Source: an uncultured Alphaproteobacteria bacterium (GTDB lineage Bacteria > Pseudomonadota > Alphaproteobacteria > Micropepsales > Micropepsaceae). From it: a stretch of DNA of 64,000 bases. The notes beneath the pieces were generated by a model. It worked only from the letters and a program-made list of their open reading frames with translations. It did not search any database and had not been told where the DNA came from. The DNA lies in assembly GCA_903897605.1 (NCBI GenBank), contig CAIUCH010000051.1, forward strand, positions 1 through 64,000, read 5' to 3'. Shown here one piece after another: positions 1 to 64,000 of this stretch. Positions within the stretch are counted from its first letter, which is position 1, and each line of letters opens with the position of its first letter. Position numbers and translations under genes: made by a program.

Positions 1-147
1 CAGCGGCTTGTATTTGCTGCCGTTGATGTCGCCCAGATAGACCGGCCAATCCACATTCTGCCCCGTCTGCGCAACCGCAACGGATCCACCCAGCACCAGA
101 CCCAGCAGCCCCGCCCCGGCAAGTAGTTTCGTCTTCGTCATCGTCAT
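1..147 (-). CDS. PQQ-dependent dehydrogenase, N-terminal fragment (cut by window edge)
   Basis: The visible 49 codons run off the left edge of the window. They encode a Sec signal peptide (basic MTMTKTK start, hydrophobic stretch to about residue 26 ending AVA-Q). The mature start contains DWPVYLGDINGSKYKPL, which resembles the first blade of quinoprotein glucose/alcohol dehydrogenases (typically DW..YGGD..GTRYSPL). Such enzymes oxidise sugars or alcohols in the periplasm with pyrroloquinoline quinone. The substrate cannot be judged from this piece. I chose the outer of two in-frame ATGs six bases apart; the inner one at 141 is equally possible. It is encoded on the same strand as the amine-oxidase operon but separated from it by a receptor remnant and two hairpins. 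Confidence 0.7.
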   Translation of the reverse strand, partial: MTMTKTKLLAGAGLLGLVLGGSVAVAQTGQNVDWPVYLGDINGSKYKPL

Positions 148-491
148 GATCTCAGCCTTCTCAACAAATGTGGATATTTCATGGTTTCATGGCGTTCGCC
201 GGAACGCAGCTGCGCCGGCACGGCGGCGGGTCTTTGACCGCCGCCCGGAAATTCAGAACAGGGACTTGGGTTTGCGGCCAGGATTGCCTATGCCGATTGT
301 CGCAGGCACCGCCACAGCCGCTTTCGCGCCAGCCGTCACCTCGATCGCAGTTGAGCGAGTCGCCCCCATGAACATCCTCCCAAGATGTTGATTTTACAGC
401 CGTTCAGCTCGCCCGAGCACATCGGACCTCTTCGGGTCCATCTGCAACAAAGCTACAACCGCGGTCTGGCTTAGACAATACCAAAGACGAA
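148..491. other. Intergenic region upstream of the PQQ-type dehydrogenase
   Basis: About 340 bases without a convincing gene. Two overlapping short plus-strand frames exist but have no recognisable protein features and no good ribosome site. The region presumably holds the promoter of the leftward dehydrogenase gene. I see no clear operator or repeat in it. Confidence 0.5.
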
Positions 492-523
492 CCCGCCCAC
501 CTCCGGTGCCGGAGATGGGCGGG
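492..523 (-). terminator. Strong hairpin, probable terminator after receptor remnant
   Basis: Two 15-base arms (492-506 and 509-523) pair with a single mismatch around a 2-base loop. The hairpin lies 33 bases beyond the stop codon of the leftward receptor remnant, where a terminator is expected. The U-tract is weak on the minus strand, so termination is inferred mainly from stem strength and position. Confidence 0.55.
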
Positions 524-555
524 CTATATCAGACCGGGTTTAGAAGCCGCCGGAC

Positions 556-960
556 TTAGAAGTTGAACGAGATGCGACCGCAATAATAGCCGCCATTCGG
601 ATTCCAGGCGGTGCCGAAGGAATTGCTGTTCACATTGCCGTTGCCGTCGGGAATGGCGACGCCGGTGGCAGCATTGTTGCCATTGAGTGCCGTGACCAAC
701 GAGGTGAGAACACCGATCTAGGAGAAGGGCTGAATATCCGGACGGATATCGAAGACGTTGTTGGCGCCCAACGAGAGCTGGAGCTGCTCGGTGACGTTAT
801 AGCGAAGCTCCATGTCGGTAAGGCCCACCCCCGCCTGATTGAACGGAATGACTTGGCCGCTATTGTTGGGCGCGGTGTGGGTGCCGATGAACAGCGAACG
901 CCGACACTGAGGCGCCGACCAGCAAGGAGTTTCTCAGATTGAGAACGTAGTTTATCCGCT
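556..960 (-). pseudogene. TonB-dependent receptor, decayed C-terminal remnant
   Basis: Read on the minus strand, the last 54 codons end in GGYYCGRISFNF and a stop. A TonB-dependent receptor typically ends in such an aromatic beta-strand. Upstream in the same frame are a TAG stop at 718-720 and receptor-like text (LTDMELRYNVTEQLQLSLGA, NVFDIRPDIQPF). Near position 900 the similarity shifts to another frame (RINYVLNLRNSLLVGASV). The sequence above about 960 no longer looks coding. An intact receptor has roughly 700-1000 residues, so most of the gene is missing and the rest carries a stop and a frameshift. It is non-functional unless the window sequence contains errors. Confidence 0.7.
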
Positions 961-1268
961 GTTGGTTTTTCGAACCGAATTCCGGCGATTCATGCTTACA
1001 CCTAATACGAACAGGTCGTTTCCTGCCTTATTGCGCTGATATGCGAGACATAATGCAGTATTATTCATGCTAAAGACGTAATTGTGAATACAGTAATATT
1101 ATTTTGAATAGTCAATTTCAAAAACTGGATGCGCCACGGCACAGCGTTGCTTTGCCGAACAATGCCGATGACGTCGCGAGACATTTAATTTAATAAAATC
1201 AATGCAATAAGAGGGCGCACACAGCGCCGGGACGCCGCGGAATTTGGGCGTGTTTCTTATGCAACAGA
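961..1268. other. AT-rich intergenic stretch
   Basis: About 300 bases, clearly richer in A and T than the surroundings, between the receptor remnant and the terminator of the amine-oxidase operon. No frame has family-like features. It may be the eroded remainder of the receptor gene or an old promoter. I see no repeats or tRNA-like folds in it. Confidence 0.5.
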
Positions 1269-1305
1269 CAAAAAAAGAGGCAGGCGCCCATCGCGCCCGC
1301 CTCTT
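1269..1305 (-). terminator. Rho-independent terminator of the amine-oxidase operon
   Basis: Arms 1275-1287 and 1293-1305 form a 13-base stem with one mismatch and a 5-base loop. On the minus strand the stem is followed directly by a run of T (A-run 1271-1276 on the plus strand). It lies 18 bases beyond the stop of the exported RidA gene and closes the leftward three-gene operon. Confidence 0.85.
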
Positions 1306-1323
1306 CTTACAATGTCACTAAGG

Positions 1324-1797
1324 TCAGTTGGCTTTCTTGACCGCGATGAATTCGATTTCCACCAGATTGTCCGGTCCGGCGAGGGCGGCAACCTGGAAGG
1401 CGGCACGGGCCGGCTTGTTGGGTTGCCCCACCGTGCCGAATTCCTTGAACCAGGAAGAATTCATCCCGGCGAAATCCATCTTGCCGCCCTTGGCGGGATC
1501 ACCGACCAGGAAGACATGCGCCTGCACGACATCGCCGAATGTCAGACCCAGCTTGGCCAGCTGCGCCTTCAGACTGTCCAAGGTGGCGGCGGTCTGGGCG
1601 GCCATGTCGGCACCCTTCGCGGCAGAGCCGCTGATGTAATAGGTGTCATAGCCGGCCGGCACATGCACCGAGCTGGCATATGGCGCCTTGGCGTTTTCCT
1701 GATTGTGCTGAACCATCATGTCGGCTGCGTAGGCGCCCGAGACGAAGAGCGCCGCGCCCATCACCGCGAAAGATCCATATTTCACAAACTTGTTCAT
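1324..1797 (-). CDS. Exported RidA-family protein (imine/enamine deaminase-like)
   Basis: The 157-residue protein begins with a Sec signal peptide (about residues 1-24, ending GAYA-AD) followed by one YjgF/RidA domain. The catalytic arginine region PARAAFQVAAL (Arg about 131) and the acidic VEIEFIAV strand (Glu about 147-149) are present. Family members hydrolyse reactive imines and enamines to carbonyls and ammonia and are usually cytosolic. The signal peptide here implies periplasmic action. It is the last gene of an operon, 25 bases after a cytochrome c gene that follows a flavin amine oxidase, and a strong terminator follows. Its inferred job is to hydrolyse the imine released by that oxidase. 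The biochemical activity is inferred, while the domain and signal are visible. Confidence 0.85.
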   Translation of the reverse strand: MNKFVKYGSFAVMGAALFVSGAYAADMMVQHNQENAKAPYASSVHVPAGYDTYYISGSAAKGADMAAQTAATLDSLKAQLAKLGLTFGDVVQAHVFLVGDPAKGGKMDFAGMNSSWFKEFGTVGQPNKPARAAFQVAALAGPDNLVEIEFIAVKKAN

Positions 1798-1822
1798 TGC
1801 TCATTCCTCCTTGAAAGGTGGG

Positions 1823-2224
1823 TTACGGACGTGCCGCCTTGACGTCGGCGGGGGTTACCTTGTCCTTGTAGTTGTTGCCGAAATGCGTACGGGTATAGTT
1901 GACCACATCGGCAACCTGCTGGTCGGAGAACATTCCGCCAAACGCCGGCATCGCCTTCTGACCATTGACGATCACCGCGACCGGATAGCCTGCCGTTTCC
2001 AACTTGGGATTCTTGGCAAGCGCGGGATACATCCCTGCCCCCACCGCGCCTTTGGCATCGGGCATGTGACAGCCCTGGCAGACATTCTTGAAAATCGCCT
2101 CGCCACCCTGTTCGGTGAAACCGAAGCGCCCGCCACCGGCGCCCTGGGCATAAGCGCCCGATGACAAGCATAGTCCCAGCAGCAACGCGGAACCAAAAAC
2201 GCGACCGACAAATACTGACTTCAT
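1823..2224 (-). CDS. Small exported class I cytochrome c
   Basis: The 133-residue protein has a Sec signal peptide (about 1-26, ending GAYA-QG), a haem-binding CQGCH motif at 49-53 and a likely axial methionine in AMPAFGGMF (about residue 92). These mark a single-haem periplasmic electron carrier. The start was placed at the ATG preceded by a GGAGGGG ribosome site; a longer frame reaching to 2464 is only antisense of the oxidase gene. It lies 19 bases after the flavin amine oxidase and 25 bases before the exported RidA. The likely role is electron acceptor for the oxidase, as cognate cytochromes are for nicotine dehydrogenases of the same flavin family; that pairing is inferred from gene order. 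Confidence 0.88.
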   Translation of the reverse strand: MKSVFVGRVFGSALLLGLCLSSGAYAQGAGGGRFGFTEQGGEAIFKNVCQGCHMPDAKGAVGAGMYPALAKNPKLETAGYPVAVIVNGQKAMPAFGGMFSDQQVADVVNYTRTHFGNNYKDKVTPADVKAARP

Positions 2225-2243
2225 TATCCCCTCCAGATTTTGT

Positions 2244-3842
2244 TCAAGCCGCCACGGCACGTTGATGCAGACGCTTGATCGCGTCCAGTGCCGACACGAT
2301 AGCACCTTCCTGCCAAGCGCCCAGATGCGACGCATGTTCGCCGGCCAGGACCATGCGGCCATCGATCGCGCACAGCGCGTTGTAATTCTTTTCGCGATTG
2401 GCTTCAGTCCATTGCGCGAAACAGCCCAGTGTAAAGGGCATGCGATGCCAGCCGACCGAGACACCGTTCTCGAACTCCGTTCGGTATTGCGGATGGATTG
2501 CCGCGCCGCAATCGACCACCACCTTCATGCGCTCTTCCGGGCTCAACGAGGTGAGTTCAAACGCATGCGGGCCGAAGGTGTAGGCGCCGAGCACCACGCC
2601 CTTCTGGGTTTGCATGAATTGCGTCGAAGGATAGGAAATCAGCGCCACCGGCTGGTCGGTATAGGTGATGCCGCCATAGATGCGTTCATCGTCTTCCCAC
2701 CAGCGGCGTTTCATCTGCACGCCCGCCTTGAACCCGGCGCTGTAGGACAGCGAGTTGATCGCGTTCTTCAGCGGTGCACCGATCTGCATCGGCACCTGGC
2801 TGAGAATGGTGGTGGGAATGGTGTTGACGCACCAGTTGGCGGTGGCGGTCTGCGGCGCGCCCCCCTTCTGCGAATCCACATAGGAGACCACGACGCCGTT
2901 GGCGTCCTGCTTAATCTCCGTCACCTTGCAATTATACTTGATCATGTCCGGCGGCAGCGCCCGCACGAAACCGGCGCTGATGCGGTCCATGCCGCCGACC
3001 GGCTGAAACATGGTCATTTGATATTCATATTCGTGGCCGGTGAGCAGTCCGGTCCACAACCGCGACTGCAGCAGCTCGGCCATCGCCATCGGTTCGGAAT
3101 CGGTGGGCTGCCAGCTCAGTCCGCCGCCCGGATCGACGTCATAGCCGCGATGATTGGAAACCTGTCCGCTCTTTTTATATTCGTAATTTTGATTCAACGC
3201 GCCCCAGGCCCGCAGCGCCTGCAACAGCACTTCGGCATCTTCTTTGGTGACTGCCTGGTCGAGCTTGCCTTGTGAGGTGCATTTCGCCAGCAATTCCGAG
3301 ACATAGCCGCGGAAATCTGTTTCCACTTCGCGATAGCGTTTGGGTTTGCCACCGAACGCCTTGGAATTATGGATCATCGCGTTGTAGTTGATGATCGAGA
3401 AGGGTTCGAGCGGCACGTTCAGGCGCTTGCAATAGTCCAGCAGCGCGATGTGATGATAGGGAATGCGCATCGGGCCCGGATTGACATAGAATCCGGGATC
3501 GAACTGACAATGCTGGGTGAAGCCGCCCAATTCGTTGACCGTGTCGCCGCCGCGGATCGAGATGTTTCGGCCACCGGCCTTGTGCTGATATTCCAGCACC
3601 TGAACCTTGTAACCGGCGTTGCGCAGTTCCAGCGCCGCCGTCAGGCCGGCCAGACCGGCGCCCAGCACCAGGACCGATGCCCCCTTGGGATCGCCTTCCA
3701 GCTTGAGCGGGGCCGAATAGCCGGACTCCCCCGCATAGCCCAGATCGGTCATCGCCTGGTACATCGCGGCGCTGCCGGCAGCCATGCCGATCATGCGGAA
3801 TAGAGAGCGCCGGTTCATCGGCGCCAGAACTTGCTCAGTCAT
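2244..3842 (-). CDS. Tat-exported flavin monoamine oxidase / amine dehydrogenase family protein
   Basis: The protein has 532 residues. A twin-arginine motif (NRRSLFRM, Arg 11-12) and a hydrophobic stretch indicate Tat export of a folded FAD enzyme. A dinucleotide-binding fold follows (GAGLAG, about 61-66, with the acidic end VLEY). A GGRN flavin motif follows, and the C-terminal flavin-binding segment contains VLAGEHASHLGAWQEGA, typical of the amine oxidase family. Members oxidise amines or amino acids to imines. It is the first gene of an operon with a cytochrome c and an exported RidA, so it may pass electrons to the cytochrome rather than to oxygen. The substrate is unknown. About 200 bases upstream are free of genes and should hold the promoter. 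Confidence 0.87.
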   Translation of the reverse strand: MTEQVLAPMNRRSLFRMIGMAAGSAAMYQAMTDLGYAGESGYSAPLKLEGDPKGASVLVLGAGLAGLTAALELRNAGYKVQVLEYQHKAGGRNISIRGGDTVNELGGFTQHCQFDPGFYVNPGPMRIPYHHIALLDYCKRLNVPLEPFSIINYNAMIHNSKAFGGKPKRYREVETDFRGYVSELLAKCTSQGKLDQAVTKEDAEVLLQALRAWGALNQNYEYKKSGQVSNHRGYDVDPGGGLSWQPTDSEPMAMAELLQSRLWTGLLTGHEYEYQMTMFQPVGGMDRISAGFVRALPPDMIKYNCKVTEIKQDANGVVVSYVDSQKGGAPQTATANWCVNTIPTTILSQVPMQIGAPLKNAINSLSYSAGFKAGVQMKRRWWEDDERIYGGITYTDQPVALISYPSTQFMQTQKGVVLGAYTFGPHAFELTSLSPEERMKVVVDCGAAIHPQYRTEFENGVSVGWHRMPFTLGCFAQWTEANREKNYNALCAIDGRMVLAGEHASHLGAWQEGAIVSALDAIKRLHQRAVAA

Positions 3843-4049
3843 TCATCTCCCCTTCGCTGGCCAGGCGTCCAGCGAATATCCCTTTGCGCCTGCACTGCAT
3901 TCGGCTGGTGGCAGCTTTTCTAAGGGCGTCGCAATACTTGAATCGTTCCGGCCCGGCAGACTTCTAACGCAAGCCACTGGGAGGCACCAGCCTGGAAAAC
4001 AGGCAGCGCGGTCGCAGTCCCATGACTTTCTGTCACGAAATTCACGCGA

Positions 4050-4667
4050 CTAGGACAGAAAAGCCTCGATCCTGTCAGCGGCACGCACCAAGTCGGCAAG
4101 CGACGGCGTTCCCATTTTGTGCATGACCTGGGCACGGTGAATCTTGACGGTGACTTCGCTCAACCCAACCAGGGCCGCGATCTGTTTGTTGATCTGGCCG
4201 GTGACAACCAGCTTCATGATTTCGCGCTCGCGTTTGGTGAGCGTGCGATAACCGCTCAGCAGGCCCGAGACCTGCTCCTCGATGTCGCGCTGGGTCTGAT
4301 CGCGGCGCAAGGCCGCCTGTACGCACTCCAGCAATTCCTGTTCGCGGAACGGCTTCTGCAGAAAATCCACGGCCCCTGCCTTCATCACCTGTACCGCCAT
4401 GGGAACATCGCCATAGCCGGAGATGAAAATGATGGGAATGCGGTCCTTTTGCGCCACCAGCCGCTTCTGCAGCTCGAGCCCACTGGTGCCGGGGAGCCGC
4501 ACATCCAGGACCAGACAGCCGCACGCCTCTGGATCGCGGCGGGCGAGAAATTCCTCGGCGGACGGGAAGGATTCGACCAGATGGCCGACAGAGAGGAGCA
4601 GGTCCCGGATGGCGCCGCGGACCGTGGCGTCATCGTCGATCAAATATACGATAGGAGTGTTGCGCAT
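4050..4667 (-). CDS. FixJ/LuxR-type two-component response regulator (orphan)
   Basis: The protein has 205 residues. The receiver domain shows the acidic triad (DDD at 11-13), the phosphorylation site Asp 55 (VLDVRLPG), the Ser switch in FISGYGD and Lys 105 in LQKPF. A LuxR-type helix-turn-helix follows (LTKREREIMKLVVTG to about 190). The ATG at 4667 was preferred over an upstream frame start because a GGGGGGAG ribosome site precedes it. No histidine kinase is encoded nearby. It lies upstream of the amine-oxidase operon on the same strand with a gap of about 200 bases, so control of that operon is possible but unproven. An inverted repeat 22 bases before its start suggests regulation of its own gene. 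Confidence 0.88.
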   Translation of the reverse strand: MRNTPIVYLIDDDATVRGAIRDLLLSVGHLVESFPSAEEFLARRDPEACGCLVLDVRLPGTSGLELQKRLVAQKDRIPIIFISGYGDVPMAVQVMKAGAVDFLQKPFREQELLECVQAALRRDQTQRDIEEQVSGLLSGYRTLTKREREIMKLVVTGQINKQIAALVGLSEVTVKIHRAQVMHKMGTPSLADLVRAADRIEAFLS

Positions 4668-4688
4668 CCTCGCTCCCCCCGGAAGCGA

Positions 4689-4712
4689 GTAATACCTTTG
4701 TTTAAGTATTAC
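4689..4712. promoter_or_regulatory. Inverted repeat upstream of the response regulator, possible operator
   Basis: GTAATAC (4689-4695) and GTATTAC (4706-4712) are perfect 7-base inverted arms separated by 10 bases, about one helical turn apart. This spacing suits a dimeric helix-turn-helix protein. The site lies just upstream of the regulator's ribosome site. Binding is inferred only from the symmetry. Confidence 0.35.
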
Positions 4713-4773
4713 CGAAAGTCCAGTCTTAACAGTGTCCACTTTGTGGGCAGGGGGCTCATTTTTCAGTCATATA

Positions 4774-4790
4774 TCCTTGTGAAACAAGGA
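4774..4790. repeat. Short perfect inverted repeat between regulator and tRNA-Leu
   Basis: TCCTTGT (4774-4780) and ACAAGGA (4784-4790) pair perfectly around a 3-base loop in an AT-rich spacer. It lies just beyond the 3' end of tRNA-Leu and upstream of the response regulator. It could act as a weak terminator of the tRNA transcript or as a protein site; no U-tract follows. Confidence 0.35.
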
Positions 4791-4814
4791 GATATGTGAA
4801 TATGGGGTCGGGGA

Positions 4815-4899
<85 letters not shown>

Positions 4900-5019
4900 A
4901 GATGCCGAAGGGCCGGATGTTTAGGGTCGGCGTCCTGTGCCGTCAACCACTCAAACCCCTTTTCGGCGTATCTTCTTCTGGCTAAACACCAGCCCAGCAC
5001 GCTCAACCGGATTCTCGCC

Positions 5020-5976
5020 ATGGAAACAAAACAGATAACGGTCTTCGGCGGTTCGGGCTTTCTGGGGCGCCATGCGGTCCGGGCGCTGGCCAAGGCGGGC
5101 TGGCGCATCAAAGTCGCCTGCCGCCACCCCAATCGCGCCTTTTTCCTGCGTCCCCTGGGCCAGGTCGGCCAGATCGGCTTCGTCAAATGCGACATCACCG
5201 AACCTGAGCAGGTCGAGGCGGCGCTGCAAGGCTCGATCGCCGCGGTCAATCTACCGGGGCTGCTGTTCCCGCGAGGCCAGAGTTTCGAGGATGTTCATGT
5301 CACAGGCGCCGGCAATGTCGCCGAAGCCGCCGCGCGGCAGGGCATTCGCAAGCTGGTGCATCTGTCGGCCATCGGCGCCGACAGCGAGGCGCAATCCCGC
5401 TATGCCCAGACTAAGGCGGAAGGCGAAAAGCGCGTCCATGCCGCCCTTCCTGCTGCAATTGTCCTGCGGCCTTCCCTTGTGTTCGGGCCCGAAGACCAGT
5501 TCTTCAACAAGTTTGCCGGCCTGGCGCGCATCTCGCCCGTCCTCCCCCTGATCGGCGGCGGCCACACCCGCTTTCAGCCCGTCTTTGTCGGCGATGTCGC
5601 GGCCGCCATCTGCGCCGCGCTGGAAATGCCGCAAGCACAGGGCAAGACCTATGAGCTGGGCGGCCCCACCACCTATAGCTTCAAGGAGCTGATGCAGCTG
5701 GTGTTGCGCGAAATCGGACGCAAGCGGATTTTGGCGCCGCTGCCCTTCGCGCTGGCGGCGTTCAAGGCTTTCTTTCTGCAACTGGCACCCAATCCGCTGC
5801 TCACGCTCGACCAGGTCAAGCTGCTGCGGCATGACAATGTGGTCGCGCCCACAGCGCTGACATTGGCGGATCTCGGCATCACGCCGACCACGGTGGAAGC
5901 GGAACTGCCCGCCTATCTCTGGCGGTTCCGGGCCAAGGGCGAATATGCCGACCTGGTGCCCGAAAAATTAAACTAG
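5020..5976 (+). CDS. NDUFA9-like NAD(P)-binding atypical SDR (complex I-associated family)
   Basis: The 318-residue protein opens with the nucleotide-binding motif TVFGGSGFLGRHAVRAL and includes KLVHLSAIGAD, RYAQTKAEGE and IVLRPSLVFGPEDQFFN, characteristic of the complex I 39-kDa (NDUFA9) subgroup of atypical short-chain dehydrogenases. In alphaproteobacteria these proteins are associated with respiratory complex I or quinone biosynthesis; a catalytic reaction has not been firmly assigned. The ATG at 5020 immediately precedes the Rossmann strand. Its last bases overlap the stop of convergent uppP. Confidence 0.85.
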   Translation: METKQITVFGGSGFLGRHAVRALAKAGWRIKVACRHPNRAFFLRPLGQVGQIGFVKCDITEPEQVEAALQGSIAAVNLPGLLFPRGQSFEDVHVTGAGNVAEAAARQGIRKLVHLSAIGADSEAQSRYAQTKAEGEKRVHAALPAAIVLRPSLVFGPEDQFFNKFAGLARISPVLPLIGGGHTRFQPVFVGDVAAAICAALEMPQAQGKTYELGGPTTYSFKELMQLVLREIGRKRILAPLPFALAAFKAFFLQLAPNPLLTLDQVKLLRHDNVVAPTALTLADLGITPTTVEAELPAYLWRFRAKGEYADLVPEKLN

Positions 5977-6776
5977 GCCCAGATATACGCCGCCAGCGCG
6001 ATGCCAGCGGCGATGCGGTACCAGCCGAACGGCGTCAGGCCATAACGCGCCACGATCACCAGGAACTGGCGGATCACCACATAGGCGACCAGGAAAGACA
6101 CGACAAAGCCTACCGCGATGTCGAGGCTCTGCCCGTGACTGAGGCTCGCGCCTTTCTTGTAAAGCTCGAACAAGGTCGCGCCCAGCATGGTGGGAACCGC
6201 CAGATAAAATGTGAATTTGGTCGCCGCCACCCGGTCCACCCCCAGCAGCTCGCCGCCCAGAATGGTCGCGCCGGACCGTGAGGTGCCGGGAATCAGGGCC
6301 AGAACCTGGCAAAGCCCGATCTGGAATGCCTTGGACAATGGCAGCCGCTCGCCGTCCAGCCAGCGCGGCTTCGGCGCGGTGCGTTCCAGGGCCAGGATGA
6401 CCAGGCCGCCAATGAACCAGCTCGCCGCGATCACCGGCATGGCGATGACGGGATTGAGCAGCATGGAATTGATCCATTTGGAAATCAGCACGCCCACCAC
6501 CGCCGCGGGCAGGAAGGCGATGATGATGCCGAGCGCAAAACGCCGCGCCTGCTCCGATGAGGGCAACCCGATTAGTGCCTGCCAGAAGGTCTGAAAATAA
6601 ATCACTACCACGGAGAGGATAGCGCCCAGCTGGATGACGACCGTGAAGGCTTCCCAATTGTCGGAAAGACCCAGCAAGCGTTCCGCCACCAGAAGATGTC
6701 CGGTCGAGGACACCGGCAGGAATTCGGTCAGGCCCTCGACGATGCCCAGCCAGACCGAAATCAGAATGTCGTGCAT
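5973..6776 (-). CDS. uppP: Undecaprenyl-diphosphatase
   Basis: The 267-residue polytopic membrane protein carries both family signatures: EGLTEFLPVSSTGH (about 14-27) and the phosphatase loop PGTSRSG (163-169). It removes a phosphate from undecaprenyl diphosphate so the lipid carrier can be reused for peptidoglycan and other surface polymers. The start was set at the ATG beginning MHDILISVWLG; the longer frame upstream is antisense of mtgA and has no family similarity. The stop overlaps the stop of the convergent SDR gene. Confidence 0.95.
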   Translation of the reverse strand: MHDILISVWLGIVEGLTEFLPVSSTGHLLVAERLLGLSDNWEAFTVVIQLGAILSVVVIYFQTFWQALIGLPSSEQARRFALGIIIAFLPAAVVGVLISKWINSMLLNPVIAMPVIAASWFIGGLVILALERTAPKPRWLDGERLPLSKAFQIGLCQVLALIPGTSRSGATILGGELLGVDRVAATKFTFYLAVPTMLGATLFELYKKGASLSHGQSLDIAVGFVVSFLVAYVVIRQFLVIVARYGLTPFGWYRIAAGIALAAYIWA

Positions 6777-6863
6777 GCGAAGATTCTCCGGGATCGGGTC
6801 AGACCTAGCATCGCGGGATGGCTCATGCCATCGCCGCATTCCTAACTTTTGGTATGGTTGCGC

Positions 6864-7568
6864 ATGGGGCGGACGGGAATCAGGGCGGCGGGACGAGGCT
6901 GGCTGGGGAAACTGCTGGTGATCCTGTTTGTGCTGCTGGTGGCGGCACCGGTGCTGTTGCTGCTGCTCTTTCGTTTTGTCCCGGTGCCGGGCACGCCACA
7001 GATGCTGTGGAGCCTGGCAGAGGGCAAAGGCGCCCATTATTCCTGGTCGGACCGGATCCCGCCATTTCTGGGTAAGGCGGTGATCGGCTCGGAAGACCAG
7101 AATTTTTGCAATCACAGCGGCTTCGACTGGAAGTCCATCGACCAGGCCGTGGCGGCACACGAACGCCACCCGGCAAAGCGCCTTCGCGGCGCCAGCACCA
7201 TCTCGCAGCAAACCGCCCGTACTTTATTTCTGGTGCCGGTCCGCAGTTGGGTCCGCAAGGGAGCGGAAGCCTATCTCACGGTCCTGATCGAAGCCCTTTG
7301 GCCCAAAAAGAGAATCCTGGAGGCCTATCTCAATCTGGTGGATTGGGGACATGGAAATTTCGGCGCCCAGGCGGCGGCCGAGGCCTATTTCCATGCCGAC
7401 GCATACTTGCTGACGCGGAATGAAGCGGCGCGGCTTGCAGCGATTCTGCCCGATCCCGACAAATGGAACGCGGCCAAACCGGGTCCCTATGTTGCCGGCC
7501 GTGCGGAAATCCTAATCGCACGGGCCGGGGATGTGACTCGGGACAATCTGGATTTTTGCGTTAAATAG
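6864..7568 (+). CDS. mtgA: Monofunctional biosynthetic peptidoglycan transglycosylase
   Basis: The protein has 234 residues from the ATG at 6864; a TTG at 6849 would add five. A single N-terminal membrane helix (about 14-37) anchors a glycosyltransferase-51 domain. Its motifs are GSEDQNF (catalytic Glu about 77), RGASTISQQTARTLFL and KRILEAYLNLVDWG. The length matches E. coli MtgA (242). It polymerises lipid II into glycan strands at the outer face of the inner membrane. It is divergent from uppP, another peptidoglycan-supply gene, with only about 90 bases between them. Confidence 0.92.
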   Translation: MGRTGIRAAGRGWLGKLLVILFVLLVAAPVLLLLLFRFVPVPGTPQMLWSLAEGKGAHYSWSDRIPPFLGKAVIGSEDQNFCNHSGFDWKSIDQAVAAHERHPAKRLRGASTISQQTARTLFLVPVRSWVRKGAEAYLTVLIEALWPKKRILEAYLNLVDWGHGNFGAQAAAEAYFHADAYLLTRNEAARLAAILPDPDKWNAAKPGPYVAGRAEILIARAGDVTRDNLDFCVK

Positions 7569-7591
7569 AGCCCTGATTTACAAGCCCTTCC

Positions 7592-8236
7592 ATGCGCCGT
7601 CTGATCCACTTGATGCTGTCGCCCAGTTGCCGCCTTGCCCGTCTGGTGGTGGCGGAAAAGCGCGTCGCCTGCGATCCGGCCCATGCCGAGGACGCGCGCA
7701 ATCCCCTTCCCGTGTTTATCGATCTGGATGGCACCCGCGCCGAAGGCATCTGGGCGATCGTCGATCACTTGGAAACCAATTTCCCGGAGCATCCGCTGGC
7801 GCCGGACGATGCGGATGAGCGCCGCGCCAGCTTGCGCTGGCTGGATTGGGCGATGGGGCCGTTTCACGAGCAGGTGACCCAGCGCATCGTCTATGAAAAG
7901 GCCGGGCAGCGTTTCACCGGCGCGCCCGGACGCCGGGCCCCCGACATGAATGTGATCCGCGCCGGCCGCGAGGAATTGAAAGTGGCCTTGGCCGCCATTG
8001 GCCGCGCGGTGGAAGGCAATGGCAATCTGTCGGGCCGCGCTCCGGCGCTTGGCGATCTGGCGGTGGCGGCGCATCTTTCCGTGCTGGACTATTTCGGCGA
8101 AGTGCCGTGGAGCGAATACCCCGCCGCCAATGAATGGTATGTACGGATGAAGTCGCGCCCCAGCTTCCGCTCCATCCTGGCCGATCGGGTGCCCGGCCAA
8201 CCCCCGGCCGCTCATTATGCCGAACTCGATTTCTAA
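7592..8236 (+). CDS. Glutathione S-transferase family protein
   Basis: The protein has 214 residues. The N-terminal thioredoxin-like half includes [14 protein letters not shown] and an [18 protein letters not shown] segment. The C-terminal helical domain ends with the usual [19 protein letters not shown] and [15 protein letters not shown]. The predicted role is glutathione conjugation or reduction of an unknown substrate in the cytoplasm. The gene overlaps queG by 20 bases, so the two are translated from one transcript. Confidence 0.85.
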
Positions 8237-9338
8237 AGCCCAAATTGTAGAACGCGCCCTGGCGGAAGGGTTCGATGTCGCGCGCGTGACGGACGCTGGG
8301 GCGGCGCCGCGCAATCGCGAGGGGCTACTGTCTTATCTCACGGCCGGTCATCACGGCGAAATGGAATGGATGGAGACGCGCAAGGATGAGCGCGCTGATC
8401 CTCGCGCACTCTGGCAGGACGCCCGGTCCGCCATTGTCTTAGGTCTGAATTACGGACCGGACCGCGATCCATTGGAAATCCTGGCGCGCAAGAACCGCGG
8501 TGCGATCTCGGTCTATGCGTCCGGCGAGGATTATCATGATGTGGTCAAGAGGAAGTTGAAAGCAGTGGCAGGTTTCATCTTCCAGAAATCCCATGCGCAA
8601 GTGAAAGTCTTTGTCGATACCGCCCCGGTGATGGAAAAGCCGCTGGCACAGAAAGCCGGGCTGGGATGGCAGGGCAAGCATACCAATCTGGTGAGCCGGG
8701 AGTTCGGATCCTGGCTGTTCCTGGGTTCGATCTTCACCACGTTGGAATTGCCGGCCGATGAAAGCGAAAGCGACCATTGCGGCAATTGCCGGCAATGCCT
8801 CGATATCTGCCCCACCGCCGCCTTTCCCGCACCCTATCGGCTGGATGCGCGGCGCTGCATTTCCTATCTCACGATCGAGAATAAGGGACCCATTCCGCGC
8901 GAATTCCGTCAGAGCATGGGCAATCGCATCTATGGTTGCGACGATTGCCTGGCGGTTTGCCCTTGGAACAAATTCGCCCAAGGCGCTCGGGAGATGAAAT
9001 TGCAACCGCGCCCCGAACTGACTTCGCCCTCCCTGGCCGAATTGGCGCAGCTCAACGATGCGGCATTTCGGGCCCTGTTCCGCAAATCCGCGGTCAAACG
9101 GATCGGCCGCGACCGGTTCCTGCGCAATGTGCTGATCGCGATCGGCAATAGTGGTGATCCAGCCCTCGAAGTGAGGGCACATGCATTGCTCGACGATCCC
9201 TCGCCGCTGGTGCGGGGCGCGGCGATCTGGGCGCTGCAACGGCTGCTGCCGGACGCCGAATTCCAAGTCCTGGCCAACCAGCGTGGCGCGCGCGAACTCG
9301 ACGAAACGGTGCGCGCCGAATGGAACGCTATTTCCTAG
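8217..9338 (+). CDS. queG: Epoxyqueuosine reductase
   Basis: The 373-residue protein performs the last step of queuosine synthesis in tRNA, reducing epoxyqueuosine with a cobalamin cofactor. Eight cysteines for two 4Fe-4S clusters are visible at 188, 191, 194, 198, 214, 241, 244 and 248 ([26 protein letters not shown]). The [19 protein letters not shown] segment carries the catalytic Asp 134. A C-terminal HEAT-like stretch (about 310-350) is retained. It is coupled to the upstream GST gene and its stop overlaps the convergent TPR gene by 11 bases. Confidence 0.95.
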
Positions 9339-10107
9339 TATCGGCGTCCAATTCCGCCAGACCCAGCCGTGCCGCATCGGCGGTTTCGCCGCCGCCCGCG
9401 ATCTTGAGCGCGGTCTCGAAATCGCGCTGCGCCCCGGCAACATCGCCGGCATTGCGCGCGATCTCGCCGCGCTGAACCAGGGCTTCAGCGGAATTCGGCT
9501 TGATTTTCAGCGCCGCATCCGCATCGTCACGCGCCGCCTTCAATTTTCCCTGCGCCTCGAGCGCGCTGGCACGCAACACCAGAAGATCGACGCGTCCAGG
9601 CTGCAACGCCAAGGCCGCGTTCAGATCGGACTCCACTTCGCCCCAGGATTTTTGCATGGCCTGGGCGCGCGCAAGATCGGCATAGAGATCGGCATCGTTG
9701 CCGGACAAAGCCAATGCCGCGGAAAAACTTGCCGCCGCCTTGACGGCATTGCCGGCAAGCATCCAGGCGTTGCCGGCTTCGTCGAAAATGGTGGAGCGAA
9801 GATTTCCCATGCCGGGGGCACGGCCCAATGCGTCCAGGCGCGTGGCGGCTTCGGGATAGCGCTTCAGTTCGACCAGGGCCATTGCCATGCAATGTTCTGC
9901 GGGGCCGCCGCCCTTGGCCTTGCTCCATTCCGCGGCTACGCCGAGCGCGGCGACCGGATTGAGATTGGCGAGACTGAGACAATGTTCATAACGCAGCTTG
10001 GCGTCGGCATTGTTCAAGCTAGTGGCGGCGTATCCCGGTGCTGCCAGCATTGCCAATGCGAATGCCGACAGGGCGGTACTGCGTAAAAACAAAAGGCGGT
10101 CGATCAT
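9328..10107 (-). CDS. Exported tetratricopeptide-repeat protein of unknown function
   Basis: The 259-residue protein has a signal peptide (about 1-28, ending GYAA) and at least four TPR-like helical pairs, for example [20 protein letters not shown] and [20 protein letters not shown]. It should be a periplasmic scaffold; no partner is suggested by neighbours. I set the start at the ATG at 10107, which begins [10 protein letters not shown], since the longer frame adds a non-signal-like extension. Confidence 0.75.
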
Positions 10108-10199
10108 GACACCGTCTATAAAGCATATGCGCCGGTAGATGCGAGAATAGAATGGCGCGGCGCGCCTCATCTGCTAGGCTCGCGCATGGAGTAAACTTC

Positions 10200-11549
10200 A
10201 TGCGGCGACTGTCATTCGCGTTTCTGGTTCTGTTTTTTTCCGCTGCTCCCGCCCTGGCGCAAGACCAGAATTCCGGACTGCCACCGCGCGCCGCGCCGAC
10301 TGCCCATATCCAGGTTCAATCGCTTCCGGTGGTGGATTCGACGCCAAAATTCGATTCTGATCGCGCCACCTCCGCCTATATGGCGCGCGTCAGCGGCGCG
10401 GCGCGGGCCCGCTCGGATGCCTATTTCGAAGGCGGCTATTGGCTGATGTTCGTCGACCTTGCCTGGGCATTGGCGATTGCGGGCTTGTTGCTATGGCTGG
10501 GCATCTCGACCGCGATCCGCGATTGGGCGATGGACCGAACCCATAGCCGCGCCAACCAATCCATCCTCTATGCCACGGCCTATATCGTCATCGTGACAGT
10601 GACCGAATTCCCGCTCGCGCTATATGAAGGTTATTTCCGCGAACACAGTTATGGCCTGTCGAACCAGAATTTCATGGCCTGGCTGGGAGATTATGGCATC
10701 GGTGCGGCGCTCTCGCTGGTTGCCGCCGTAATCTTGGTGCCCCTGCTTTACACCGCCATCCGGCGGGCGCGCGAGAATTGGTGGCTCTGGGGGGCGGGCA
10801 TCGCCATCGCGTTCCAGATTCTGGTGGCTGTGATCTTTCCCGTTTTCATCGCCCCCTTGTACAACCATTATTCGCAGCTTCCCGCCGGACCGCTGAAGAC
10901 CGAGATCCTGTCGCTGGCGCGCGCCAATGATATTCCCGCCGACACTGTCTGGGTGATGGACGCATCGCGGCAGAGCAATCGCATTTCCGCCAATGTCTCG
11001 GGATTTCTGGGCACCACCCGCATCAGCCTGACCGACAATCTGCTAAATCAGGGCACACCGGATGAAACGCTGGCCGTGCTGGGTCACGAAATGGGTCATT
11101 ATGTGATGGGCCATGTGCTGCGCGGCCTGTTGCTGTCCGGGCTTCTAACGGTGGTGGTTTTCGCCTTTGTGAACCGGGTCTTCCTGTTCGCGGTGGATCT
11201 GTTCGGCGGACAGTGGCAGGTCCGCCGGGTGGACGATATCGCGGGCCTGCCGTTGCTGGTGGCGCTGGCGAGTCTGCTCTTCTTTCTGGCCACACCCCTC
11301 ACCAACGGCATCGTACGCAGCGCCGAGCATCAGGCGGATATTTTCGGCCTGGATGCGGTGCGCAAGCCCGACGCCTTCGCCACCGCGATGCTGAAGCTCT
11401 CGACCTATCGCAAACTGGAACCGGGCAAATGGGAGGAGTTCATTTTCTTCGATCATCCTTCCGGCCGCACCCGCGTCGGCGATGCGATGACGTGGAAGAG
11501 GGAACATATCCGCGACGTCGATATTCGCGATACCGTCAGCCCCCAGTAA
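10200..11549 (+). CDS. Ste24-like M48 family zinc metallopeptidase
   Basis: The 449-residue protein starts with a signal-like segment ending ALAQD and contains several membrane helices (about 82-100, 122-140, 165-185, 197-217, 303-325). The zinc motif HEMGH (296-300) and the distal EHQADIFGLDA glutamate are intact, as are the Ste24-type landmarks VWVMDASRQSNRISAN and LTDNLL. Bacterial members degrade misfolded or small membrane proteins; prenyl-protein substrates are not expected in bacteria. The start was placed at the ATG before the signal segment. The stop abuts the hisG stop with no intervening base. Confidence 0.88.
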   Translation: MRRLSFAFLVLFFSAAPALAQDQNSGLPPRAAPTAHIQVQSLPVVDSTPKFDSDRATSAYMARVSGAARARSDAYFEGGYWLMFVDLAWALAIAGLLLWLGISTAIRDWAMDRTHSRANQSILYATAYIVIVTVTEFPLALYEGYFREHSYGLSNQNFMAWLGDYGIGAALSLVAAVILVPLLYTAIRRARENWWLWGAGIAIAFQILVAVIFPVFIAPLYNHYSQLPAGPLKTEILSLARANDIPADTVWVMDASRQSNRISANVSGFLGTTRISLTDNLLNQGTPDETLAVLGHEMGHYVMGHVLRGLLLSGLLTVVVFAFVNRVFLFAVDLFGGQWQVRRVDDIAGLPLLVALASLLFFLATPLTNGIVRSAEHQADIFGLDAVRKPDAFATAMLKLSTYRKLEPGKWEEFIFFDHPSGRTRVGDAMTWKREHIRDVDIRDTVSPQ

Positions 11550-12530
11550 TTATTTGGGCAACTGCTCGGCCAGCGCGGCATAGAGCGGATTGGCCGTATC
11601 GAAGACGTAATCCGTATCCTGAGTTGTCGCGGGCGCTTCGCAGCCTTCGGCACGCAACGCCGCCACAGCGTCCATCAACTGGCCGCGCGGCACCAGGATG
11701 GAATATTCCCCGCCCGCATCGGTCGGGCGCGACAACACGGTGGCGCCCGCGACGCGGGCCAGCGATTCCAGCAATTTATCCACCCGCCCCTCCAGCCTAA
11801 CGCGGAGAATTTGCGACGTCTTGGCCCGGGCGCGGGCATTGAGGCGCGCCAAAAGCGCTTCGCAGGTGAGGCGTGCGGCGCCGCTCCAGTCGGCTGAGAG
11901 CGAAGCGGCAAGCTGCGCCTGGCTTTCCAGGATGGTGCCATCCTCAAGGGTCTTGAGACCGTTGGCAGCCAGGGTGGTGCCCGTGGTGGTGATGTCCACG
12001 ATCGCTTCGGCGGTGCCGGCGGCCGGCGCGCCTTCGGTGGCGCCCGCGCTTTCCACGATGCGATAATCGCTGATCCCGACCCGCGCGAAAAAGCTGCGCG
12101 TCAGCTGGGTGTATTTGGTGGCGACCCTGAGCCGGCGGCGATGGCGATGGGTGAAGGCAGCACAGACATCATCCAGATCCGCCATGGTGGAGACATCGAT
12201 CCAGTATTGCGGCACCGCCACCACGACATTGGCAAAGCCAAAACCCAGCGGCCGCACCAAGTGGATGCGGCCCTTCAGTTCGGGCGCCGCTTCGCGCAGA
12301 AGATCCTCACCGGTGATCCCCAGATGCACGTCGCCCGCCAGCAAAGACGCTGCAATCTCGCCGGCCGACAGAAGCAACACTTCGATGTCGGCAAATCCAC
12401 CGATGGTGGCGCGATAGCCGCGTCCGCCGGCGGCTTGCTTCAGGACCGCGCCGGCATCGGCAAAATAGGCGTTGCAGTCGTCCTTGAGACGGCCCTTGGA
12501 CGGAATGGCTAGCGTGAGCGACGTCATCAT
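11550..12530 (-). CDS. hisG: ATP phosphoribosyltransferase
   Basis: The 326-residue protein catalyses the first step of histidine synthesis, joining ATP and PRPP. Family segments include LAIPSKGRLKDD, GDVHLGITGEDLL and VESAGATEGAPAAGTAEAIVDI. It is much longer than the short HisG form (about 210-230), and its C-terminal 80 residues (SILVPRGQLMDAVAALRAEG) resemble the regulatory domain of long HisG. Its ATG overlaps the hisZ stop by four bases. A long HisG with an adjacent hisZ is noteworthy because HisZ normally serves short HisG. Confidence 0.93.
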   Translation of the reverse strand: MMTSLTLAIPSKGRLKDDCNAYFADAGAVLKQAAGGRGYRATIGGFADIEVLLLSAGEIAASLLAGDVHLGITGEDLLREAAPELKGRIHLVRPLGFGFANVVVAVPQYWIDVSTMADLDDVCAAFTHRHRRRLRVATKYTQLTRSFFARVGISDYRIVESAGATEGAPAAGTAEAIVDITTTGTTLAANGLKTLEDGTILESQAQLAASLSADWSGAARLTCEALLARLNARARAKTSQILRVRLEGRVDKLLESLARVAGATVLSRPTDAGGEYSILVPRGQLMDAVAALRAEGCEAPATTQDTDYVFDTANPLYAALAEQLPK

Positions 12531-13693
12531 GCGCCTCCCAGCTGGCGGCGCGCCGCCAGCACGCGCTCGGTGCGGATGGCGATGCCGACGGCGGTAACGG
12601 CATGACCGGCACCCAGCATCTCCAAGAGCGTATCGTAGCGGCCGCCGCCTGCCAGCTGTACCGGACCTTCCTTGTCGCGCGCCCACAATTCGAAAACAAA
12701 GCCGGTGTAATATTCCATGTTGCGGCCGAACCGGGCCGCGAAGCTAATTTTGTCTGACGCGATGCCAAGTGACTGAAGCGCGGTTAGCCGTGCCTGCATC
12801 GCCGCCAAAGGCGCATCCAGGGTAATCTTCGCGTCTTTCGTCAAAGCGCGAATTTCCGTCAGAGCCTGCTCCGCGGTTCCCGACACGGCCAGCAGCCGCG
12901 TGATGACATTGGCGATGCGCGGATCCAGCCGCAGCGCCGCCGCATCAGCCGCCTGCTCCATCAACCGTTCGACAATCTCCTCGCGGGTGCGCGCGCCCTG
13001 CGGCGCATCGGCAACTAGGTCCATCAGGCCTTCGATGGCGGCGCGGGATTCATTCTCGGTGAGGCCGCCCAGCGATCCCAGCAGACGTTGCGCATCGCTG
13101 GCGGCGCCCTGGGTCATGCGACCCAGCAACGCCTCGAAATAGCCCACCCGCCAGAAATGCCGTTTGAGACGGGCGCGCCATTGCGGCGGAACGTCCAATG
13201 CATCGACCAGCGCGCCGAACAGCGCCAGGTCGCCAATCTTGAGTGAAAAATCCTTCAGTCCGGCGGCACGCAGCGCTTCGACTGTCAGGGTCATGATCTC
13301 GGTCTCGCCCTGGGCGCGATCGGCAAGGCCCAATAGTTCCGCACCCGCCTGAAAGAATTGCGTGGGCCGGTGCGGTTCGGCCGGCTGGTGACGGAAGACC
13401 AGCCCATTGTAACAGATGCGGGCCGGGAACTTGGTGCCCGTCTTCACCGCCTGATGGCAGATCGGAATGGTGAGATCGGGACGCAGGCACAATTCGCGGC
13501 CGGACGGATCGGTGAGCGTAAAAGTTCGGCGGCGGATTTCCTCACCCGAACGGTCCAGGAATATATCGGCCGGCTGCAGCACCGACGGTTCCTCGCAGAC
13601 ATAGCCGCGCGCGCGGAAAGCGCCCAGGATCGCTTCGCCTTGCTCTTCCAGGACTTTCAGATCGCCGCTGCTATAATAGGGGAAAGCCACCAT
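12527..13693 (-). CDS. hisZ: ATP phosphoribosyltransferase regulatory subunit HisZ
   Basis: The 388-residue protein is a HisRS paralog without the anticodon-binding domain. Motif-2-like text (CLRPDLTIPICHQAV and ARICYNGLVFRHQPAE) and the motif-3-like GGGRYDTLLEMLG are recognisable. The catalytic motifs of HisRS are not conserved. HisZ normally binds HisG and provides allosteric control. It is translated between hisS and hisG with end overlaps on both sides, so the three form one operon. Confidence 0.9.
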   Translation of the reverse strand: MVAFPYYSSGDLKVLEEQGEAILGAFRARGYVCEEPSVLQPADIFLDRSGEEIRRRTFTLTDPSGRELCLRPDLTIPICHQAVKTGTKFPARICYNGLVFRHQPAEPHRPTQFFQAGAELLGLADRAQGETEIMTLTVEALRAAGLKDFSLKIGDLALFGALVDALDVPPQWRARLKRHFWRVGYFEALLGRMTQGAASDAQRLLGSLGGLTENESRAAIEGLMDLVADAPQGARTREEIVERLMEQAADAAALRLDPRIANVITRLLAVSGTAEQALTEIRALTKDAKITLDAPLAAMQARLTALQSLGIASDKISFAARFGRNMEYYTGFVFELWARDKEGPVQLAGGGRYDTLLEMLGAGHAVTAVGIAIRTERVLAARRQLGGA

Positions 13694-15168
13694 CAGCTTT
13701 TTCTCAGCATGTCTTTTATGGCGCCGACAAGTCCGTCGCGCCGGACGCTCAGTTGCGCTTGGCGCGCGCCGACCCAGGCGGCCCGGCTCTCGACCGATTT
13801 CGCCAGTTCCGCGCCCAACGCCAAATCCTTCAAAGTCACTTCGCCCCTGGCGCGTTCGTCGCCGCCTTCAATCACCGCAATGGCAGCACCGCGCTTGTCG
13901 GCATATTTCATTTGGTCACCGAACTTGGCCGTCCCGACATAGACCTCGGCGCGAATGCCCGCGGCGCGCAGCTCCGCCACCATCTGGAAGCTGGCGGCGG
14001 TTTCCGCCTTGTCCATCACCGTCACCACCACCAGCGGCGCCAGATCGCCGCCGCAAAGCCCCCGCGACGCCAGTGCCGAGATCAGGCGGCTGACGCCGAT
14101 GGAGATGCCGGTCGCGGGCACGGCCTGGCCGGTAAAGCGCGCCACCAGATCGTCATAGCGGCCGCCGCCCGCAACCGAGCCGAACACCACGATCTCGCCG
14201 GATTCATTCCGGACAGGGAACGTCAATTGCGCCTCGAATACGGCGCCGGTGTAATAATCCAGCCCGCGCACCACGCCGGTGTCGAACTGCACGCGGTCCG
14301 GACCATAGCCACACGCCGCCAGCAGTTTGACGATCTGTTCCAATTCGGACAGGCCCGCGGCCCCGACCGCGCTGGCCCCCACAAAGGTGCCGATCTGGCG
14401 CAGATGCGCGTCTTCATCCTGCGCGTCTGGCGCCACGAATGAGAGAATCCGCGCCGACTGTTCCGCGCCGAGACCGGCGCCCTTGGTGAAGTCGCCGGAT
14501 TCATCCTTGCGTCCCTCGCCCAGCAGCGCCGCGACGCCGCGCGCGCCCAAGCGATCGATCTTGTCGATGGCGCGCAGCACGACGCCGCGCCGGGCGCGAT
14601 CTTCCAGCGCGACCCCGGCCGCTTCCAGCACGCCATCCAGCAGTTTGCGATTGTTCAGCTTGACGATGTAGTCGCCGCGCTTCAGGCCCAGCGCCTCCAT
14701 CGTGTCGGACACCATCATCAGCAGTTCGGCATCGGCCGAGGGCGAGGCGCTGCCCACCGTGTCGGCGTCGAATTGCAGGAATTCGCGATAGCGTCCGGGG
14801 CCCGGCTTCTCGTTGCGCCACACCGGACCGAATTGATAGCGGCGGAACGGCTTGGCCAGGGTCTGGAAATTAGCCGCGACATGGCGGGCCAAAGGTGCGG
14901 TCAGGTCGTAGCGCAGGGACAGCCATTGCTCGTCATCGTCCTTGAGCGAGAACACCCCTTCATTGGGCCGGTCCACATCAGGGAGAAACTTGCCCAACGC
15001 ATCGGTGTATTCGAAGGCAGGCGTCTCCAGCGGCGAGAAGCCATACGAATCGAAAACGCCCCGGATGGTCTCCAGGACGCGCCGTTCGGCCACGATCTCG
15101 GCCGCGCCCCGGTCACGGAATCCGCGGGGCAGCCGCGCCTTGGGCCGGGTCTGTCGGGAATCGCTCAT
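13693..15168 (-). CDS. hisS: Histidyl-tRNA synthetase
   Basis: The 491-residue class II synthetase charges tRNA-His. Visible motifs are [16 protein letters not shown], the motif-2 region [32 protein letters not shown] and the motif-3 [12 protein letters not shown], followed by an anticodon-binding domain at about 400-490. The motif-2 text QFDADTVG differs from the common bacterial HQLGCEVFG type. This fits the divergent alphaproteobacterial HisRS that pairs with tRNA-His lacking G-1. tRNA-His lies 130 bases upstream on the same strand and may share the transcript. Confidence 0.95.
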
Positions 15169-15297
15169 ACTCTATATGTCCGCAATCGCGCGGGCGTTGT
15201 AATGGCCCCTCGCCGGGCGGGCAAGACAGGCCGGCCGGGCCGGTTCTCGCCGGAAATTTGGCTTGCGGAATCTGATATCCGTCCCGGCAAAGCCGAA

Positions 15298-15373
15298 TGG
15301 TACAGTTGGGTGGGCTTGAACCACCGACCTCCGGATCCACAATCCGGCGCTCTAACCAACTGAGCTACAACTG
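15298..15373 (-). tRNA. tRNA-His (anticodon GTG), no encoded G-1
   Basis: Acceptor arms GCAGTTG and CAACTGT pair with G1:U72, followed by A73 and encoded CCA. The anticodon loop TTGTGGA gives GTG. The base before G1 is T in the gene (plus-strand A at 15374), so there is no encoded G-1 opposite C73 as in most bacteria. This is the derived state known in a clade of Alphaproteobacteria. It lies upstream of hisS on the same strand. Confidence 0.95.
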
Positions 15374-15579
15374 CACATGACAAGGCGTCCGCGAGGGGCC
15401 GGAAGCTATGGGCCGGCCCCCGCAAAAGCAAGCCGGAATAGCCGGTTGGAGGCCAATATTAGCATCCGGCCGGTTGGCTTGGGCAAGACCAAATCCGCTG
15501 ACATCCGGGGCAAAATCCCACCCGTTTGGCGACGGCCGGTAAAAATGTATCGTCCGGCTGCCGCTTCCTTGGACCGTTC

Positions 15580-16665
15580 ATGCGCCGTTTTATTCTCGGG
15601 ATCACGCTTCTCATCGCCCTGATCGGGGCGCTGGGGCTTTACTGGTACACGCGGCCCTTGCCCGTGCTGACGGTGACCAGCTGGGCTGGCCCCTATGGCC
15701 GGGCGCAAGCATCGGCGCAGATGCGGCCCTATGCGGCCGACAGGAGCGTCAACATCCATCTTGCGGAATGGGACGGCGATCTGGCCGAGCTTTCGCGGGC
15801 GGTGACCAGTCACATCTACAAGGGCGATGTGATCGATTTCGAATTGCCCAAGGCGATTGAAGCTTGCCGCCAGGGCCTGCTGGAAAAATTCGATCCGGCC
15901 AGCCTGCCCGCGGGCGATGACGGTGCTCCTGCCGCGCGGGATTTCGTGCCGGGCGCATTGGGTGAATGCTGGGTGGGAAGTGTGGTCTATTCCCAGGCCA
16001 TCCTCTTTGCGAAAGACAAATTCGCCGACGCGCAGCCGGCGTCACTTGCCGATTTCTTCGACACGGTGAAATTCCCCGGTCCCCGCGCCCTGAAACAGGG
16101 CGCCAAGTTCAATCTGGAAATGGCGCTGCTGGCGGACGGAATATCGCCGCACGATATCTACAAGACGTTGGAGGGCGATGACGGCGTGGCCCGTGCGCTG
16201 AGGAAACTCGAAACGCTCAGGCCAAGCCTGTTGTGGTGGCACGGCGGCAGCGAACCCGCGAAACTGATTCAGAACGGCCAGGCCGTGTTCTCCACCGTGC
16301 TGAACGGCGACATCTTCGATGCCCGCACCGATATGCCCGGCGTGATCTGGGACCGCCAACTTTATGAGTTCGATGTGTTCGGCGTGCCCAAGGACGATCC
16401 CAGGAAAGACATGGCGATGGATTTCATTCGCTATGCCACTGGCTCGCAGCCTCTGGCCCATGTCGCCAATTGGGTGGCCCTGGGACCGGCGCGACGATCG
16501 GCCTGGCCGCTGGTTGGCAAGAATCCGGAACTTGGCATCGCCATGGCGCCCTGGCTGCCGACCAGCCATTTTGCAAATGCTTTCGCGGTCGACGATGGCT
16601 GGTGGCTGATTCATGGTCCGGCGCTGGAGGCCCGCTTCCAGGCCTGGCTGACAGCGCCGCATTGA
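15580..16665 (+). CDS. Periplasmic substrate-binding protein, PotD/PotF-like
   Basis: The 361-residue protein has an N-terminal hydrophobic helix (about 5-22) and no clear cleavage site, so it may stay membrane-anchored. The body resembles extracellular solute-binding proteins of the spermidine/putrescine class: LTVTSWAGPYGRAQ, KGDVIDFELPKAIEACRQG, LLWWHGGSEPAKLIQNG and MPGVIWDRQLYEFDVFGVPK. Upstream frame extension lacks these features, so the ATG at 15580 is preferred. Peptide-type permease genes follow after 51 bases. A polyamine-class binding protein leading an Opp-type operon is unusual; the ligand is unknown. Confidence 0.75.
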   Translation: MRRFILGITLLIALIGALGLYWYTRPLPVLTVTSWAGPYGRAQASAQMRPYAADRSVNIHLAEWDGDLAELSRAVTSHIYKGDVIDFELPKAIEACRQGLLEKFDPASLPAGDDGAPAARDFVPGALGECWVGSVVYSQAILFAKDKFADAQPASLADFFDTVKFPGPRALKQGAKFNLEMALLADGISPHDIYKTLEGDDGVARALRKLETLRPSLLWWHGGSEPAKLIQNGQAVFSTVLNGDIFDARTDMPGVIWDRQLYEFDVFGVPKDDPRKDMAMDFIRYATGSQPLAHVANWVALGPARRSAWPLVGKNPELGIAMAPWLPTSHFANAFAVDDGWWLIHGPALEARFQAWLTAPH

Positions 16666-16716
16666 CACGCAAGCAGCGCTCGCCCTGAATGGCCGGGACT
16701 TCAATCACCGGCCCCG

Positions 16717-17661
16717 ATGATCGGCTACGCCCTTAAACGTCTTCTCGGCGCGGTGCCAACGCTTTTCATCATCGTCACCTTGGCGTTCTTCATGATGCGA
16801 GCCGCGCCGGGCGGGCCGTTCGATTCCGCCCGCAAGCTGCCGCCCGAGATCGAACGCAATGTCGAGGCCGCCTATAATCTCGACAAGCCGCTGATCACCC
16901 AATATGGGCTTTATCTGGGGCGGCTGGCGCATGGCGATTTGGGCCCCTCCTTCAAGACCAAGGATTTCACCGTCGCCCAACTGATAAGCATCGGCCTGCC
17001 GGTGAGCATGCGGCTGGGCCTTCTGGCCATGACATTGGCCGTGATCTTTGGCGTGAGCTTGGGGGTCTGGGCGGCGCTGCGTCAGAATCACTGGCAGGAT
17101 TATTCGGTGATGACCCTGGCCATGTTCGGCATTACCATTCCATCCTTTGTCACTGCTCCGATCCTCACTCTGATCTTCGGCGTCTATGGCATCACGCTAT
17201 TCGGCCATGATTTCTCGTTGCCGGTGGGCGGTTGGAATGGCGGCGCCCTGCGCAACATCATCCTGCCGGTAATCGTGCTGGCGCTGCCGCAGATCGCCAT
17301 CATCGCCCGGCTGACGCGCGGCAGCATGATCGAAGTGTTGCGATCCAATTATATCCGCACTGCCCGCGCCAAAGGCCTGTCCGTCCAGAGGGTGGTGCTG
17401 CACCACGCCTTGCGCGCCGCGCTTCTGCCATTGGTAAGCTATCTGGGGCCGGCGGTGGCGGGCATTCTCACCGGTTCCCTGATCGTGGAAGAGATTTTCG
17501 GCCTGCCCGGCATCGGGCGCTATTTCATCCAGGCGGCGCTCAATCGCGATTATACCCTGATGATGGGGGTAGTGATCTGTTATGCCGCCCTGGTCATCGC
17601 GCTCAATTTCGTGGCGGACATTCTTTACGGCCTGCTCGATCCTCGCGTGCGGCTGACATGA
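16717..17661 (+). CDS. OppB/DppB-type peptide ABC transporter permease
   Basis: The 314-residue protein has six predicted helices, beginning RLLGAVPTLFIIVTLAFFMM. The conserved permease loop RSNYIRTARAKGLS (about 210-223) docks the ATPase, and EEIFGLPGIGRYFIQAALNRDY is typical of OppB/DppB. It forms the inner-membrane channel with the next gene product. Its stop overlaps the following start by four bases. Confidence 0.93.
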   Translation: MIGYALKRLLGAVPTLFIIVTLAFFMMRAAPGGPFDSARKLPPEIERNVEAAYNLDKPLITQYGLYLGRLAHGDLGPSFKTKDFTVAQLISIGLPVSMRLGLLAMTLAVIFGVSLGVWAALRQNHWQDYSVMTLAMFGITIPSFVTAPILTLIFGVYGITLFGHDFSLPVGGWNGGALRNIILPVIVLALPQIAIIARLTRGSMIEVLRSNYIRTARAKGLSVQRVVLHHALRAALLPLVSYLGPAVAGILTGSLIVEEIFGLPGIGRYFIQAALNRDYTLMMGVVICYAALVIALNFVADILYGLLDPRVRLT

Positions 17662-18590
17662 ATTCGGCGGGCTATGGTGGCGGCCACAAAACCCAGACTT
17701 TGGAGCGCGCACTCGCCGGCCGCAGCCTGTGGGCTGACGCCCGGGCCCGGCTGTTTCGCAACAAGGCTGCCGTGACCAGCATGGTGGTATTGGCGATCAT
17801 CGCTCTGCTGGCGGCATTTGCGCCCCTCTTCTCGCGTTACGCCTATGATGCGATCGATTACAGCGTCGTGTCTTGCGCCCCCGACTGGTGGCCGGCCCAG
17901 ACAACCTGCAATGCCGGCGGCACGCATTGGCTGGGCACCGATGCGGTAGGCCGCGATCTTTTTGTGCGCATCCTCTATGGCGCGCGGGTATCACTGGCGG
18001 TGGGTTTTGTCGCCACCCTGGTATCGCTGGTGATCGGCGTTCTCTACGGCGCCACCGCCGGTTATGTCGGCGGCCGGGTAGATGCCCTGATGATGCGCAC
18101 CGTGGACATCCTCTATTCTCTGCCCTTTATCTTCTTCGTCATCATTCTGATGGTGCTGTTCGACCGCAATTTCTTCCTGCTGTTCGTGGCGATCGGCGCA
18201 GTGGTGTGGCTGACTATGGCGCGTATCGTGAGGGGCCAGACACTGTCCGCGAAACAAAAGGAATATATCGAAGCGGCACGCGCCGCCGGCGTTTCGACTT
18301 TTGGAATCATCACCCGGCACATCATCCCGAATGTGTTCGGACCGGTGGTGGTCTATGTCACCCTCACCGTTCCCGACGTCATCCTGATCGAGAGTTTCCT
18401 GTCCTTCCTGGGACTCGGTATCCAGGAACCGCTGACCAGTTGGGGCGTGTTGATCGCCGACGGCGCCAACATCATGGAATCGGCGCCCTGGCTGTTGATC
18501 TTCCCGGCTCTGTTCATGGCCGTGACCCTGTTCTGTTTCAACTTCATCGGTGACGGCCTGCGCGACGCGCTCGACCCCAAGGATTATTGA
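17658..18590 (+). CDS. OppC/DppC-type peptide ABC transporter permease
   Basis: The 310-residue protein starts at the ATG overlapping the upstream stop (ATGA). It contains the OppC-type segment [20 protein letters not shown], the ATPase-docking loop [13 protein letters not shown] and [20 protein letters not shown]. About six membrane helices are predicted. A periplasmic loop carrying two cysteines ([13 protein letters not shown]) lies between helix 1 and the conserved core. Partner of the preceding permease; its stop overlaps the next start by one base. Confidence 0.93.
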
Positions 18591-20368
18591 TGGCCGCGCT
18601 GCTGGAAATCCGCGACCTGGATGTGCATTTCACGACGCAGGACGGCGACGTGCATGCGGTCAAGCGCGTAAGCCTCGACATTGAAGAAGGCGCCTGCCTG
18701 GGCGTGGTGGGCGAAAGCGGCTCGGGAAAGAGCCAGCTTTTCCTGGCCGCGATGGGTCTGCTGGCCGCCAATGGCCGCGTCAGCGGCAGCGTGCGCTATC
18801 GCGGCCAGGAATTGCTGGGCCTGCCATCGCGTCAACTCAATCTGCTGCGCGGCTCCCACATTACCATGATCTTTCAGGACCCTCTCACCTCGCTGACGCC
18901 GCACATGACGGTGGGAGCGCAGATTCTCGAAGCCTTGACCCTGCACCGCAAGATGCCGCGCGAGGAAGCGGTTCGCCGCGTGCGCGAGATCCTCGACTAT
19001 GTCCGCATTCCGGAAAGCGCGCGGCGGATGAAGCAATACCCGCACGAATTGTCAGGCGGCATGCGCCAGCGGGTGATGATCGCGATGGCGACCATCACCG
19101 GGCCTGATTTGGTGATCGCCGACGAACCCACCACGGCCCTGGACGTGACGGTGCAGGCGCAGATCCTAGAAATCCTCCGTGCACTGAAGACCGACCGGAA
19201 AACCGCCCTGGCCCTGATCAGTCACGACATGGGTGTGATTGCCGGCAGCGCCGATCGGGTCCAGGTGATGCGTCGCGGTGAAGTGGTCGAAACCGGCGCG
19301 GTGGACGAGATCTTTTATGCGCCGCGCCAGAATTACACCAAGATGCTGCTGGCGGCGATGCCGCGCCTCACCGATACGCCCGACTTGGCCACCACACCCG
19401 GCAATCCGCTGCTGGAGGTGGAAGACGTGAATGTCATCTTCCCCGTGAAAGGCGATGGTTTTTTCGCCGCCACGCGATCCTTGCGCGCGGTGGACGGCGT
19501 TTCCTTCGCGCTTCGCAGCGGCGAGACTTTGGGCGTGGTCGGTGAAAGTGGCTGCGGCAAATCCACCTTGGCGCGCGCGGTACTGCAGTTGATCCCACCC
19601 GACAGCGGCCGGGTGGTCTGGCTGGGCCGCGACCTGACGCATGAAAAGCAAGATGCAATCCGCCGGTCCCGCAAGGATTTCCAGATCGTATTTCAAGATC
19701 CGCTGGCAAGCCTGGATCCGCGCATGCCGGTGAGCGTCTCCGTTGCCGAGCCGCTGAAGGCATTGGAGCCCGGCCTGGCGCGCGATGAGATCCGTGCCCG
19801 GGTGGCGGCAATGATGGAGAAAGTCGGTCTCGATCCTGGTTGGATCAATCGATATCCCCATGAATTGTCCGGCGGCCAGAACCAGCGCGTCGGCATCGCC
19901 CGCGCCATGATCGTGCGCCCCAAAATGGTGGTCTGCGACGAAGCAGTCAGTGCATTGGACGTTTCCATCCAGGCGCAGATCGTGGATCTGATCAAGTCGC
20001 TCCAGGCCGAAACCGGCATGGCGCTGATCTTCATCAGCCATGACCTGTCGGTGGTGCGCCAGCTTTCACACCGGGTGATGGTGCTCTATCTGGGCCGGGT
20101 GGTGGAGACGGCATCGTCCGGCGACCTTTATCGCGACCCGCGCCATCCTTATACCCGCGCCTTGCTGTCGGCGGTGCCGGTGCCCGACCCGAAAGTGGAG
20201 CGCGCTCGCAAGCGCACTTTGCTGACCGGCGATCTGCCGTCCCCTTTGGACAGCCGCGCCTCACTCGCCTTCCTGCTATCGAAACGGAGTGATGATCCAC
20301 AGGCGGAGCAATACCGGCCCCGCCTGATCGAAGTGGCGCCGGGCCACCTTGTCGCCGAGCATGACTGA
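18590..20368 (+). CDS. Duplicated ABC ATPase (OppD-OppF fusion type)
   Basis: The 592-residue cytoplasmic protein has two complete nucleotide-binding domains. Each has a Walker A (GESGSGKS, then GESGCGKS), a signature (LSGGMRQR, then LSGGQNQR) and a Walker B ([12 protein letters not shown], then [12 protein letters not shown]). The layout matches YejF/GsiA-like fused ATPases energising peptide import. The ATG at 18590 overlaps the oppC stop. It ends with the C-terminal oligopeptide-transporter extension ([14 protein letters not shown]). Confidence 0.95.
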
Positions 20369-20410
20369 TATTGGTCGCGTGGGCCGGACGGAGTTGACCG
20401 GCGGCTGCGC

Positions 20411-20932
20411 TCAGCGGATTCGCCGCACGATATATTCGTTGCCGTCATTGCGAAGTTCCAGCGTGCCATGGCCGCCGAGCCCCTCGCCCACCGAAACGAC
20501 ATAATGCGAGGCTGGATCTTTCCAATGGGCGTAATTCACATCATCCGCCTGCTGCTGCCACACCGTTCCGTCCGGCAAGGTAACGGTAAACATGCCGTGG
20601 CGGTCGAAGGTGTAAGCGGCAAGATGCACCCAGGTCTCATCGCTCTTGCGGACCGGAGCCGCAGGCGCCATGGCGACAGGCCGTGGCGGCGCGGCGCGCA
20701 TCGCCTGCGCTGCACCGGGCACCAGCCTTTGCTGAAAATCGGGCGCCGGCGCGAGCCCCAATCGCGCCCGCATCGGCTGGACCGCACCATAAATACAATC
20801 GAGCCAGCCGCGATCATCCATGATTTGGTCGCAGCGCGCGATGCCGGCGCGGGAATCCTCCCGTGGCCCCGCCTGGGCGGCGAACGGCAATGCGGTCAGA
20901 AACAGCGCCGAAGCGAACAGGATATTCTTCAC
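20411..20932 (-). CDS. Exported protein of unknown function, tandem paralog A
   Basis: The 173-residue protein starts at a GTG with a GAGGAGA ribosome site and has a Sec signal peptide (ending AAQAG). It shares with its neighbour at 20990-21547 the motif C-x2-I-x-D-x-R-x-WL-x-C-x-YGA-x-QPMRA-x-LGL, including two cysteines that may form a disulfide. Both also share a C-terminal region of type YTFDRHGMFTVTLPDG..W followed by HW and Y.V.V strands. I do not recognise a named family. It is encoded against the direction of the transporter genes. Confidence 0.65.
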   Translation of the reverse strand: MKNILFASALFLTALPFAAQAGPREDSRAGIARCDQIMDDRGWLDCIYGAVQPMRARLGLAPAPDFQQRLVPGAAQAMRAAPPRPVAMAPAAPVRKSDETWVHLAAYTFDRHGMFTVTLPDGTVWQQQADDVNYAHWKDPASHYVVSVGEGLGGHGTLELRNDGNEYIVRRIR

Positions 20933-20989
20933 GGACTTCTCCTCAGCGCAGCACTTGTCGAGATGTCCATTGTCACAGTTATGTGACAC

Positions 20990-21547
20990 TTATTTGATGC
21001 GCATGACCCGGTAGTTCTGATCGTCCCGCACCTGCATGGTATGGCTGCCCATCAAGTCGGACGTCACGATCACGATGTAGCTCGACGGCTGGCCGCTCCA
21101 ATGGGCGCGCAAATCGTCATAGGGCGACTGTTTCCAGACCTCCCCGTCGGCCAGGGTGGCGGTGAAAAGACCATCTTTGCCGAAACTGAACGCGGTCAAT
21201 CGCAGCGTGCCCGCCATTCCCTCTGCCGGCTTGCTGGAGCTGAAGATGTTGCCGATCCCCAGCCAACCGCCGCTGCCACTGCTCTCGCTGCTCATCGGTG
21301 GCGGCGTCAGAGGCGTGTTCTTGACCAGACTGACCTGGGACTCGGGCGCCGCTGGCAGACCGAGCTGGGCGCGCATCGGCTGGGCCGCGCCATAAAAGCA
21401 GTTGAGCCAGACCCGGTTGTCGGTGATACCCGCGCAGCGTTGCAGGTTGAGCATCACATCGTCGCGGGTGGGATCACTGGCGGCAGCGGCGGGCGCGGCC
21501 CAGAACGCTGACAGGGCGATGACGATGATGAACCGGCGCGACGACAT
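20990..21547 (-). CDS. Exported protein of unknown function, tandem paralog B
   Basis: The 185-residue protein has a signal peptide (about 1-23, ending AAAAS) and the same two-cysteine motif as paralog A (RCAGITDNRVWLNCFYGA). It has a longer Ser/Gly-rich linker (about 80-105) and the same C-terminal strands (FSFGKDGLFTATLADGEVW, HWSG, SYIVIV). It lies 57 bases upstream of paralog A on the same strand, so the pair looks like an old tandem duplication expressed together. Function unknown; a periplasmic location is inferred from the signal. Confidence 0.65.
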   Translation of the reverse strand: MSSRRFIIVIALSAFWAAPAAAASDPTRDDVMLNLQRCAGITDNRVWLNCFYGAAQPMRAQLGLPAAPESQVSLVKNTPLTPPPMSSESSGSGGWLGIGNIFSSSKPAEGMAGTLRLTAFSFGKDGLFTATLADGEVWKQSPYDDLRAHWSGQPSSYIVIVTSDLMGSHTMQVRDDQNYRVMRIK

Positions 21548-21650
21548 CCAGACCCCCAGGGGAGAAGCATTTCCAACCTGAATATAATGGACTTTCTGCC
21601 GCTAATGCTATGGTGATACTGACAAAACCGCCCGCGAAGGTTGCCGGAAG

Positions 21651-23309
21651 ATGGCGTGGAATTTGGATTTGAACCGGCGGCTGGCGCTCGGCGGCGCAGC
21701 GGCGCTGGCGATAGGTGGGGGGTATCTGGCTTTTCGAGGAAAGGGCGGCCGCGCCTCCGGCGCCCGGCCCCAGCCCGGAACCTTCTATCGCGGCAATGTG
21801 AACGAGCCTTTCACGCTCGACCCCACCATGTCGGATGCGTCCTGGGAATTCGACATCATCGGCGATCTGATGATGGGCCTCACCACCGAGAATGCCGCCG
21901 GCGCGCCCATTCCCGGCATGGCGGAAAGCTGGCAGACCTCGCCGGATGGGCTGAGCTGGATTTTCAAATTGCGCGAGGCGCAATGGTCGGACGGCAAGCT
22001 GCTCACCGCCGAGGATTTTCTATTTGCCTGGCGGCGGCTTCTCGATCCCAAAACGGCAGCGTCCTATGCCTATTTTGCCTACATCATCCGGAATGCCGAA
22101 GCGATCAATACCGGCCATCTGCCGGGCACAGCCTTGGGCGCGCACGCGCCTGATCCCCATACCCTGCAAGTGCAGCTGAAGAATCCCGCGCCCTATCTTC
22201 TGGAAATGCTGACGCATACCGCATTGATGCCCGTGCCGCGACATGTGGTGGAAGCCGAGGGCAAAAGCTGGACCAAGCCGGGCAAGTATGTCTGCAACGG
22301 GCCATTCCTGCTGACGGAATGGATTCCCAACGACCATATTACCGCGGTCCGCAATCCCCGCTTTCATGATGCCGCCAACGTCAAGGTCGAGAAAGTCATT
22401 TACTTCCCCACCATGGATTACAGCGCCGCCTTGCGCCGGCTGCGCGCCGGAGAACTCGACGTCCAGGCGCGTCTTGAGAACAACCAGTTTGGCTGGATCA
22501 AGAAGAATATGCCGGAATTGATCAACCCCGTGCCCCAGCTGATCTCGGATATGGTCGCGGTCAATCTGGGCAAAACACCGTTCGACGATATCCGTGTGCG
22601 GCGCGCCATCAACCTTGCCATCAACCGCGAAGCGATCACCGAAAAGATCATTCCGGTAGGTTATATCCCTGCCTATGGCATCGTGCCGCCGAACACCGCA
22701 AATTTTCCCGGCGGCAATGTATTCGATTTCAAGAATATGTCCGCGCCGGCGCGCACCATCGAAGGACAACGGCTGATGCGGGATGCCGGGTTTGGTCCCG
22801 ACAACAGGCTCCGGACCAGCTACATGATCCGATCCACCGCTGCCGGATCCTATCGCGCGGTGGCGGCGGTGCTGCAGCAGATGTTCGCGCTGGTTTATAT
22901 CGATGCCGATATCGTTCCCACCGACGGCCAGATATTCTACAAGCAGATCCAGGAACATGATTTCGAGATGGCGCAGCCGGGATGGCAGGCGGACTTCAAC
23001 GACGCCTCCAATTTCCTCGATCTGTACCGCACCGGCGGCGGCAACAATTGGAGCAATTACAGCAATCCCACATTCGACCGGATGCTGGGCGCGGCACAGA
23101 ACGATCCCGACATTGTCAGCCGCGGCCAGAAACTTTCCGCCGCCGAGGAAATCCTTCTCAAGGATGAAGCGGCGATGCCGCTTTTCTTCTGGGTGAGCGG
23201 CAACCTGGTGAGGCCTTATGTCAAAGGTTGGGTGGGTGACGCGATGGACGTCCACCGCAGCCGCTGGATCACCATCGACGAAAAAGCGCGGGCCGCGCTC
23301 TTCTCATAA
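21651..23309 (+). CDS. Oligopeptide-binding protein (solute-binding family 5, OppA-like)
   Basis: The 552-residue protein begins with NRRLALGGAAALAIGGG, a twin-arginine-like signal or anchor. Family-5 signatures are DPTMSDASWEFDIIGDLMMGL, GMAESWQTSPDGLSWIFKLR and WSDGKLLTAEDFLFAWRRLLDP. It should capture peptides for the OppB/OppC/ATPase set at 16717-20368, from which it is separated only by the two opposite-strand unknown genes. Alternative ligands cannot be excluded. Confidence 0.9.
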   Translation: MAWNLDLNRRLALGGAAALAIGGGYLAFRGKGGRASGARPQPGTFYRGNVNEPFTLDPTMSDASWEFDIIGDLMMGLTTENAAGAPIPGMAESWQTSPDGLSWIFKLREAQWSDGKLLTAEDFLFAWRRLLDPKTAASYAYFAYIIRNAEAINTGHLPGTALGAHAPDPHTLQVQLKNPAPYLLEMLTHTALMPVPRHVVEAEGKSWTKPGKYVCNGPFLLTEWIPNDHITAVRNPRFHDAANVKVEKVIYFPTMDYSAALRRLRAGELDVQARLENNQFGWIKKNMPELINPVPQLISDMVAVNLGKTPFDDIRVRRAINLAINREAITEKIIPVGYIPAYGIVPPNTANFPGGNVFDFKNMSAPARTIEGQRLMRDAGFGPDNRLRTSYMIRSTAAGSYRAVAAVLQQMFALVYIDADIVPTDGQIFYKQIQEHDFEMAQPGWQADFNDASNFLDLYRTGGGNNWSNYSNPTFDRMLGAAQNDPDIVSRGQKLSAAEEILLKDEAAMPLFFWVSGNLVRPYVKGWVGDAMDVHRSRWITIDEKARAALFS

Positions 23310-23343
23310 TCCGGTCAATCAGGCGTGGCCAGATTCCGCGGAG

Positions 23344-23366
23344 CGCTGAGACAATTGAACTCAGCG
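23344..23366. repeat. Hairpin downstream of the OppA-like gene
   Basis: CGCTGAG (23344-23350) and CTCAGCG (23360-23366) pair perfectly around a 9-base loop, 34 bases beyond the oppA-like stop. No U-run follows. It may be a weak or Rho-assisted terminator, or a transcript-stabilising stem. Confidence 0.35.
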
Positions 23367-23540
23367 ACTGTCCTGGATAGCGGCGTGTTTCTATTTCCAG
23401 CCCGTGATGGTGAAATCTTTCCTCAAAGGCTGAATTCCCAACATCAGGCTGGTAAATCGCAGCCGCTGCGCTGGATTCGGCGCGAGCGCCACGTCTTTAC
23501 GCCGGGAACCAAAGATTTGGTTAACCTCGGTTCGCTAAAA

Positions 23541-25820
23541 ATGCGCCGGGCAGGACGGGGACCGAGCTTGAGCATCGCGACCGGCGTGGCAGAAGGACCG
23601 ATCGCGGGCCGCGCCAGGCATAGCCGCACCTCCCTTTACGTCTACGCATTTTTTTTCGTCTCCGGCATTCCGGCGCTGATCTATCAGCTGGCCTGGCAAC
23701 GCGTGCTGTTCCGGATCTTCGGCCTCAGCATGGATTCGGTGACGGTGATCGTCACGGCTTTCATGCTGGGACTGGGTGTCGGGAGTTTGGCAGGAAGTCT
23801 ACTGTCGGTGAACAGGCGTGTGAAGCCGCTTCTGCTGGTGGCCGCGATCGAACTGGCGGTGGGAGCTTTCGGCATCCTCTCGCTGCCACTGTTCGCCCAT
23901 ATCGATCCCATGGTGCAGGACATGTCTCTTGTTCAGCGTACCATGATGATCATTGCAGTCGTGTTCGTGCCCACCGCCTTGATGGGCGCCACCCTTCCGA
24001 TCCTGATCGGGCAACTGGTGAATCGCTCCGCCAATGTCGGTTATTCCGCCGGCAGCCTGTACCGCGTCAATGCGCTCGGCGGCGTCGCCGGTTGCATGTT
24101 CGGGGCGCTGCTGCTTTTTCCTTTTCTGGGATTGCAGGCATCGGTCATCACCGCGGTGCTTCTGAACGGACTTGTCGCCGCGATTGCGGTGACGGCCCAC
24201 TTCTCGGATAGAAGCGACCACGCCGCCAATGCCGCGCCTTTGATTGCAGCGGCGCAGCAGATGCGGCTTTCCCCGCCCGCCGCCAGAGCGTTGGTTCTAT
24301 CCAGCGGTTTCGTGTCTCTTTCGTTTGAGATTTACTTTCTGCATCTGACATCCTTCGTGACCGCGACCAACGCGGTCATTCAGGCCATGGAGCTGGGGGT
24401 GTTCCTGCTGGGTATCGCATCCGGCGCCCGGGAGGCCGGGGAATGGGCCAAGAGCGGCAAGGCGCAATTTCCGCCCGCTCTCTGCCGGACGATATTGGCC
24501 AGCGGAATTGCCGGCCTTGCAGTTCTGCCTTTGCTGGCGGCAGCGAGCTTCCTGGATAACGGCATAACAGGCATCATCGTTCTGGCCACCTTCTTCGTGG
24601 CGCGTTCTCTCGGGCTGGTATTTCCGCTGGTGGCGCATCTGTCGGTGCCGGCCGACGGCGAAGCCGGACATCAGGCCGGTCTGCTCTATCTGGCGAACAT
24701 TATCGGCGCGGCCGCGGGCAGTTTGCTGACCGGCTTTGTCCTCTGCGATCTGTTCGGAATTCGCGCCCTTGCGTTATTGCTGTCGGCGCTTGGCGTGCTG
24801 ATCGCGGCGCCCTTGGTCTGGCGCTTCGGCGAGAAGCCCCGTTCGGTTCTCGCAATTGCGTTGACGATCACCGTACTGCTGGGACTGTTTCAGTTTCCAC
24901 TCACCCGCAATGTAATCGACAGCATGCTGTACAAAGGCAAGTTGGCCCACAGTGCGCCGATTACGCAGGTGGTCGAGAACCGCTATGGCATCGTCGCCGC
25001 CTCGCGGGATGGCGAGATTTTTGGCGGCGGTGCCTATGACGGCCGTTTCAACACCGACCTTTTGCACGACACCAATGGAATCATCCGGGCCTATAGCCTG
25101 AGCCTGTTCCATCCCGCGCCTCGGGAGGTTTTCATGATCGGGCTTTCGTCCGGGTCCTGGGCCCAGGCGATCGCCGCAAATCCGCAAGTGCGCCATCTGA
25201 CCGTGGTCGAAATCAATCCGGGGTATTTGCCGCTGATCCAGGAGCAACGCGAGGTCCGATCGATCCTGCACAATCCAAAGATCACGATCATCACCGACGA
25301 CGCCAATCGCTGGCTGCGGCGTCATCCCGGCACCCGCTATGACGCCATCGTGGCAAACGCCACCTACCATTACCGCGCCAATGCCGCGACCCTTCTGTCC
25401 CACGAATTCAACCAAATGGTCGCGGCCCATATGAAGCGAGGGGCAATCTATCTCTACAACGCCACCGACTCCGCCAGGGTTGAACGCACCGGCTGCGACG
25501 ATTTCCGCCATGGCTACCGCATCTTCAACTTCATGCTGGTCGGCAATGATTCCATTGCGGTGGATGGCGCACGCTGGCAGCGCAATCTTCTGGAATCGCG
25601 GATCGATGGCCGCCCCGTTCTGGACATGGCGCGGCCTGGGACACGTCGCCAGCTTGCCTATGACGCGGCGATTGCTGCCGCCGCAACCGCGCAATCACCC
25701 AATCCCGCCTCACTGCCGCTGGAGAGCTGCGCCAGCATCCTGCGCCGGGACGCCAGCTATCGGCCCATCACCGACGACAATATGGGCACCGAGTGGCGCT
25801 ATCTGCTGGGCCTGGATTGA
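23541..25820 (+). CDS. Polytopic membrane protein with spermidine-synthase-like C-terminal domain
   Basis: The protein has about 759 residues from the ATG at 23541. An open frame continues up to 23325, but that part is not protein-like. The first 470 residues hold about a dozen helices of an MFS-like type (FVSGIPALIYQLAWQRVLFR, GATLPILIGQLVN), the kind fused to spermidine synthase domains. The C-terminal part has a nucleotide-binding-like fold (FMIGLSSGSWAQAIA, VVEINPGYLPL, ITDDANRWLR). The canonical aminopropyltransferase motifs (GGGDGG, DSxDP) are absent. Enzyme activity is therefore doubtful; the family is known but functionally unassigned. Confidence 0.72.
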   Translation: MRRAGRGPSLSIATGVAEGPIAGRARHSRTSLYVYAFFFVSGIPALIYQLAWQRVLFRIFGLSMDSVTVIVTAFMLGLGVGSLAGSLLSVNRRVKPLLLVAAIELAVGAFGILSLPLFAHIDPMVQDMSLVQRTMMIIAVVFVPTALMGATLPILIGQLVNRSANVGYSAGSLYRVNALGGVAGCMFGALLLFPFLGLQASVITAVLLNGLVAAIAVTAHFSDRSDHAANAAPLIAAAQQMRLSPPAARALVLSSGFVSLSFEIYFLHLTSFVTATNAVIQAMELGVFLLGIASGAREAGEWAKSGKAQFPPALCRTILASGIAGLAVLPLLAAASFLDNGITGIIVLATFFVARSLGLVFPLVAHLSVPADGEAGHQAGLLYLANIIGAAAGSLLTGFVLCDLFGIRALALLLSALGVLIAAPLVWRFGEKPRSVLAIALTITVLLGLFQFPLTRNVIDSMLYKGKLAHSAPITQVVENRYGIVAASRDGEIFGGGAYDGRFNTDLLHDTNGIIRAYSLSLFHPAPREVFMIGLSSGSWAQAIAANPQVRHLTVVEINPGYLPLIQEQREVRSILHNPKITIITDDANRWLRRHPGTRYDAIVANATYHYRANAATLLSHEFNQMVAAHMKRGAIYLYNATDSARVERTGCDDFRHGYRIFNFMLVGNDSIAVDGARWQRNLLESRIDGRPVLDMARPGTRRQLAYDAAIAAAATAQSPNPASLPLESCASILRRDASYRPITDDNMGTEWRYLLGLD

Positions 25821-25935
25821 CCGGAGCGGCAATCACCGACCCGTTCGGCGCCGATCCCGGAGAAAAGACTTGCTCCGGGGAACAAAGGCGGGGCAAGAGT
25901 CGACGGCCGTGAAGTTGACGTTGGCATTTTTCAGC

Positions 25936-26012
25936 GACCCCATAGCTCAGCAGGATAGAGCGGCGGTTTCCTAAACCGTAGGCCGGAAGTTCGAGTCTTC
26001 CTGGGGTCGCCA
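25936..26012 (+). tRNA. tRNA-Arg (anticodon CCT)
   Basis: Acceptor arms GACCCCA and TGGGGTC pair, followed by G73 and encoded CCA. The anticodon loop TTCCTAA gives CCT. The D-arm (GCTCAGCAGGATAGAGC) and T-arm (GGAAG TTCGAGT CTTCC) are canonical. A short accessory patch begins directly after it. Confidence 0.95.
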
Positions 26013-26037
26013 TTAAAATTCCAATATAATAATTATG

Positions 26038-26340
26038 TTAGCTGATGGCGCACAGCTTTCGCGTCAACAACCGGCATGGTCTTTCGACCAGGAAATGTGC
26101 GGCCATGGCGATGACCAGCAGGCCGGCGGCCGCACCCAGATAATAGGCGACCGACGAGACGCTCGCTGGCATCGCCGCCGTCCATTTCGCGATCAGGGGT
26201 TCCGCCAGTTCGTAGATGGGCGACTGCATGGCAAAGATCGCGAACGACAGAACGCCCAAGGGAATTCCGGCCCCGCAAGGGATGACAGGCAGGCTGGTTC
26301 GCGGGTCATACAGATCGAGCAGACCCGCCCGGTGTCGTCA
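26038..26340 (-). pseudogene. Acyltransferase-3 (OafA-like) C-terminal remnant
   Basis: Read leftward, the last 73 or more codons give LGVLSFAIFAMQSPIYELAEP, a second hydrophobic helix and a terminal HFLVERPCRLLTRKL. This is the usual ending of membrane O-acyltransferases of family 3, which decorate surface sugars. The frame can be followed upstream to a TGA near 26340. Intact members have 350 or more residues, so at least two thirds are missing. It ends only 26 bases from tRNA-Arg. Confidence 0.5.
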
Positions 26341-26560
26341 GGTTTTCATTCTTGGATGGATCGAAGCATTCGACGCTGCGTGCCACGTTCGAGACTATGG
26401 GCGACAAAGTGAGGGGAATTATTAACCTGGCGCGGTCGGACGGCGGCTTCTGGACTGGCGAATGTGCAACCCTGGCAAGCATTAAGCATACATTTTGCCC
26501 GCACTTTTCAAACGGTTCTGACTAGGTCAGTTTGGGGGATCGGGCTTAGGGGGGCCCAAA

Positions 26561-27481
26561 ATGGTTACGCAACAGAATGCGCAAGAGCGGCCTTCTATTT
26601 GGAATCTGGTAGCCAAGAATTCCAAGCCGATCGTGCGGCTGGCGGGGCATGGCAGCGGCACGCCCGTCTATCTTGTACACGCAATCGGTGGCGATGTTGG
26701 ATTTTTCGTGCCCTTCGCCGAAATGGTTGCGGATGCGTGCGTGACCTACGGCATCCAAGTCCCGACTCACAAAATCAATGCTGAATTTGCCAGCTCCATT
26801 TACACCATTGCCGAATACTATGTCGACGCACTCATGCAGTTTCAGCCGGACGGACCAGTCATCTTGGGTGGATGGTCAGTGGGAGCAACAATTGCTCTGG
26901 AAATGGCGCAAATCCTGAAACGGCGCGGACGCGAAGTCTCACTCCTCATCAGTTTTGACGGCATCCTTTATCATACAGGGGCGAGATTGCGCTCGTGGAC
27001 CCCGCACTATTTGTCGAAGCTTCTCGGAAATGTGCGCCACTGGGTGAAAGATGCGCGCGCTCATCGCTTGGGCAAGGTAATGACTTTCAGGGCGCTTTGC
27101 AGAGATTGGAAGCTGGCTTATGCGTGTTGGGCCATCGAGCGGAATGTGGCGGGAAATGTAAGCGACACTTTTTTGGATGAGTCGGCTTGGCCTGTGAAAC
27201 GGTTGCCATTCATTCAATCCCTATATCACGCGGTGGCGCAGTATAATCCCAAACCATATGACGGTCGCGTCCTCGTCTATCTTGCGAAAGTCCAATGCTT
27301 CTTTCATTTGTGGCAAGTCGATGTCTGTTGGGCAAGCATCGCTCCCAAGGCGGATTTCCATTCCGTATCCTGCATGCATGCCAATATGTTTCAACAGGAC
27401 ATACAAAGGCAAATGGGGCTGTATTTCCGTGAGTATTTGTTGAAAGTCTTCGGGCCAAATTGCAAAGGCGAAGCATCTTGA
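26561..27481 (+). CDS. Stand-alone NRPS/PKS-type thioesterase (alpha/beta hydrolase)
   Basis: The 306-residue protein resembles thioesterase domains of nonribosomal peptide synthetases: VYLVHAIGGDVGFF, the nucleophile elbow GWSVG (Ser about 106), ISFDGIL (probable Asp about 134) and a late HANMF histidine. Such enzymes release or proofread acyl chains on carrier proteins. No synthetase, carrier or ligase gene is in the window. Base composition is more AT-rich than the adjoining genes, and the gene sits between an acyltransferase remnant and a spacer. Acquisition by transfer is therefore plausible. The natural substrate is unknown. Confidence 0.75.
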   Translation: MVTQQNAQERPSIWNLVAKNSKPIVRLAGHGSGTPVYLVHAIGGDVGFFVPFAEMVADACVTYGIQVPTHKINAEFASSIYTIAEYYVDALMQFQPDGPVILGGWSVGATIALEMAQILKRRGREVSLLISFDGILYHTGARLRSWTPHYLSKLLGNVRHWVKDARAHRLGKVMTFRALCRDWKLAYACWAIERNVAGNVSDTFLDESAWPVKRLPFIQSLYHAVAQYNPKPYDGRVLVYLAKVQCFFHLWQVDVCWASIAPKADFHSVSCMHANMFQQDIQRQMGLYFREYLLKVFGPNCKGEAS

Positions 27482-27680
27482 GCGTATTTTCAATCCAAAA
27501 ATAAAGCGCGGGCAAGTTTCTCCGGCCAGGGTTGGCGGGGGCACCGCCTTGCGCAATCTGGACGACAGCGTGCTTATCGAAGCGACCTGCGTTCAATGCC
27601 TCAACACATGGCTCCTGCGCCCCCGCATCTAGACTGAATAGCATTGTTACATAAATCAGAATAAGCGGCCGCCATTTCAT
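27210..27680 (-). CDS. Possible small secreted protein or gene fragment, overlapping thioesterase tail
   Basis: An ATG at 27680 has a GAGGGGG ribosome site on the minus strand and begins with a good signal-peptide-like segment (about 1-21, ending DAGAQ). The first 66 codons lie in otherwise empty sequence. The remainder runs antisense through the thioesterase gene, shows no family features and is probably chance. It is either a short secreted protein whose tail was replaced or a fragment. I am unsure it is expressed. Confidence 0.25.
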   Translation of the reverse strand: MKWRPLILIYVTMLFSLDAGAQEPCVEALNAGRFDKHAVVQIAQGGAPANPGRRNLPALYFWIENTLKMLRLCNLARRLSTNTHGNTAPFAFVCPVETYWHACRIRNGNPPWERCLPNRHRLATNERSIGLSQDRRGRDRHMVWDYTAPPRDIGIE

Positions 27681-27810
27681 GCCGGCCCCCTCGGTGGCGG
27701 TTTGGGCGGGTCCGACGCGGAAGAAGGCGGTTGGACGCTTCGGCGTCCGGCCGCTTTTCTATTTGGCTTGCCGGGCGTACAAAAGCGAGGAGTCGCAAGG
27801 TTATCGAAAC

Positions 27811-29613
27811 ATGCCGATCTATCGCGCGCCGGTCGAAGATTACCGCTTCCTGATTCATGAATTCCTGGAAGCGGAAAAACACCGCGACCTGCCGCAGTTC
27901 GAGGATCTTTCTCCCGACCTGATCGACGACATTCTCACCAATGCGGGCAAGCTCTGCGAAGAAGTGCTGCAGCCGGTCAACCAATCGGGTGACGAGGAAG
28001 GCTGCCACTTCGAGAATGGCGTGGTGCGCACGCCCAAGGGCTTCAAGGAAGCCTATCGCGCCTATTGCGAAGGCGGCTGGGGGGGATTGTCGGCGCCCGC
28101 CGAATTTGGCGGCTCGAACATGCCGATAGTGATGAGCATGGCGGTGGGCGAGATGGCGATGGCCGCCAACCAATCGCTGGCGATGTATCCCGGCCTCACC
28201 TCCGCCGCCTATGGCGCCCTGATCGCCACCGGCGCCGACTGGATGAAGCAGCATATCGTGCCCAAGATGGTGTCGGGCGAATGGGCCGGCACCATGTGCC
28301 TGACCGAGCCGGGCTGCGGCACCGATCTGCGCCTGATGAAAACCCGCGCGGTGGAACAACCGGACGGCACCTATCGCATGACCGGCACCAAGATTTTCAT
28401 TTCCGGCGGCGACCAGGACTTCACCGACAACATCATCCATATGGCGATCGCCAAGATCCCCGACGCCAACGGCCAGATCCATGACGATCTTTCCACCGTC
28501 AATTTCTTCATGGTGCCGAAATTCCTGGTCGGCGAAGACGGCAAGGTCGGCGCCCGCAATGGCGTCAACACCGGTGGCATCGAGCACAAGATGGGGATCA
28601 AAGGTCAGGCGACCTGCGTGCTGAATTTCGATGACGCCATCGCCTGGCGGCTGGGCCCCAAGCCCGAACCGCTCAAGCCCGGCGAGAAGCGCTCCGCCTC
28701 CGCCGGCATGGCGGGCATGTTCGGGATGATGAATGCGGCGCGGCTGGGCGTGGGTGTGCAAGGCATTGCCATCGGCGATGTCGCCTACCAGAACGGCTAT
28801 GCCTATGTGCATGAGCGCCGGGTCGGTCATGCCCTCACCGGTCCCGCCGAACCCGACAAGCCTGCGGATCTGGAGATCGTGCATCCGGATGTGAAACGCA
28901 TGCTGCTGCACTGCCGCGCCTTCATCGAAGGATCGCGGGCGCTGGCCGCCTGGACCGCCCTCAACATGTCCATCGGCCATTCCAAGCGCGACGACGCGCC
29001 AGTGGCCGCGTTGCTTGCCGATCTGATGACGCCGGTGCTTAAGGCCTTTTGCACCGACATGGGGTTCGAGGCCGCCAACCTTGCGATGCAATGCTATGGC
29101 GGCCATGGCTATATCCGCGACAATGGCGTGGAACAATTCGTCCGCGATGGCCGCATCAACCAGACCTATGAAGGCGCCAATGGTGTGCAGGCGATGGACC
29201 TGGTGGGTCGCAAGCTGGGCCGCAAGGGCGGCGCCGCGCCGCTGGCGTTGTTCGGGGCCCTGACCGGCTGGCTGGCCGAGAATGAAAAAGACGAAACCCT
29301 GGCGCCCCATGTCAAAGGCTTGAAGCGCGGTGTGGAGAATTTGCAGGCGGCCACGATGTGGTTGGCGCAGCATGGCATTCAAAATCCCAATGACGCAGGT
29401 GCGGGCGCGTCGGACTATCTGCGCCTGATGGGCATCGTGATGGTGGCCTGGATGTGGGCCCGCATCGCCAAGCTGTGCGCGGGCAAGGACACACCATTCC
29501 ACAAGGACAAGCTGATGTGCGCCCGCTATTGGACGGAGCGGATGATCCCTGAATGCGCGCTGCTGTTGGAACGCATCCAGCTCGGCAGCGCCAATGTGAT
29601 GGAATTCAAATAA
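27811..29613 (+). CDS. Acyl-CoA dehydrogenase (large, FadE-like)
   Basis: The 600-residue FAD enzyme should introduce the 2,3 double bond in acyl-CoA during beta-oxidation. Visible are the N-terminal helices, MCLTEPGCGTDL and TGTKIFISGGDQD in the flavin-binding middle domain, MQCYGGHGYIRDNGVEQF and the active-site region NQTYEGANGVQAMDLVGRKL, where the Glu is catalytic. A C-terminal extension beyond 480 is shared by large bacterial members. The start was set at MPIYRAPVEDY, the usual N-terminus of this group. It lies convergent to yggU with three bases between stops. Confidence 0.93.
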   Translation: MPIYRAPVEDYRFLIHEFLEAEKHRDLPQFEDLSPDLIDDILTNAGKLCEEVLQPVNQSGDEEGCHFENGVVRTPKGFKEAYRAYCEGGWGGLSAPAEFGGSNMPIVMSMAVGEMAMAANQSLAMYPGLTSAAYGALIATGADWMKQHIVPKMVSGEWAGTMCLTEPGCGTDLRLMKTRAVEQPDGTYRMTGTKIFISGGDQDFTDNIIHMAIAKIPDANGQIHDDLSTVNFFMVPKFLVGEDGKVGARNGVNTGGIEHKMGIKGQATCVLNFDDAIAWRLGPKPEPLKPGEKRSASAGMAGMFGMMNAARLGVGVQGIAIGDVAYQNGYAYVHERRVGHALTGPAEPDKPADLEIVHPDVKRMLLHCRAFIEGSRALAAWTALNMSIGHSKRDDAPVAALLADLMTPVLKAFCTDMGFEAANLAMQCYGGHGYIRDNGVEQFVRDGRINQTYEGANGVQAMDLVGRKLGRKGGAAPLALFGALTGWLAENEKDETLAPHVKGLKRGVENLQAATMWLAQHGIQNPNDAGAGASDYLRLMGIVMVAWMWARIAKLCAGKDTPFHKDKLMCARYWTERMIPECALLLERIQLGSANVMEFK

Positions 29614-29616
29614 TAT

Positions 29617-29931
29617 TCAGGGCGCAAAAGCCGCCAGCTTCACCAGCAGAGCCGCACTGTCGCCGGCCAATTCCACGATCTTGAGCCGTCCCTTCTGGCC
29701 GGAACGGATGATCACGTCTTTCTTGTGCAGATGGAGCGCATCCGCCAGGAAGACAATAAGGGCCGCGTTGGCTGCGCCTTCGACCGGCGGCGCGGTCAGG
29801 CGGACCCGCATCACCGGGCGTCCGTCAACTCCCGCAATAACTCCGTCCAACCCCTCGCGCGCCGCGCGCGGCGTCAGCCGTACGGCCAGGCGCACACCTC
29901 CAGGAATGGCGGTGTAAGGCTTTGCAGTCAC
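29617..29931 (-). CDS. DUF167 (YggU/UPF0235) family protein
   Basis: The 104-residue protein starts at a GTG overlapping the mfd stop (GTGA) and carries the family core RLTPRAAREGLDG, RVRLTAPPVEGAANAALI and the SGQKGRLKIVEL tail. The function of the family is not established. Translation is coupled to mfd. Confidence 0.88.
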   Translation of the reverse strand: MTAKPYTAIPGGVRLAVRLTPRAAREGLDGVIAGVDGRPVMRVRLTAPPVEGAANAALIVFLADALHLHKKDVIIRSGQKGRLKIVELAGDSAALLVKLAAFAP

Positions 29932-32900
29932 GCTGCCTGCGCCAGCTTCGCCAACTGTGTCAGCAACGCCTTGGCGCCCTTGAGGCGATCATCGGGCGTC
30001 GGCCAGTCGCGGGTGACCACGATCTTCTGATCCGGCCTGACTTTCATGGTGCCGCTGTGCTGGCTGATCAGCTTGATCAGCGCCACCGGATTGGCGAAGG
30101 CGTTGTTGCGGAAAGCAATGGTGCCGCCCTTGGGACCGGCATCGATCTTCTCGACGCCCGCCGCCAGTGCCAGCTGCTTGATCGCCACGATCTCGAAGAG
30201 ATGCTTGACTTCATCCGGCAGTGGCCCGAAGCGGTCGATCAACTCGGCCGCAAAGGCGTCAATGTCGGGCCGCGTCTCAAGGTCGGAGAGGCGGCGATAA
30301 AGCGACATGCGGACATTGAGATCGGCGACATAGCTTTCCGGAATCAGCACCGAGGCGCCCAGATTGATCGCCGGCGACCATTGATCGTCCATCACGCTGG
30401 CGTCGCCGCCCTGGCGCATGGAGGAAACCGCCTCCTCCAGCATCTCCTGGTAAAGCTCGATCCCGACTTCGCGGACATGGCCGGACTGTTCCTCGCCCAA
30501 GAGATTGCCGGCGCCGCGAATATCCATGTCATGGCTGGCGATGGAAAAGCCCGCCCCCAGCTGGTCCAGCGATTGCAGCACTTCCAGGCGGCGCGTCGCG
30601 GTCTCGGTCAGCTTCTGGTTCACCGGTGTGGTGAGATAGGCATAGGCGCGCGCCTTGGAGCGGCCGATGCGACCCCTTATCTGATACAGCTGCGACAGGC
30701 CGAACATGTCGGCGCGCTGCACGATCATGGTGTTGGCGGTGGGAATATCGAGCCCGGATTCCACGATGTTGGTGGAGATCAGCACGTCAATCTTGCGCTC
30801 ATAGAAAGCCGTCATCACGTCTTCCAGGATATGGGCGCTCATCTGGCCATGCGCCACCGCCGTCTTCACTTCCGGCACCGTCGCCTTCAGGAAGGCATCC
30901 GCCTCGCGCAGATCGGCGATGCGGGGCGCCACGAAGAAGGACTGGCCGCCGCGATAATGTTCCCGCAGCAAGGCCTCGCGCACCACCAGGGGATCGAACG
31001 GGGTCACGAAGGTGCGTACCGCCAACCGGTCGATCGGCGGGGTGGTGATCAGCGACAGGTCGCGCACGCCCGATAAAGCCAGCTGCAAGGTGCGCGGGAT
31101 CGGCGTCGCCGTCAGGGTCAGGACATGGACATCGGCCTTGAGGTTCTTCAGGCGCTCCTTATGCACCACGCCGAAATGCTGTTCCTCGTCGACGATCACC
31201 AGGCCGAGGCGTTTGAACTTGATGCTTTCCGCCAGCAGCGCATGGGTGCCGATCACCACATCCACGGACCCCTGCTCCAGCGCGTCCTTGGTTTCACGCG
31301 CCTCTTTCACGTCCACGAACCGCGACAGCTGCCGGACCTTGAGCGGAAATCCCATGAATCGTTCGGCGAAGCCGCGATAATGCTGCCGCGCCAGCAAAGT
31401 GGTGGGCACGACAACCGCCACCTGCTCGCCCGCCATGGCGGCGACAAAGGCGGCGCGCAACGCCACTTCCGTCTTGCCGAAGCCGACATCGCCGCACACC
31501 AGCCGGTCCATCGGCCGGCCCTTGCCCAGATCGGCGATGGTGTCGGCGATGGCTTTCTCCTGGTCCTCGGTCTCCTGATAAGGAAAGCGGGCGCAGAATT
31601 CGTCGTAGAGACCGTGCGGCGGTTCGACCGGCGGCAGGGATTTCAGCTCGCGCGCGGCGGCAATGCGAATGAGCTCGGCGGCGATCTCGCGCACCCGCTC
31701 CTTCATGCGGGCCTTGCGTAACTGCCATCCCGCCCCGCCAAGCCGGTCGAGCTGCGCGCCTTCGTCCGAACCGTAACGGGTCAGAAGCTCGATATTCTCC
31801 ACCGGCAGGAACAGCTTGCCGCCGTCATATTGCAGCTCCAGGCAATCATGCGGCGCACCCAACGCCTCGATCGCCTTCAGGCCCAGATAGCGTCCCACGC
31901 CATGTTCGACATGGGTCACCAGATCGCCCGGCACCAGGGACGCGGCTTCGGACAGGAAATTCTGCGCCCGCCGCTGACGCGACTGCGCCCGCACCATGCG
32001 ATCGCCCAGCACGTCCTGTTCGCTGATGACGGCGAATTCCTGGGTCTCGAAACCGCGTTCAATGCCCAGGCAGGCAAGGCCCGCCGCGCGAATATCCAGC
32101 CTGAGTGCTTCGGGCCAATCCTTGATGCGACGGATCGCGGTGACGCCATGGTCGGAGAGGACGCCGCCCATGCGTTCCGCCGAGCCGTCGGTCCAGCTCG
32201 CCACCACCACGCGTTTGCCCGCGCCTTGCAGCGCCTGCAGATGATCCGCCGCGACTTGGAAGACATTGAGAGTGCCGCCCGCGCGCTCTGGCGCGAAGTC
32301 GCGGCCCTGGCGTCCGCCGGCATCGACACTGTTCTTACCTTCCGGCGTCTGGAATGGCGTCAGATCGCGCACCAGATGCTTGGAAAGCGCCGCCTTCCAT
32401 TCGCTGTCACTGAGATAAAGCGTGTCCAGCTTCAACGGCTTGTAGGGCACCGCCTTGACCCGGGCATCGGGGTCCTGGCGGCGAAGCTGGTCGCGGGTTT
32501 GGTAGCATTCCAGGACCAGTTCCTGCCGCGCCGTCTTGGCTTCCTCGACCTGGTAGCCCAGCACGATCAGGCAGCGCGGAAGATAGTCGAACAGGGTGTC
32601 GAGGCCGTCATAGAAAAGCGGCAGCCAATGCTCCATGCCTTGCGCCTTGCGGCCGGCGCTGACGCTTTCATATAGCGGATCATCGCCCGACGGCCCGAAG
32701 GCCGCGACATAGCCGGCGCGGAAACGGCTGATGGCGGCATCGCCCAGCGGTGCTTCGCTGGCGGGCAACAGCACGATCCGGTCAATACTGGCATCCGACA
32801 ATTGGGTGACAGCATCGAATTTGCGGATCGCATCCAAGGTCTCGCCGAAAAAATCCAGCCGCAGCGGTTCGTCGGAGCCGGGCGGCCACAGATCGACAAT

Positions 32901-33401
32901 GCCGCCGCGCAAGGCAAAGTCCCCCGGATCGCGCACGGTGCCGGCGCGGGCATAGCCATTGCCGGCCAGGAAGGTGACCAGCGCATCGCGGTCCACGGTC
33001 TCACCGACCCTGGCGGCGAAGCTGGCCTTGGCGATGGCCAGGCGCGGCGGCACGCGCTGCAAAACCGCGGCCACGCTGGTGACGATCACCGCCGGGCCTT
33101 CCACCCCTTTCGCCAGCGTCGCCAAGCTCGCCAGCCGGGCGCTTTCGATATCGGGTTTGGGCGAGACCCGGTCATAGGGAAGGCAATCCCAGGCCGGGAA
33201 CGGCAGCAGCCTGAGGCCGGGCGCGAAGAAGGTCACCGCGGCCGTCAAGGCATCCGCCTGAGCCTCGTCGCTGGCGACGAACAGCACCGGGCCACCCCGG
33301 CGCCGCGCGGCTTCGGCGACCAGCCAGGCGTCATAGCCGGCGGGAGCGCCCGAGACCGTCAGACGGCCTTCGGTCTTGGCGATGTAATCTATCCGTTCCA
33401 C
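29928..33401 (-). CDS. mfd: Transcription-repair coupling factor
   Basis: The 1157-residue protein starts at a GTG. It has the UvrB-like N-terminal region (about 20-350), the RNA polymerase-interacting domain (VTHVEHGVGRYLGL and after, about 495-560) and a RecG-like SF2 motor. The motor contains CGDVGFGKTEVALRAAFVA (Walker A), VIVDEEQHFG, LTLTATPIPRTL and QIRGRIGRSKARAY, followed by the C-terminal TRCF domain. It displaces RNA polymerase stalled at lesions and recruits UvrA. It overlaps sdhE upstream by 13 bases and yggU downstream by four, so three or four genes are co-translated. Confidence 0.97.
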   Translation of the reverse strand: MERIDYIAKTEGRLTVSGAPAGYDAWLVAEAARRRGGPVLFVASDEAQADALTAAVTFFAPGLRLLPFPAWDCLPYDRVSPKPDIESARLASLATLAKGVEGPAVIVTSVAAVLQRVPPRLAIAKASFAARVGETVDRDALVTFLAGNGYARAGTVRDPGDFALRGGIVDLWPPGSDEPLRLDFFGETLDAIRKFDAVTQLSDASIDRIVLLPASEAPLGDAAISRFRAGYVAAFGPSGDDPLYESVSAGRKAQGMEHWLPLFYDGLDTLFDYLPRCLIVLGYQVEEAKTARQELVLECYQTRDQLRRQDPDARVKAVPYKPLKLDTLYLSDSEWKAALSKHLVRDLTPFQTPEGKNSVDAGGRQGRDFAPERAGGTLNVFQVAADHLQALQGAGKRVVVASWTDGSAERMGGVLSDHGVTAIRRIKDWPEALRLDIRAAGLACLGIERGFETQEFAVISEQDVLGDRMVRAQSRQRRAQNFLSEAASLVPGDLVTHVEHGVGRYLGLKAIEALGAPHDCLELQYDGGKLFLPVENIELLTRYGSDEGAQLDRLGGAGWQLRKARMKERVREIAAELIRIAAARELKSLPPVEPPHGLYDEFCARFPYQETEDQEKAIADTIADLGKGRPMDRLVCGDVGFGKTEVALRAAFVAAMAGEQVAVVVPTTLLARQHYRGFAERFMGFPLKVRQLSRFVDVKEARETKDALEQGSVDVVIGTHALLAESIKFKRLGLVIVDEEQHFGVVHKERLKNLKADVHVLTLTATPIPRTLQLALSGVRDLSLITTPPIDRLAVRTFVTPFDPLVVREALLREHYRGGQSFFVAPRIADLREADAFLKATVPEVKTAVAHGQMSAHILEDVMTAFYERKIDVLISTNIVESGLDIPTANTMIVQRADMFGLSQLYQIRGRIGRSKARAYAYLTTPVNQKLTETATRRLEVLQSLDQLGAGFSIASHDMDIRGAGNLLGEEQSGHVREVGIELYQEMLEEAVSSMRQGGDASVMDDQWSPAINLGASVLIPESYVADLNVRMSLYRRLSDLETRPDIDAFAAELIDRFGPLPDEVKHLFEIVAIKQLALAAGVEKIDAGPKGGTIAFRNNAFANPVALIKLISQHSGTMKVRPDQKIVVTRDWPTPDDRLKGAKALLTQLAKLAQAA

Positions 33402-33685
33402 GTGTGGCCCTTGCGGCCGCAGACGGCTTTCAGCCCCGCGAATACCGGATTGTCATAGGCGGCGGGCACCGGCTCGGCCCCGCGCAGCCAGGCATAGACA
33501 TCCTGATCGGGCGCGCTGAGCAGCGCCTCGAACTGGTCCAGTTCCGCCTCGCCCAGCCCCCACAATTCGGCCTCGGCATAAGCACCGAAGATGAGATCCA
33601 CCTCCTTGAAACCGCGCCGCTGGGCCCGAAACAAAAGCCGTTTGCGGCGGTTCTCCGAAGAGCCACCTTTTTCGAGGTCATCCAT
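33389..33685 (-). CDS. sdhE: FAD assembly factor SdhE
   Basis: The 98-residue protein carries the family signature RAQRRGFKEVDLIFGAYAE, including the RGxxE motif that contacts the flavoprotein, and the later LDQFEALLSAPDQDVYAWL. It promotes covalent FAD attachment to succinate dehydrogenase. The sdhE-mfd pair facing recG is common in alphaproteobacteria. It overlaps mfd by 13 bases. Confidence 0.92.
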   Translation of the reverse strand: MDDLEKGGSSENRRKRLLFRAQRRGFKEVDLIFGAYAEAELWGLGEAELDQFEALLSAPDQDVYAWLRGAEPVPAAYDNPVFAGLKAVCGRKGHTWNG

Positions 33686-33726
33686 GCGTGGGATATAGCG
33701 CCAGCAATCTTCGAGAACAACAGCCC

Positions 33727-34254
33727 CTAATCCGGCGCGGCGTGCGCCCCCAGGCCTTCCATTATCAGCCGATGTAAATCGCCGCCCAGATACAGATACG
33801 AGCCTATCGATGCCGCTTTCGCCGCCAGCAGATCGCTTTGCTTATCGCCCACGAGGAAACTTTTTGCCGCATCGACCGGCCAGCGGGCCAGCAGCTCCAG
33901 AATCATTCCCGGCTGCGGCTTGCGATTGGGTGACTCTTTTCGATAGGCCCCCAATTTCGCATCGGGATGAAAGGGGCAGTAGACATATTCGTCTATATGA
34001 GCGCCCTGGCCTGCCAATTCCCGATCCATGTGACGATGGAAAATATCGACATGCTTCTCGCTGTATCGGCCATGCGCCACCCCCGCTTGATTGGTCACAA
34101 CGAATGCGTACCACCCCGCATCGTTGACCGCCTTGACGGCCGCGATCGCGCCTTCGTTCCAGCGCAGATCCTCTGGCTTGTGAACATAGCCATCGTCGAT
34201 GTTCAGTACGCCATCGCGATCAAAAAAAACCGCGGGCCGCAAAAGTCTATTCAT
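33727..34254 (-). CDS. GmhB-like HAD phosphatase lacking the usual zinc cysteines
   Basis: The 175-residue HAD-IIIA enzyme has the nucleophile motif FDRDGVLN (Asp 12 and 14), VVTNQAGVAHGRYS (Thr 54) and FLVGDKQSDLLAA. It resembles D-glycero-D-manno-heptose-1,7-bisphosphate 7-phosphatase (LPS heptose synthesis) and the phosphatase half of HisB. In those enzymes a zinc loop has two pairs of Cys/His. Here only CPFH (93-96) remains, and the loop YRKESPNRKPQPGM has no cysteine. Specificity is uncertain. The ATG at 34254 starts MNRLLRPAVFFD. It lies upstream of sdhE on the same strand with a gap of 41 bases. Confidence 0.72.
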   Translation of the reverse strand: MNRLLRPAVFFDRDGVLNIDDGYVHKPEDLRWNEGAIAAVKAVNDAGWYAFVVTNQAGVAHGRYSEKHVDIFHRHMDRELAGQGAHIDEYVYCPFHPDAKLGAYRKESPNRKPQPGMILELLARWPVDAAKSFLVGDKQSDLLAAKAASIGSYLYLGGDLHRLIMEGLGAHAAPD

Positions 34255-34569
34255 TAACGCCTCGCCAGAATGCGCGCGACGGCCTGGGCGGAATTTGGTC
34301 CAAAGCCACAGCAGACAAAGCGAAATTGTAATTGGCTTGGCGCAAATTCGGAAATGGACAGAACATACAAATATGCTCATTCAAATTGATGCGCTGTGAA
34401 AGCTTCTCGCGCGTCCGACCATGAGAGATTACTTCGATTTGGACTCGAACTCCAAATAATCGATCGCGGCTGGTAAAATTCACCGCTGCGGGTTAGCTCT
34501 CGGCCACCTTTGCCGCCAAGGCGTAATAATCACTATGGCCGGTGGGGGGGAGAACCCTAAAATATCACC
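34255..34569. promoter_or_regulatory. Divergent promoter region between the GmhB-like gene and recG
   Basis: These 315 bases contain no convincing gene and have an AT-rich core at about 34300-34480. They must carry promoters for both recG and the leftward gmhB-sdhE-mfd-yggU group. I cannot assign individual boxes with confidence. A minus-strand frame crossing 34480-35016 is antisense to recG and not protein-like. Confidence 0.4.
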
Positions 34570-36651
34570 ATGCGGCCCTCGATTCTGTTCCCGCTCTTCG
34601 CAGAAATCCGCACTCTTTCCGGAGTGGGGCCAAAGCTGGAAAAACTGATCGCCAAGGTGGCAGGCCCGCGATTGGTAGACCTGATTTTCGACCTTCCGGC
34701 GGGCGTGATCGATCGTTCCTATCGCCCCAAATTGATCGCCGCCGAACCGGGCCGGATCGCCACCCTGGAAGTAAATGTTCTGGACCATCTGCCGCCGCGA
34801 GTGAAAAGCCAGCCCTACCGGGTGCGCGTCAGTGACGATACCGCGGTGATGGATCTGGTGTATTTCCGCGCCGATGCGAAATATCTGACGGGGCTGTTGC
34901 CGCCGGGTTCGCGCCGCCTGATTTCCGGCCGGGTCGAGAGCTTCAAGGACCGGCTTCAGATGCCGCATCCCGATTATGTGGTGGCGCCGCAAGAGGCAGC
35001 ATCCTTGCCGCAGCATGAAGCGGTCTACGGCCTGACCGAAGGCCTGACGGCCCGTACATTATCCAAGGCGGTGCGCGGCGCGTTGGAGCGCGTGCCCCAG
35101 ATGCCGGAATGGCTGGATGCCGCGTTCCTGCGTCAGCGTGGCTTTGCGGAATTCAACCAGGCCCTGACGATGGCCCACGCGCCCGCGCATGAGGGGGACC
35201 TTTCGCCGGAGACATTGCTACGCCAGCGTCTTGCCTATGACGAATTGCTGGCCAACCAACTTGCGCTGCTGCTGATCCGGGGGCGGCTGAGGGCATCGGG
35301 CGGCCGGCGCATCACCGGCGACGGCAAGCGCAAAGCGCGCGCCATCGCCGCTCTGCCCTTCGCGCTCACCGATGGGCAGCTTTCGGCGCTGGTCGAGATC
35401 GAAGCCGACATGGCCAGCGACAAGCGCATGTTGCGGCTGCTGCAAGGTGATGTCGGCTCCGGCAAGACCATCGTGGCCATGTTGGCGCTGCTGGGCGCGG
35501 TGGAAGCCGGCACCCAGGGCGCCTTCATGGCGCCGACAGAATTGCTGGTGCGCCAGCATCTGGCGTCGCTGACGCCCTATGCCGAAGCCGCCGGCATCCG
35601 GATGGCGGCGTTGACCGGACGCGAACGCGGTCCGCAGCGCGCCGAAACCTTGGCGAAGCTGGCGGCCGGCGAAATCGACATCCTCATCGGCACCCATGCG
35701 CTTTTCTCCGAAGACGTCACTTTCCGCGATCTGGGCCTGGCCGTGGTGGACGAGCAGCACCGTTTCGGCGTGCATCAGCGCATGCAGCTTCAGAGCAAGG
35801 GAAAACCGGCCGATGTGCTGGTGATGACGGCGACACCCATTCCCCGCACGCTCGCCCTCACCGCCTATGGCGATATGGACGTCTCGAAGATCACCGGCCG
35901 GCCGCCTGGCCGCCAGCCGGTGGAGACGCGGGTGATGAGCGCGGCGCGATTGGACGATCTGATCGCACATCTGCGATTGGCGCTCGATCGCGGCCAGCGC
36001 GCTTATTGGGTATGCCCGCTGGTCGAAGAGTCGGAAAAGATCGACCTGGCGGCAGCCGAGGAACGCGCCCAGATGCTGAAGAAAGCATTGGGAGTGAAAC
36101 TGGGTCTGGTGCATGGCCAAATGAAGGCGGCCGAGCGCGATGCCGCGATGGCGGCGTTCAAGAATGGGCAAACCCAGCTTCTGGTCGCCACCACCGTGAT
36201 CGAAGTCGGGGTCGATGTGCCCGAAGCCACCATCATGGTGGTGGAACATGCCGAGCGTTTCGGTCTTGCCCAACTGCATCAACTGCGCGGCCGGGTGGGA
36301 CGGGGCAGCGGCAAGTCGTCCTGCCTTCTGGTCTATCACGGCAGTCTGGGCCCAACCGCCAAGGCGCGGCTGGCCACCATGCGGCAGACCGATGACGGCT
36401 TCGTCATCGCCGAACAGGATCTGAAGCTGCGCGGACCCGGCGAAGTATTGGGACGGCGCCAGAGCGGCATGGAAGAGTTCCGGCTCGCCGATCCGTCCGT
36501 GCATGCCGATCTTCTGGCGGTGGCGCATGACGATGCCCGGCTGATCCTGAACCGCGATCCGGACCTCAAAGGCCCGCGCGGCGAAAATCTGCGGGTCCTG
36601 CTTTATCTGTTTGGCCGCGATGAAGCCGTGCGCTATCTCAGAACCGGATGA
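34570..36651 (+). CDS. recG: ATP-dependent DNA helicase RecG
   Basis: The 693-residue protein has the N-terminal wedge/OB domain (about 50-160), then the SF2 motor: LLQGDVGSGKTIVAM (Walker A), LIGTHALFSE, AVVDEQHRFGVHQR, TATPIPRTLAL and VGVDVPEATIMVVEHAERFG. The signature HQLRGRVGRG and the C-terminal TRG motif region follow. It remodels stalled replication forks and recombination intermediates. It is followed by a FAD oxidoreductase gene overlapping by four bases. Confidence 0.97.
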   Translation: MRPSILFPLFAEIRTLSGVGPKLEKLIAKVAGPRLVDLIFDLPAGVIDRSYRPKLIAAEPGRIATLEVNVLDHLPPRVKSQPYRVRVSDDTAVMDLVYFRADAKYLTGLLPPGSRRLISGRVESFKDRLQMPHPDYVVAPQEAASLPQHEAVYGLTEGLTARTLSKAVRGALERVPQMPEWLDAAFLRQRGFAEFNQALTMAHAPAHEGDLSPETLLRQRLAYDELLANQLALLLIRGRLRASGGRRITGDGKRKARAIAALPFALTDGQLSALVEIEADMASDKRMLRLLQGDVGSGKTIVAMLALLGAVEAGTQGAFMAPTELLVRQHLASLTPYAEAAGIRMAALTGRERGPQRAETLAKLAAGEIDILIGTHALFSEDVTFRDLGLAVVDEQHRFGVHQRMQLQSKGKPADVLVMTATPIPRTLALTAYGDMDVSKITGRPPGRQPVETRVMSAARLDDLIAHLRLALDRGQRAYWVCPLVEESEKIDLAAAEERAQMLKKALGVKLGLVHGQMKAAERDAAMAAFKNGQTQLLVATTVIEVGVDVPEATIMVVEHAERFGLAQLHQLRGRVGRGSGKSSCLLVYHGSLGPTAKARLATMRQTDDGFVIAEQDLKLRGPGEVLGRRQSGMEEFRLADPSVHADLLAVAHDDARLILNRDPDLKGPRGENLRVLLYLFGRDEAVRYLRTG

Positions 36652-37781
36652 GAGAGCAATTCTCGACCGACGTGGCGGTGATCGGCGCGGGTGCGGTGGG
36701 CCTGGCCATCGCGCGCGGCTTGGCGCAAGACGGGCGCGAAATCGTGATCCTGGAAAAGAACGCCCAGATCGGCCAAGAGACCAGCGCCCGCAACAGCGAA
36801 GTCATTCACGCCGGGATCCATTATCCGCAAGGCTCATTGAAAGCGGCCTTGTGCGTGCCAGGGCGCGATCTTCTTTATTCGTTCTGCGAAAGCCATGGCG
36901 TCGCCCATAAGCGCCTGGGCAAACTGATCGTCGCCACCCATGCCGGCCAGGACGAACAGCTCGCCGCCATCCTGCACCATGCCGCCAGCAACGGCGTCAG
37001 CGATCTGACGCTGCTCGATCGAGCGAACATCGCGGCACTGGAGCCGGAACTGTCGGTCACCGCAGGCTTGTTCTCGCCTTCCACCGGCATCATCGACAGT
37101 CACGCCTATATGCTGGCGTTGCTGGGCGATGCCGAAGCGGCGGGCGCCAGCCTTATCCGCGATGCCGAGGTCACTGGAATCGCACAGATGACACAGGGCT
37201 ATCGCCTGACCGTACGCAACGCGGGCGAAACTTTGACTCTGTTCGCGCGCCAGCTTGTCAACAGCGCAGGGTTGTGGGCATCCAAAATTGCCGGACTGAT
37301 CGAAACACTGGACCGCAAATTTGTCGCTGCCACTTATCTTGCCAAGGGCCGCTACGTCACACTCAATGGCAAAAGCCCGTTCCGGCATCTGGTCTATCCG
37401 GTGCCCGAGCCGGGCGGCCTGGGCGTGCATCTGACCTTGGATATGGGCGGTGCGGCACGTTTCGGCCCGGACGTCGAATGGCTGGCGACGGACGATCCGG
37501 CAGCGATCGATTATGCTGTGCCGCCAAACCTGCCGGCCGTGTTTGCGCCCCGGATTGCCGGTTATTGGCCCCGGATCACGCCATCCATGCTGACCGCCGG
37601 CTATTCGGGCGTTCGGCCCAAGGCTGGCGGCCCCAAGGACCCCAACGCGGATTTCCGCATCGAGGGTGCTGAGACCCATAAACTGCCCGGCCTGGTCAAT
37701 CTGTTTGGCATCGAGAGTCCGGGTCTCACCGCATCCCTTGCCATTGCACAGAAGGTCAAAGGAATGCTGCAGGATGCTTGA
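36648..37781 (+). CDS. FAD-dependent oxidoreductase, L-2-hydroxyglutarate dehydrogenase-like
   Basis: The 377-residue protein has the FAD-binding motif VAVIGAGAVGLAIARGLAQ near the N-terminus and SARNSEVIHAGIHYPQGSLKA, diagnostic of the DAO-family branch with L-2-hydroxyglutarate dehydrogenase (LhgO). FRHLVYPVPEPGGLGVHLTLD and the C-terminal FGIESPGLTASLAIA complete the pattern. It should oxidise a 2-hydroxy acid and feed electrons to the respiratory chain. The start overlaps the recG stop by four bases, and its end overlaps the aldo/keto reductase start by eight. Confidence 0.85.
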   Translation: MREQFSTDVAVIGAGAVGLAIARGLAQDGREIVILEKNAQIGQETSARNSEVIHAGIHYPQGSLKAALCVPGRDLLYSFCESHGVAHKRLGKLIVATHAGQDEQLAAILHHAASNGVSDLTLLDRANIAALEPELSVTAGLFSPSTGIIDSHAYMLALLGDAEAAGASLIRDAEVTGIAQMTQGYRLTVRNAGETLTLFARQLVNSAGLWASKIAGLIETLDRKFVAATYLAKGRYVTLNGKSPFRHLVYPVPEPGGLGVHLTLDMGGAARFGPDVEWLATDDPAAIDYAVPPNLPAVFAPRIAGYWPRITPSMLTAGYSGVRPKAGGPKDPNADFRIEGAETHKLPGLVNLFGIESPGLTASLAIAQKVKGMLQDA

Positions 37782-38613
37782 GAAGCTGGGATTGGGCACC
37801 GTGCAATTCGGCCAGGCCTATGGTGTCTCCAATAGGCGCGGTCAGGTGCCGCAAGCGGAAGCGGATGCAATTCTGAAAAGGGCGGCGGCGGCCGGCGTGC
37901 GCCTGCTCGACACCGCCGTCAATTACGGCGAAGCGGAAAGTGTGATGGCGCGATTGGACATTTCGCCATTTCGCATCGTCACCAAAACGATCGGGCTGAA
38001 GCACGGATTGGAAGCGGTTGTTGCCCGCGCGCGCCAATCCGCCGCCGCATTAAAAGCCGATACGCTGCTGGTGCATGCGGCATCGGACCTTCACGGCGAG
38101 GAAGGCGAAGCACTATGGACCGCTCTGAAGCGACTGCGCGACGACGGCGTTTTCCGAAAGATCGGCGTTTCCGTTTATGCGGCCGATGATCCGGCGCATC
38201 TGGCGGCACGCTTTCGTCCGGATGTGATGCAGCTTCCTTTCAGTCTTCTGGATCAACGCCTGCTGACGGATGGTACCTTGGGACGGCTGAACAATCTGGG
38301 CGTGGAAATTCATGCCCGCTCGCTGTTTCTCCAGGGCCTGCTCTTTATGGAAACCCTGCCTGAGAAATTGCGCCATGCCACGCCGCACCTGGTTCGGGTT
38401 CGGACAATGCTGAAGGATGCCGGCACCACGCCGCTGGCGGCGGCGCTGGGCTTGGTTCTGAGCCGTCTGGAGATCGCGTTCGGCCTGGTTGGCGTTACGG
38501 CCTTGGCGGAGCTGGATGAGATCATCGCGGCGGCGCAGATACCTCTGCCCGATCTCGACTGGCCGTCCTTCGCGCTGGACGATGAATTGGTGCTTACGCC
38601 GTCGCTCTGGTGA
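37774..38613 (+). CDS. Aldo/keto reductase family protein
   Basis: The 279-residue protein begins LGLGTVQFGQAYGVSNRRG and has LLDTAVNYGEAE (catalytic Asp/Tyr region) and DTLLVHAASDL, followed by GVSVYAADDP. The barrel is typical of the NADPH-dependent reductase superfamily; this branch often occurs in sugar-modification clusters. It is co-translated with the upstream FAD enzyme and converges on pseC. It may act on a nucleotide-sugar or keto-sugar intermediate, but this is inferred from the neighbourhood only. Confidence 0.8.
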   Translation: MLEKLGLGTVQFGQAYGVSNRRGQVPQAEADAILKRAAAAGVRLLDTAVNYGEAESVMARLDISPFRIVTKTIGLKHGLEAVVARARQSAAALKADTLLVHAASDLHGEEGEALWTALKRLRDDGVFRKIGVSVYAADDPAHLAARFRPDVMQLPFSLLDQRLLTDGTLGRLNNLGVEIHARSLFLQGLLFMETLPEKLRHATPHLVRVRTMLKDAGTTPLAAALGLVLSRLEIAFGLVGVTALAELDEIIAAAQIPLPDLDWPSFALDDELVLTPSLW

Positions 38614-39757
38614 GCGCACCCACCACGCGGCGGACATCCCCTGCCGTCATCGCCGGAATCATGGGCAGGGTGAGAATCTGGCGCGACACCGCTTCCGCCA
38701 CTGGGCATAGCCCAGGCTTGTAGCCCAGCTTGCGGTAGTGAGAGTGCAGATAGACCGGTGCGTAATGGACATTGGCGCCGATGCCGTCGGCGCGAAGCCG
38801 GGCAAAGACCCGGTCGCGATCGATTCCATCCATCAGCTTCACGACATAGAGGTGATGCGCGTTGGTGCGATCACGATGCGCTTTCAGCGGCACGGCCTCT
38901 GCCAGTCCGGCCAGCGCATCCTCATACAGCGCCGCGATCCGCTGGCGCGCCGCGACCCAGCCGGACAGACGCTTCAGTTGCGACAGACCCAGGGCACATT
39001 GCACATCCGGCAAGCGATAATTGAAGCCCAGCTCGACCATGTCATAGGCGTGGGCTCCGGCAGCTTCGCGGGAGCGATGGTCGCTGTCGATGCCGTGATT
39101 GCGAAACCTGCGCATGTGGGCGGCCATGCCGGAATTGTCCGTCACCGCCATCCCACCTTCGCAAGTGGTCAAGTGTTTGACGGGATGAAAAGAAAAACAA
39201 GAGATGTCAGCCAATGTCCCGGTGGCACGGCCTTTGTAGGTCGCGCCGGGCGCGTGACAGGCGTCGGCAATGATCCGGATGCCGCGCGGCTTGGCCAGCG
39301 CATAGAGCGCGTTATAATCAGCAGGCTGCCCGGCATAGTCCACCGCCACGATGACGCGGGTAGCAGGCGTGATGCGCGCCGCCACCGAAGTCGGATCAAT
39401 CAGCAAAGTGTCCGGTTCAATATCGGCGAAGATGGGGGTGGCGCCTTCATAAAGCGCGGCATTGGCCGATGCGGCAAACGTGATGGCGGGCACGATCACA
39501 TCATCGCCGGGGCCTACGCCGAGAGCGCGCATGGCACAGTGCAACGCCGCGGTGCCGGAATTGACGGCGACGCCCTCTTTGGCGCCGACATGGGAGACGA
39601 ATGCTTGCTCGAATTCCACAACGCGCGGGCCGGTGGTAAGCCAGCCCGAGACCAGCGCTTCGACCACCGCCTTCACATCCGCATCGCCGATTTCCTGGCG
39701 GCCATAGGGAAGAAAGGCAGGCTCTGTCCTGTCGCCTGGAATTTCGCGATCAGGCAT
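38594..39757 (-). CDS. pseC: UDP-4-keto sugar aminotransferase, PseC-like
   Basis: The 387-residue DegT/DnrJ/EryC1 enzyme opens with FLPYGRQEIGDADVKAV and SGWLTTGPRVVEFEQAF, the PseC pattern. The PLP lysine lies in SFHPVKHLTTCEGG, with the Asp in IIADACHAPGA. It should aminate the 4-keto sugar made by PseB, the second step toward pseudaminic acid. It overlaps pseB by eight bases and the convergent aldo/keto reductase by 20. Later pathway genes (pseH, pseG, pseI, pseF) are not in the window, so the product may be diverted to another amino sugar. Confidence 0.85.
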   Translation of the reverse strand: MPDREIPGDRTEPAFLPYGRQEIGDADVKAVVEALVSGWLTTGPRVVEFEQAFVSHVGAKEGVAVNSGTAALHCAMRALGVGPGDDVIVPAITFAASANAALYEGATPIFADIEPDTLLIDPTSVAARITPATRVIVAVDYAGQPADYNALYALAKPRGIRIIADACHAPGATYKGRATGTLADISCFSFHPVKHLTTCEGGMAVTDNSGMAAHMRRFRNHGIDSDHRSREAAGAHAYDMVELGFNYRLPDVQCALGLSQLKRLSGWVAARQRIAALYEDALAGLAEAVPLKAHRDRTNAHHLYVVKLMDGIDRDRVFARLRADGIGANVHYAPVYLHSHYRKLGYKPGLCPVAEAVSRQILTLPMIPAMTAGDVRRVVGALTRATA

Positions 39758-40841
39758 AGGCCATCCGCAGCAGGGTCTGGAGGCCATGCGCATCGAGCTG
39801 TTCCGGATTCTTGTCGCTGGAATAGCTGAAGCCTTCCGGCACCGGCTTGGCGCCGCGATGCAGATAGGCATCGCGCATCGCATTGGCAAAGCTTTGCAGG
39901 ATCACATAACGATCCTCGAGTTCCACGGTGCAATGGGCGTCGTCAACCGGGATCATGGTTTCGTGCAGCTTCTCGCCCGGACGAATGCCGATGACATGCT
40001 GCTTTAGGCTAGGGCTGACCAGGTTGGCGAGCTGGGGAATGGTGGTGCTGGGAATCTTCGGCACATAGATCTCGCCGCCCCGCATCATTTCCATGCTGGA
40101 CAATACGAAATTAACGCCCTGAGTCAGTGTGATCCAGAAGCGGGTCATGCGGGCATCCGTGATTGGAAGGCTTTCAGCGCCCTCGTCCGCGAGCTTCTTG
40201 AAGAAAGGCACCACCGAACCGCGAGATCCGAAGACGTTGCCGTAACGCACCACCGAGAAACGTGGGCCATCGGCGCCCGCCAGATTGTTGGCGGCGACGA
40301 AGATCTTGTCGGAAGCGAGCTTGGACGCGCCGTAGAGGTTGACCGGGTTGGCCGCCTTGTCGGTCGAAAGCGCCACCACGCGCTTGACGCCGCGGCGCAA
40401 ACACGCGGTGACGACATTCTCCGCACCGAATACGTTGGTGCGAATGCATTCGAACGGATTGTATTCGGCGGTCGTCACCTGTTTCATCGCGGCCGCATGG
40501 ATCACATACTCCACGTCGCGCAACGCCAGATCGAGCCGGTCCCGGTCACGCACATCGCCGATGAAATAACGGATAAAGGGGTATTTCTCGATTGGAAATT
40601 CTTGCGCCATTTCGAACTGTTTCAGTTCGTCGCGGCTGAATATGATCAGGCGCCGCGGCTTGTACTGGGCGATCACGGTTTTCAGGAAATGCTTGCCAAA
40701 CGAACCAGTGCCACCGGTGACCAGCACCGATTTGTCGTTGAGATCCAACCAAGGCTGTGAAAATTCGCGCAAGGCTGCGGCCGGCACGGTGCCGGCCTGA
40801 TGCGCGGACACCGCGGCAATGGCAAGGGCAGAAGAGCTCAT
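39750..40841 (-). CDS. pseB: UDP-GlcNAc 4,6-dehydratase (inverting), PseB-like
   Basis: The protein has 363 residues. After an unusual N-terminal extension of about 45 residues, the family core starts LNDKSVLVTGGTGSFGKHF. It continues with IFSRDELKQFEMAQEF, AAAMKQVTTAEYNPFE (catalytic Lys region), NLYGASKLASDK and MTRFWITL. It converts UDP-GlcNAc to a 4-keto-6-deoxy sugar. A start nearer the core would match the usual length (about 330), but no in-frame ATG lies closer. It is paired with pseC. Confidence 0.9.
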   Translation of the reverse strand: MSSSALAIAAVSAHQAGTVPAAALREFSQPWLDLNDKSVLVTGGTGSFGKHFLKTVIAQYKPRRLIIFSRDELKQFEMAQEFPIEKYPFIRYFIGDVRDRDRLDLALRDVEYVIHAAAMKQVTTAEYNPFECIRTNVFGAENVVTACLRRGVKRVVALSTDKAANPVNLYGASKLASDKIFVAANNLAGADGPRFSVVRYGNVFGSRGSVVPFFKKLADEGAESLPITDARMTRFWITLTQGVNFVLSSMEMMRGGEIYVPKIPSTTIPQLANLVSPSLKQHVIGIRPGEKLHETMIPVDDAHCTVELEDRYVILQSFANAMRDAYLHRGAKPVPEGFSYSSDKNPEQLDAHGLQTLLRMAYA

Positions 40842-41278
40842 GAATTGTTCCCGATTGATCGGGCGCAGTCTCACCAAGAATGGTTAACCCATACTTGATC
40901 TAGAAAACCCCGTACTCGGAGCCATCCGCCGGTTAACGCACGGTAAATTTCGCGCCATTGAGACGCACGCGACCGCCAACTCAATTCGCTACCACCTCAG
41001 ACGGACCGCGATATTGAGTTCAACCTTTGAAGCCCACAACGCGTATCTTCGACCGCTGCCACCCTGACAACATGGCGGTCCACAAAACCCGGCTCAGTGA
41101 GCTTCATCATTTTCGGATCGGCACTGTTAAGCGCAGTGGCATTGCGACATTCAAATAACAGACGCAAACTTGGAATCCGCGCTAACCTTATCAAGCGTTT
41201 GCGGGCTTACGAACACCGTTCAAACTTGAAAATTAATGATTTTCAGGCCAGAAGGGTCGCCGATTTCGAGGGGTTTTC
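40842..41278. promoter_or_regulatory. Divergent promoter region between pseB and ugd
   Basis: These 437 bases have no convincing gene. Near pseB, CCCGAT/ATCGGG (40850-40863) forms a small stem just before the pseB ribosome site. A longer imperfect inverted repeat lies at 40978-41020. The ugd end has a clear GAGGGG ribosome site before the ATG at 41279. Both directions need promoters here; boxes cannot be assigned reliably. Confidence 0.4.
40978..41020. repeat. Imperfect inverted repeat in the pseB-ugd spacer
   Basis: AACTCAAT-TCGC (40978-40989) and GCGATATTGAGTT (41008-41020) are complementary except for one inserted base, separated by 18 bases. A third ATTGAG copy lies at 40957-40962. This could be a hairpin in a leader transcript or a paired protein-binding site. 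The role is unknown. Confidence 0.35.
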
Positions 41279-42589
41279 ATGCGCATTGCAATGATCGGCA
41301 CCGGATATGTCGGATTGGTCTCGGGTGCCTGCCTGTCCGAATTTGGCCATCAGGTTGTCTGCGTCGACAAGGATACCGCCAAGGTCGCGAATCTGCGCGC
41401 CGGCGTCATCCCGATCTTCGAGCCGGGCCTGGACGAAGTTGTCGCCACCAACGTCAAGGCCGGACGCCTGTCCTTTGAAACCGATATTGCTGCGGCGGTG
41501 AAAGGTGCGGGCGCAGTCTTCATCGCAGTGGGCACGCCCAGCCGGCGTGGTGATGGCCACGCGGACTTATCGTATGTTTTTGCCGCAGCCGAGGAGATCG
41601 CCGCGGCCCTTACCGACTATGCCGTGGTCGTCACAAAATCCACCGTCCCGGTGGGCACCAGCCGCAAAGTCGAGGACATCATCCGCAAGACACAGGGCGG
41701 CGCCACGTTTGACATGGCATCCAATCCGGAATTCCTGCGCGAAGGTTCGGCTATCGAGGATTTTCGCCGGCCGGACCGCGTGGTGGTCGGCTGCGACACC
41801 GAACGCGCGCGCGAAGTGATGCGGGAAGTCTATCGTCCGCTCTATATCAGCGAAACTCCGATCGTTTTCACTAGCCGCGAATCCAGTGAGCTGATCAAAT
41901 ACGCCGCCAATGCATTTCTCGCCACCAAGATCACCTTCATCAATGAAATTGCGAGCCTGTGCGAAAAAGTCGGGGGCGATGTGCAGGATGTGGCGCGTGG
42001 CATCGGGTTGGACGGCCGCATCGGCAAGAAATTCCTGCATGCCGGTCCCGGCTTTGGCGGTTCCTGCTTTCCCAAGGATACGCTGGCGCTGGTCAGAACC
42101 GCGCGCGAAATGGGCGCCCCATCCCAGATCGTCGAAGCCGTGGTGGCGGTCAACGATGCCCGCAAGATAGAGATGGCGAAAAAAATCGAAACCGCCTTCG
42201 GCGGCGTGAAAGGCAAGACTATCGCGGTGCTGGGCCTTACCTTCAAGCCCAATACCGACGACATGCGTGATGCGCCCAGCCTGGTGATTGTGCCGCATCT
42301 GCAAGCGGCCGGCGCCACCATCCGCGCCTATGACCCGGAAGGCCGCAAGGAAGCCGCCAAGCACATGACCGTGGATTTTTGCGACGACACCTATGAGGCG
42401 CTGAAGGGCGCCGACGGCGTGGTCATTCTCACCGAATGGAATGAATTTCGCGCGCTTGATTTCGCCAAGGTGAAAAGCCTGTTGAAGAAGCCGCTGATGG
42501 TTGATCTGCGCAATATCTATCGTCCCGCGCAGATGGCGCAGGCCGGTTTTCATTATGTCAGCGTCGGACGCGCCGACGCCGGCGCATGA
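41279..42589 (+). CDS. ugd: UDP-glucose 6-dehydrogenase
   Basis: The 436-residue protein has the NAD motif MIGTGYVGLVSGACLSEFGH, FIAVGTPSRRGDGHADLSYV, STVPVGTSRKVE, NPEFLREGSAIEDF and the catalytic cysteine in GPGFGGSCFPKDTLAL. The C-terminal UDP-binding part contains LGLTFKPNTDDMRDAPS. It makes UDP-glucuronate for surface polysaccharides. It overlaps the next gene, an epimerase acting on the same sugar, by four bases. Confidence 0.96.
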   Translation: MRIAMIGTGYVGLVSGACLSEFGHQVVCVDKDTAKVANLRAGVIPIFEPGLDEVVATNVKAGRLSFETDIAAAVKGAGAVFIAVGTPSRRGDGHADLSYVFAAAEEIAAALTDYAVVVTKSTVPVGTSRKVEDIIRKTQGGATFDMASNPEFLREGSAIEDFRRPDRVVVGCDTERAREVMREVYRPLYISETPIVFTSRESSELIKYAANAFLATKITFINEIASLCEKVGGDVQDVARGIGLDGRIGKKFLHAGPGFGGSCFPKDTLALVRTAREMGAPSQIVEAVVAVNDARKIEMAKKIETAFGGVKGKTIAVLGLTFKPNTDDMRDAPSLVIVPHLQAAGATIRAYDPEGRKEAAKHMTVDFCDDTYEALKGADGVVILTEWNEFRALDFAKVKSLLKKPLMVDLRNIYRPAQMAQAGFHYVSVGRADAGA

Positions 42590-43554
42590 TCCTGGTCACC
42601 GGCGCCGCCGGCTTCATCGGATCGCAAGTTGCACGCGCCCTGCTGGCACGAGGCGATATGGTGGTTGGAGTGGACAATCTCAACGACTATTACGATGTCG
42701 CGCTCAAGAAAGCACGGCTGGGCCCGTTGACGTCGGACAAGGCATTCGTGTTTCGCGCGCTCGATATCTCCGACCGCGACAATATATTGAAATTGACCAG
42801 GGAATTTCCCGGAATTACGGGCATCATTCATCTGGCGGCGCAACCGGGTGTGCGGTATTCGCTCGTCAATCCGTACGCTTACGTCCAAGCCAATGTGATG
42901 GGCCATCTGGTGATGCTGGAGCTGGCACGCGCCCTCCCCGCGCTGCGCCACTTTGTTTATGCCAGTTCTTCATCGGTCTATGGCAGCAACACCAAGCTAC
43001 CATTCTCGGTTGACGATCCGGTCGAGCAGCCCAATTCGCTCTATGCCGCCACCAAGCGCGCCGATGAACTGTTCGGCCATACCTATGCACATCTTTATGG
43101 CATCCCCTCGACGGGCCTGCGTTTCTTTACGGTTTATGGGCCCTGGGGTCGGCCTGACATGGCGCCAATGATCTTTGCCCGCGCGATCAATGCCGGTGAA
43201 CCGATACGGGTTTTCAATCATGGCGAGATGTGGCGGGATTTCACCTATATCGACGACATCGTGGATGGCGTGCTGCGGGCCCTGGATCGTCCGGCCAGCG
43301 GATTTCCGCCCCACAAAATCTACAATCTTGGAAATCACAAATCCGAGAAGCTGACCGACTTCATCGCCGCGATCGAACAAGCCTTACAGAAGAAAGCCAT
43401 CATCCAGCTGGAACCGATGCAACCCGGAGACGTGGCGGCAACTTACGCCGATATCGAAGCCAGCCGCCGCGATCTGGGCTTTGCGCCCGTGACGGCAATG
43501 TCGGATGGCATCCCCAAATTCATTGCCTGGTACAAGGACTATCACGGCGTCTAG
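42586..43554 (+). CDS. UDP-glucuronate 4-epimerase-like NAD-dependent epimerase
   Basis: The 322-residue SDR begins LVTGAAGFIGSQVARALL and contains GVDNLNDYYDVALKKARL, HLAAQPGVRYS, YASSSSVYG and the catalytic YAATK. These match UDP-glucuronate 4-epimerases, which make UDP-galacturonate. Co-translation with ugd, which supplies UDP-glucuronate, supports this. Its stop is two bases from the convergent cysNC stop. Confidence 0.88.
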   Translation: MILVTGAAGFIGSQVARALLARGDMVVGVDNLNDYYDVALKKARLGPLTSDKAFVFRALDISDRDNILKLTREFPGITGIIHLAAQPGVRYSLVNPYAYVQANVMGHLVMLELARALPALRHFVYASSSSVYGSNTKLPFSVDDPVEQPNSLYAATKRADELFGHTYAHLYGIPSTGLRFFTVYGPWGRPDMAPMIFARAINAGEPIRVFNHGEMWRDFTYIDDIVDGVLRALDRPASGFPPHKIYNLGNHKSEKLTDFIAAIEQALQKKAIIQLEPMQPGDVAATYADIEASRRDLGFAPVTAMSDGIPKFIAWYKDYHGV

Positions 43555-43556
43555 GC

Positions 43557-45443
43557 TCAGATGTAATCCTTGTCGCGCAGATGACGCAGGATCGCTTCGG
43601 CCTGAATTTCCGCTGGCGCCTCGACCGTCCTGATCGTCAGCTCTGCCAGCTCGGGCGGCTCGTAGGGCGAATCGATGCCGGTGAAATTCTTGATCCCTCC
43701 CGACAGCGCCTTTTCATAAAGCCCCTTGGGATCGCGCTGCATACAGACCTCCAGCGGTGTGTCCACGAATATTTCGACGAATTCATCCGCACCCACAAGC
43801 TCACGCGCCATGCGCCGCTCGGAGCGGAAAGGTGAGATAAAAGACACTAGAACGATCAGGCCGGCATCCAGGAACAGCTTGGCGGTCTCGCCGACGCGGC
43901 GGATATTTTCCACCCGGTCGGCATCCGTGAAGCCGAGATCGCGATTGAGGCCGTGGCGAACATTGTCGCCATCCAGCAGATAGGTGTGGCGCCCTTCTGC
44001 GGCGAGCGCTTTTTCCACCAGATTGGCGATGGTGGATTTGCCGGAACCTGACAGGCCCGTGAACCACAGAATAGCGGGCTTCTGGCCTTTCATCGTGCCG
44101 CGCATGGTCTTGTTCACATCCAGCGCCTGCCAATGAACATTGGTGGCACGCCGAAGACCAAAATCGATCATGCCGGCGCCCACCGTCGAGTTGGTGAACC
44201 GGTCGATCAGGATGAACCCGCCCATGTCGCGATTATCCCGATAGGGATCAAAGGCGAGCGGCTGCGACAGAGAAAAATTGCAATAGCCGACTTCATTGAG
44301 CGCCAGCGTCTTGCCTGCCAAATGTCCCAGCGTATTGACGTCCACCTTGTGCTTGAGGGCCGAGACAGTCACCGGCACGGTGGTTGTGGCAAGCTTGAGC
44401 AGATATTGACGAGCCGGCAGCAGCTCCTCTTCCGCCATCCAGAGCAGATGCGCCGCAAACTGGTCGGACACTTCCGGCCGCTTATGCACGTCACATAAGA
44501 CATCACCGCGCGAGACATCCACTTCATCCGCAAGCGTAAGTGTGACCGCATCGCCCGCCATCGCTTCCGGCAGATCCCCATCCATCGTGACGATGCGCGT
44601 CACGCGGGAAATCCGTCCGGACTTGGCGACGGCGATGGCATCGCCCGGCTTCACGCGCCCGCTCGCCACCGTTCCGGCAAAGCCGCGGAAATCCAGATCG
44701 GGGCGGTTCACCCATTGCACCGGCAATCGAAATGGTCCATTGGCCAAGGCGCTGTCGACATCTACCGTTTCCAGGTGATCGAGCAGCGCCGGGCCGCTAT
44801 ACCAGGGCGTGCTGCTGCTTTTGCTGATGACATTGTCGCCATGACGCGCCGAAAGCGGGATCGCCATCTGGCTGGCGAAACTCAGATCGCGCGCGAACAA
44901 TGCAAAATCGGCCACGATATCGTCGAAAATCTTTTGCGAATATTCTACCAAGTCGATCTTGTTCACCGCCAATACGATATGGCGAATGCCCAGCAAGGAC
45001 GCAATATAGGCATGCCGCCGAGTCTGGATGAGAACGCCTTTTCGCGCATCAATCAGAATGACCGCGAGGTCGGAATTCGACGCGCCAGTGGCCATGTTGC
45101 GGGTATATTGCTCATGACCCGGAGTGTCGGCGACGATGAATTTTCGTTTGTCGGTCGCAAAAAACCGGTAGGCGACATCGATGGTGATGCCTTGCTCGCG
45201 CTCGGCCTCCAGTCCATCCACCAGCAGCGCAAAATCGATATCCTCGCCGGCGGTGCCGAATTTCCGGGAATCCTTTTCCAGCGCCGAAAGCGTGTCTTCA
45301 AAAAGCAGCTTGGAATCGTAAAGCAGCCGGCCGATCAGAGTGGACTTGCCATCGTCGACGCTGCCGCAGGTCAGGAACCGCAGCAGCGATTTCTTTTCCT
45401 GGTCGGCAAGAAATTTCTGGAGCCCGGAAGACGGAGCATTCAT
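43557..45443 (-). CDS. cysNC: Fused sulfate adenylyltransferase subunit 1 / APS kinase (CysN-CysC)
   Basis: The 628-residue protein joins two enzymes. Residues 1-430 are the GTPase subunit CysN ([37 protein letters not shown]). The C-terminal 190 residues are the APS kinase CysC ([45 protein letters not shown]). With CysD it makes APS and then PAPS, the sulfate donor for assimilation or sulfation. The same fusion occurs as NodQ in rhizobia. The start overlaps the cysD stop by one base. No PAPS reductase or sulfotransferase is in view. Confidence 0.95.
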
Positions 45444-46357
45444 TAGAAATATCCCTCGTTCTTCTTCTTCTCCATCGAGGCTTTTTCATCCCCGTCAATC
45501 AGTCGCCCCTGGCGCTCGCTGGTGCGGGCCGTGAACATTTCGGTGACAATGGCTTCCAGCGTATCGGCATCGCTTTCGATCGCGCCGGTCAGCGGATAGC
45601 AGCCCAAGGTGCGGAAACGCACCAGCCGCTCCTGCACCTGTTCGCCCGGTAAAAGTGCCATGCGATCGTCATCGCGCATGATCAAGGTGCCGCCGCGTTC
45701 CACCACCGGGCGCTTGGCTGCGAAATAGAGCGGCACGATGGGGATATTTTCGGCCAGGATATATTGCCAGATATCAAGCTCGGTCCAGTTGGACAAAGGA
45801 AACACCCGGATGCTTTCACCCTTGTTGATCCGCGTATTGTAGACGCGCCAGAGTTCGGGCCGCTGGTTCTTGGGATCCCAGCCATGATGACGATTGCGGA
45901 AGGAGAAAATGCGCTCCTTGGCGCGGCTTTTTTCCTCGTCGCGGCGCGCCCCGCCGAATGCGGCGTCGAAACCGTGGCGATCAAGCGCCTGTTTTAGGCT
46001 TTCGGTCTTCATCACCTGGGTATGGAGTGACGAACCGGAATCGAAAGGATTGATGCCGCGTTTCACACCGTCTTCATTGACGTGCACGATCAGCTCAAGA
46101 CCCAGTCGCTTGGCAGTCTGATCGCGGAATGCGATCATTTCCCGGAATTTCCAGGCCGTATCGACATGCATCAAGGGGAAAGGTGGTTTGGCGGGGAAGA
46201 AGGCCTTCATCGCCAGATGCAGCATTACAGACGAATCCTTGCCGATGGAATAGAGCATCACCGGATTGACGAACTCGGCCGCCACCTCGCGCATGATGTG
46301 AATGCTTTCCGCTTCGAGCCGGCGCAGATGCGAATTTACGGTCTTGCTGGTGGACAA
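45443..46357 (-). CDS. cysD: Sulfate adenylyltransferase subunit 2
   Basis: The 304-residue ATP pyrophosphatase-fold protein starts at a TTG. It continues [20 protein letters not shown], as full-length CysD proteins do, which supports that start. The nucleotide loop [20 protein letters not shown] and [20 protein letters not shown] are intact. It forms the ATP sulfurylase with CysN. Confidence 0.95.
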
Positions 46358-46428
46358 TGCTGGCTACCCCAAATCTGTGCTGTGGATTACGGGCAAAGCC
46401 GCCCCGACGCAAGACGCAGTTTATAGCT

Positions 46429-47532
46429 TCATTTTAGGGTTCGGACCGAGACCGCCGGGGGCACGGCCTGGGTCTCAACCGAGAAGCGGACGCGGCCGAT
46501 TGCCCTGCCATCGGCGGTGGCAATGTTCACGCGCCATTGCCCCGGTCTGGGCGCACTCTTGCTGGAATAGGCGCGATAACCATCTTCCCTGCCGCCACGG
46601 ATGGTGAAGCGCACGGTCTGCTGCGGCACCCAACTTCCGTTCCTGGGGTCGCGCCATTCCCATTGATGCACGATATTGGTCGCGAGCCGATAGGGCGCGA
46701 AAATGGCGCTGTAGAGATAGAGCTTGTCGTTCACCTGGATATGCTCGACCGGAAAAGTGCCGAACAGCGCTCGCCAGCGCGGCGGCTCGTTCTCGGCGGA
46801 TACCTGGTAATCGCGCCCTGCCCGATCGATGGCGTGATAGACGCCGGCGTCCGACAGCACCAGCGGCAGCGGTGGAAGGATCTTCACAAAATAGAAGGCG
46901 TTGACCAGGGCGGTGATTCCAATCATCCCCGCGGCGATTTGCATGCGCGCGGTGCGATAGCGGTCGTGGCCCAGGACCGCCAGACTCTGTAGATAGAAGA
47001 AGAACACCAGGACCGCGATGGCACCCGATATTAGAAAGGGAACCGTGCCGATCCGCGCGATCACCACCGGCACCAGCAAAATCGCGTAGGAATAAAGCGA
47101 GAAGAAGAACAGCAGCGCCGAAAACACCAGCCGTGCATGATAACGGCGCAGATATTCATTGCCGATGAAAATGCCGGCCATGCACAAAAGGAATGGCCAG
47201 GAGGCACCGATGGCGGCGCTGCGTATATAGAAAACGCAGAAGCCGGACAGCAGGCAGCCGAGGGCGAATTGCGCCACAAAGACCAGGATCGCCCGCGTGC
47301 GATCGGACGGCATTTCGTTATCGGGACGCGATTCCAGGGCGTGAAGCACGGCAATCGCCACACCCGCCACGATCAGGTAAATAATGAAAACCGCCTGCGT
47401 CATCGGCCGGTCAATGCGGCCGAAGGCATAACTGTCAAAGGCGAACCCGCCCGCCAGCGAGATCGCCGACAGATGCCGCTCATGTGCCCGCGCCCAGCTG
47501 ACGGTATGCTCTAGATGTTCAATCGCTCGCAT
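46429..47532 (-). CDS. DUF2914 domain membrane protein
   Basis: The 367-residue protein has about seven membrane helices in the first 220 residues. A soluble C-terminal domain follows (about 245-360: HQWEWRD, SWVPQQTVRFTIRGGREDGY, WRVNIATADGRAIGRVRF), typical of DUF2914. The function of the family is unknown. It lies between the sulfate-activation genes and a capsule-assembly porin on the same strand, so a role in envelope polysaccharide is possible but only by position. Confidence 0.75.
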   Translation of the reverse strand: MRAIEHLEHTVSWARAHERHLSAISLAGGFAFDSYAFGRIDRPMTQAVFIIYLIVAGVAIAVLHALESRPDNEMPSDRTRAILVFVAQFALGCLLSGFCVFYIRSAAIGASWPFLLCMAGIFIGNEYLRRYHARLVFSALLFFFSLYSYAILLVPVVIARIGTVPFLISGAIAVLVFFFYLQSLAVLGHDRYRTARMQIAAGMIGITALVNAFYFVKILPPLPLVLSDAGVYHAIDRAGRDYQVSAENEPPRWRALFGTFPVEHIQVNDKLYLYSAIFAPYRLATNIVHQWEWRDPRNGSWVPQQTVRFTIRGGREDGYRAYSSKSAPRPGQWRVNIATADGRAIGRVRFSVETQAVPPAVSVRTLK

Positions 47533-47626
47533 GGCGCGAAATCATGGCCCAACTTGGCGTTCAGATAACAGCAACGTCTTGGCGGGATTAAGGCAGTTCC
47601 GTCGAAGGTACTCATAATCGAGGTGA

Positions 47627-49093
47627 TTACAGACCCACCCTGAGCCCGACTTCGATTGACGCGGCGAAACCGGAATGGGGCGGCAGCTGATTGTCCTGCA
47701 ACCGTCCCGCCAGATCCAGCTTCATCCAGCGCCATGGTAGGCTGACGCGCGCCTCACCCATGTTGAGGGTGATCGGCACCGGCGAAAGAATATTGGCACC
47801 CAAGGAATGGCTGTTCCCGATATTGGCATGATGAAAGCTCAATTCGTAGAAGCGGCCGCCGGAATCGCTCCAGGCGCCCTGCAGGGACAACAGACGGGAA
47901 TCATCGTCCAGGCTGAAGCCGATGGTCCGCCCGCGATACCGCATGCCGTCGGGCTCGGTGCTGTTGGTGTAGGAGAATCCATAGAGATAATCGCCAAAAC
48001 TGAAGATATTGAGGGTCGAGATGCTGTTGCTATATTCCGCCGTCAACCGCACAGGGGTTCCCCGTGTCGGGGCAAAAATGCTGGCCCCGAACAGATGGCT
48101 GGTGCCCGAATGCGTGAAGGGCGATGAATCTTCGTTCATCAGCTGCATATAAGCCTGGACTGGGACGCCGCCCAAGGTATGACTGTATTTGATGTCGATC
48201 AGCCCTTCATCGTTGGTATTATTCACGTGGAGCGGATCATTCTTTAAACTAAAATAGTCGCGTATCGGCGCGCAGGGATGACCCCGGCCGCAGAATTCCT
48301 CCGTGCGCGCAAGACCGATCTCCAGCCCCGGCGCGGGGTTAAATGTGAATCTCAACGCGTTGTAAAAAGTGTTTGGCTGGAGCCGCGGCCCATCCAGCAA
48401 TCCGACATGGAACTCCAGTTGCCAGGGGCCTAGCCAGCGCAGAACCGGCCAAGTCGAGGCTGACGTATCGAGCCGCTCCATTCCGATCTCGGGCATCGGC
48501 CGAGCATTGTTGGAAAGCGACAAGGCCGATACCCATCCGGGTCCCCACCAGTGGGAAAGATACCCGCCATAAAGTAGAAGCGGTCCGAACTTCTCTGCCA
48601 GATAGGATTGGTCCGGCATCAACTTGGTGCTGTTGCCCCGGAAATTCTGCGCAAAACCGCCCAGCGCCAGCCGCGCCGCGAAGGACTGCGAATTGTAATC
48701 AAGCAGGAACTGGGCCTGGCCATCGCCGCGGCCCATTCCGTCAAAGCCATAAACCACACTGCGGGTACTGGCGGCATCGATATCCAGCGAAGCCGAAAGG
48801 CCTGGCCGGTTTTCGGCGCGAGCCCGGCCTAGGACGCGGGCCGCCGCGGCTCGCACAAAGGCCGGCTGTCCTTTCAGGCTATTGTCCTTGAGGTCCTGGA
48901 CAATGCTCTGCCAGGGCAGCGGCCAATGGGTGGTGATGCCGTCGATTACCCCCGCCGCCGCCAGGATTTCGATGTCGCCACGCAGCTGATTGTCGCCGAC
49001 TTCGGCCCAGGGAGAGGCAAATGACGGTAAGGTGCCAAATAGTATGATCAAGAAGGCCAACCCAAACAGGCAAGCCGAACAGCTTCTATTCAT
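47627..49093 (-). CDS. Capsule assembly Wzi family outer-membrane protein
   Basis: The 488-residue protein has a signal peptide (about 1-27, ending FASP). The conserved N-terminal segment WAEVGDNQLRGDIEILAAAGVI is followed by beta-barrel-like strands, including GPLLLYGGYLSHWWGPGWVS, GLEIGLARTEEF and SVRLTAEY-like stretches. Wzi attaches capsule or exopolysaccharide to the outer membrane. The ATG at 49093 was chosen over a TTG one codon upstream. It belongs with the export genes at 51-59 kb. Confidence 0.82.
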   Translation of the reverse strand: MNRSCSACLFGLAFLIILFGTLPSFASPWAEVGDNQLRGDIEILAAAGVIDGITTHWPLPWQSIVQDLKDNSLKGQPAFVRAAAARVLGRARAENRPGLSASLDIDAASTRSVVYGFDGMGRGDGQAQFLLDYNSQSFAARLALGGFAQNFRGNSTKLMPDQSYLAEKFGPLLLYGGYLSHWWGPGWVSALSLSNNARPMPEIGMERLDTSASTWPVLRWLGPWQLEFHVGLLDGPRLQPNTFYNALRFTFNPAPGLEIGLARTEEFCGRGHPCAPIRDYFSLKNDPLHVNNTNDEGLIDIKYSHTLGGVPVQAYMQLMNEDSSPFTHSGTSHLFGASIFAPTRGTPVRLTAEYSNSISTLNIFSFGDYLYGFSYTNSTEPDGMRYRGRTIGFSLDDDSRLLSLQGAWSDSGGRFYELSFHHANIGNSHSLGANILSPVPITLNMGEARVSLPWRWMKLDLAGRLQDNQLPPHSGFAASIEVGLRVGL

Positions 49094-49163
49094 CAATCGA
49101 GTCCCTTAGGCGCAGGCACCATAAGGAGTTTGACTGGCAGCGAAAACCCCGCAGGCCGGGCTG

Positions 49164-50135
49164 TCAGTTATGGGCTTGGATACAGTCCAGCCCCTTGGTC
49201 ACCAGGGCCGCACAGAGCGCCCTGGAGCGGGTTTGTTCCGTGCCCACTCGCAGTCGGTAGTAACGTCCAGCCCCCGGCAGGTCGACCGCCACGATGCGGG
49301 GAGACAGGCCCTTCAAGGTCTCACCGGCTTGACGCATGGCGCGATCCCAGCCCTCGGACGCTTCGGCTTGGCTACGCCAGGCCCCGAGCTGGACCTGAGC
49401 GACCTGACGGGTCATCGGCATTGGCGCGGACGGAAGCGATACCGCGGAAGCGCCGGCAGCGGGATCGCTTCCGGCGGAGACGTTGGAGGCGCCTGAAGCC
49501 GCAGTCCGTGGTGAAGGTCCGTCTTCACGGCTGGACAGCACCATCAACCGTTCGCTTGCCAAAGTGTAATTGGGGTCGGCGGCGAGCGCCTGGGCATAGA
49601 GTTTCTCGGCGTCCGTCTTGTTGCCCAGCGCTTCGGCGATCTGGGCAAGCCCGAAATAGGAATATTGGCTTTGCGGATTGCCGGCCGCCAGCGACGCCAG
49701 ATAGTCGCGCTGGGCTTCGGGAAAATGACCGCCCCGGCGAAGTGCGTTGGCGCGATCGTTCAAGGCGGCGGTGAATTTCGGCGACAAGGACAAGGCGGCA
49801 CTGTAGTCGTTCACCGCATCGTCAAGCCGGTCCATCCCGTCCAGCAAAAGGCCGCGGTCGAACAAAGCGCGGGCCTGTTCATCGCCGGTGAGGGCGTGGC
49901 TCTCGATTGCCAAAGTGTAATCGGCAAGCGCATCGTCTTTCTGACCAAGCCTTTCGCTGACGCGCCCGCGCGCCATCAATGAACGGTTCCAATCCGGACG
50001 CGAAAGGGTAACTGAAGGCACGGATGCCCGCTCCGCCCGTGCGGGGCCGCACGCAGCACCAGCCAGCAGCAAGACGGTTCCCCAGAAAAGAACCATCGCC
50101 AGCACAGAACCCGTAAGGGAGCCGGATTGTCTCAT
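49164..50135 (-). CDS. Exported TPR and SPOR domain protein
   Basis: The protein has 323 residues. After a signal or anchor segment (about 8-33), several TPR units follow, for example ALFDRGLLLDGMDRLDDAVN and YFGLAQIAEALGNKTDAEKL. A Ser/Ala-rich linker then leads to a C-terminal SPOR-like domain (VAQVQLGAWRSQAEASEGW to RYYRLRVGTEQTRSRALCAA). SPOR domains bind denuded peptidoglycan at division sites. The gene is divergent from galU. The start was set at the ATG just before the hydrophobic segment. Confidence 0.75.
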   Translation of the reverse strand: MRQSGSLTGSVLAMVLFWGTVLLLAGAACGPARAERASVPSVTLSRPDWNRSLMARGRVSERLGQKDDALADYTLAIESHALTGDEQARALFDRGLLLDGMDRLDDAVNDYSAALSLSPKFTAALNDRANALRRGGHFPEAQRDYLASLAAGNPQSQYSYFGLAQIAEALGNKTDAEKLYAQALAADPNYTLASERLMVLSSREDGPSPRTAASGASNVSAGSDPAAGASAVSLPSAPMPMTRQVAQVQLGAWRSQAEASEGWDRAMRQAGETLKGLSPRIVAVDLPGAGRYYRLRVGTEQTRSRALCAALVTKGLDCIQAHN

Positions 50136-50234
50136 CTTCCGCCACGCCCACCGCGGGGTCCGCCCGCATGCCCGCAAACTGGACAATTGTGGCAGCCCCA
50201 TGCCATGAAACAGCCCCTTTCGGAAAGCGTCAAC

Positions 50235-51116
50235 ATGTCTGTCACGAAGCCTGTTCGCAAAGCTGTTTTCCCCGTCGCCGGCATGGGCACGCGCTTCCTG
50301 CCGGCCACCAAGGCGGTCCCCAAGGAGATGCTGCCGGTGGTGGACAAGCCCGTGATCCAATATGCGGTCGAAGAGGCGCGCGAGGCCGGCATCGAACAAT
50401 TCGTCTTCATCACCGGGCGCGGCAAGCACGTGATCGAGGACCATTTCGACCATGCCTATGAGCTGGAATCCCTGCTCGAGGCGCGCGAGAAGACCCAGGA
50501 ACTCGACAGCCTGCTGGAATCCCTGCCCCAGACCGGCTCGGTGGGCTTCATCCGCCAGCAGCAGCCACTGGGCCTCGGCCACGCCGTATGGTGCGCCCGG
50601 CACTTTGTGGGCAACGAACCTTTTGCGGTCCTGCTCCCCGACGATCTGATGGTGGGGACCCCAGGCGCCTTGTCGCAGATGATCCAGGCTTATGACCAAG
50701 TGGGCGGCGGCATCATCGTCGCGGCGGAAGAAAAAACCCGCGAGGAGACCAAGCGTTACGGCGTGGTCGCGCCAGGCACGGTGAAGGGCAATGTCACGGA
50801 AGTCAAAGGCGTGGTGGAAAAGCCCGACCCCGCCAAGGCGCCTTCAAATCTCTGCATCATCGGCCGCTATATCCTGCAGCCCCAAATCTTCGGCGAACTG
50901 GACCGCCAGGAGCGCGGTGCCGGCAATGAAATCCAGTTGACGGATTCCATGGCCAAGATGATCGGACGTATGCCGTTCCATGCCGTCAAGACCGATTGCG
51001 CGCGCTTCGATTGCGGCGACAAGGTGGGTTTTCTTCACGCCAACATCGCGGTCGGACTCTCACGTCCCGATATTGCGCCGTCGCTGCGCACCATTCTCAA
51101 GAACATCACGCCGTGA
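50235..51116 (+). CDS. galU: UTP-glucose-1-phosphate uridylyltransferase
   Basis: The 293-residue enzyme begins RKAVFPVAGMGTRFLPATKA and continues KEMLPVVDKPVIQYAVEEA, LPDDLMVG, VVEKPDPAKAPSNLCIIGRY and FDCGDKVGFLHANI, all typical of GalU. It makes UDP-glucose, the substrate for ugd in this window. The ATG at 50235 was chosen for its GGAAAG ribosome site; an ATG at 50205 is an alternative. A YjbF-like lipoprotein gene follows after ten bases. Confidence 0.96.
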   Translation: MSVTKPVRKAVFPVAGMGTRFLPATKAVPKEMLPVVDKPVIQYAVEEAREAGIEQFVFITGRGKHVIEDHFDHAYELESLLEAREKTQELDSLLESLPQTGSVGFIRQQQPLGLGHAVWCARHFVGNEPFAVLLPDDLMVGTPGALSQMIQAYDQVGGGIIVAAEEKTREETKRYGVVAPGTVKGNVTEVKGVVEKPDPAKAPSNLCIIGRYILQPQIFGELDRQERGAGNEIQLTDSMAKMIGRMPFHAVKTDCARFDCGDKVGFLHANIAVGLSRPDIAPSLRTILKNITP

Positions 51117-51126
51117 GTGAGCCCGC

Positions 51127-51786
51127 GTGAAGCGGTCTGCAATCCTCGCCACATTGTTTCTGCTTGCGGCGTGCAGTTCCTCCGGCACATCCGATTATTC
51201 CCAATTCTATCGGGCATTGCGCCAGGGGGTAAAAGCCGGGTTCGGCAATGGCCGCGTCACCAAAGCGCAGGCCGCCGCCATCCCCTATGCCAGCATGGGT
51301 TACCGGGTGGATGGCGGGGCCGAGCAACTGGTCGTGCTGGCGACTGACGCCAATGGCGAACAATTATGGACCTCGGCGGCGCATGTCGTGATTGTGACGC
51401 GAGCGGGGCGCATTGTCCGCACCGTGGGCCTGGCGCACGATGTTTCGGCCGTGACGCCAAAAACGGGCTCGCAGCTTCCCGCGATCGCCGATGTCCTGAA
51501 AGGCGATGTGACCTATACGCGGCTGGAGGATTTTCCCAATATTCCGGTTTATGGCGCCGCAATCACCTGCAGGAGTTCGCGCAAGGGTGCGCAGACCATC
51601 GTTATCCTGAACCGCGGCGTGCCGACCGTGCGGGTCGATGAGACGTGCCGCAGCGCCGATCTGAAATGGTCCTTTACCGACAGCTACTGGCTTGATCGCG
51701 ATGGCAGGATGGCCTGGCGCAGTATCCAACACCTCGGCTCCAAGGGCGAAATTGTCGAAACCGAAATCCTGCGTCCACCGGGCTAA
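51127..51786 (+). CDS. YjbF/GfcB-like lipoprotein
   Basis: The 219-residue protein starts at a GTG and has a lipoprotein signal (FLLAACSSSG, Cys about 16). The body matches the YjbF/GfcB family: RVTKAQAAAIPYASMGYRVD, LVVLATDANGEQLWTSAAHV and RAGRIVRTVGL. YjbF is part of the E. coli yjbEFGH exopolysaccharide operon and GfcB of group 4 capsule export. Here it follows galU, and a YjbE-like gene is encoded convergently just downstream. Confidence 0.82.
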   Translation: MKRSAILATLFLLAACSSSGTSDYSQFYRALRQGVKAGFGNGRVTKAQAAAIPYASMGYRVDGGAEQLVVLATDANGEQLWTSAAHVVIVTRAGRIVRTVGLAHDVSAVTPKTGSQLPAIADVLKGDVTYTRLEDFPNIPVYGAAITCRSSRKGAQTIVILNRGVPTVRVDETCRSADLKWSFTDSYWLDRDGRMAWRSIQHLGSKGEIVETEILRPPG

Positions 51787-51819
51787 AAAAATTGGGAGAA
51801 CCGCAAGGCTCTCCCAATT
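51785..51819 (-). terminator. Terminator between yjbF-like and yjbE-like genes
   Basis: Perfect 10-base arms AATTGGGAGA (51790-51799) and TCTCCCAATT (51810-51819) enclose a 10-base loop. The minus strand continues into a T-run (A-run 51785-51790 on plus). It sits between two convergent genes. It is a strong terminator for the leftward yjbE-like gene and probably also ends the rightward transcript. Confidence 0.85.
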
Positions 51820-51843
51820 CGAATTCAGATCTTCGCGAACGGC

Positions 51844-52086
51844 CTAGGGATGGGTTCCGGTCGTTGTATTGGTGACAGAACCATTTCCATTGCCGGACGC
51901 CACCAAGGCGATCCCGCCCGCGACGACGCCCACGCCCAGAACAATCAAAAGCGTGTTGTTGGCAGCCTGGGCCTGCTTCACGCCAGCCGACTTGCCGGGA
52001 GCCAGAGGGCCGGCGGCGTTCGTGGCGGCAATGGCGCCCGAAGCAATCAGGCTTGACGCCAGAATGACTGCACCAATAGTCCGCAT
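51844..52086 (-). CDS. YjbE-like small exported protein
   Basis: The 80-residue protein has a signal peptide (about 1-20, ending AIAA), an Ala/Gly-rich middle, a short hydrophobic segment (LLIVLGVGVVAGGIALVA) and a Gly/Asn/Thr-rich tail (SGNGNGSVTNTTTG). This layout, including the Thr-rich end, is like E. coli YjbE of the yjbEFGH exopolysaccharide operon, though the similarity rests on composition more than on fixed residues. A GGAG ribosome site precedes the ATG at 52086. A terminator follows. Confidence 0.65.
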   Translation of the reverse strand: MRTIGAVILASSLIASGAIAATNAAGPLAPGKSAGVKQAQAANNTLLIVLGVGVVAGGIALVASGNGNGSVTNTTTGTHP

Positions 52087-52173
52087 CGAAAACTCCATTA
52101 AAAGTCTGACTGCCCTGGGCTTTTCTACGAACCGAGGCCCCGCCTGTCAATGAATTGAATAGGATCGGGAAGT

Positions 52174-52200
52174 TGCATTTGGCAACAGATTGGCAATGCA
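52174..52200. promoter_or_regulatory. Candidate operator between yjbE-like gene and manC
   Basis: TGCATT (52174-52179) and AATGCA (52195-52200) form inverted arms, and within them TTGGCAA occurs twice in direct order (52179-52185 and 52190-52196, period 11). One-helical-turn periodicity in the spacer of divergent polysaccharide genes suits a transcription-factor site. No factor is known. Confidence 0.35.
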
Positions 52201-52318
52201 CCTCGGCTAAACTTACTGGTCAGGACCGCCTGCGAAGGCCAGGTGTCGCAGGCTCCGCTTTCCTCAACGCGGAACTTTGGTATCTGTTGCATGCCATTTT
52301 TGGCCCCCAGGAAGGTTT

Positions 52319-53734
52319 ATGACCCAGTTGCATCCCGTTATCCTGTCCGGCGGCGTCGGTTCCCGGCTCTGGCCCTTGTCCCGGAGCCTTTTTCCGAAGC
52401 AGTTATTGGCCCTTGCGGGCGACAACAGCCTAATTCAGGACACGGCGCGCCGAGCCACGGGTCCCGCCTTCGCCAAGCCCTTGATCGTCTGCAACGTGGA
52501 ACACCGCTTCCTGATCGCAGAACAGATGCGGGCCGCCGGGATCGTTCCCGAGGCCATTCTGCTGGAACCGTTGGGACGCAATACCGCGCCAGCGGCGGCC
52601 GTGGCGGCCCTGATGCTGGCCGAAAAAGATCCCGACGCAATTTTGCTCCTGATGCCGGCGGATCATGTGGTGCGCGACACGGAGGCGTTCGCCCGGGCGG
52701 TCGATTCGGCCGCTGCAGCTGCAGCGCGAGGTTACCTCGTCACCTTTGGCATCGCTCCCAAGGGGCCGGAAACTGGTTATGGCTATATTCAACGCGGCCA
52801 AGCTCTGGACGAAAATGCGCCAGCTTTTGTGGTTCGCCGCTTTGTCGAAAAGCCCGACCTGGCGACCGCCACGGGCTATATCGAGGCCGGCGATTATTAC
52901 TGGAACAGCGGCATGTTCGCGTTCCAGGCAAGCCGTTTCCTCGTTGAACTGGAACGGCTTGAACCGGAGCTGCTTTCGCAATGCCGGGCAGCCCTCAGCG
53001 CCGGCAAGCAGGATCTCGATTTCTTCCGGCTGGATGCCACGGCGTTCGCAGCCTGCAAATCGATCTCCATCGACTATGCGGTGATGGAACATACCCAAAA
53101 GGCTATCATTGTTCCCGTCGAGATGGGATGGAGCGATATCGGCTCCTGGGAATCTCTTTGGGATGTCTCCAGCAAGGACGAAGCCGGCAATGCCATCAAA
53201 GGCGACGTACTGCATCATGGCGCCCGCAACTCGTATCTGCGAAGCGAGGGGCCCCTAGTCGCGGCCGTGGGTGTCGAGGATCTGGTGGTGGTGGCAACCG
53301 CAGATGCCGTGCTGGTCAGCCGCAAGGACGCTTCGCAGGACGTGAAGAAAATCGTCGAGCAGCTGGAACGCGCCGGCCGCGAACTGCATGTCACCCACCG
53401 CAAGGTCTATCGACCCTGGGGCAGCTATGAGGGGCTCGACATCGGCGACAATTTCCAGGTCAAGCGCATCACCGTCAATCCCGGCGCCAAACTTTCACTG
53501 CAGATGCATCACAAGCGGGCCGAACATTGGGTGGTGGTATCGGGCACCGCGCAAGTTACGTGCGGCGACAAGGTATTCACCCTCAACGAAAATGAATCGA
53601 CCTTCATCCCGCTGGGCGCCAAACATCTGCTGGAGAATATCGGCAGCGAGCCGCTGCATCTCATCGAAGTGCAATCGGGCCATTACCTGGGCGAAGACGA
53701 TATTGTCCGCTTCGAGGACAGCTACGAGCGCTAG
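52319..53734 (+). CDS. manC: Mannose-1-phosphate guanylyltransferase / mannose-6-phosphate isomerase
   Basis: The 471-residue bifunctional enzyme starts at the ATG with a GGAAGG ribosome site. The pyrophosphorylase domain has LSGGVGSRLWPLSRSLFPKQ, LMPADHVV and RFVEKPDLATA. The C-terminal cupin isomerase domain has NPGAKLSLQMHHKRAEHWVV, with metal-binding histidines. It supplies GDP-mannose, the precursor for a GDP-perosamine pathway suggested by the aminotransferase at 62-63 kb. Confidence 0.95.
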   Translation: MTQLHPVILSGGVGSRLWPLSRSLFPKQLLALAGDNSLIQDTARRATGPAFAKPLIVCNVEHRFLIAEQMRAAGIVPEAILLEPLGRNTAPAAAVAALMLAEKDPDAILLLMPADHVVRDTEAFARAVDSAAAAAARGYLVTFGIAPKGPETGYGYIQRGQALDENAPAFVVRRFVEKPDLATATGYIEAGDYYWNSGMFAFQASRFLVELERLEPELLSQCRAALSAGKQDLDFFRLDATAFAACKSISIDYAVMEHTQKAIIVPVEMGWSDIGSWESLWDVSSKDEAGNAIKGDVLHHGARNSYLRSEGPLVAAVGVEDLVVVATADAVLVSRKDASQDVKKIVEQLERAGRELHVTHRKVYRPWGSYEGLDIGDNFQVKRITVNPGAKLSLQMHHKRAEHWVVVSGTAQVTCGDKVFTLNENESTFIPLGAKHLLENIGSEPLHLIEVQSGHYLGEDDIVRFEDSYER

Positions 53735-53737
53735 ACC

Positions 53738-56700
53738 CTAACTTTTGGCAAGGACCGCTAACGATGCCAATGAGACCGCGAACTGGCTGAAGATCGCAGA
53801 GACGTCCAGGATCATCTGGCGCGTGTCCAGCGGCGTTACATCGCGTGGCACGACAACGGCACTCCCCGGCGGAAGACTTTCGGCGTCGAAACTGAGCCAG
53901 GATTTCTGAATGCGGCGCGCTGAGCCGTCGGGTAGCACAATGAAGGTCAAGGATTCATCTGAAGTCGCGGCGTAACCACCGGCTTTCTCGATATAATCAT
54001 TCAGGGTAAGTCCCGGCCGATAGGGGAAACTGCCCGGCTGCATGACCTGACCCAACACCGCGATCGTGCTGGAACGTTGCGGAATGAAGAGAACATCTCC
54101 CGCCTCAAGCAGCGGATCGAGCTCGGGCTTCGACGCAAGAACACTAGGGTCAGCGACAATTGAGACACGTCCCACCGCTTTTTGCGTCCTCAATTCATTC
54201 ACGAAAGCCTGCATCGAAGCAAAGGTACTGGGATCGATCTTATCGTTACCGACTCTGGTCATCGCGATCACGAGCTCATTTTCAATCTCGCTTGCCGCGC
54301 GAAGATAACCCTCATGCTCCGCCGATGCTGCAGTTTTGCGCAGGAACACCGTACCATACGGATAGGCCGTGTTGGTCAACCCTCCCGCCCGTGTCAGCAC
54401 ATCTGAAAGATGTTGACCACGAATAATGGGGTAGGAACCCGCGAAGCGCACCTCGCCTTGAATGGTAACAGATCCAATTCCGACATCTGTAAAAATCTGA
54501 TTGAAGTGCAACGTGTCTCTCGGGCGAACAATGTAGTTCTTCAAAGTCGTCTGACGAAGCTGAAGGGACTGCAGCTGCGTGGCGGCCTTGCCAGTTTGAT
54601 GATCTACCGCCGTGGTGATCAGTTCGACGCCACTTTCATCGGCCCAATTGACTGTACCACCGGCGGCCTGAACCAGATTATTCAGCGCTACGTTTGGACC
54701 AACGAAATAAGATCCAGGACCACGTACGGCGCCATTTAGCCTGACCCGATGCTCAATCAGGAAGTTGATAAGAACGAGCGGATCAACGCCGAGTTGGCGC
54801 ACCAATTCGCCAAAAGTCTTCACTTCACGGTTGGAGGCAAACCCCCCCGCAGCGGCTGGACTGTCCATAAAATTCTGTGCCAATTGCGGTACAGGTCGCT
54901 GAAACCCAGCGCCATTGCCATTTGCGGCACCGGATTCAGATTCCGACGGAAGCGGACCATTCGAGATAACATTAAGCCTATCGGCTTCGGATGTGGCCGT
55001 GCCGTCACTCGCTATCCCGGCGGAGGGTGGTGGAACCGGTACCGTCCCGCTGCCGGCAGTCAAATCTGCGCCTTGTTGCAGCCGCGCCTGAGGACTTGCC
55101 TGATCTTGCCGCTCCATTGCGGCGGCTTGACTACCGGTGCCAAGCGATCCAGGCGCCCGCAGCTCCATCAAGGAAATAATGTCAGCCCGTTGTATGTCGG
55201 CGGGCACACTGGTTAAATCGTCGAGCGCGAATGACAATTCATCGACTTTAGACATGGGAAGTGTGGCGACGGTCTGCGGCATCCCACCCGCGTTCGGTAA
55301 AACAGGCCTTGTCGCAGCAGTGGCGACATTCTGATCTACCAAAGGATTGCGCAGGATTGCTTGATCGGACGCCAGCTTTTCCAGGTAGGACCGCACCACA
55401 CTGGACAATAGTGAAGCTTCGCTTACCGATAATGGCCGGACAAAATCGTCAGTCTGTAGATCCGCATTTTCAGCCCCGTTCAGAACCGCGACGGGCGTGA
55501 AAGCGACCAGCGAACGCAAAAGACTGTTGGGATCCTTACGAACGACAATGCCGAACAAGGTGTAAGGCGAAGGCCCGAGCGCTCCGGGCGCGCGCAGCAT
55601 ATCCGACAGTTTCGCGCCCGTCGCGACGGGATAAGCACCGGCAAGACCGGTGCCGCCCGATAAAGTTGCCTGGCTGACGGTCTGATCGGCACCAAGTTGC
55701 ACAAACAGAATTTCGCTGTCGCGCACTTGACCGGTTTCACCGGTTAATCCGACCAGGTTAGAATTGCCTTGCGCATCAATGCGCAAGACCGACAATCGAT
55801 ATCGGCCTCGCACTTCCTGGCCCCCGGCCAGCAAAAGAAGAGTTCGCACCGGCATACTCGACTGTCCCGCCTGCAATTCAAAGATGCCGGGCTGGCGGAC
55901 GAGTCCTGTCACTACGACAGTCCGGCCCAACGGTGGCACCACAATCCGGTCGCCATCGGCAAGCCGCAGACTGGAAGAAAATCCTCCGCTGGTCAGCACA
56001 CTATAGAGATCAATCGTAAATTCGCGCCCCGCCCGTTGGATGCGGACATTGCGCAGCGAACCCGTCTTCCTCACACCGCCTGATATCAAGATTGCATCTA
56101 CCGCCGAGGAAAGGCCGGTCAATAATCGTTGTCCTGGAATATTAACTTCACCCGAGACAAGTACGTTGATCTGACGCACTCGACTGATAGATACAGATGA
56201 CTCTGTGGCGACATAAGCGCGATGCACCGCGGCTTCCAAGTCCTGCCGGAAACTGCCGAAGCTACGACCGCTTGCTGCAATCGGACCTAACCGCGGTAAT
56301 ATGATCTGGCCGTTACGATTGACTTCAGCGCGTATTTCATTGTTTTCCTGGCCGCGCAAAGACTCAACAATTTGATCACCCGGACCTAGAACGTAATCGT
56401 CCTGGACAGCACCGGTTTGAGGCATAGCGATGCTTCGGCCGCGACCGAGCTGATCATAGCCAAATTGCTCCAACCTTGCGCCGGCACGAGCTGACATGAT
56501 TTGTTCAAGCCGGGAAGAAGGCAGAGGTGGGCCGCTTAGAGCCGGCGCGGTTTGGACGATGACGTTCGATTGGCCATTGCCGGTCAGATCTGTCGTTCCA
56601 TTTATCCCCGGCTGCCCATATTGCTGGCGCAACGCGCTCAACGGATCAGAAGAACTTCCAGAGATCGACTGGGCGTGGCCCGCGCCAGAAAACCCAACAA

Positions 56701-56794
56701 CGATGGCCGAGGTGATAAAGGGCAGGAAAAAGCCCACCAGAAAAAATGCCCTGCGCGAAAAGGGCGAGACCCTGCCCCGATAGCTTTTCAACAT
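53738..56794 (-). CDS. Large multi-SLBB polysaccharide export protein (Wza-related)
   Basis: The 1018-residue protein has a signal peptide ending GAGHAQS and, unlike Wza, no lipobox cysteine. The poly-saccharide export domain follows (DDYVLGPGDQIVESLRGQ, about 130-215). Repeated SLBB units come next, for example INVLVSGEVNIPGQRLLTGL, VVVTGLVRQPGIFELQAG, VTIQGEVRFAGSYPIIRG and IAVLGQVMQPGSFPYRPG. The C-terminus is a hydrophobic helix, comparable to the one by which Wza crosses the outer membrane. It is over twice Wza's length. It is divergent from the yjbH-like gene and its stop is three bases from that of manC. Confidence 0.88.
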   Translation of the reverse strand: MLKSYRGRVSPFSRRAFFLVGFFLPFITSAIVVGFSGAGHAQSISGSSSDPLSALRQQYGQPGINGTTDLTGNGQSNVIVQTAPALSGPPLPSSRLEQIMSARAGARLEQFGYDQLGRGRSIAMPQTGAVQDDYVLGPGDQIVESLRGQENNEIRAEVNRNGQIILPRLGPIAASGRSFGSFRQDLEAAVHRAYVATESSVSISRVRQINVLVSGEVNIPGQRLLTGLSSAVDAILISGGVRKTGSLRNVRIQRAGREFTIDLYSVLTSGGFSSSLRLADGDRIVVPPLGRTVVVTGLVRQPGIFELQAGQSSMPVRTLLLLAGGQEVRGRYRLSVLRIDAQGNSNLVGLTGETGQVRDSEILFVQLGADQTVSQATLSGGTGLAGAYPVATGAKLSDMLRAPGALGPSPYTLFGIVVRKDPNSLLRSLVAFTPVAVLNGAENADLQTDDFVRPLSVSEASLLSSVVRSYLEKLASDQAILRNPLVDQNVATAATRPVLPNAGGMPQTVATLPMSKVDELSFALDDLTSVPADIQRADIISLMELRAPGSLGTGSQAAAMERQDQASPQARLQQGADLTAGSGTVPVPPPSAGIASDGTATSEADRLNVISNGPLPSESESGAANGNGAGFQRPVPQLAQNFMDSPAAAGGFASNREVKTFGELVRQLGVDPLVLINFLIEHRVRLNGAVRGPGSYFVGPNVALNNLVQAAGGTVNWADESGVELITTAVDHQTGKAATQLQSLQLRQTTLKNYIVRPRDTLHFNQIFTDVGIGSVTIQGEVRFAGSYPIIRGQHLSDVLTRAGGLTNTAYPYGTVFLRKTAASAEHEGYLRAASEIENELVIAMTRVGNDKIDPSTFASMQAFVNELRTQKAVGRVSIVADPSVLASKPELDPLLEAGDVLFIPQRSSTIAVLGQVMQPGSFPYRPGLTLNDYIEKAGGYAATSDESLTFIVLPDGSARRIQKSWLSFDAESLPPGSAVVVPRDVTPLDTRQMILDVSAIFSQFAVSLASLAVLAKS

Positions 56795-56803
56795 TGGCCC
56801 CTC

Positions 56804-56826
56804 AAGGCGCTTCAGCGAAGGCGCTT
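56804..56826. promoter_or_regulatory. Tandem 9-base direct repeat between SLBB exporter and yjbH-like gene
   Basis: AAGGCGCTT occurs at 56804-56812 and again at 56818-56826, a 14-base period, in the 114-base spacer of two divergent export genes. It lies just upstream of the exporter start. It could be a shared operator. This is inferred from repetition only. Confidence 0.3.
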
Positions 56827-56908
56827 TAGCATAGGCAAGCGAGCCTAGTAACTAAAAAAAGAATTTTCTTGCAATTGCTTAGGTGAAAGGCAAGGAAGGC
56901 CAAGGCAG

Positions 56909-59425
56909 TTGATTGAAGGCGGAAACGTGCGGGCAAGGGCAGCCAAAAGGCCCGGAAACGGGCCCGTGATCCTGTGGTCCGCCCTTTGCTTGCTGGGACT
57001 GACAACAAATCCTGCACTGGCCTTCAGTGAGGGCACCTCCATCCACAACAATTTCGGTAGCGCCGGAATGATCGACATGCCCAGTGCGCGCATGGCGCCT
57101 GATGGGGAGTTGTCGGTCGGCGCCAGTTTTTTTCAGAACACACAGCGCTACAATTTCGGATTTCAGGTTCTTCCCTGGCTCGAGACATCGTTCCGCTACT
57201 CGGGCCTGGAACATTTCGATCCAACCTTTCCGGTATATTACGATCGCAGCTTTGCACTCAAGGCGCGATTGTGGGACGAGACTCGAATTTTTCCGGCGGT
57301 CGCAGTCGGCGTCGACGACATCATCGGCACGGGTCTCTATAGCGGTGAGTATCTCGTCGCCTCCAAGAAATTTGGGAGCTTTGATACCAGTCTGGGTATC
57401 GGGTGGGGACGCCCGGGCTCGACCGATCTGTTCCGAAATCCCTTCTCCTTGATATCCCGGTCTTTCAACACGCGTCCGGGTCTGTCAGCGGCAGGCAATA
57501 CGGATTTCAACACCCTGTTTCACGGGCACAATGCGGGTTTATTTGGGGGCGTGGTCTGGCATACGCCGATCGAGAAACTGTCTTTGACCGCCGAATACAG
57601 CAGCGATACCTATGCGTTGGAACAATCGCGCGGCGCCTTCGCGCCTCGCAACCAGATGAATTATGGCGCGTCCTACCAAGTCACCGACAGCATCACGGTC
57701 GGGCTCGATTGGCTTTATGGACGGAGCATCGGGGGCAGCGTTTCGTTCCAGCTCAACCCCGTCAATCCGCAATATCCGGCCAAGGTGAGCACGCAGCCGA
57801 TCCCCGTCGCCATACGCTCTCCCGAGCAACAGCAGCAGGCTCTGCAAACGATTCTACGCCAGCATAATGGGGCGCTCGCGGCCTCGCAGCGTGCCAGCCT
57901 GAACCGAACCGACTTCGTCGATGCGCTGTGGCATCAGAACAAAATCAGAAATGTGGAAATCAGCGGGCAGTCGCTGGTCCTGACAGCTTCGGGCGATACC
58001 GGGCCAACCTGCATCGCTGCGGCACAGTTGGCCCAATACTACGGCGGAAAAATCACCGTGGTGCTCGTGCGAAGCACCGATGGACGAGCGCCGACGCAAT
58101 GTGTCACCGCATTCGCGGCATCGCCTGCCTACCAATATATTCCCTTCGCCAGCATTGTCGGCTTCTTTTCCAACACGGGAAACGAAACATCCGTCAGAAC
58201 AATCGACGCCTCCCGGCCTGACCCCAATGCGGGAATACGCGCTATCCGGGCCGCCGCACGCAAGCAGAAAATCACCATCGAGGCTCTGTCTCTGACGGAA
58301 AGCACCGCAACCGTATATTACAACAACTTCCACTATTTCGCAGAAGCCGATGCGATTGATCGGCTGACGCGCATTCTGATGAGGGATACCTCGCCCGACA
58401 TCGAGCGCTTCCGGTTGATCGCGGTGTCCAATGGCGTGCCGCAACAGGAATTCGACATTCTGCGAGGCCCGGAAGAACGTAAATTCTCGCAAATTGGGAC
58501 TTTGGATCTGTTCGGCGACACCTCGGCCGTGACCGCCACACCCCCACCAATGCAAAATCCCGTGCTGGCCGCTGCGGAAAGGAACAGCTATCCGCGATTT
58601 TCCTGGGATGTTTTTCCACAGTTGCGACAGGAATTATTCGATCCCGATAATCCCTTTGCCATACAACTCGCCGCAGGGGCGGAAGCCAGCCTCGAAATCG
58701 TGCCTGGCTTTTTGCTCAACGGAGAAGTCGAAACCAGTCTGTTCGATAACTTCAATCTCGACCGGCAATCCAACAGCACCTTGCCGCATGTGCGCAGCGA
58801 TTTCTTGAAATACTTCGCACAAGGCAAGAGCGGTATCGGCGACTTGAAAGGCGAATATCATTTGAGGCTGGCGCCGAACGTGTTCGCGACTGCAAAGGCC
58901 GGATATCTGGAAAGCATGTTCGCCGGCGGCGGGGGCGAAGTCCTGTGGCGGCCAGAGGGCCAACGCTGGGCCTTGGGCGCCGACGGCTATGAAGTCTGGC
59001 AACGCAACTTCGACCGTCTGTTCGGCCTCCAAGGTTATCATGTCTTCACCGGCCATGTGTCGCTTTATTATGCGTCGCCCTGGTACGGCCTGAACTTTGC
59101 GGTCAGCGCGGGCCAATATCTTGCCGGCGACCGCGGCCTCACCTTCCAAATGACGCGCCGCTTCTCCACCGGTGTGGAAGTCGGCGCCTTTTTTACCAAG
59201 ACAAATGTTTCCGCCGCACAGTTTGGCGAAGGCAGCTTCGACAAAGGCATCATCATCAGAATTCCGCTTGATTGGGCGCTGCCGATCGAAACGCAAGGAC
59301 AATGGGGGATCGATCTTCGGCCTGTGCAGCGAGACGGCGGCCAGCGATTGCTGAGCGACGCTACCCTGTTCGACGAAACCCGCCGCTCCAGCGAAGCCGA
59401 ATGGAGATCGGGACCGGGGCCGTGA
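56909..59425 (+). CDS. YjbH-like exopolysaccharide outer-membrane protein
   Basis: The 838-residue protein starts at a TTG with an AAGGAAGG ribosome site; a GTG at 56969 is an alternative. After a signal segment (ending ALAFS) comes the YjbH-type opening of a barrel: NNFGSAGMIDMPSARMAPDG and LSVGASFFQNTQRYNFGFQV. Beta-rich strands continue to the end, including QRWALGADGYEVWQRNFDR and HVSLYYASPWYGLNFAVSAG. YjbH is predicted to be the outer-membrane part of the Yjb exopolysaccharide system. Together with YjbE- and YjbF-like genes at 51-52 kb it reconstitutes most of that set. Confidence 0.85.
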   Translation: MIEGGNVRARAAKRPGNGPVILWSALCLLGLTTNPALAFSEGTSIHNNFGSAGMIDMPSARMAPDGELSVGASFFQNTQRYNFGFQVLPWLETSFRYSGLEHFDPTFPVYYDRSFALKARLWDETRIFPAVAVGVDDIIGTGLYSGEYLVASKKFGSFDTSLGIGWGRPGSTDLFRNPFSLISRSFNTRPGLSAAGNTDFNTLFHGHNAGLFGGVVWHTPIEKLSLTAEYSSDTYALEQSRGAFAPRNQMNYGASYQVTDSITVGLDWLYGRSIGGSVSFQLNPVNPQYPAKVSTQPIPVAIRSPEQQQQALQTILRQHNGALAASQRASLNRTDFVDALWHQNKIRNVEISGQSLVLTASGDTGPTCIAAAQLAQYYGGKITVVLVRSTDGRAPTQCVTAFAASPAYQYIPFASIVGFFSNTGNETSVRTIDASRPDPNAGIRAIRAAARKQKITIEALSLTESTATVYYNNFHYFAEADAIDRLTRILMRDTSPDIERFRLIAVSNGVPQQEFDILRGPEERKFSQIGTLDLFGDTSAVTATPPPMQNPVLAAAERNSYPRFSWDVFPQLRQELFDPDNPFAIQLAAGAEASLEIVPGFLLNGEVETSLFDNFNLDRQSNSTLPHVRSDFLKYFAQGKSGIGDLKGEYHLRLAPNVFATAKAGYLESMFAGGGGEVLWRPEGQRWALGADGYEVWQRNFDRLFGLQGYHVFTGHVSLYYASPWYGLNFAVSAGQYLAGDRGLTFQMTRRFSTGVEVGAFFTKTNVSAAQFGEGSFDKGIIIRIPLDWALPIETQGQWGIDLRPVQRDGGQRLLSDATLFDETRRSSEAEWRSGPGP

Positions 59426-59522
59426 CACGCTCGCGAAGCAAATAGACCCTGCCAAAAAGGCCCGCCGCTCATCAGCACCCCGGCGAACGCCAAGCGCGAC
59501 ATGGAATAACGCAATCGAATAT

Positions 59523-60665
59523 CTATTCCTTAGGCTTCGGCGCCCGCATCAAACCCCGTTCTTTCAATTCCAACAGAGATTGATCAAAGCCTGCGTCCGA
59601 AGCGCTGTTCCGCTCCGCCCAGGTCAGGAAATTCCTGAGACCGTCCGCAAAGGAATAGCGTGGCGCAAAGCCGGTTAATTCCGAGATACGCGATATATCC
59701 GCGAAATTGTGGCGGATATCACCCAGGCGAAAAGCGCCCGTGACATCAATGGGAACATCGGCCTTAAAATGCTCGGCAATCGCGCGCGCCACATCCAGAA
59801 CGCTAACCCGCGTGCCGGACCCGACATTTAGAGCCATGACGCCATGAACGTCCGCCGCGGCACAGGCTGTCGTCGCCGCAACGACATCATCAATATAGAC
59901 GAAATCGCGACTCTCAAGGCCGTCTTCAAAAATATTCAACCCCCTTCCCTGCCTGACCAGATTGGAGAAAATCGCCAGTATGCCGGTGTAGGGATTCGTC
60001 AGGCTTTGCCCGGGGCCATAAACATTCTGATAGCGCAATGCGAAACCGTCAATGCCGAGCGCCCGGGCAAACATCAAGACCATCTGTTCTTGCATCTGCT
60101 TTGTAAGGCCATAAAACGAAGACGGCGCGAACGGAGCTTCCTCGCTCGTTGGCACAGGCGTGACTATTTGCCCGCATAGCGGACATTTTGGATCGAAGCG
60201 TCCTCCCTCCATATCCGCGAATGAGCGAGCGGCAGGAAAAACGTGATTATGAACGGGACACAGGTATTCCCCTTCCCCGTAAACCGCACGCGATGATGCA
60301 ACAATCAACTTATGCAATTTCTTCGGCTTTTCATTAACAATGGCGTCAAGTATGACGGCAGTACCGTGAGTGTTGATCTGACTATAGCGCTCAACTGCAT
60401 ACATGGATTGGCCGGTGCCGGTTTCCGCCGCCAAATGGATTAACACCTCGGCGTCCCTTAGCAGTCTCGCCACCAGATCACGATTGCAAACGTCGCCTCT
60501 TATACAAGTTACCGCGCAAGCGAGAGAATCGGAAAAATCGGCTCGCGAGCCATGGACCTGGGGGATGAGCGCATCGAGGATCGTGACGGAGGCGCCCTGG
60601 CCAGCCAGTTTTAATGCCAGCCGCGATCCTATAAAGCCTGCGCCGCCAGTAATAAGTAAACGCAT
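59523..60665 (-). CDS. dTDP-L-rhamnose 4-epimerase-like SDR with cysteine-rich insert
   Basis: The 380-residue extended SDR begins LLITGGAGFIGSRLALKLAG, with the catalytic YGLTK region at SSFYGLTKQMQEQ and RYQNVYGPGQSLTNPYTGIL. A 45-residue insert after the SSRAVYG motif contains CPVH (about 136) and CPLCG (about 161), a possible zinc site. Such an insert is found in the rhamnose 4-epimerase branch (WbiB-like), which makes 6-deoxy-talose sugars. Other sugar specificities cannot be excluded. It starts a leftward pair with the glycosyltransferase gene upstream, 12 bases away. Confidence 0.78.
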   Translation of the reverse strand: MRLLITGGAGFIGSRLALKLAGQGASVTILDALIPQVHGSRADFSDSLACAVTCIRGDVCNRDLVARLLRDAEVLIHLAAETGTGQSMYAVERYSQINTHGTAVILDAIVNEKPKKLHKLIVASSRAVYGEGEYLCPVHNHVFPAARSFADMEGGRFDPKCPLCGQIVTPVPTSEEAPFAPSSFYGLTKQMQEQMVLMFARALGIDGFALRYQNVYGPGQSLTNPYTGILAIFSNLVRQGRGLNIFEDGLESRDFVYIDDVVAATTACAAADVHGVMALNVGSGTRVSVLDVARAIAEHFKADVPIDVTGAFRLGDIRHNFADISRISELTGFAPRYSFADGLRNFLTWAERNSASDAGFDQSLLELKERGLMRAPKPKE

Positions 60666-60677
60666 GTTTTCTGCCCG

Positions 60678-61691
60678 TCAGCTGGTTGGCAACACTTCGT
60701 CCAACCAACCCTCCAAACTGTATCGATACAGAATTTTTGGCGGGACCGGCTGATATACGGTAGTAAAAAACTCTGCGGGGATACGCGGTGAATTTCGATC
60801 AATGATGGCGATATTGCCTGGAACAAAGAAATCCGAATTTACGACTTCAGCATTGGTTGTTATCAACTTACGCTCCGCGCCAAGCGTCTCGAGAGTGCGC
60901 ATCGTATAGCCGCACTGCACGGGCCTTTCGATATCCACCACTATGCGTGACCGCGCTACGAGCGCCACAACCTCCGAACGGCTTTTCGCCTTGTAGATAA
61001 AATCGCATTTGTCGGCCCAAAGCAAAGAAGGATTTCGTGCGGCATGGACCGCGAACAGCCAAAAGGCGGGAAAATACAGAAATTTGGCCACATGGATGCC
61101 AATTGGCAGCGCACGCGAAATTCGCTGCAGAACCCGAAAGCGGTCACCATGCATAGTGCCCAAGAATAGGACATCGATATCTCGGTCAACGTCTGGTAGT
61201 TTGGTGAAAGCCTCCACGAAAAAGAGCGGGCGATAAGCCAAACGCGTATCCTGCTCGACGTCTTTGGGATCGAAGCTCCATGCGCGATCGAAAAATTGTA
61301 CCTTCTCCCAGCTGTCGGCGGGCATATTGCGATAGCTATCCCAGAAGTACAGGCTAAAGCGAGCGCCCGGAAAGGCCTTGCGCATTCGGCGTAATATGTT
61401 GGGTGATAGGCCTTCGGCCTTCACCACCAATACATCTCGGATAGGTTGGCCACGCATCAATTCAATTATATCTTTGAAATAATTTTCGGTGCTCACCCGA
61501 ACGAGCCATGGCGCCAAGCGAAGAGTTGCTTTATTCAAGCTGTCCGTCGCGGGGCGGTCATCAAAAAGTGCAACGCAGAGCCCACGCGCTTCGATACGCC
61601 GTTTGATTTCCTCTGCGTAGCCGAAAAAATCTCCGCAAAAGAGCAAAACGTCGAATTTGGCAGACGTAGTTGTCATTCCGAGAGCCCGCAT
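60678..61691 (-). CDS. Putative glycosyltransferase (CgeB-like, GT-B fold)
   Basis: The 337-residue protein starts at the ATG with an AAGGA ribosome site (61691). Its N-terminal half (FDVLLFCGDFFGYAEEIKRR, VLVVKAEGLSPNILRRMRKA, FSLYFWDSYRNM) and C-terminal half (DVLFLGTMHGDRFRVLQRI, SRIVVDIERPVQCGYTMRTL, ETLGAERKLITTNAEVV) look like the two Rossmann domains of CgeB/DUF3880-type transferases. No membrane segment is seen. It should add a sugar during polysaccharide assembly; donor and acceptor are unknown. Codon use is more AT-rich than in the housekeeping genes. Confidence 0.6.
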   Translation of the reverse strand: MRALGMTTTSAKFDVLLFCGDFFGYAEEIKRRIEARGLCVALFDDRPATDSLNKATLRLAPWLVRVSTENYFKDIIELMRGQPIRDVLVVKAEGLSPNILRRMRKAFPGARFSLYFWDSYRNMPADSWEKVQFFDRAWSFDPKDVEQDTRLAYRPLFFVEAFTKLPDVDRDIDVLFLGTMHGDRFRVLQRISRALPIGIHVAKFLYFPAFWLFAVHAARNPSLLWADKCDFIYKAKSRSEVVALVARSRIVVDIERPVQCGYTMRTLETLGAERKLITTNAEVVNSDFFVPGNIAIIDRNSPRIPAEFFTTVYQPVPPKILYRYSLEGWLDEVLPTS

Positions 61692-62064
61692 TAGTCCTTC
61701 AAAGCAACCAGCGCTGTGGAGTGTCGCGATTATTCCAGGCGAACGCAAAATAACAAGCGGTCCGCTCGCTGCCACCGAGTCACAAACCTTCTAACCATGA
61801 TCGTGAAGTCTCAGACACCACAATGATAGTTCAATTCGACATCTAAAAGTCGATCTACCGCGATCCATTTCTAAGGCCGTTCGCCACAAATCACGCGCAC
61901 GCTGTTACGGAATAGGCCGCGCGTCGCTTTGGCGATATCATTGCCGTTCGCTGCCTGCGTGGTCAATTTTCGGCAAAGGCAGCGTATGGCGCTTATTACG
62001 TTGCGATACAGCGTTAAATGCTGAGGGTCCTGGGAGCCAAGTTCATGGGCGAATTCGCGACCCG
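61692..62064. other. Intergenic spacer between glycosyltransferase and aminotransferase
   Basis: These 373 bases have no convincing gene on either strand. Both neighbours are read leftward, so the spacer should contain the terminator of the aminotransferase (hairpin at 62056-62074) and a promoter for the glycosyltransferase pair. No repeats or remnants were recognised. Confidence 0.45.
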
Positions 62065-62074
62065 TCAGGTCGCG
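62056..62074 (-). terminator. Hairpin at the aminotransferase stop codon
   Basis: CGCGACC (62056-62062) and GGTCGCG (62068-62074) pair perfectly around a 5-base loop that contains part of the stop codon of the leftward aminotransferase. There is no U-tract. It may be a Rho-assisted terminator or a stabilising 3' stem. Confidence 0.35.
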
Positions 62075-63174
62075 ACAGCAAACAACTGCGCGTTCACGAC
62101 CTTTCCAATCCTAGCAACGTCCTGTTGGGTCAAGCCGACATAAGTCGGCAAATTAACACCGATCATGGATTTGCGAGCGGCGACCGGATTCTTTTCCGAA
62201 TCATAGACGCCCATGGCAGAAACCGGATAAAAATAGGGCCGGCTTTCGATTCCTTCTGCCTCCAATGCGAGCATGAATCGTTCGCGCGACGCCGTATTGA
62301 ATCGATCATCCTCCAGACAGACCATCCAGTGTACGCTTTCGGCCCAGTCGGCCTTCCGGTTAAGGCGCACTGAATTCGAGGTTGCTATATTTTCGGTATA
62401 CCAACCCATGATCTCCCGCCGCCTGGCAATAAACTGCTCAATCTGCTCGAACTGAGCCAATCCTAAAGCCGCCTGAATATTGGTCATGCGATAATTGAAT
62501 CCGCGCTCGCCATGCCAATAGCGGCGCTTGAGATCCATAGCTTGATCACGCAAACTCCGCGCCCGCTGATTGAACCCGGAATCGTTCGTCGTGAGCATCC
62601 CGCCTTCGCCAGTGGTGATGATTTTATTTCCATAGAAGCTGAAAACGCCGCAGTCGCCAAGGCCGCCTACGCGACACCCCTTATAGGTCGCCCCATGCGC
62701 CTCCGCAGCGTCCTCTACGACCCAAAGACCATATTCTTTAGCCGTGGCCCGAATCGGGTCCATGTCGGCCGGATGGCCATATATATGGACGGGAACAATC
62801 GCCTTTGTGCGTGGCGTAATTGCGCGACGCACGGCCGCCACATCCATTGTCAGCGTGTTGGGTTCTATATCCACGATCACGGGCGTTGCACCGGTATAGG
62901 CCACGGCATTGGCTGTCGCGATAAAAGTCAAATCCGGAACAATGACTTCATCACCCGGCCCAATATCGAATGCGGCGATCGCCAGATGCAAGCCGGTCGT
63001 TCCATTGCTTACCGCAATGGCGAAACGTGTGCCGCAATATTTTGCAAACGCCTGTTCCAGCGCGTCAATATAAGGGCCTCGTGATGACACCCAGCCGCTA
63101 CGCAGCGCTTCCAGAACATATTCTTCTTCCTTCCCGGAAAAGCTCGGGCGAGAGACAGGCAAATAGCTATTCAT
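62065..63174 (-). CDS. DegT/DnrJ aminotransferase, GDP-perosamine synthase-like
   Basis: The 369-residue PLP enzyme begins YLPVSRPSFSGKEEEYVLEAL and SGWVSSRGPYIDALEQAF. It has VPVHIYGHPADMDPI, VVEDAAEAHGATYKG and the PLP-lysine segment FSFYGNKIITTGEGGM, which together match GDP-perosamine synthases (Per/RfbE). It would aminate GDP-4-keto-6-deoxymannose; GDP-mannose is supplied by manC. The required GDP-mannose 4,6-dehydratase is not in the window. Confidence 0.82.
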   Translation of the reverse strand: MNSYLPVSRPSFSGKEEEYVLEALRSGWVSSRGPYIDALEQAFAKYCGTRFAIAVSNGTTGLHLAIAAFDIGPGDEVIVPDLTFIATANAVAYTGATPVIVDIEPNTLTMDVAAVRRAITPRTKAIVPVHIYGHPADMDPIRATAKEYGLWVVEDAAEAHGATYKGCRVGGLGDCGVFSFYGNKIITTGEGGMLTTNDSGFNQRARSLRDQAMDLKRRYWHGERGFNYRMTNIQAALGLAQFEQIEQFIARRREIMGWYTENIATSNSVRLNRKADWAESVHWMVCLEDDRFNTASRERFMLALEAEGIESRPYFYPVSAMGVYDSEKNPVAARKSMIGVNLPTYVGLTQQDVARIGKVVNAQLFAVAT

Positions 63175-63417
63175 GCGACCTCGGTATTCGGACGTTGAGC
63201 CAAAATGTCCGATTACGCACTTTCATAGCAAGCCCGCATCACAGACATTCAGGCCTGGATTGGCGATTTCTGCCAATCACAAGACATACCAGTTTAAAAC
63301 AATCGCTTGAAAACATGAATGAAATCCAATAATTGCGCAAGGCGTTGTTTGGACAGAAAAAACTGTCCGACCTCCGAAACGAACTGAAACCGGTAAAATG
63401 TTGCTGACAGGCCCACC

Positions 63418-64000
63418 ATGAACGATGCAGAAAATGGAAACTCAACATTCGTGGTCAAAAAGCGCGGGGGCAAATCGCCGCTCAAGAATCTTGCCCGTAC
63501 TTTGTCATTCCTAAAGCCGTTACTAGAGCTTTTTTTTTCCATCGAGTCGCGAATTGCAGAGTCATGGGTGTCGGGAGCATTCCATCGACTTTATCTCGTG
63601 CAATGGGGAATGCAGCCATCTCCCGAATTTTTTATGCACAAAATCGATTTATACTGGCAGTGGCGGACGAAGCGCTATGCCCATTGGGTTGAACGTGGCG
63701 TGTATTCCTTGCTGGCCATCAAGCCGGGTGCGCGCGTACTCGAACTGGGCTGTGGCGACGGCTTCAACGCATATTTCTTTTATAGCTGCAAGGCGTCTAA
63801 AATTGTCGCGCAAGATTTCGACGTTGTGCCGTTGAACTACGCCAAGCGTGTGCACAGTGCCTCCAATATTGAATACTGCCTGGGCGACATGCGGACACAA
63901 ATGCCGGAAGGTGACTTCGACAATGTGGTCTGGGACGCGGTCTTCATGTATATCACCGAAGAGGAAGGCCACGCATGCATGCGACAAATCAAGAAACGGC
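63418..64000 (+). CDS. Class I SAM-dependent methyltransferase, 5' part (cut by window edge)
   Basis: The visible 194 codons have a basic N-terminal segment of about 95 residues, then the SAM-binding fold: GARVLELGCGDGFNAYFF (motif I), IVAQDFDVVPLNYAKR and EYCLGDMRTQMPEGDFDNVV. The gene runs off the right edge. In this setting it may methylate a polysaccharide or sugar nucleotide; the target is not evident. It is divergent from the aminotransferase with a 243-base spacer. Confidence 0.78.
   Translation, partial: MNDAENGNSTFVVKKRGGKSPLKNLARTLSFLKPLLELFFSIESRIAESWVSGAFHRLYLVQWGMQPSPEFFMHKIDLYWQWRTKRYAHWVERGVYSLLAIKPGARVLELGCGDGFNAYFFYSCKASKIVAQDFDVVPLNYAKRVHSASNIEYCLGDMRTQMPEGDFDNVVWDAVFMYITEEEGHACMRQIKKR

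Follow-up and report, generated by a model that had tools for sequence, protein, structure and literature searches.

A conserved alphaproteobacterial operon encoding a putative periplasmic, cytochrome c-linked L-amino acid dehydrogenase and its candidate imine hydrolase

Gene content and export signals at the locus

Three closely spaced genes on the minus strand lie near one end of the window, the 64,000-nucleotide stretch of DNA from an uncultured alphaproteobacterium analysed here. In the order of transcription they encode a flavin amine oxidoreductase, a cytochrome c, and a protein of the RidA family. The operon and its flanks contain the following features.

4050-4739, minus strand: LuxR/FixJ-like response regulator upstream of the operon, probable start near 4667
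3842-2244, minus strand: flavin amine oxidoreductase, 532 aa (Pfam Amino_oxidase, 2.5e-51)
about 3732-3842, minus strand: Tat-like signal of the flavoenzyme (eye and home-made script)
2225-2243, minus strand: 19-nt spacer between the flavoenzyme and cytochrome genes
2224-1823, minus strand: cytochrome c with a Sec-like signal, 133 aa (Pfam Cytochrome_CBB3, 1.4e-13)
2066-2080, minus strand: CQGCH, the sole heme site of the cytochrome
1798-1822, minus strand: 25-nt spacer between the cytochrome and RidA genes
1797-1324, minus strand: RidA-family protein with a Sec-like signal, 157 aa (Ribonuc_L-PSP, PF01042, 1.1e-16)
1308-1272, minus strand: intrinsic-terminator-like stem of 16 pairs followed by a T-run, 3' of RidA at the operon end (consensus scan)
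559-946, minus strand: remnant of a TonB-dependent receptor downstream of the operon

These coordinates, together with the 16-pair stem and its T-run, bear out the original prediction of a three-gene operon with spacers of 19 and 25 bases and a terminator. The consensus scan gave 8 terminator-like sites in 5 kb (shuffle mean 4.4), and the stem at 1308-1272 is among the two longest. None of the three operon proteins reached an NCBIfam curated cut-off among the matches listed. The surroundings were compared with those of four near MAG relatives, whose flavoenzymes are 90-92% identical to that of the window. A LuxR/FixJ-like regulator lies upstream in all four, and all three operon genes are present in three; the contig of the fourth stops 286 nt beyond the flavoenzyme. 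An intact TonB-dependent receptor takes the place of the remnant in three near relatives. Because the trio is kept in three of the four near relatives and recurs in other genomes, it is not a chance arrangement but a real, conserved operon.

Each N-terminus resembles an export signal, as judged by eye and then with a home-made script: the flavoenzyme begins with the Tat-like NRRSLFRMIGMAAGSAAMYQAM, the cytochrome with the Sec-like MKSVFVGRVFGSALLLGLCLSSGAYA-Q, and RidA with the Sec-like MNKFVKYGSFAVMGAALFVSGAYA-A. This reading agrees with the earlier proposal that each protein has its own predicted signal (Tat, Sec, and Sec, respectively). When the Tat test (hydrophobicity and the RR pair) was extended to 77 flavoenzymes, 72 passed; RR was not found in L103 and in the first copy of L129. 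By eye, the Tat region of the flavoenzymes at two further loci, L172 and L173, carries charges, and both still passed the hydrophobicity test of the script (1.55 and 1.56).

Affiliation and gene neighborhood of the flavoenzyme

The best match of the flavoenzyme among solved structures was the L-amino acid oxidase (LAAO) 2jae (1.2e-88, residues 50-529), which we take to be the Rhodococcus opacus enzyme. The next-best matches were reconstructed tetrapod LAAOs, near 1e-37, and only weak matches were obtained to MAO entries and to 5ttj (4.7e-5), presumably NicA2. With 4.7e-5 against 1.2e-88, the NicA2-type framing of the original prediction finds no support, and NicA2-type kinship with its amine specificity was rejected as an assignment. 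In the alignment with 2jae, Arg126 falls on chain position 83 and Tyr421 on position 370, which we take to be the carboxylate-binding Arg84 and Tyr371 of that enzyme; no paper on this role of the two residues was found in the open-licence literature. Residue counts and a tree were based on 75 of the 77 flavoenzymes, with two short sequences left out. The Arg126 column holds Arg in 75/75, and the Tyr421 column holds Tyr in 67, Phe in 7, and Asp in 1. Trp510 is kept in 74 of the 75 and faces a gap in the remaining one; Lys372, also kept in 74, is of no discriminating value. Because the Arg126/Tyr421 pair is kept and is aligned with the LAAO pair, the substrate is likely an L-alpha-amino acid, which gives a probable class to a substrate that the original prediction had called unknown. 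Individual gene neighborhoods fit such a substrate: an amino acid permease and a LysE-type translocator flank one flavoenzyme copy elsewhere in the window's genome, and M20 peptidases lie near other family members.

The partners of the flavoenzyme were recorded in two even surveys; the partner counts leave out the window's own genome, and close relatives are those scoring at least 400 bits. Flavoenzyme matches occurred in 15 of 289 genomes of the class (at most 5 candidates scored per genome) and in 19 of 398 genomes of the phylum (at most 3 per genome). A cytochrome c gene adjoins the flavoenzyme in all 23 close relatives. The enzyme itself is uncommon, but the cytochrome accompanies it where it is found. 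Sixteen of the 23 combine the adjacent cytochrome with a same-strand Rid gene no more than 3.5 kb away, and a nearby Rid is missing in the other seven. Among ten relatives below 400 bits, a cytochrome was present in three and a Rid in three. A scan of named genomes with the flavoenzyme yielded only four close and two distant loci. One cytochrome label, at L169, is probably false (1247 nt off, no profile match).

Closer to the window, 7 of 40 other genomes of the same genus had flavoenzyme matches. The 11 further loci from this genus comprise eight with the cytochrome only, one with both partners, and two with neither, both of the latter interrupted by contig ends; RidA is missing nearby in eight of the nine with intact surroundings. 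The window's own genome has seven flavoenzyme copies, one in a full trio, two with the cytochrome only, and four with neither partner (one of these sits 445 nt from a contig end). Plasmid records were also examined, 17 in all (13 of 70 flavoenzyme matches and 4 of 23 RidA matches). Six of the 13 flavoenzyme records contain all three genes in unchanged order (two Microvirga, Comamonas, Sulfitobacter, Paracoccus, and Ketogulonicigenium). The other seven contain the flavoenzyme-cytochrome pair with no RidA in the 3-kb flanks (Mesorhizobium, two Rhizobium, Paraburkholderia, Dinoroseobacter, and two Deinococcus); in Dinoroseobacter the pair adjoins cytochrome oxidase genes. The co-occurrence proposed as a check on the original prediction was therefore found for the cytochrome (23/23) and only in part for RidA, which is missing in 7/23 close relatives and near 6/7 own-genome copies.

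Pairwise protein distances within 28 trios (leaving out L169 and the three near-copies L026-L028) gave a correlation of 0.894 for flavoenzyme and cytochrome, with 0/5000 permutations as high. The corresponding values were 0.354 for flavoenzyme and RidA (11/5000) and 0.267 for cytochrome and RidA (80/5000). Since shared species history inflates all three correlations, the contrast among them carries more weight than their values, and it marks the cytochrome as the tight partner and RidA as the looser one. On the flavoenzyme tree of 75 sequences, the trio label is scattered yet clustered, requiring 16 changes against a shuffle mean of 24.6 (0/500 shuffles as low), the pattern to be expected if the trio is old and RidA has been lost or gained repeatedly.

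The RidA-family protein and its predicted export

The nearest solved relatives of the window RidA are PFL1385 (2.2e-22) and PSPTO3006 (2.9e-20). Both (PFL_1385 and PSPTO_3006; PDB 9bkc and 9bka) are Rid3 proteins that hydrolyse LAAO-made imines, according to the available excerpts of PMC5619798. The supposition that a ridA mutant in the cytosol is beyond rescue by Rid3 proteins was rejected, as rescue is independent of subfamily in the same excerpts. Arg131 of the window protein is the equivalent of RidA Arg105; it aligns with the corresponding Arg of 1qu9 and 1j7h, and its column is invariant in 15/15 aligned Rid proteins. In the part of PMC4433059 available, this Arg is tied to imine hydrolysis, and the replacement of the RidA active-site Tyr by Ile is given as a marker of Rid3. 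At the position where alignment A1 has Ile almost throughout, the window RidA has Tyr40 and its near relatives have Phe; this column presumably corresponds to RidA Tyr17. The protein is called Rid3-like here, not Rid3, because it has Tyr40 instead of Ile. It also lacks a loop of about 14 residues that is usual in its branch.

Predicted export is common in the branch. A home-made heuristic assigned a signal-like N-terminus to 37 of the 39 Rid ORFs of the branch (a set that includes the window and three near-copies), and 7/39 have a lipobox. A comparable test flagged 71/553 background ORFs, a comparison not strictly like for like because the start-Met rules differ (a Rid ORF could start at any Met until just beyond the domain start, a background ORF at any Met among its first 25 residues). 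By this script, the signal prediction that the original prediction had proposed for RidA location speaks for export. Seven further Rid ORFs came from a profile search, and five of them pass the signal test. The two that fail are at L172 and L173, where no cytochrome was found; the two loci form one clade and thus count as one event. The pattern there is what a joint relocation of RidA and flavoenzyme would look like. Within the matches listed for the open-licence literature, neither a paper on an exported bacterial RidA nor a survey in which the trio's RidA is itself shown to be exported, at times as a lipoprotein, was found.

The association of this RidA with the flavoenzyme was assessed from both a single sequence and a profile. 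The window RidA alone, searched against the 289 genomes, gave nine matches outside its own genome, eight of them within 3.5 kb of a family flavoenzyme (one on the opposite strand). Profile A1 placed 23 of 28 matches within 3.5 kb of a same-strand flavoenzyme (at most 9 candidates scored per genome), a count biased by the construction of A1 mostly from flavoenzyme-adjacent Rids, so that the single-sequence search is the fairer one. A different association occurs in Proteus mirabilis (L058), where a signal-bearing RidA of the same branch begins 40 nt after an L-amino acid deaminase gene whose product matches PDB 5fjm (1.6e-288). As in the window, an exported-looking RidA adjoins an amino acid-oxidising flavoenzyme; the Proteus locus has a different flavoenzyme, next to which the stretch examined shows no cytochrome c gene. 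We take the deaminase to belong to a different flavoprotein family, which makes this pairing independent support.

Proposed pathway and known systems

The gene content, order, and spacing, the export-like N-termini, the LAAO-type residues, and the conservation of the module are observed; cellular location, substrate class, electron acceptor, and the role of RidA are inferred from them. Taken together, these points make it probable (roughly 0.7) that the three genes specify an L-amino acid dehydrogenase that works in the periplasm and is linked to cytochrome c, together with an imine hydrolase of its own. In this scheme, the Tat-exported flavoenzyme would convert an L-alpha-amino acid to the imino acid, and electrons from the reduced FAD would pass to the exported cytochrome c and on to a terminal oxidase. 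The exported RidA would keep reactive imine from accumulating by hydrolysing the imino acid, with a 2-keto acid and ammonia as the products. Much of the periplasmic pathway originally predicted survives in this form: the cytochrome accompanies the flavoenzyme in 23/23 close relatives, 37/39 Rid ORFs of the branch are signal-like, and the Arg is kept in 15/15. The NicA2-type framing does not survive. The frequent absence of RidA and the four of seven own-genome copies with no cytochrome count against this reading, as do the low distance correlations of RidA with its partners (0.354 and 0.267), the oxidase name of the nearest solved enzyme, the heuristic nature of the signal calls, and the departures of the window RidA from its branch at Tyr40 and in the missing loop.

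Those four copies would suit another reading, in which the flavoenzyme is an oxygen-using periplasmic L-amino acid oxidase. The cytochrome c would then clear peroxide or work for a different enzyme, with hydrolysis of the imino acid left to RidA as before. The nearest solved relative, 2jae, bears the name oxidase, 7/10 low-scoring relatives also have no adjacent cytochrome (a Tat motif is kept in most of these copies and relatives), and Tat enzymes of that kind are mostly oxygen-using according to excerpts of PMC12224317. We nevertheless judge oxygen use unlikely, since every close relative has the adjacent cytochrome, the distances of the two proteins are correlated at 0.894, and Tat plus an adjacent cytochrome predicts dehydrogenases in those same excerpts, though for NicA2-related clades.

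Doubt may fall instead on RidA, which could be a loosely attached passenger or have some other periplasmic role beside a working unit of flavoenzyme and cytochrome. It is missing near many such pairs, its distances correlate with those of the flavoenzyme at only 0.354, and stand-alone exported copies exist, for example C34 in the window's genome and G147 (L110). The proximity of 8/9 other-genome matches to a family flavoenzyme, the exported RidA that follows the Proteus deaminase, and the hydrolysis of LAAO-made imines by Rid3 relatives (PMC5619798, in excerpt) make a passenger rather improbable. The layout of a Tat flavoenzyme with a Sec cytochrome c is shared with NicA2/CycN in the available part of PMC12224317 and could point to a NicA2-like dehydrogenase that acts on an amine or alkaloid. 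That assignment is highly improbable for a sequence far nearer to LAAO than to 5ttj, with retention of the Arg/Tyr pair that matches the substrate-binding pair of LAAO and with amino acid transporters or peptidases beside some relatives.

If the cytochrome-linked dehydrogenase works as proposed, many Proteobacteria would carry out amino acid respiration in the periplasm itself, sparing it damage from peroxide or imines. The little-studied Rid3-like proteins would acquire a place and a partner, and cytochrome c-using flavin dehydrogenases would extend into the LAAO branch, whose enzymes are named oxidases. A broader proposition, on which we see the odds as even, is that the entire Rid branch around Rid3 has evolved into imine hydrolases, either periplasmic or lipoproteins, that are devoted to respiratory L-amino acid dehydrogenases. 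The trio would then represent widespread, energy-conserving amino acid burning outside the inner membrane, with RidA export gained and lost along with that of its partner.

The closest known counterpart is the lao-cccA-ridA cluster (GDI2456-GDI2455-GDI2454) of Gluconacetobacter diazotrophicus PAL5, published in 2016 (PMC5053998). The available excerpts of that paper describe a Tat LAAO, a cytochrome c, and a RidA in one cluster; the authors compared the LAAO with the R. opacus enzyme and reported that Caulobacter and Xanthomonas conserve the arrangement. When lao is disrupted by insertions, no auxin is formed from tryptophan, the amino acid implicated in this relative, and transcripts of lao, cccA, and ridA drop together in a lao insertion mutant; ccm mutants, as cited there, keep 5% of the auxin. 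The auxin phenotypes of the lao and ccm mutants speak for the pathway proposed here. The authors put forward electron transfer to the cytochrome as a possibility and imine hydrolysis as the task of RidA. Likened by description, the window trio shares the LAAO, cytochrome c, and RidA operon and the Tat signal on the LAAO; in these excerpts the LAAO is the only one of the three proteins said to have an export signal. The published G. diazotrophicus primer was absent from 200 genomes of the G643 family (acetic acid bacteria by guess) and, with up to two mismatches allowed, from five genomes of the G643 genus.

Two further systems share parts of this design. In Chlamydomonas reinhardtii, a periplasmic LAO1 has an LAO2/RIDA partner (PMC10805672, in excerpt), so that extracellular L-amino acid oxidation is likewise combined with a RidA partner; this system differs in being eukaryotic and in the hydrogen peroxide produced by LAO1, and the excerpts mention no cytochrome c partner. 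NicA2/Pnao and CycN resemble the window in the Tat flavoenzyme and adjacent Sec cytochrome c, a combination that predicts cytochrome-using dehydrogenases in NicA2-related clades and that the window flavoenzyme also has; Tat flavoenzymes lacking the cytochrome are mostly oxygen-using there (PMC12224317, available in part). They differ in belonging to another branch of the superfamily, and neither "RidA" nor "L-amino acid" appears in that text. The Rid3 proteins PFL_1385 and PSPTO_3006 were studied in purified form and in a ridA mutant, and neither "periplasm" nor "signal" appears in the text of PMC5619798.

In view of the accounts in PMC5053998, PMC10805672, and PMC12224317, as far as their excerpts go, the original statement that an exported RidA coupled to a flavin enzyme is not a described system fails. 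By analogy, the window trio is a further example of the three-gene set known from a plant-associated bacterium and is not a new system. It also has a bearing on indole-3-pyruvate and auxin production by such bacteria. The conserved export predicted for RidA, along with how widely the module occurs, represents a modest step beyond the excerpts of these papers.

Genes flanking the operon

Two features adjoin the three-gene operon in the window:
4050-4739, minus strand (same direction as the operon, upstream of it): FixJ/LuxR-type response regulator
559-946: remnant of a TonB-dependent receptor, matching the receptor of a near relative in part

The response regulator is also found upstream of the operon in all four near relatives (metagenome-assembled contigs), and the operon may be under its control. 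Of the relative's receptor, the remnant matches only residues 1-27 and 840-933, which abut one another, indicating that the receptor gene has been mostly lost from the window. The receptor is intact at the same place in the near-copies L026, L027, and L028. By raw count over the fetched stretches, relatives of the L026 TonB-dependent receptor are encoded at 19 of 74 loci (L017, L096, L098, L107, L112, L123, L129, L135-L138, L168, L170, L172-L174, and L026-L028), and in some of these the receptor gene lies between the module genes or adjoins them. The receptor is a possible uptake partner of the module.

Flavoenzyme paralogs and a second RidA

Seven Tat-type paralogs of the window flavoenzyme were identified within its own genome, G000 (2.8 Mb), whereas among 40 further genomes sampled from the same genus, seven contain one to three copies. 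The G000 copies are located on contigs C51 (the window), C50 (L016), C56 (L017), C32 (L019), C55 (L020, two copies), and C57 (L021), those outside the window having 55-60% identity to the window copy; on C55, the two copies are clustered with two cytochromes c. G000 also encodes a second RidA (L025:6529-7185, on C34), 62% identical to that of the window. This gene is solitary, adjoining an OsmC-like gene, and the N terminus of its product appears signal-like when judged by eye. The second RidA could serve the flavoenzyme paralogs that lack one.

Possibly altered modules and RidA outside the trio

L172 and L173 contain flavoenzyme-Rid pairs in which the Rid lacks a signal and charges, judged by eye, occur within the Tat region of the flavoenzyme; no cytochrome was found around either pair. 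Both proteins may have returned to the cytosol together. On Komagataeibacter xylinus plasmid pGX5 (L057:3794-4477), RidA and a cytochrome c fragment are located 3' of integrase and IstB-type genes, no flavoenzyme was found in the fetched stretch, and the locus is probably a decayed trio. A further gene pair, for which no description was found in the open-licence literature, occurs in Proteus mirabilis (L058:2542-4501), where an L-amino acid deaminase gene is followed by a signal-bearing RidA gene starting 40 nt on.
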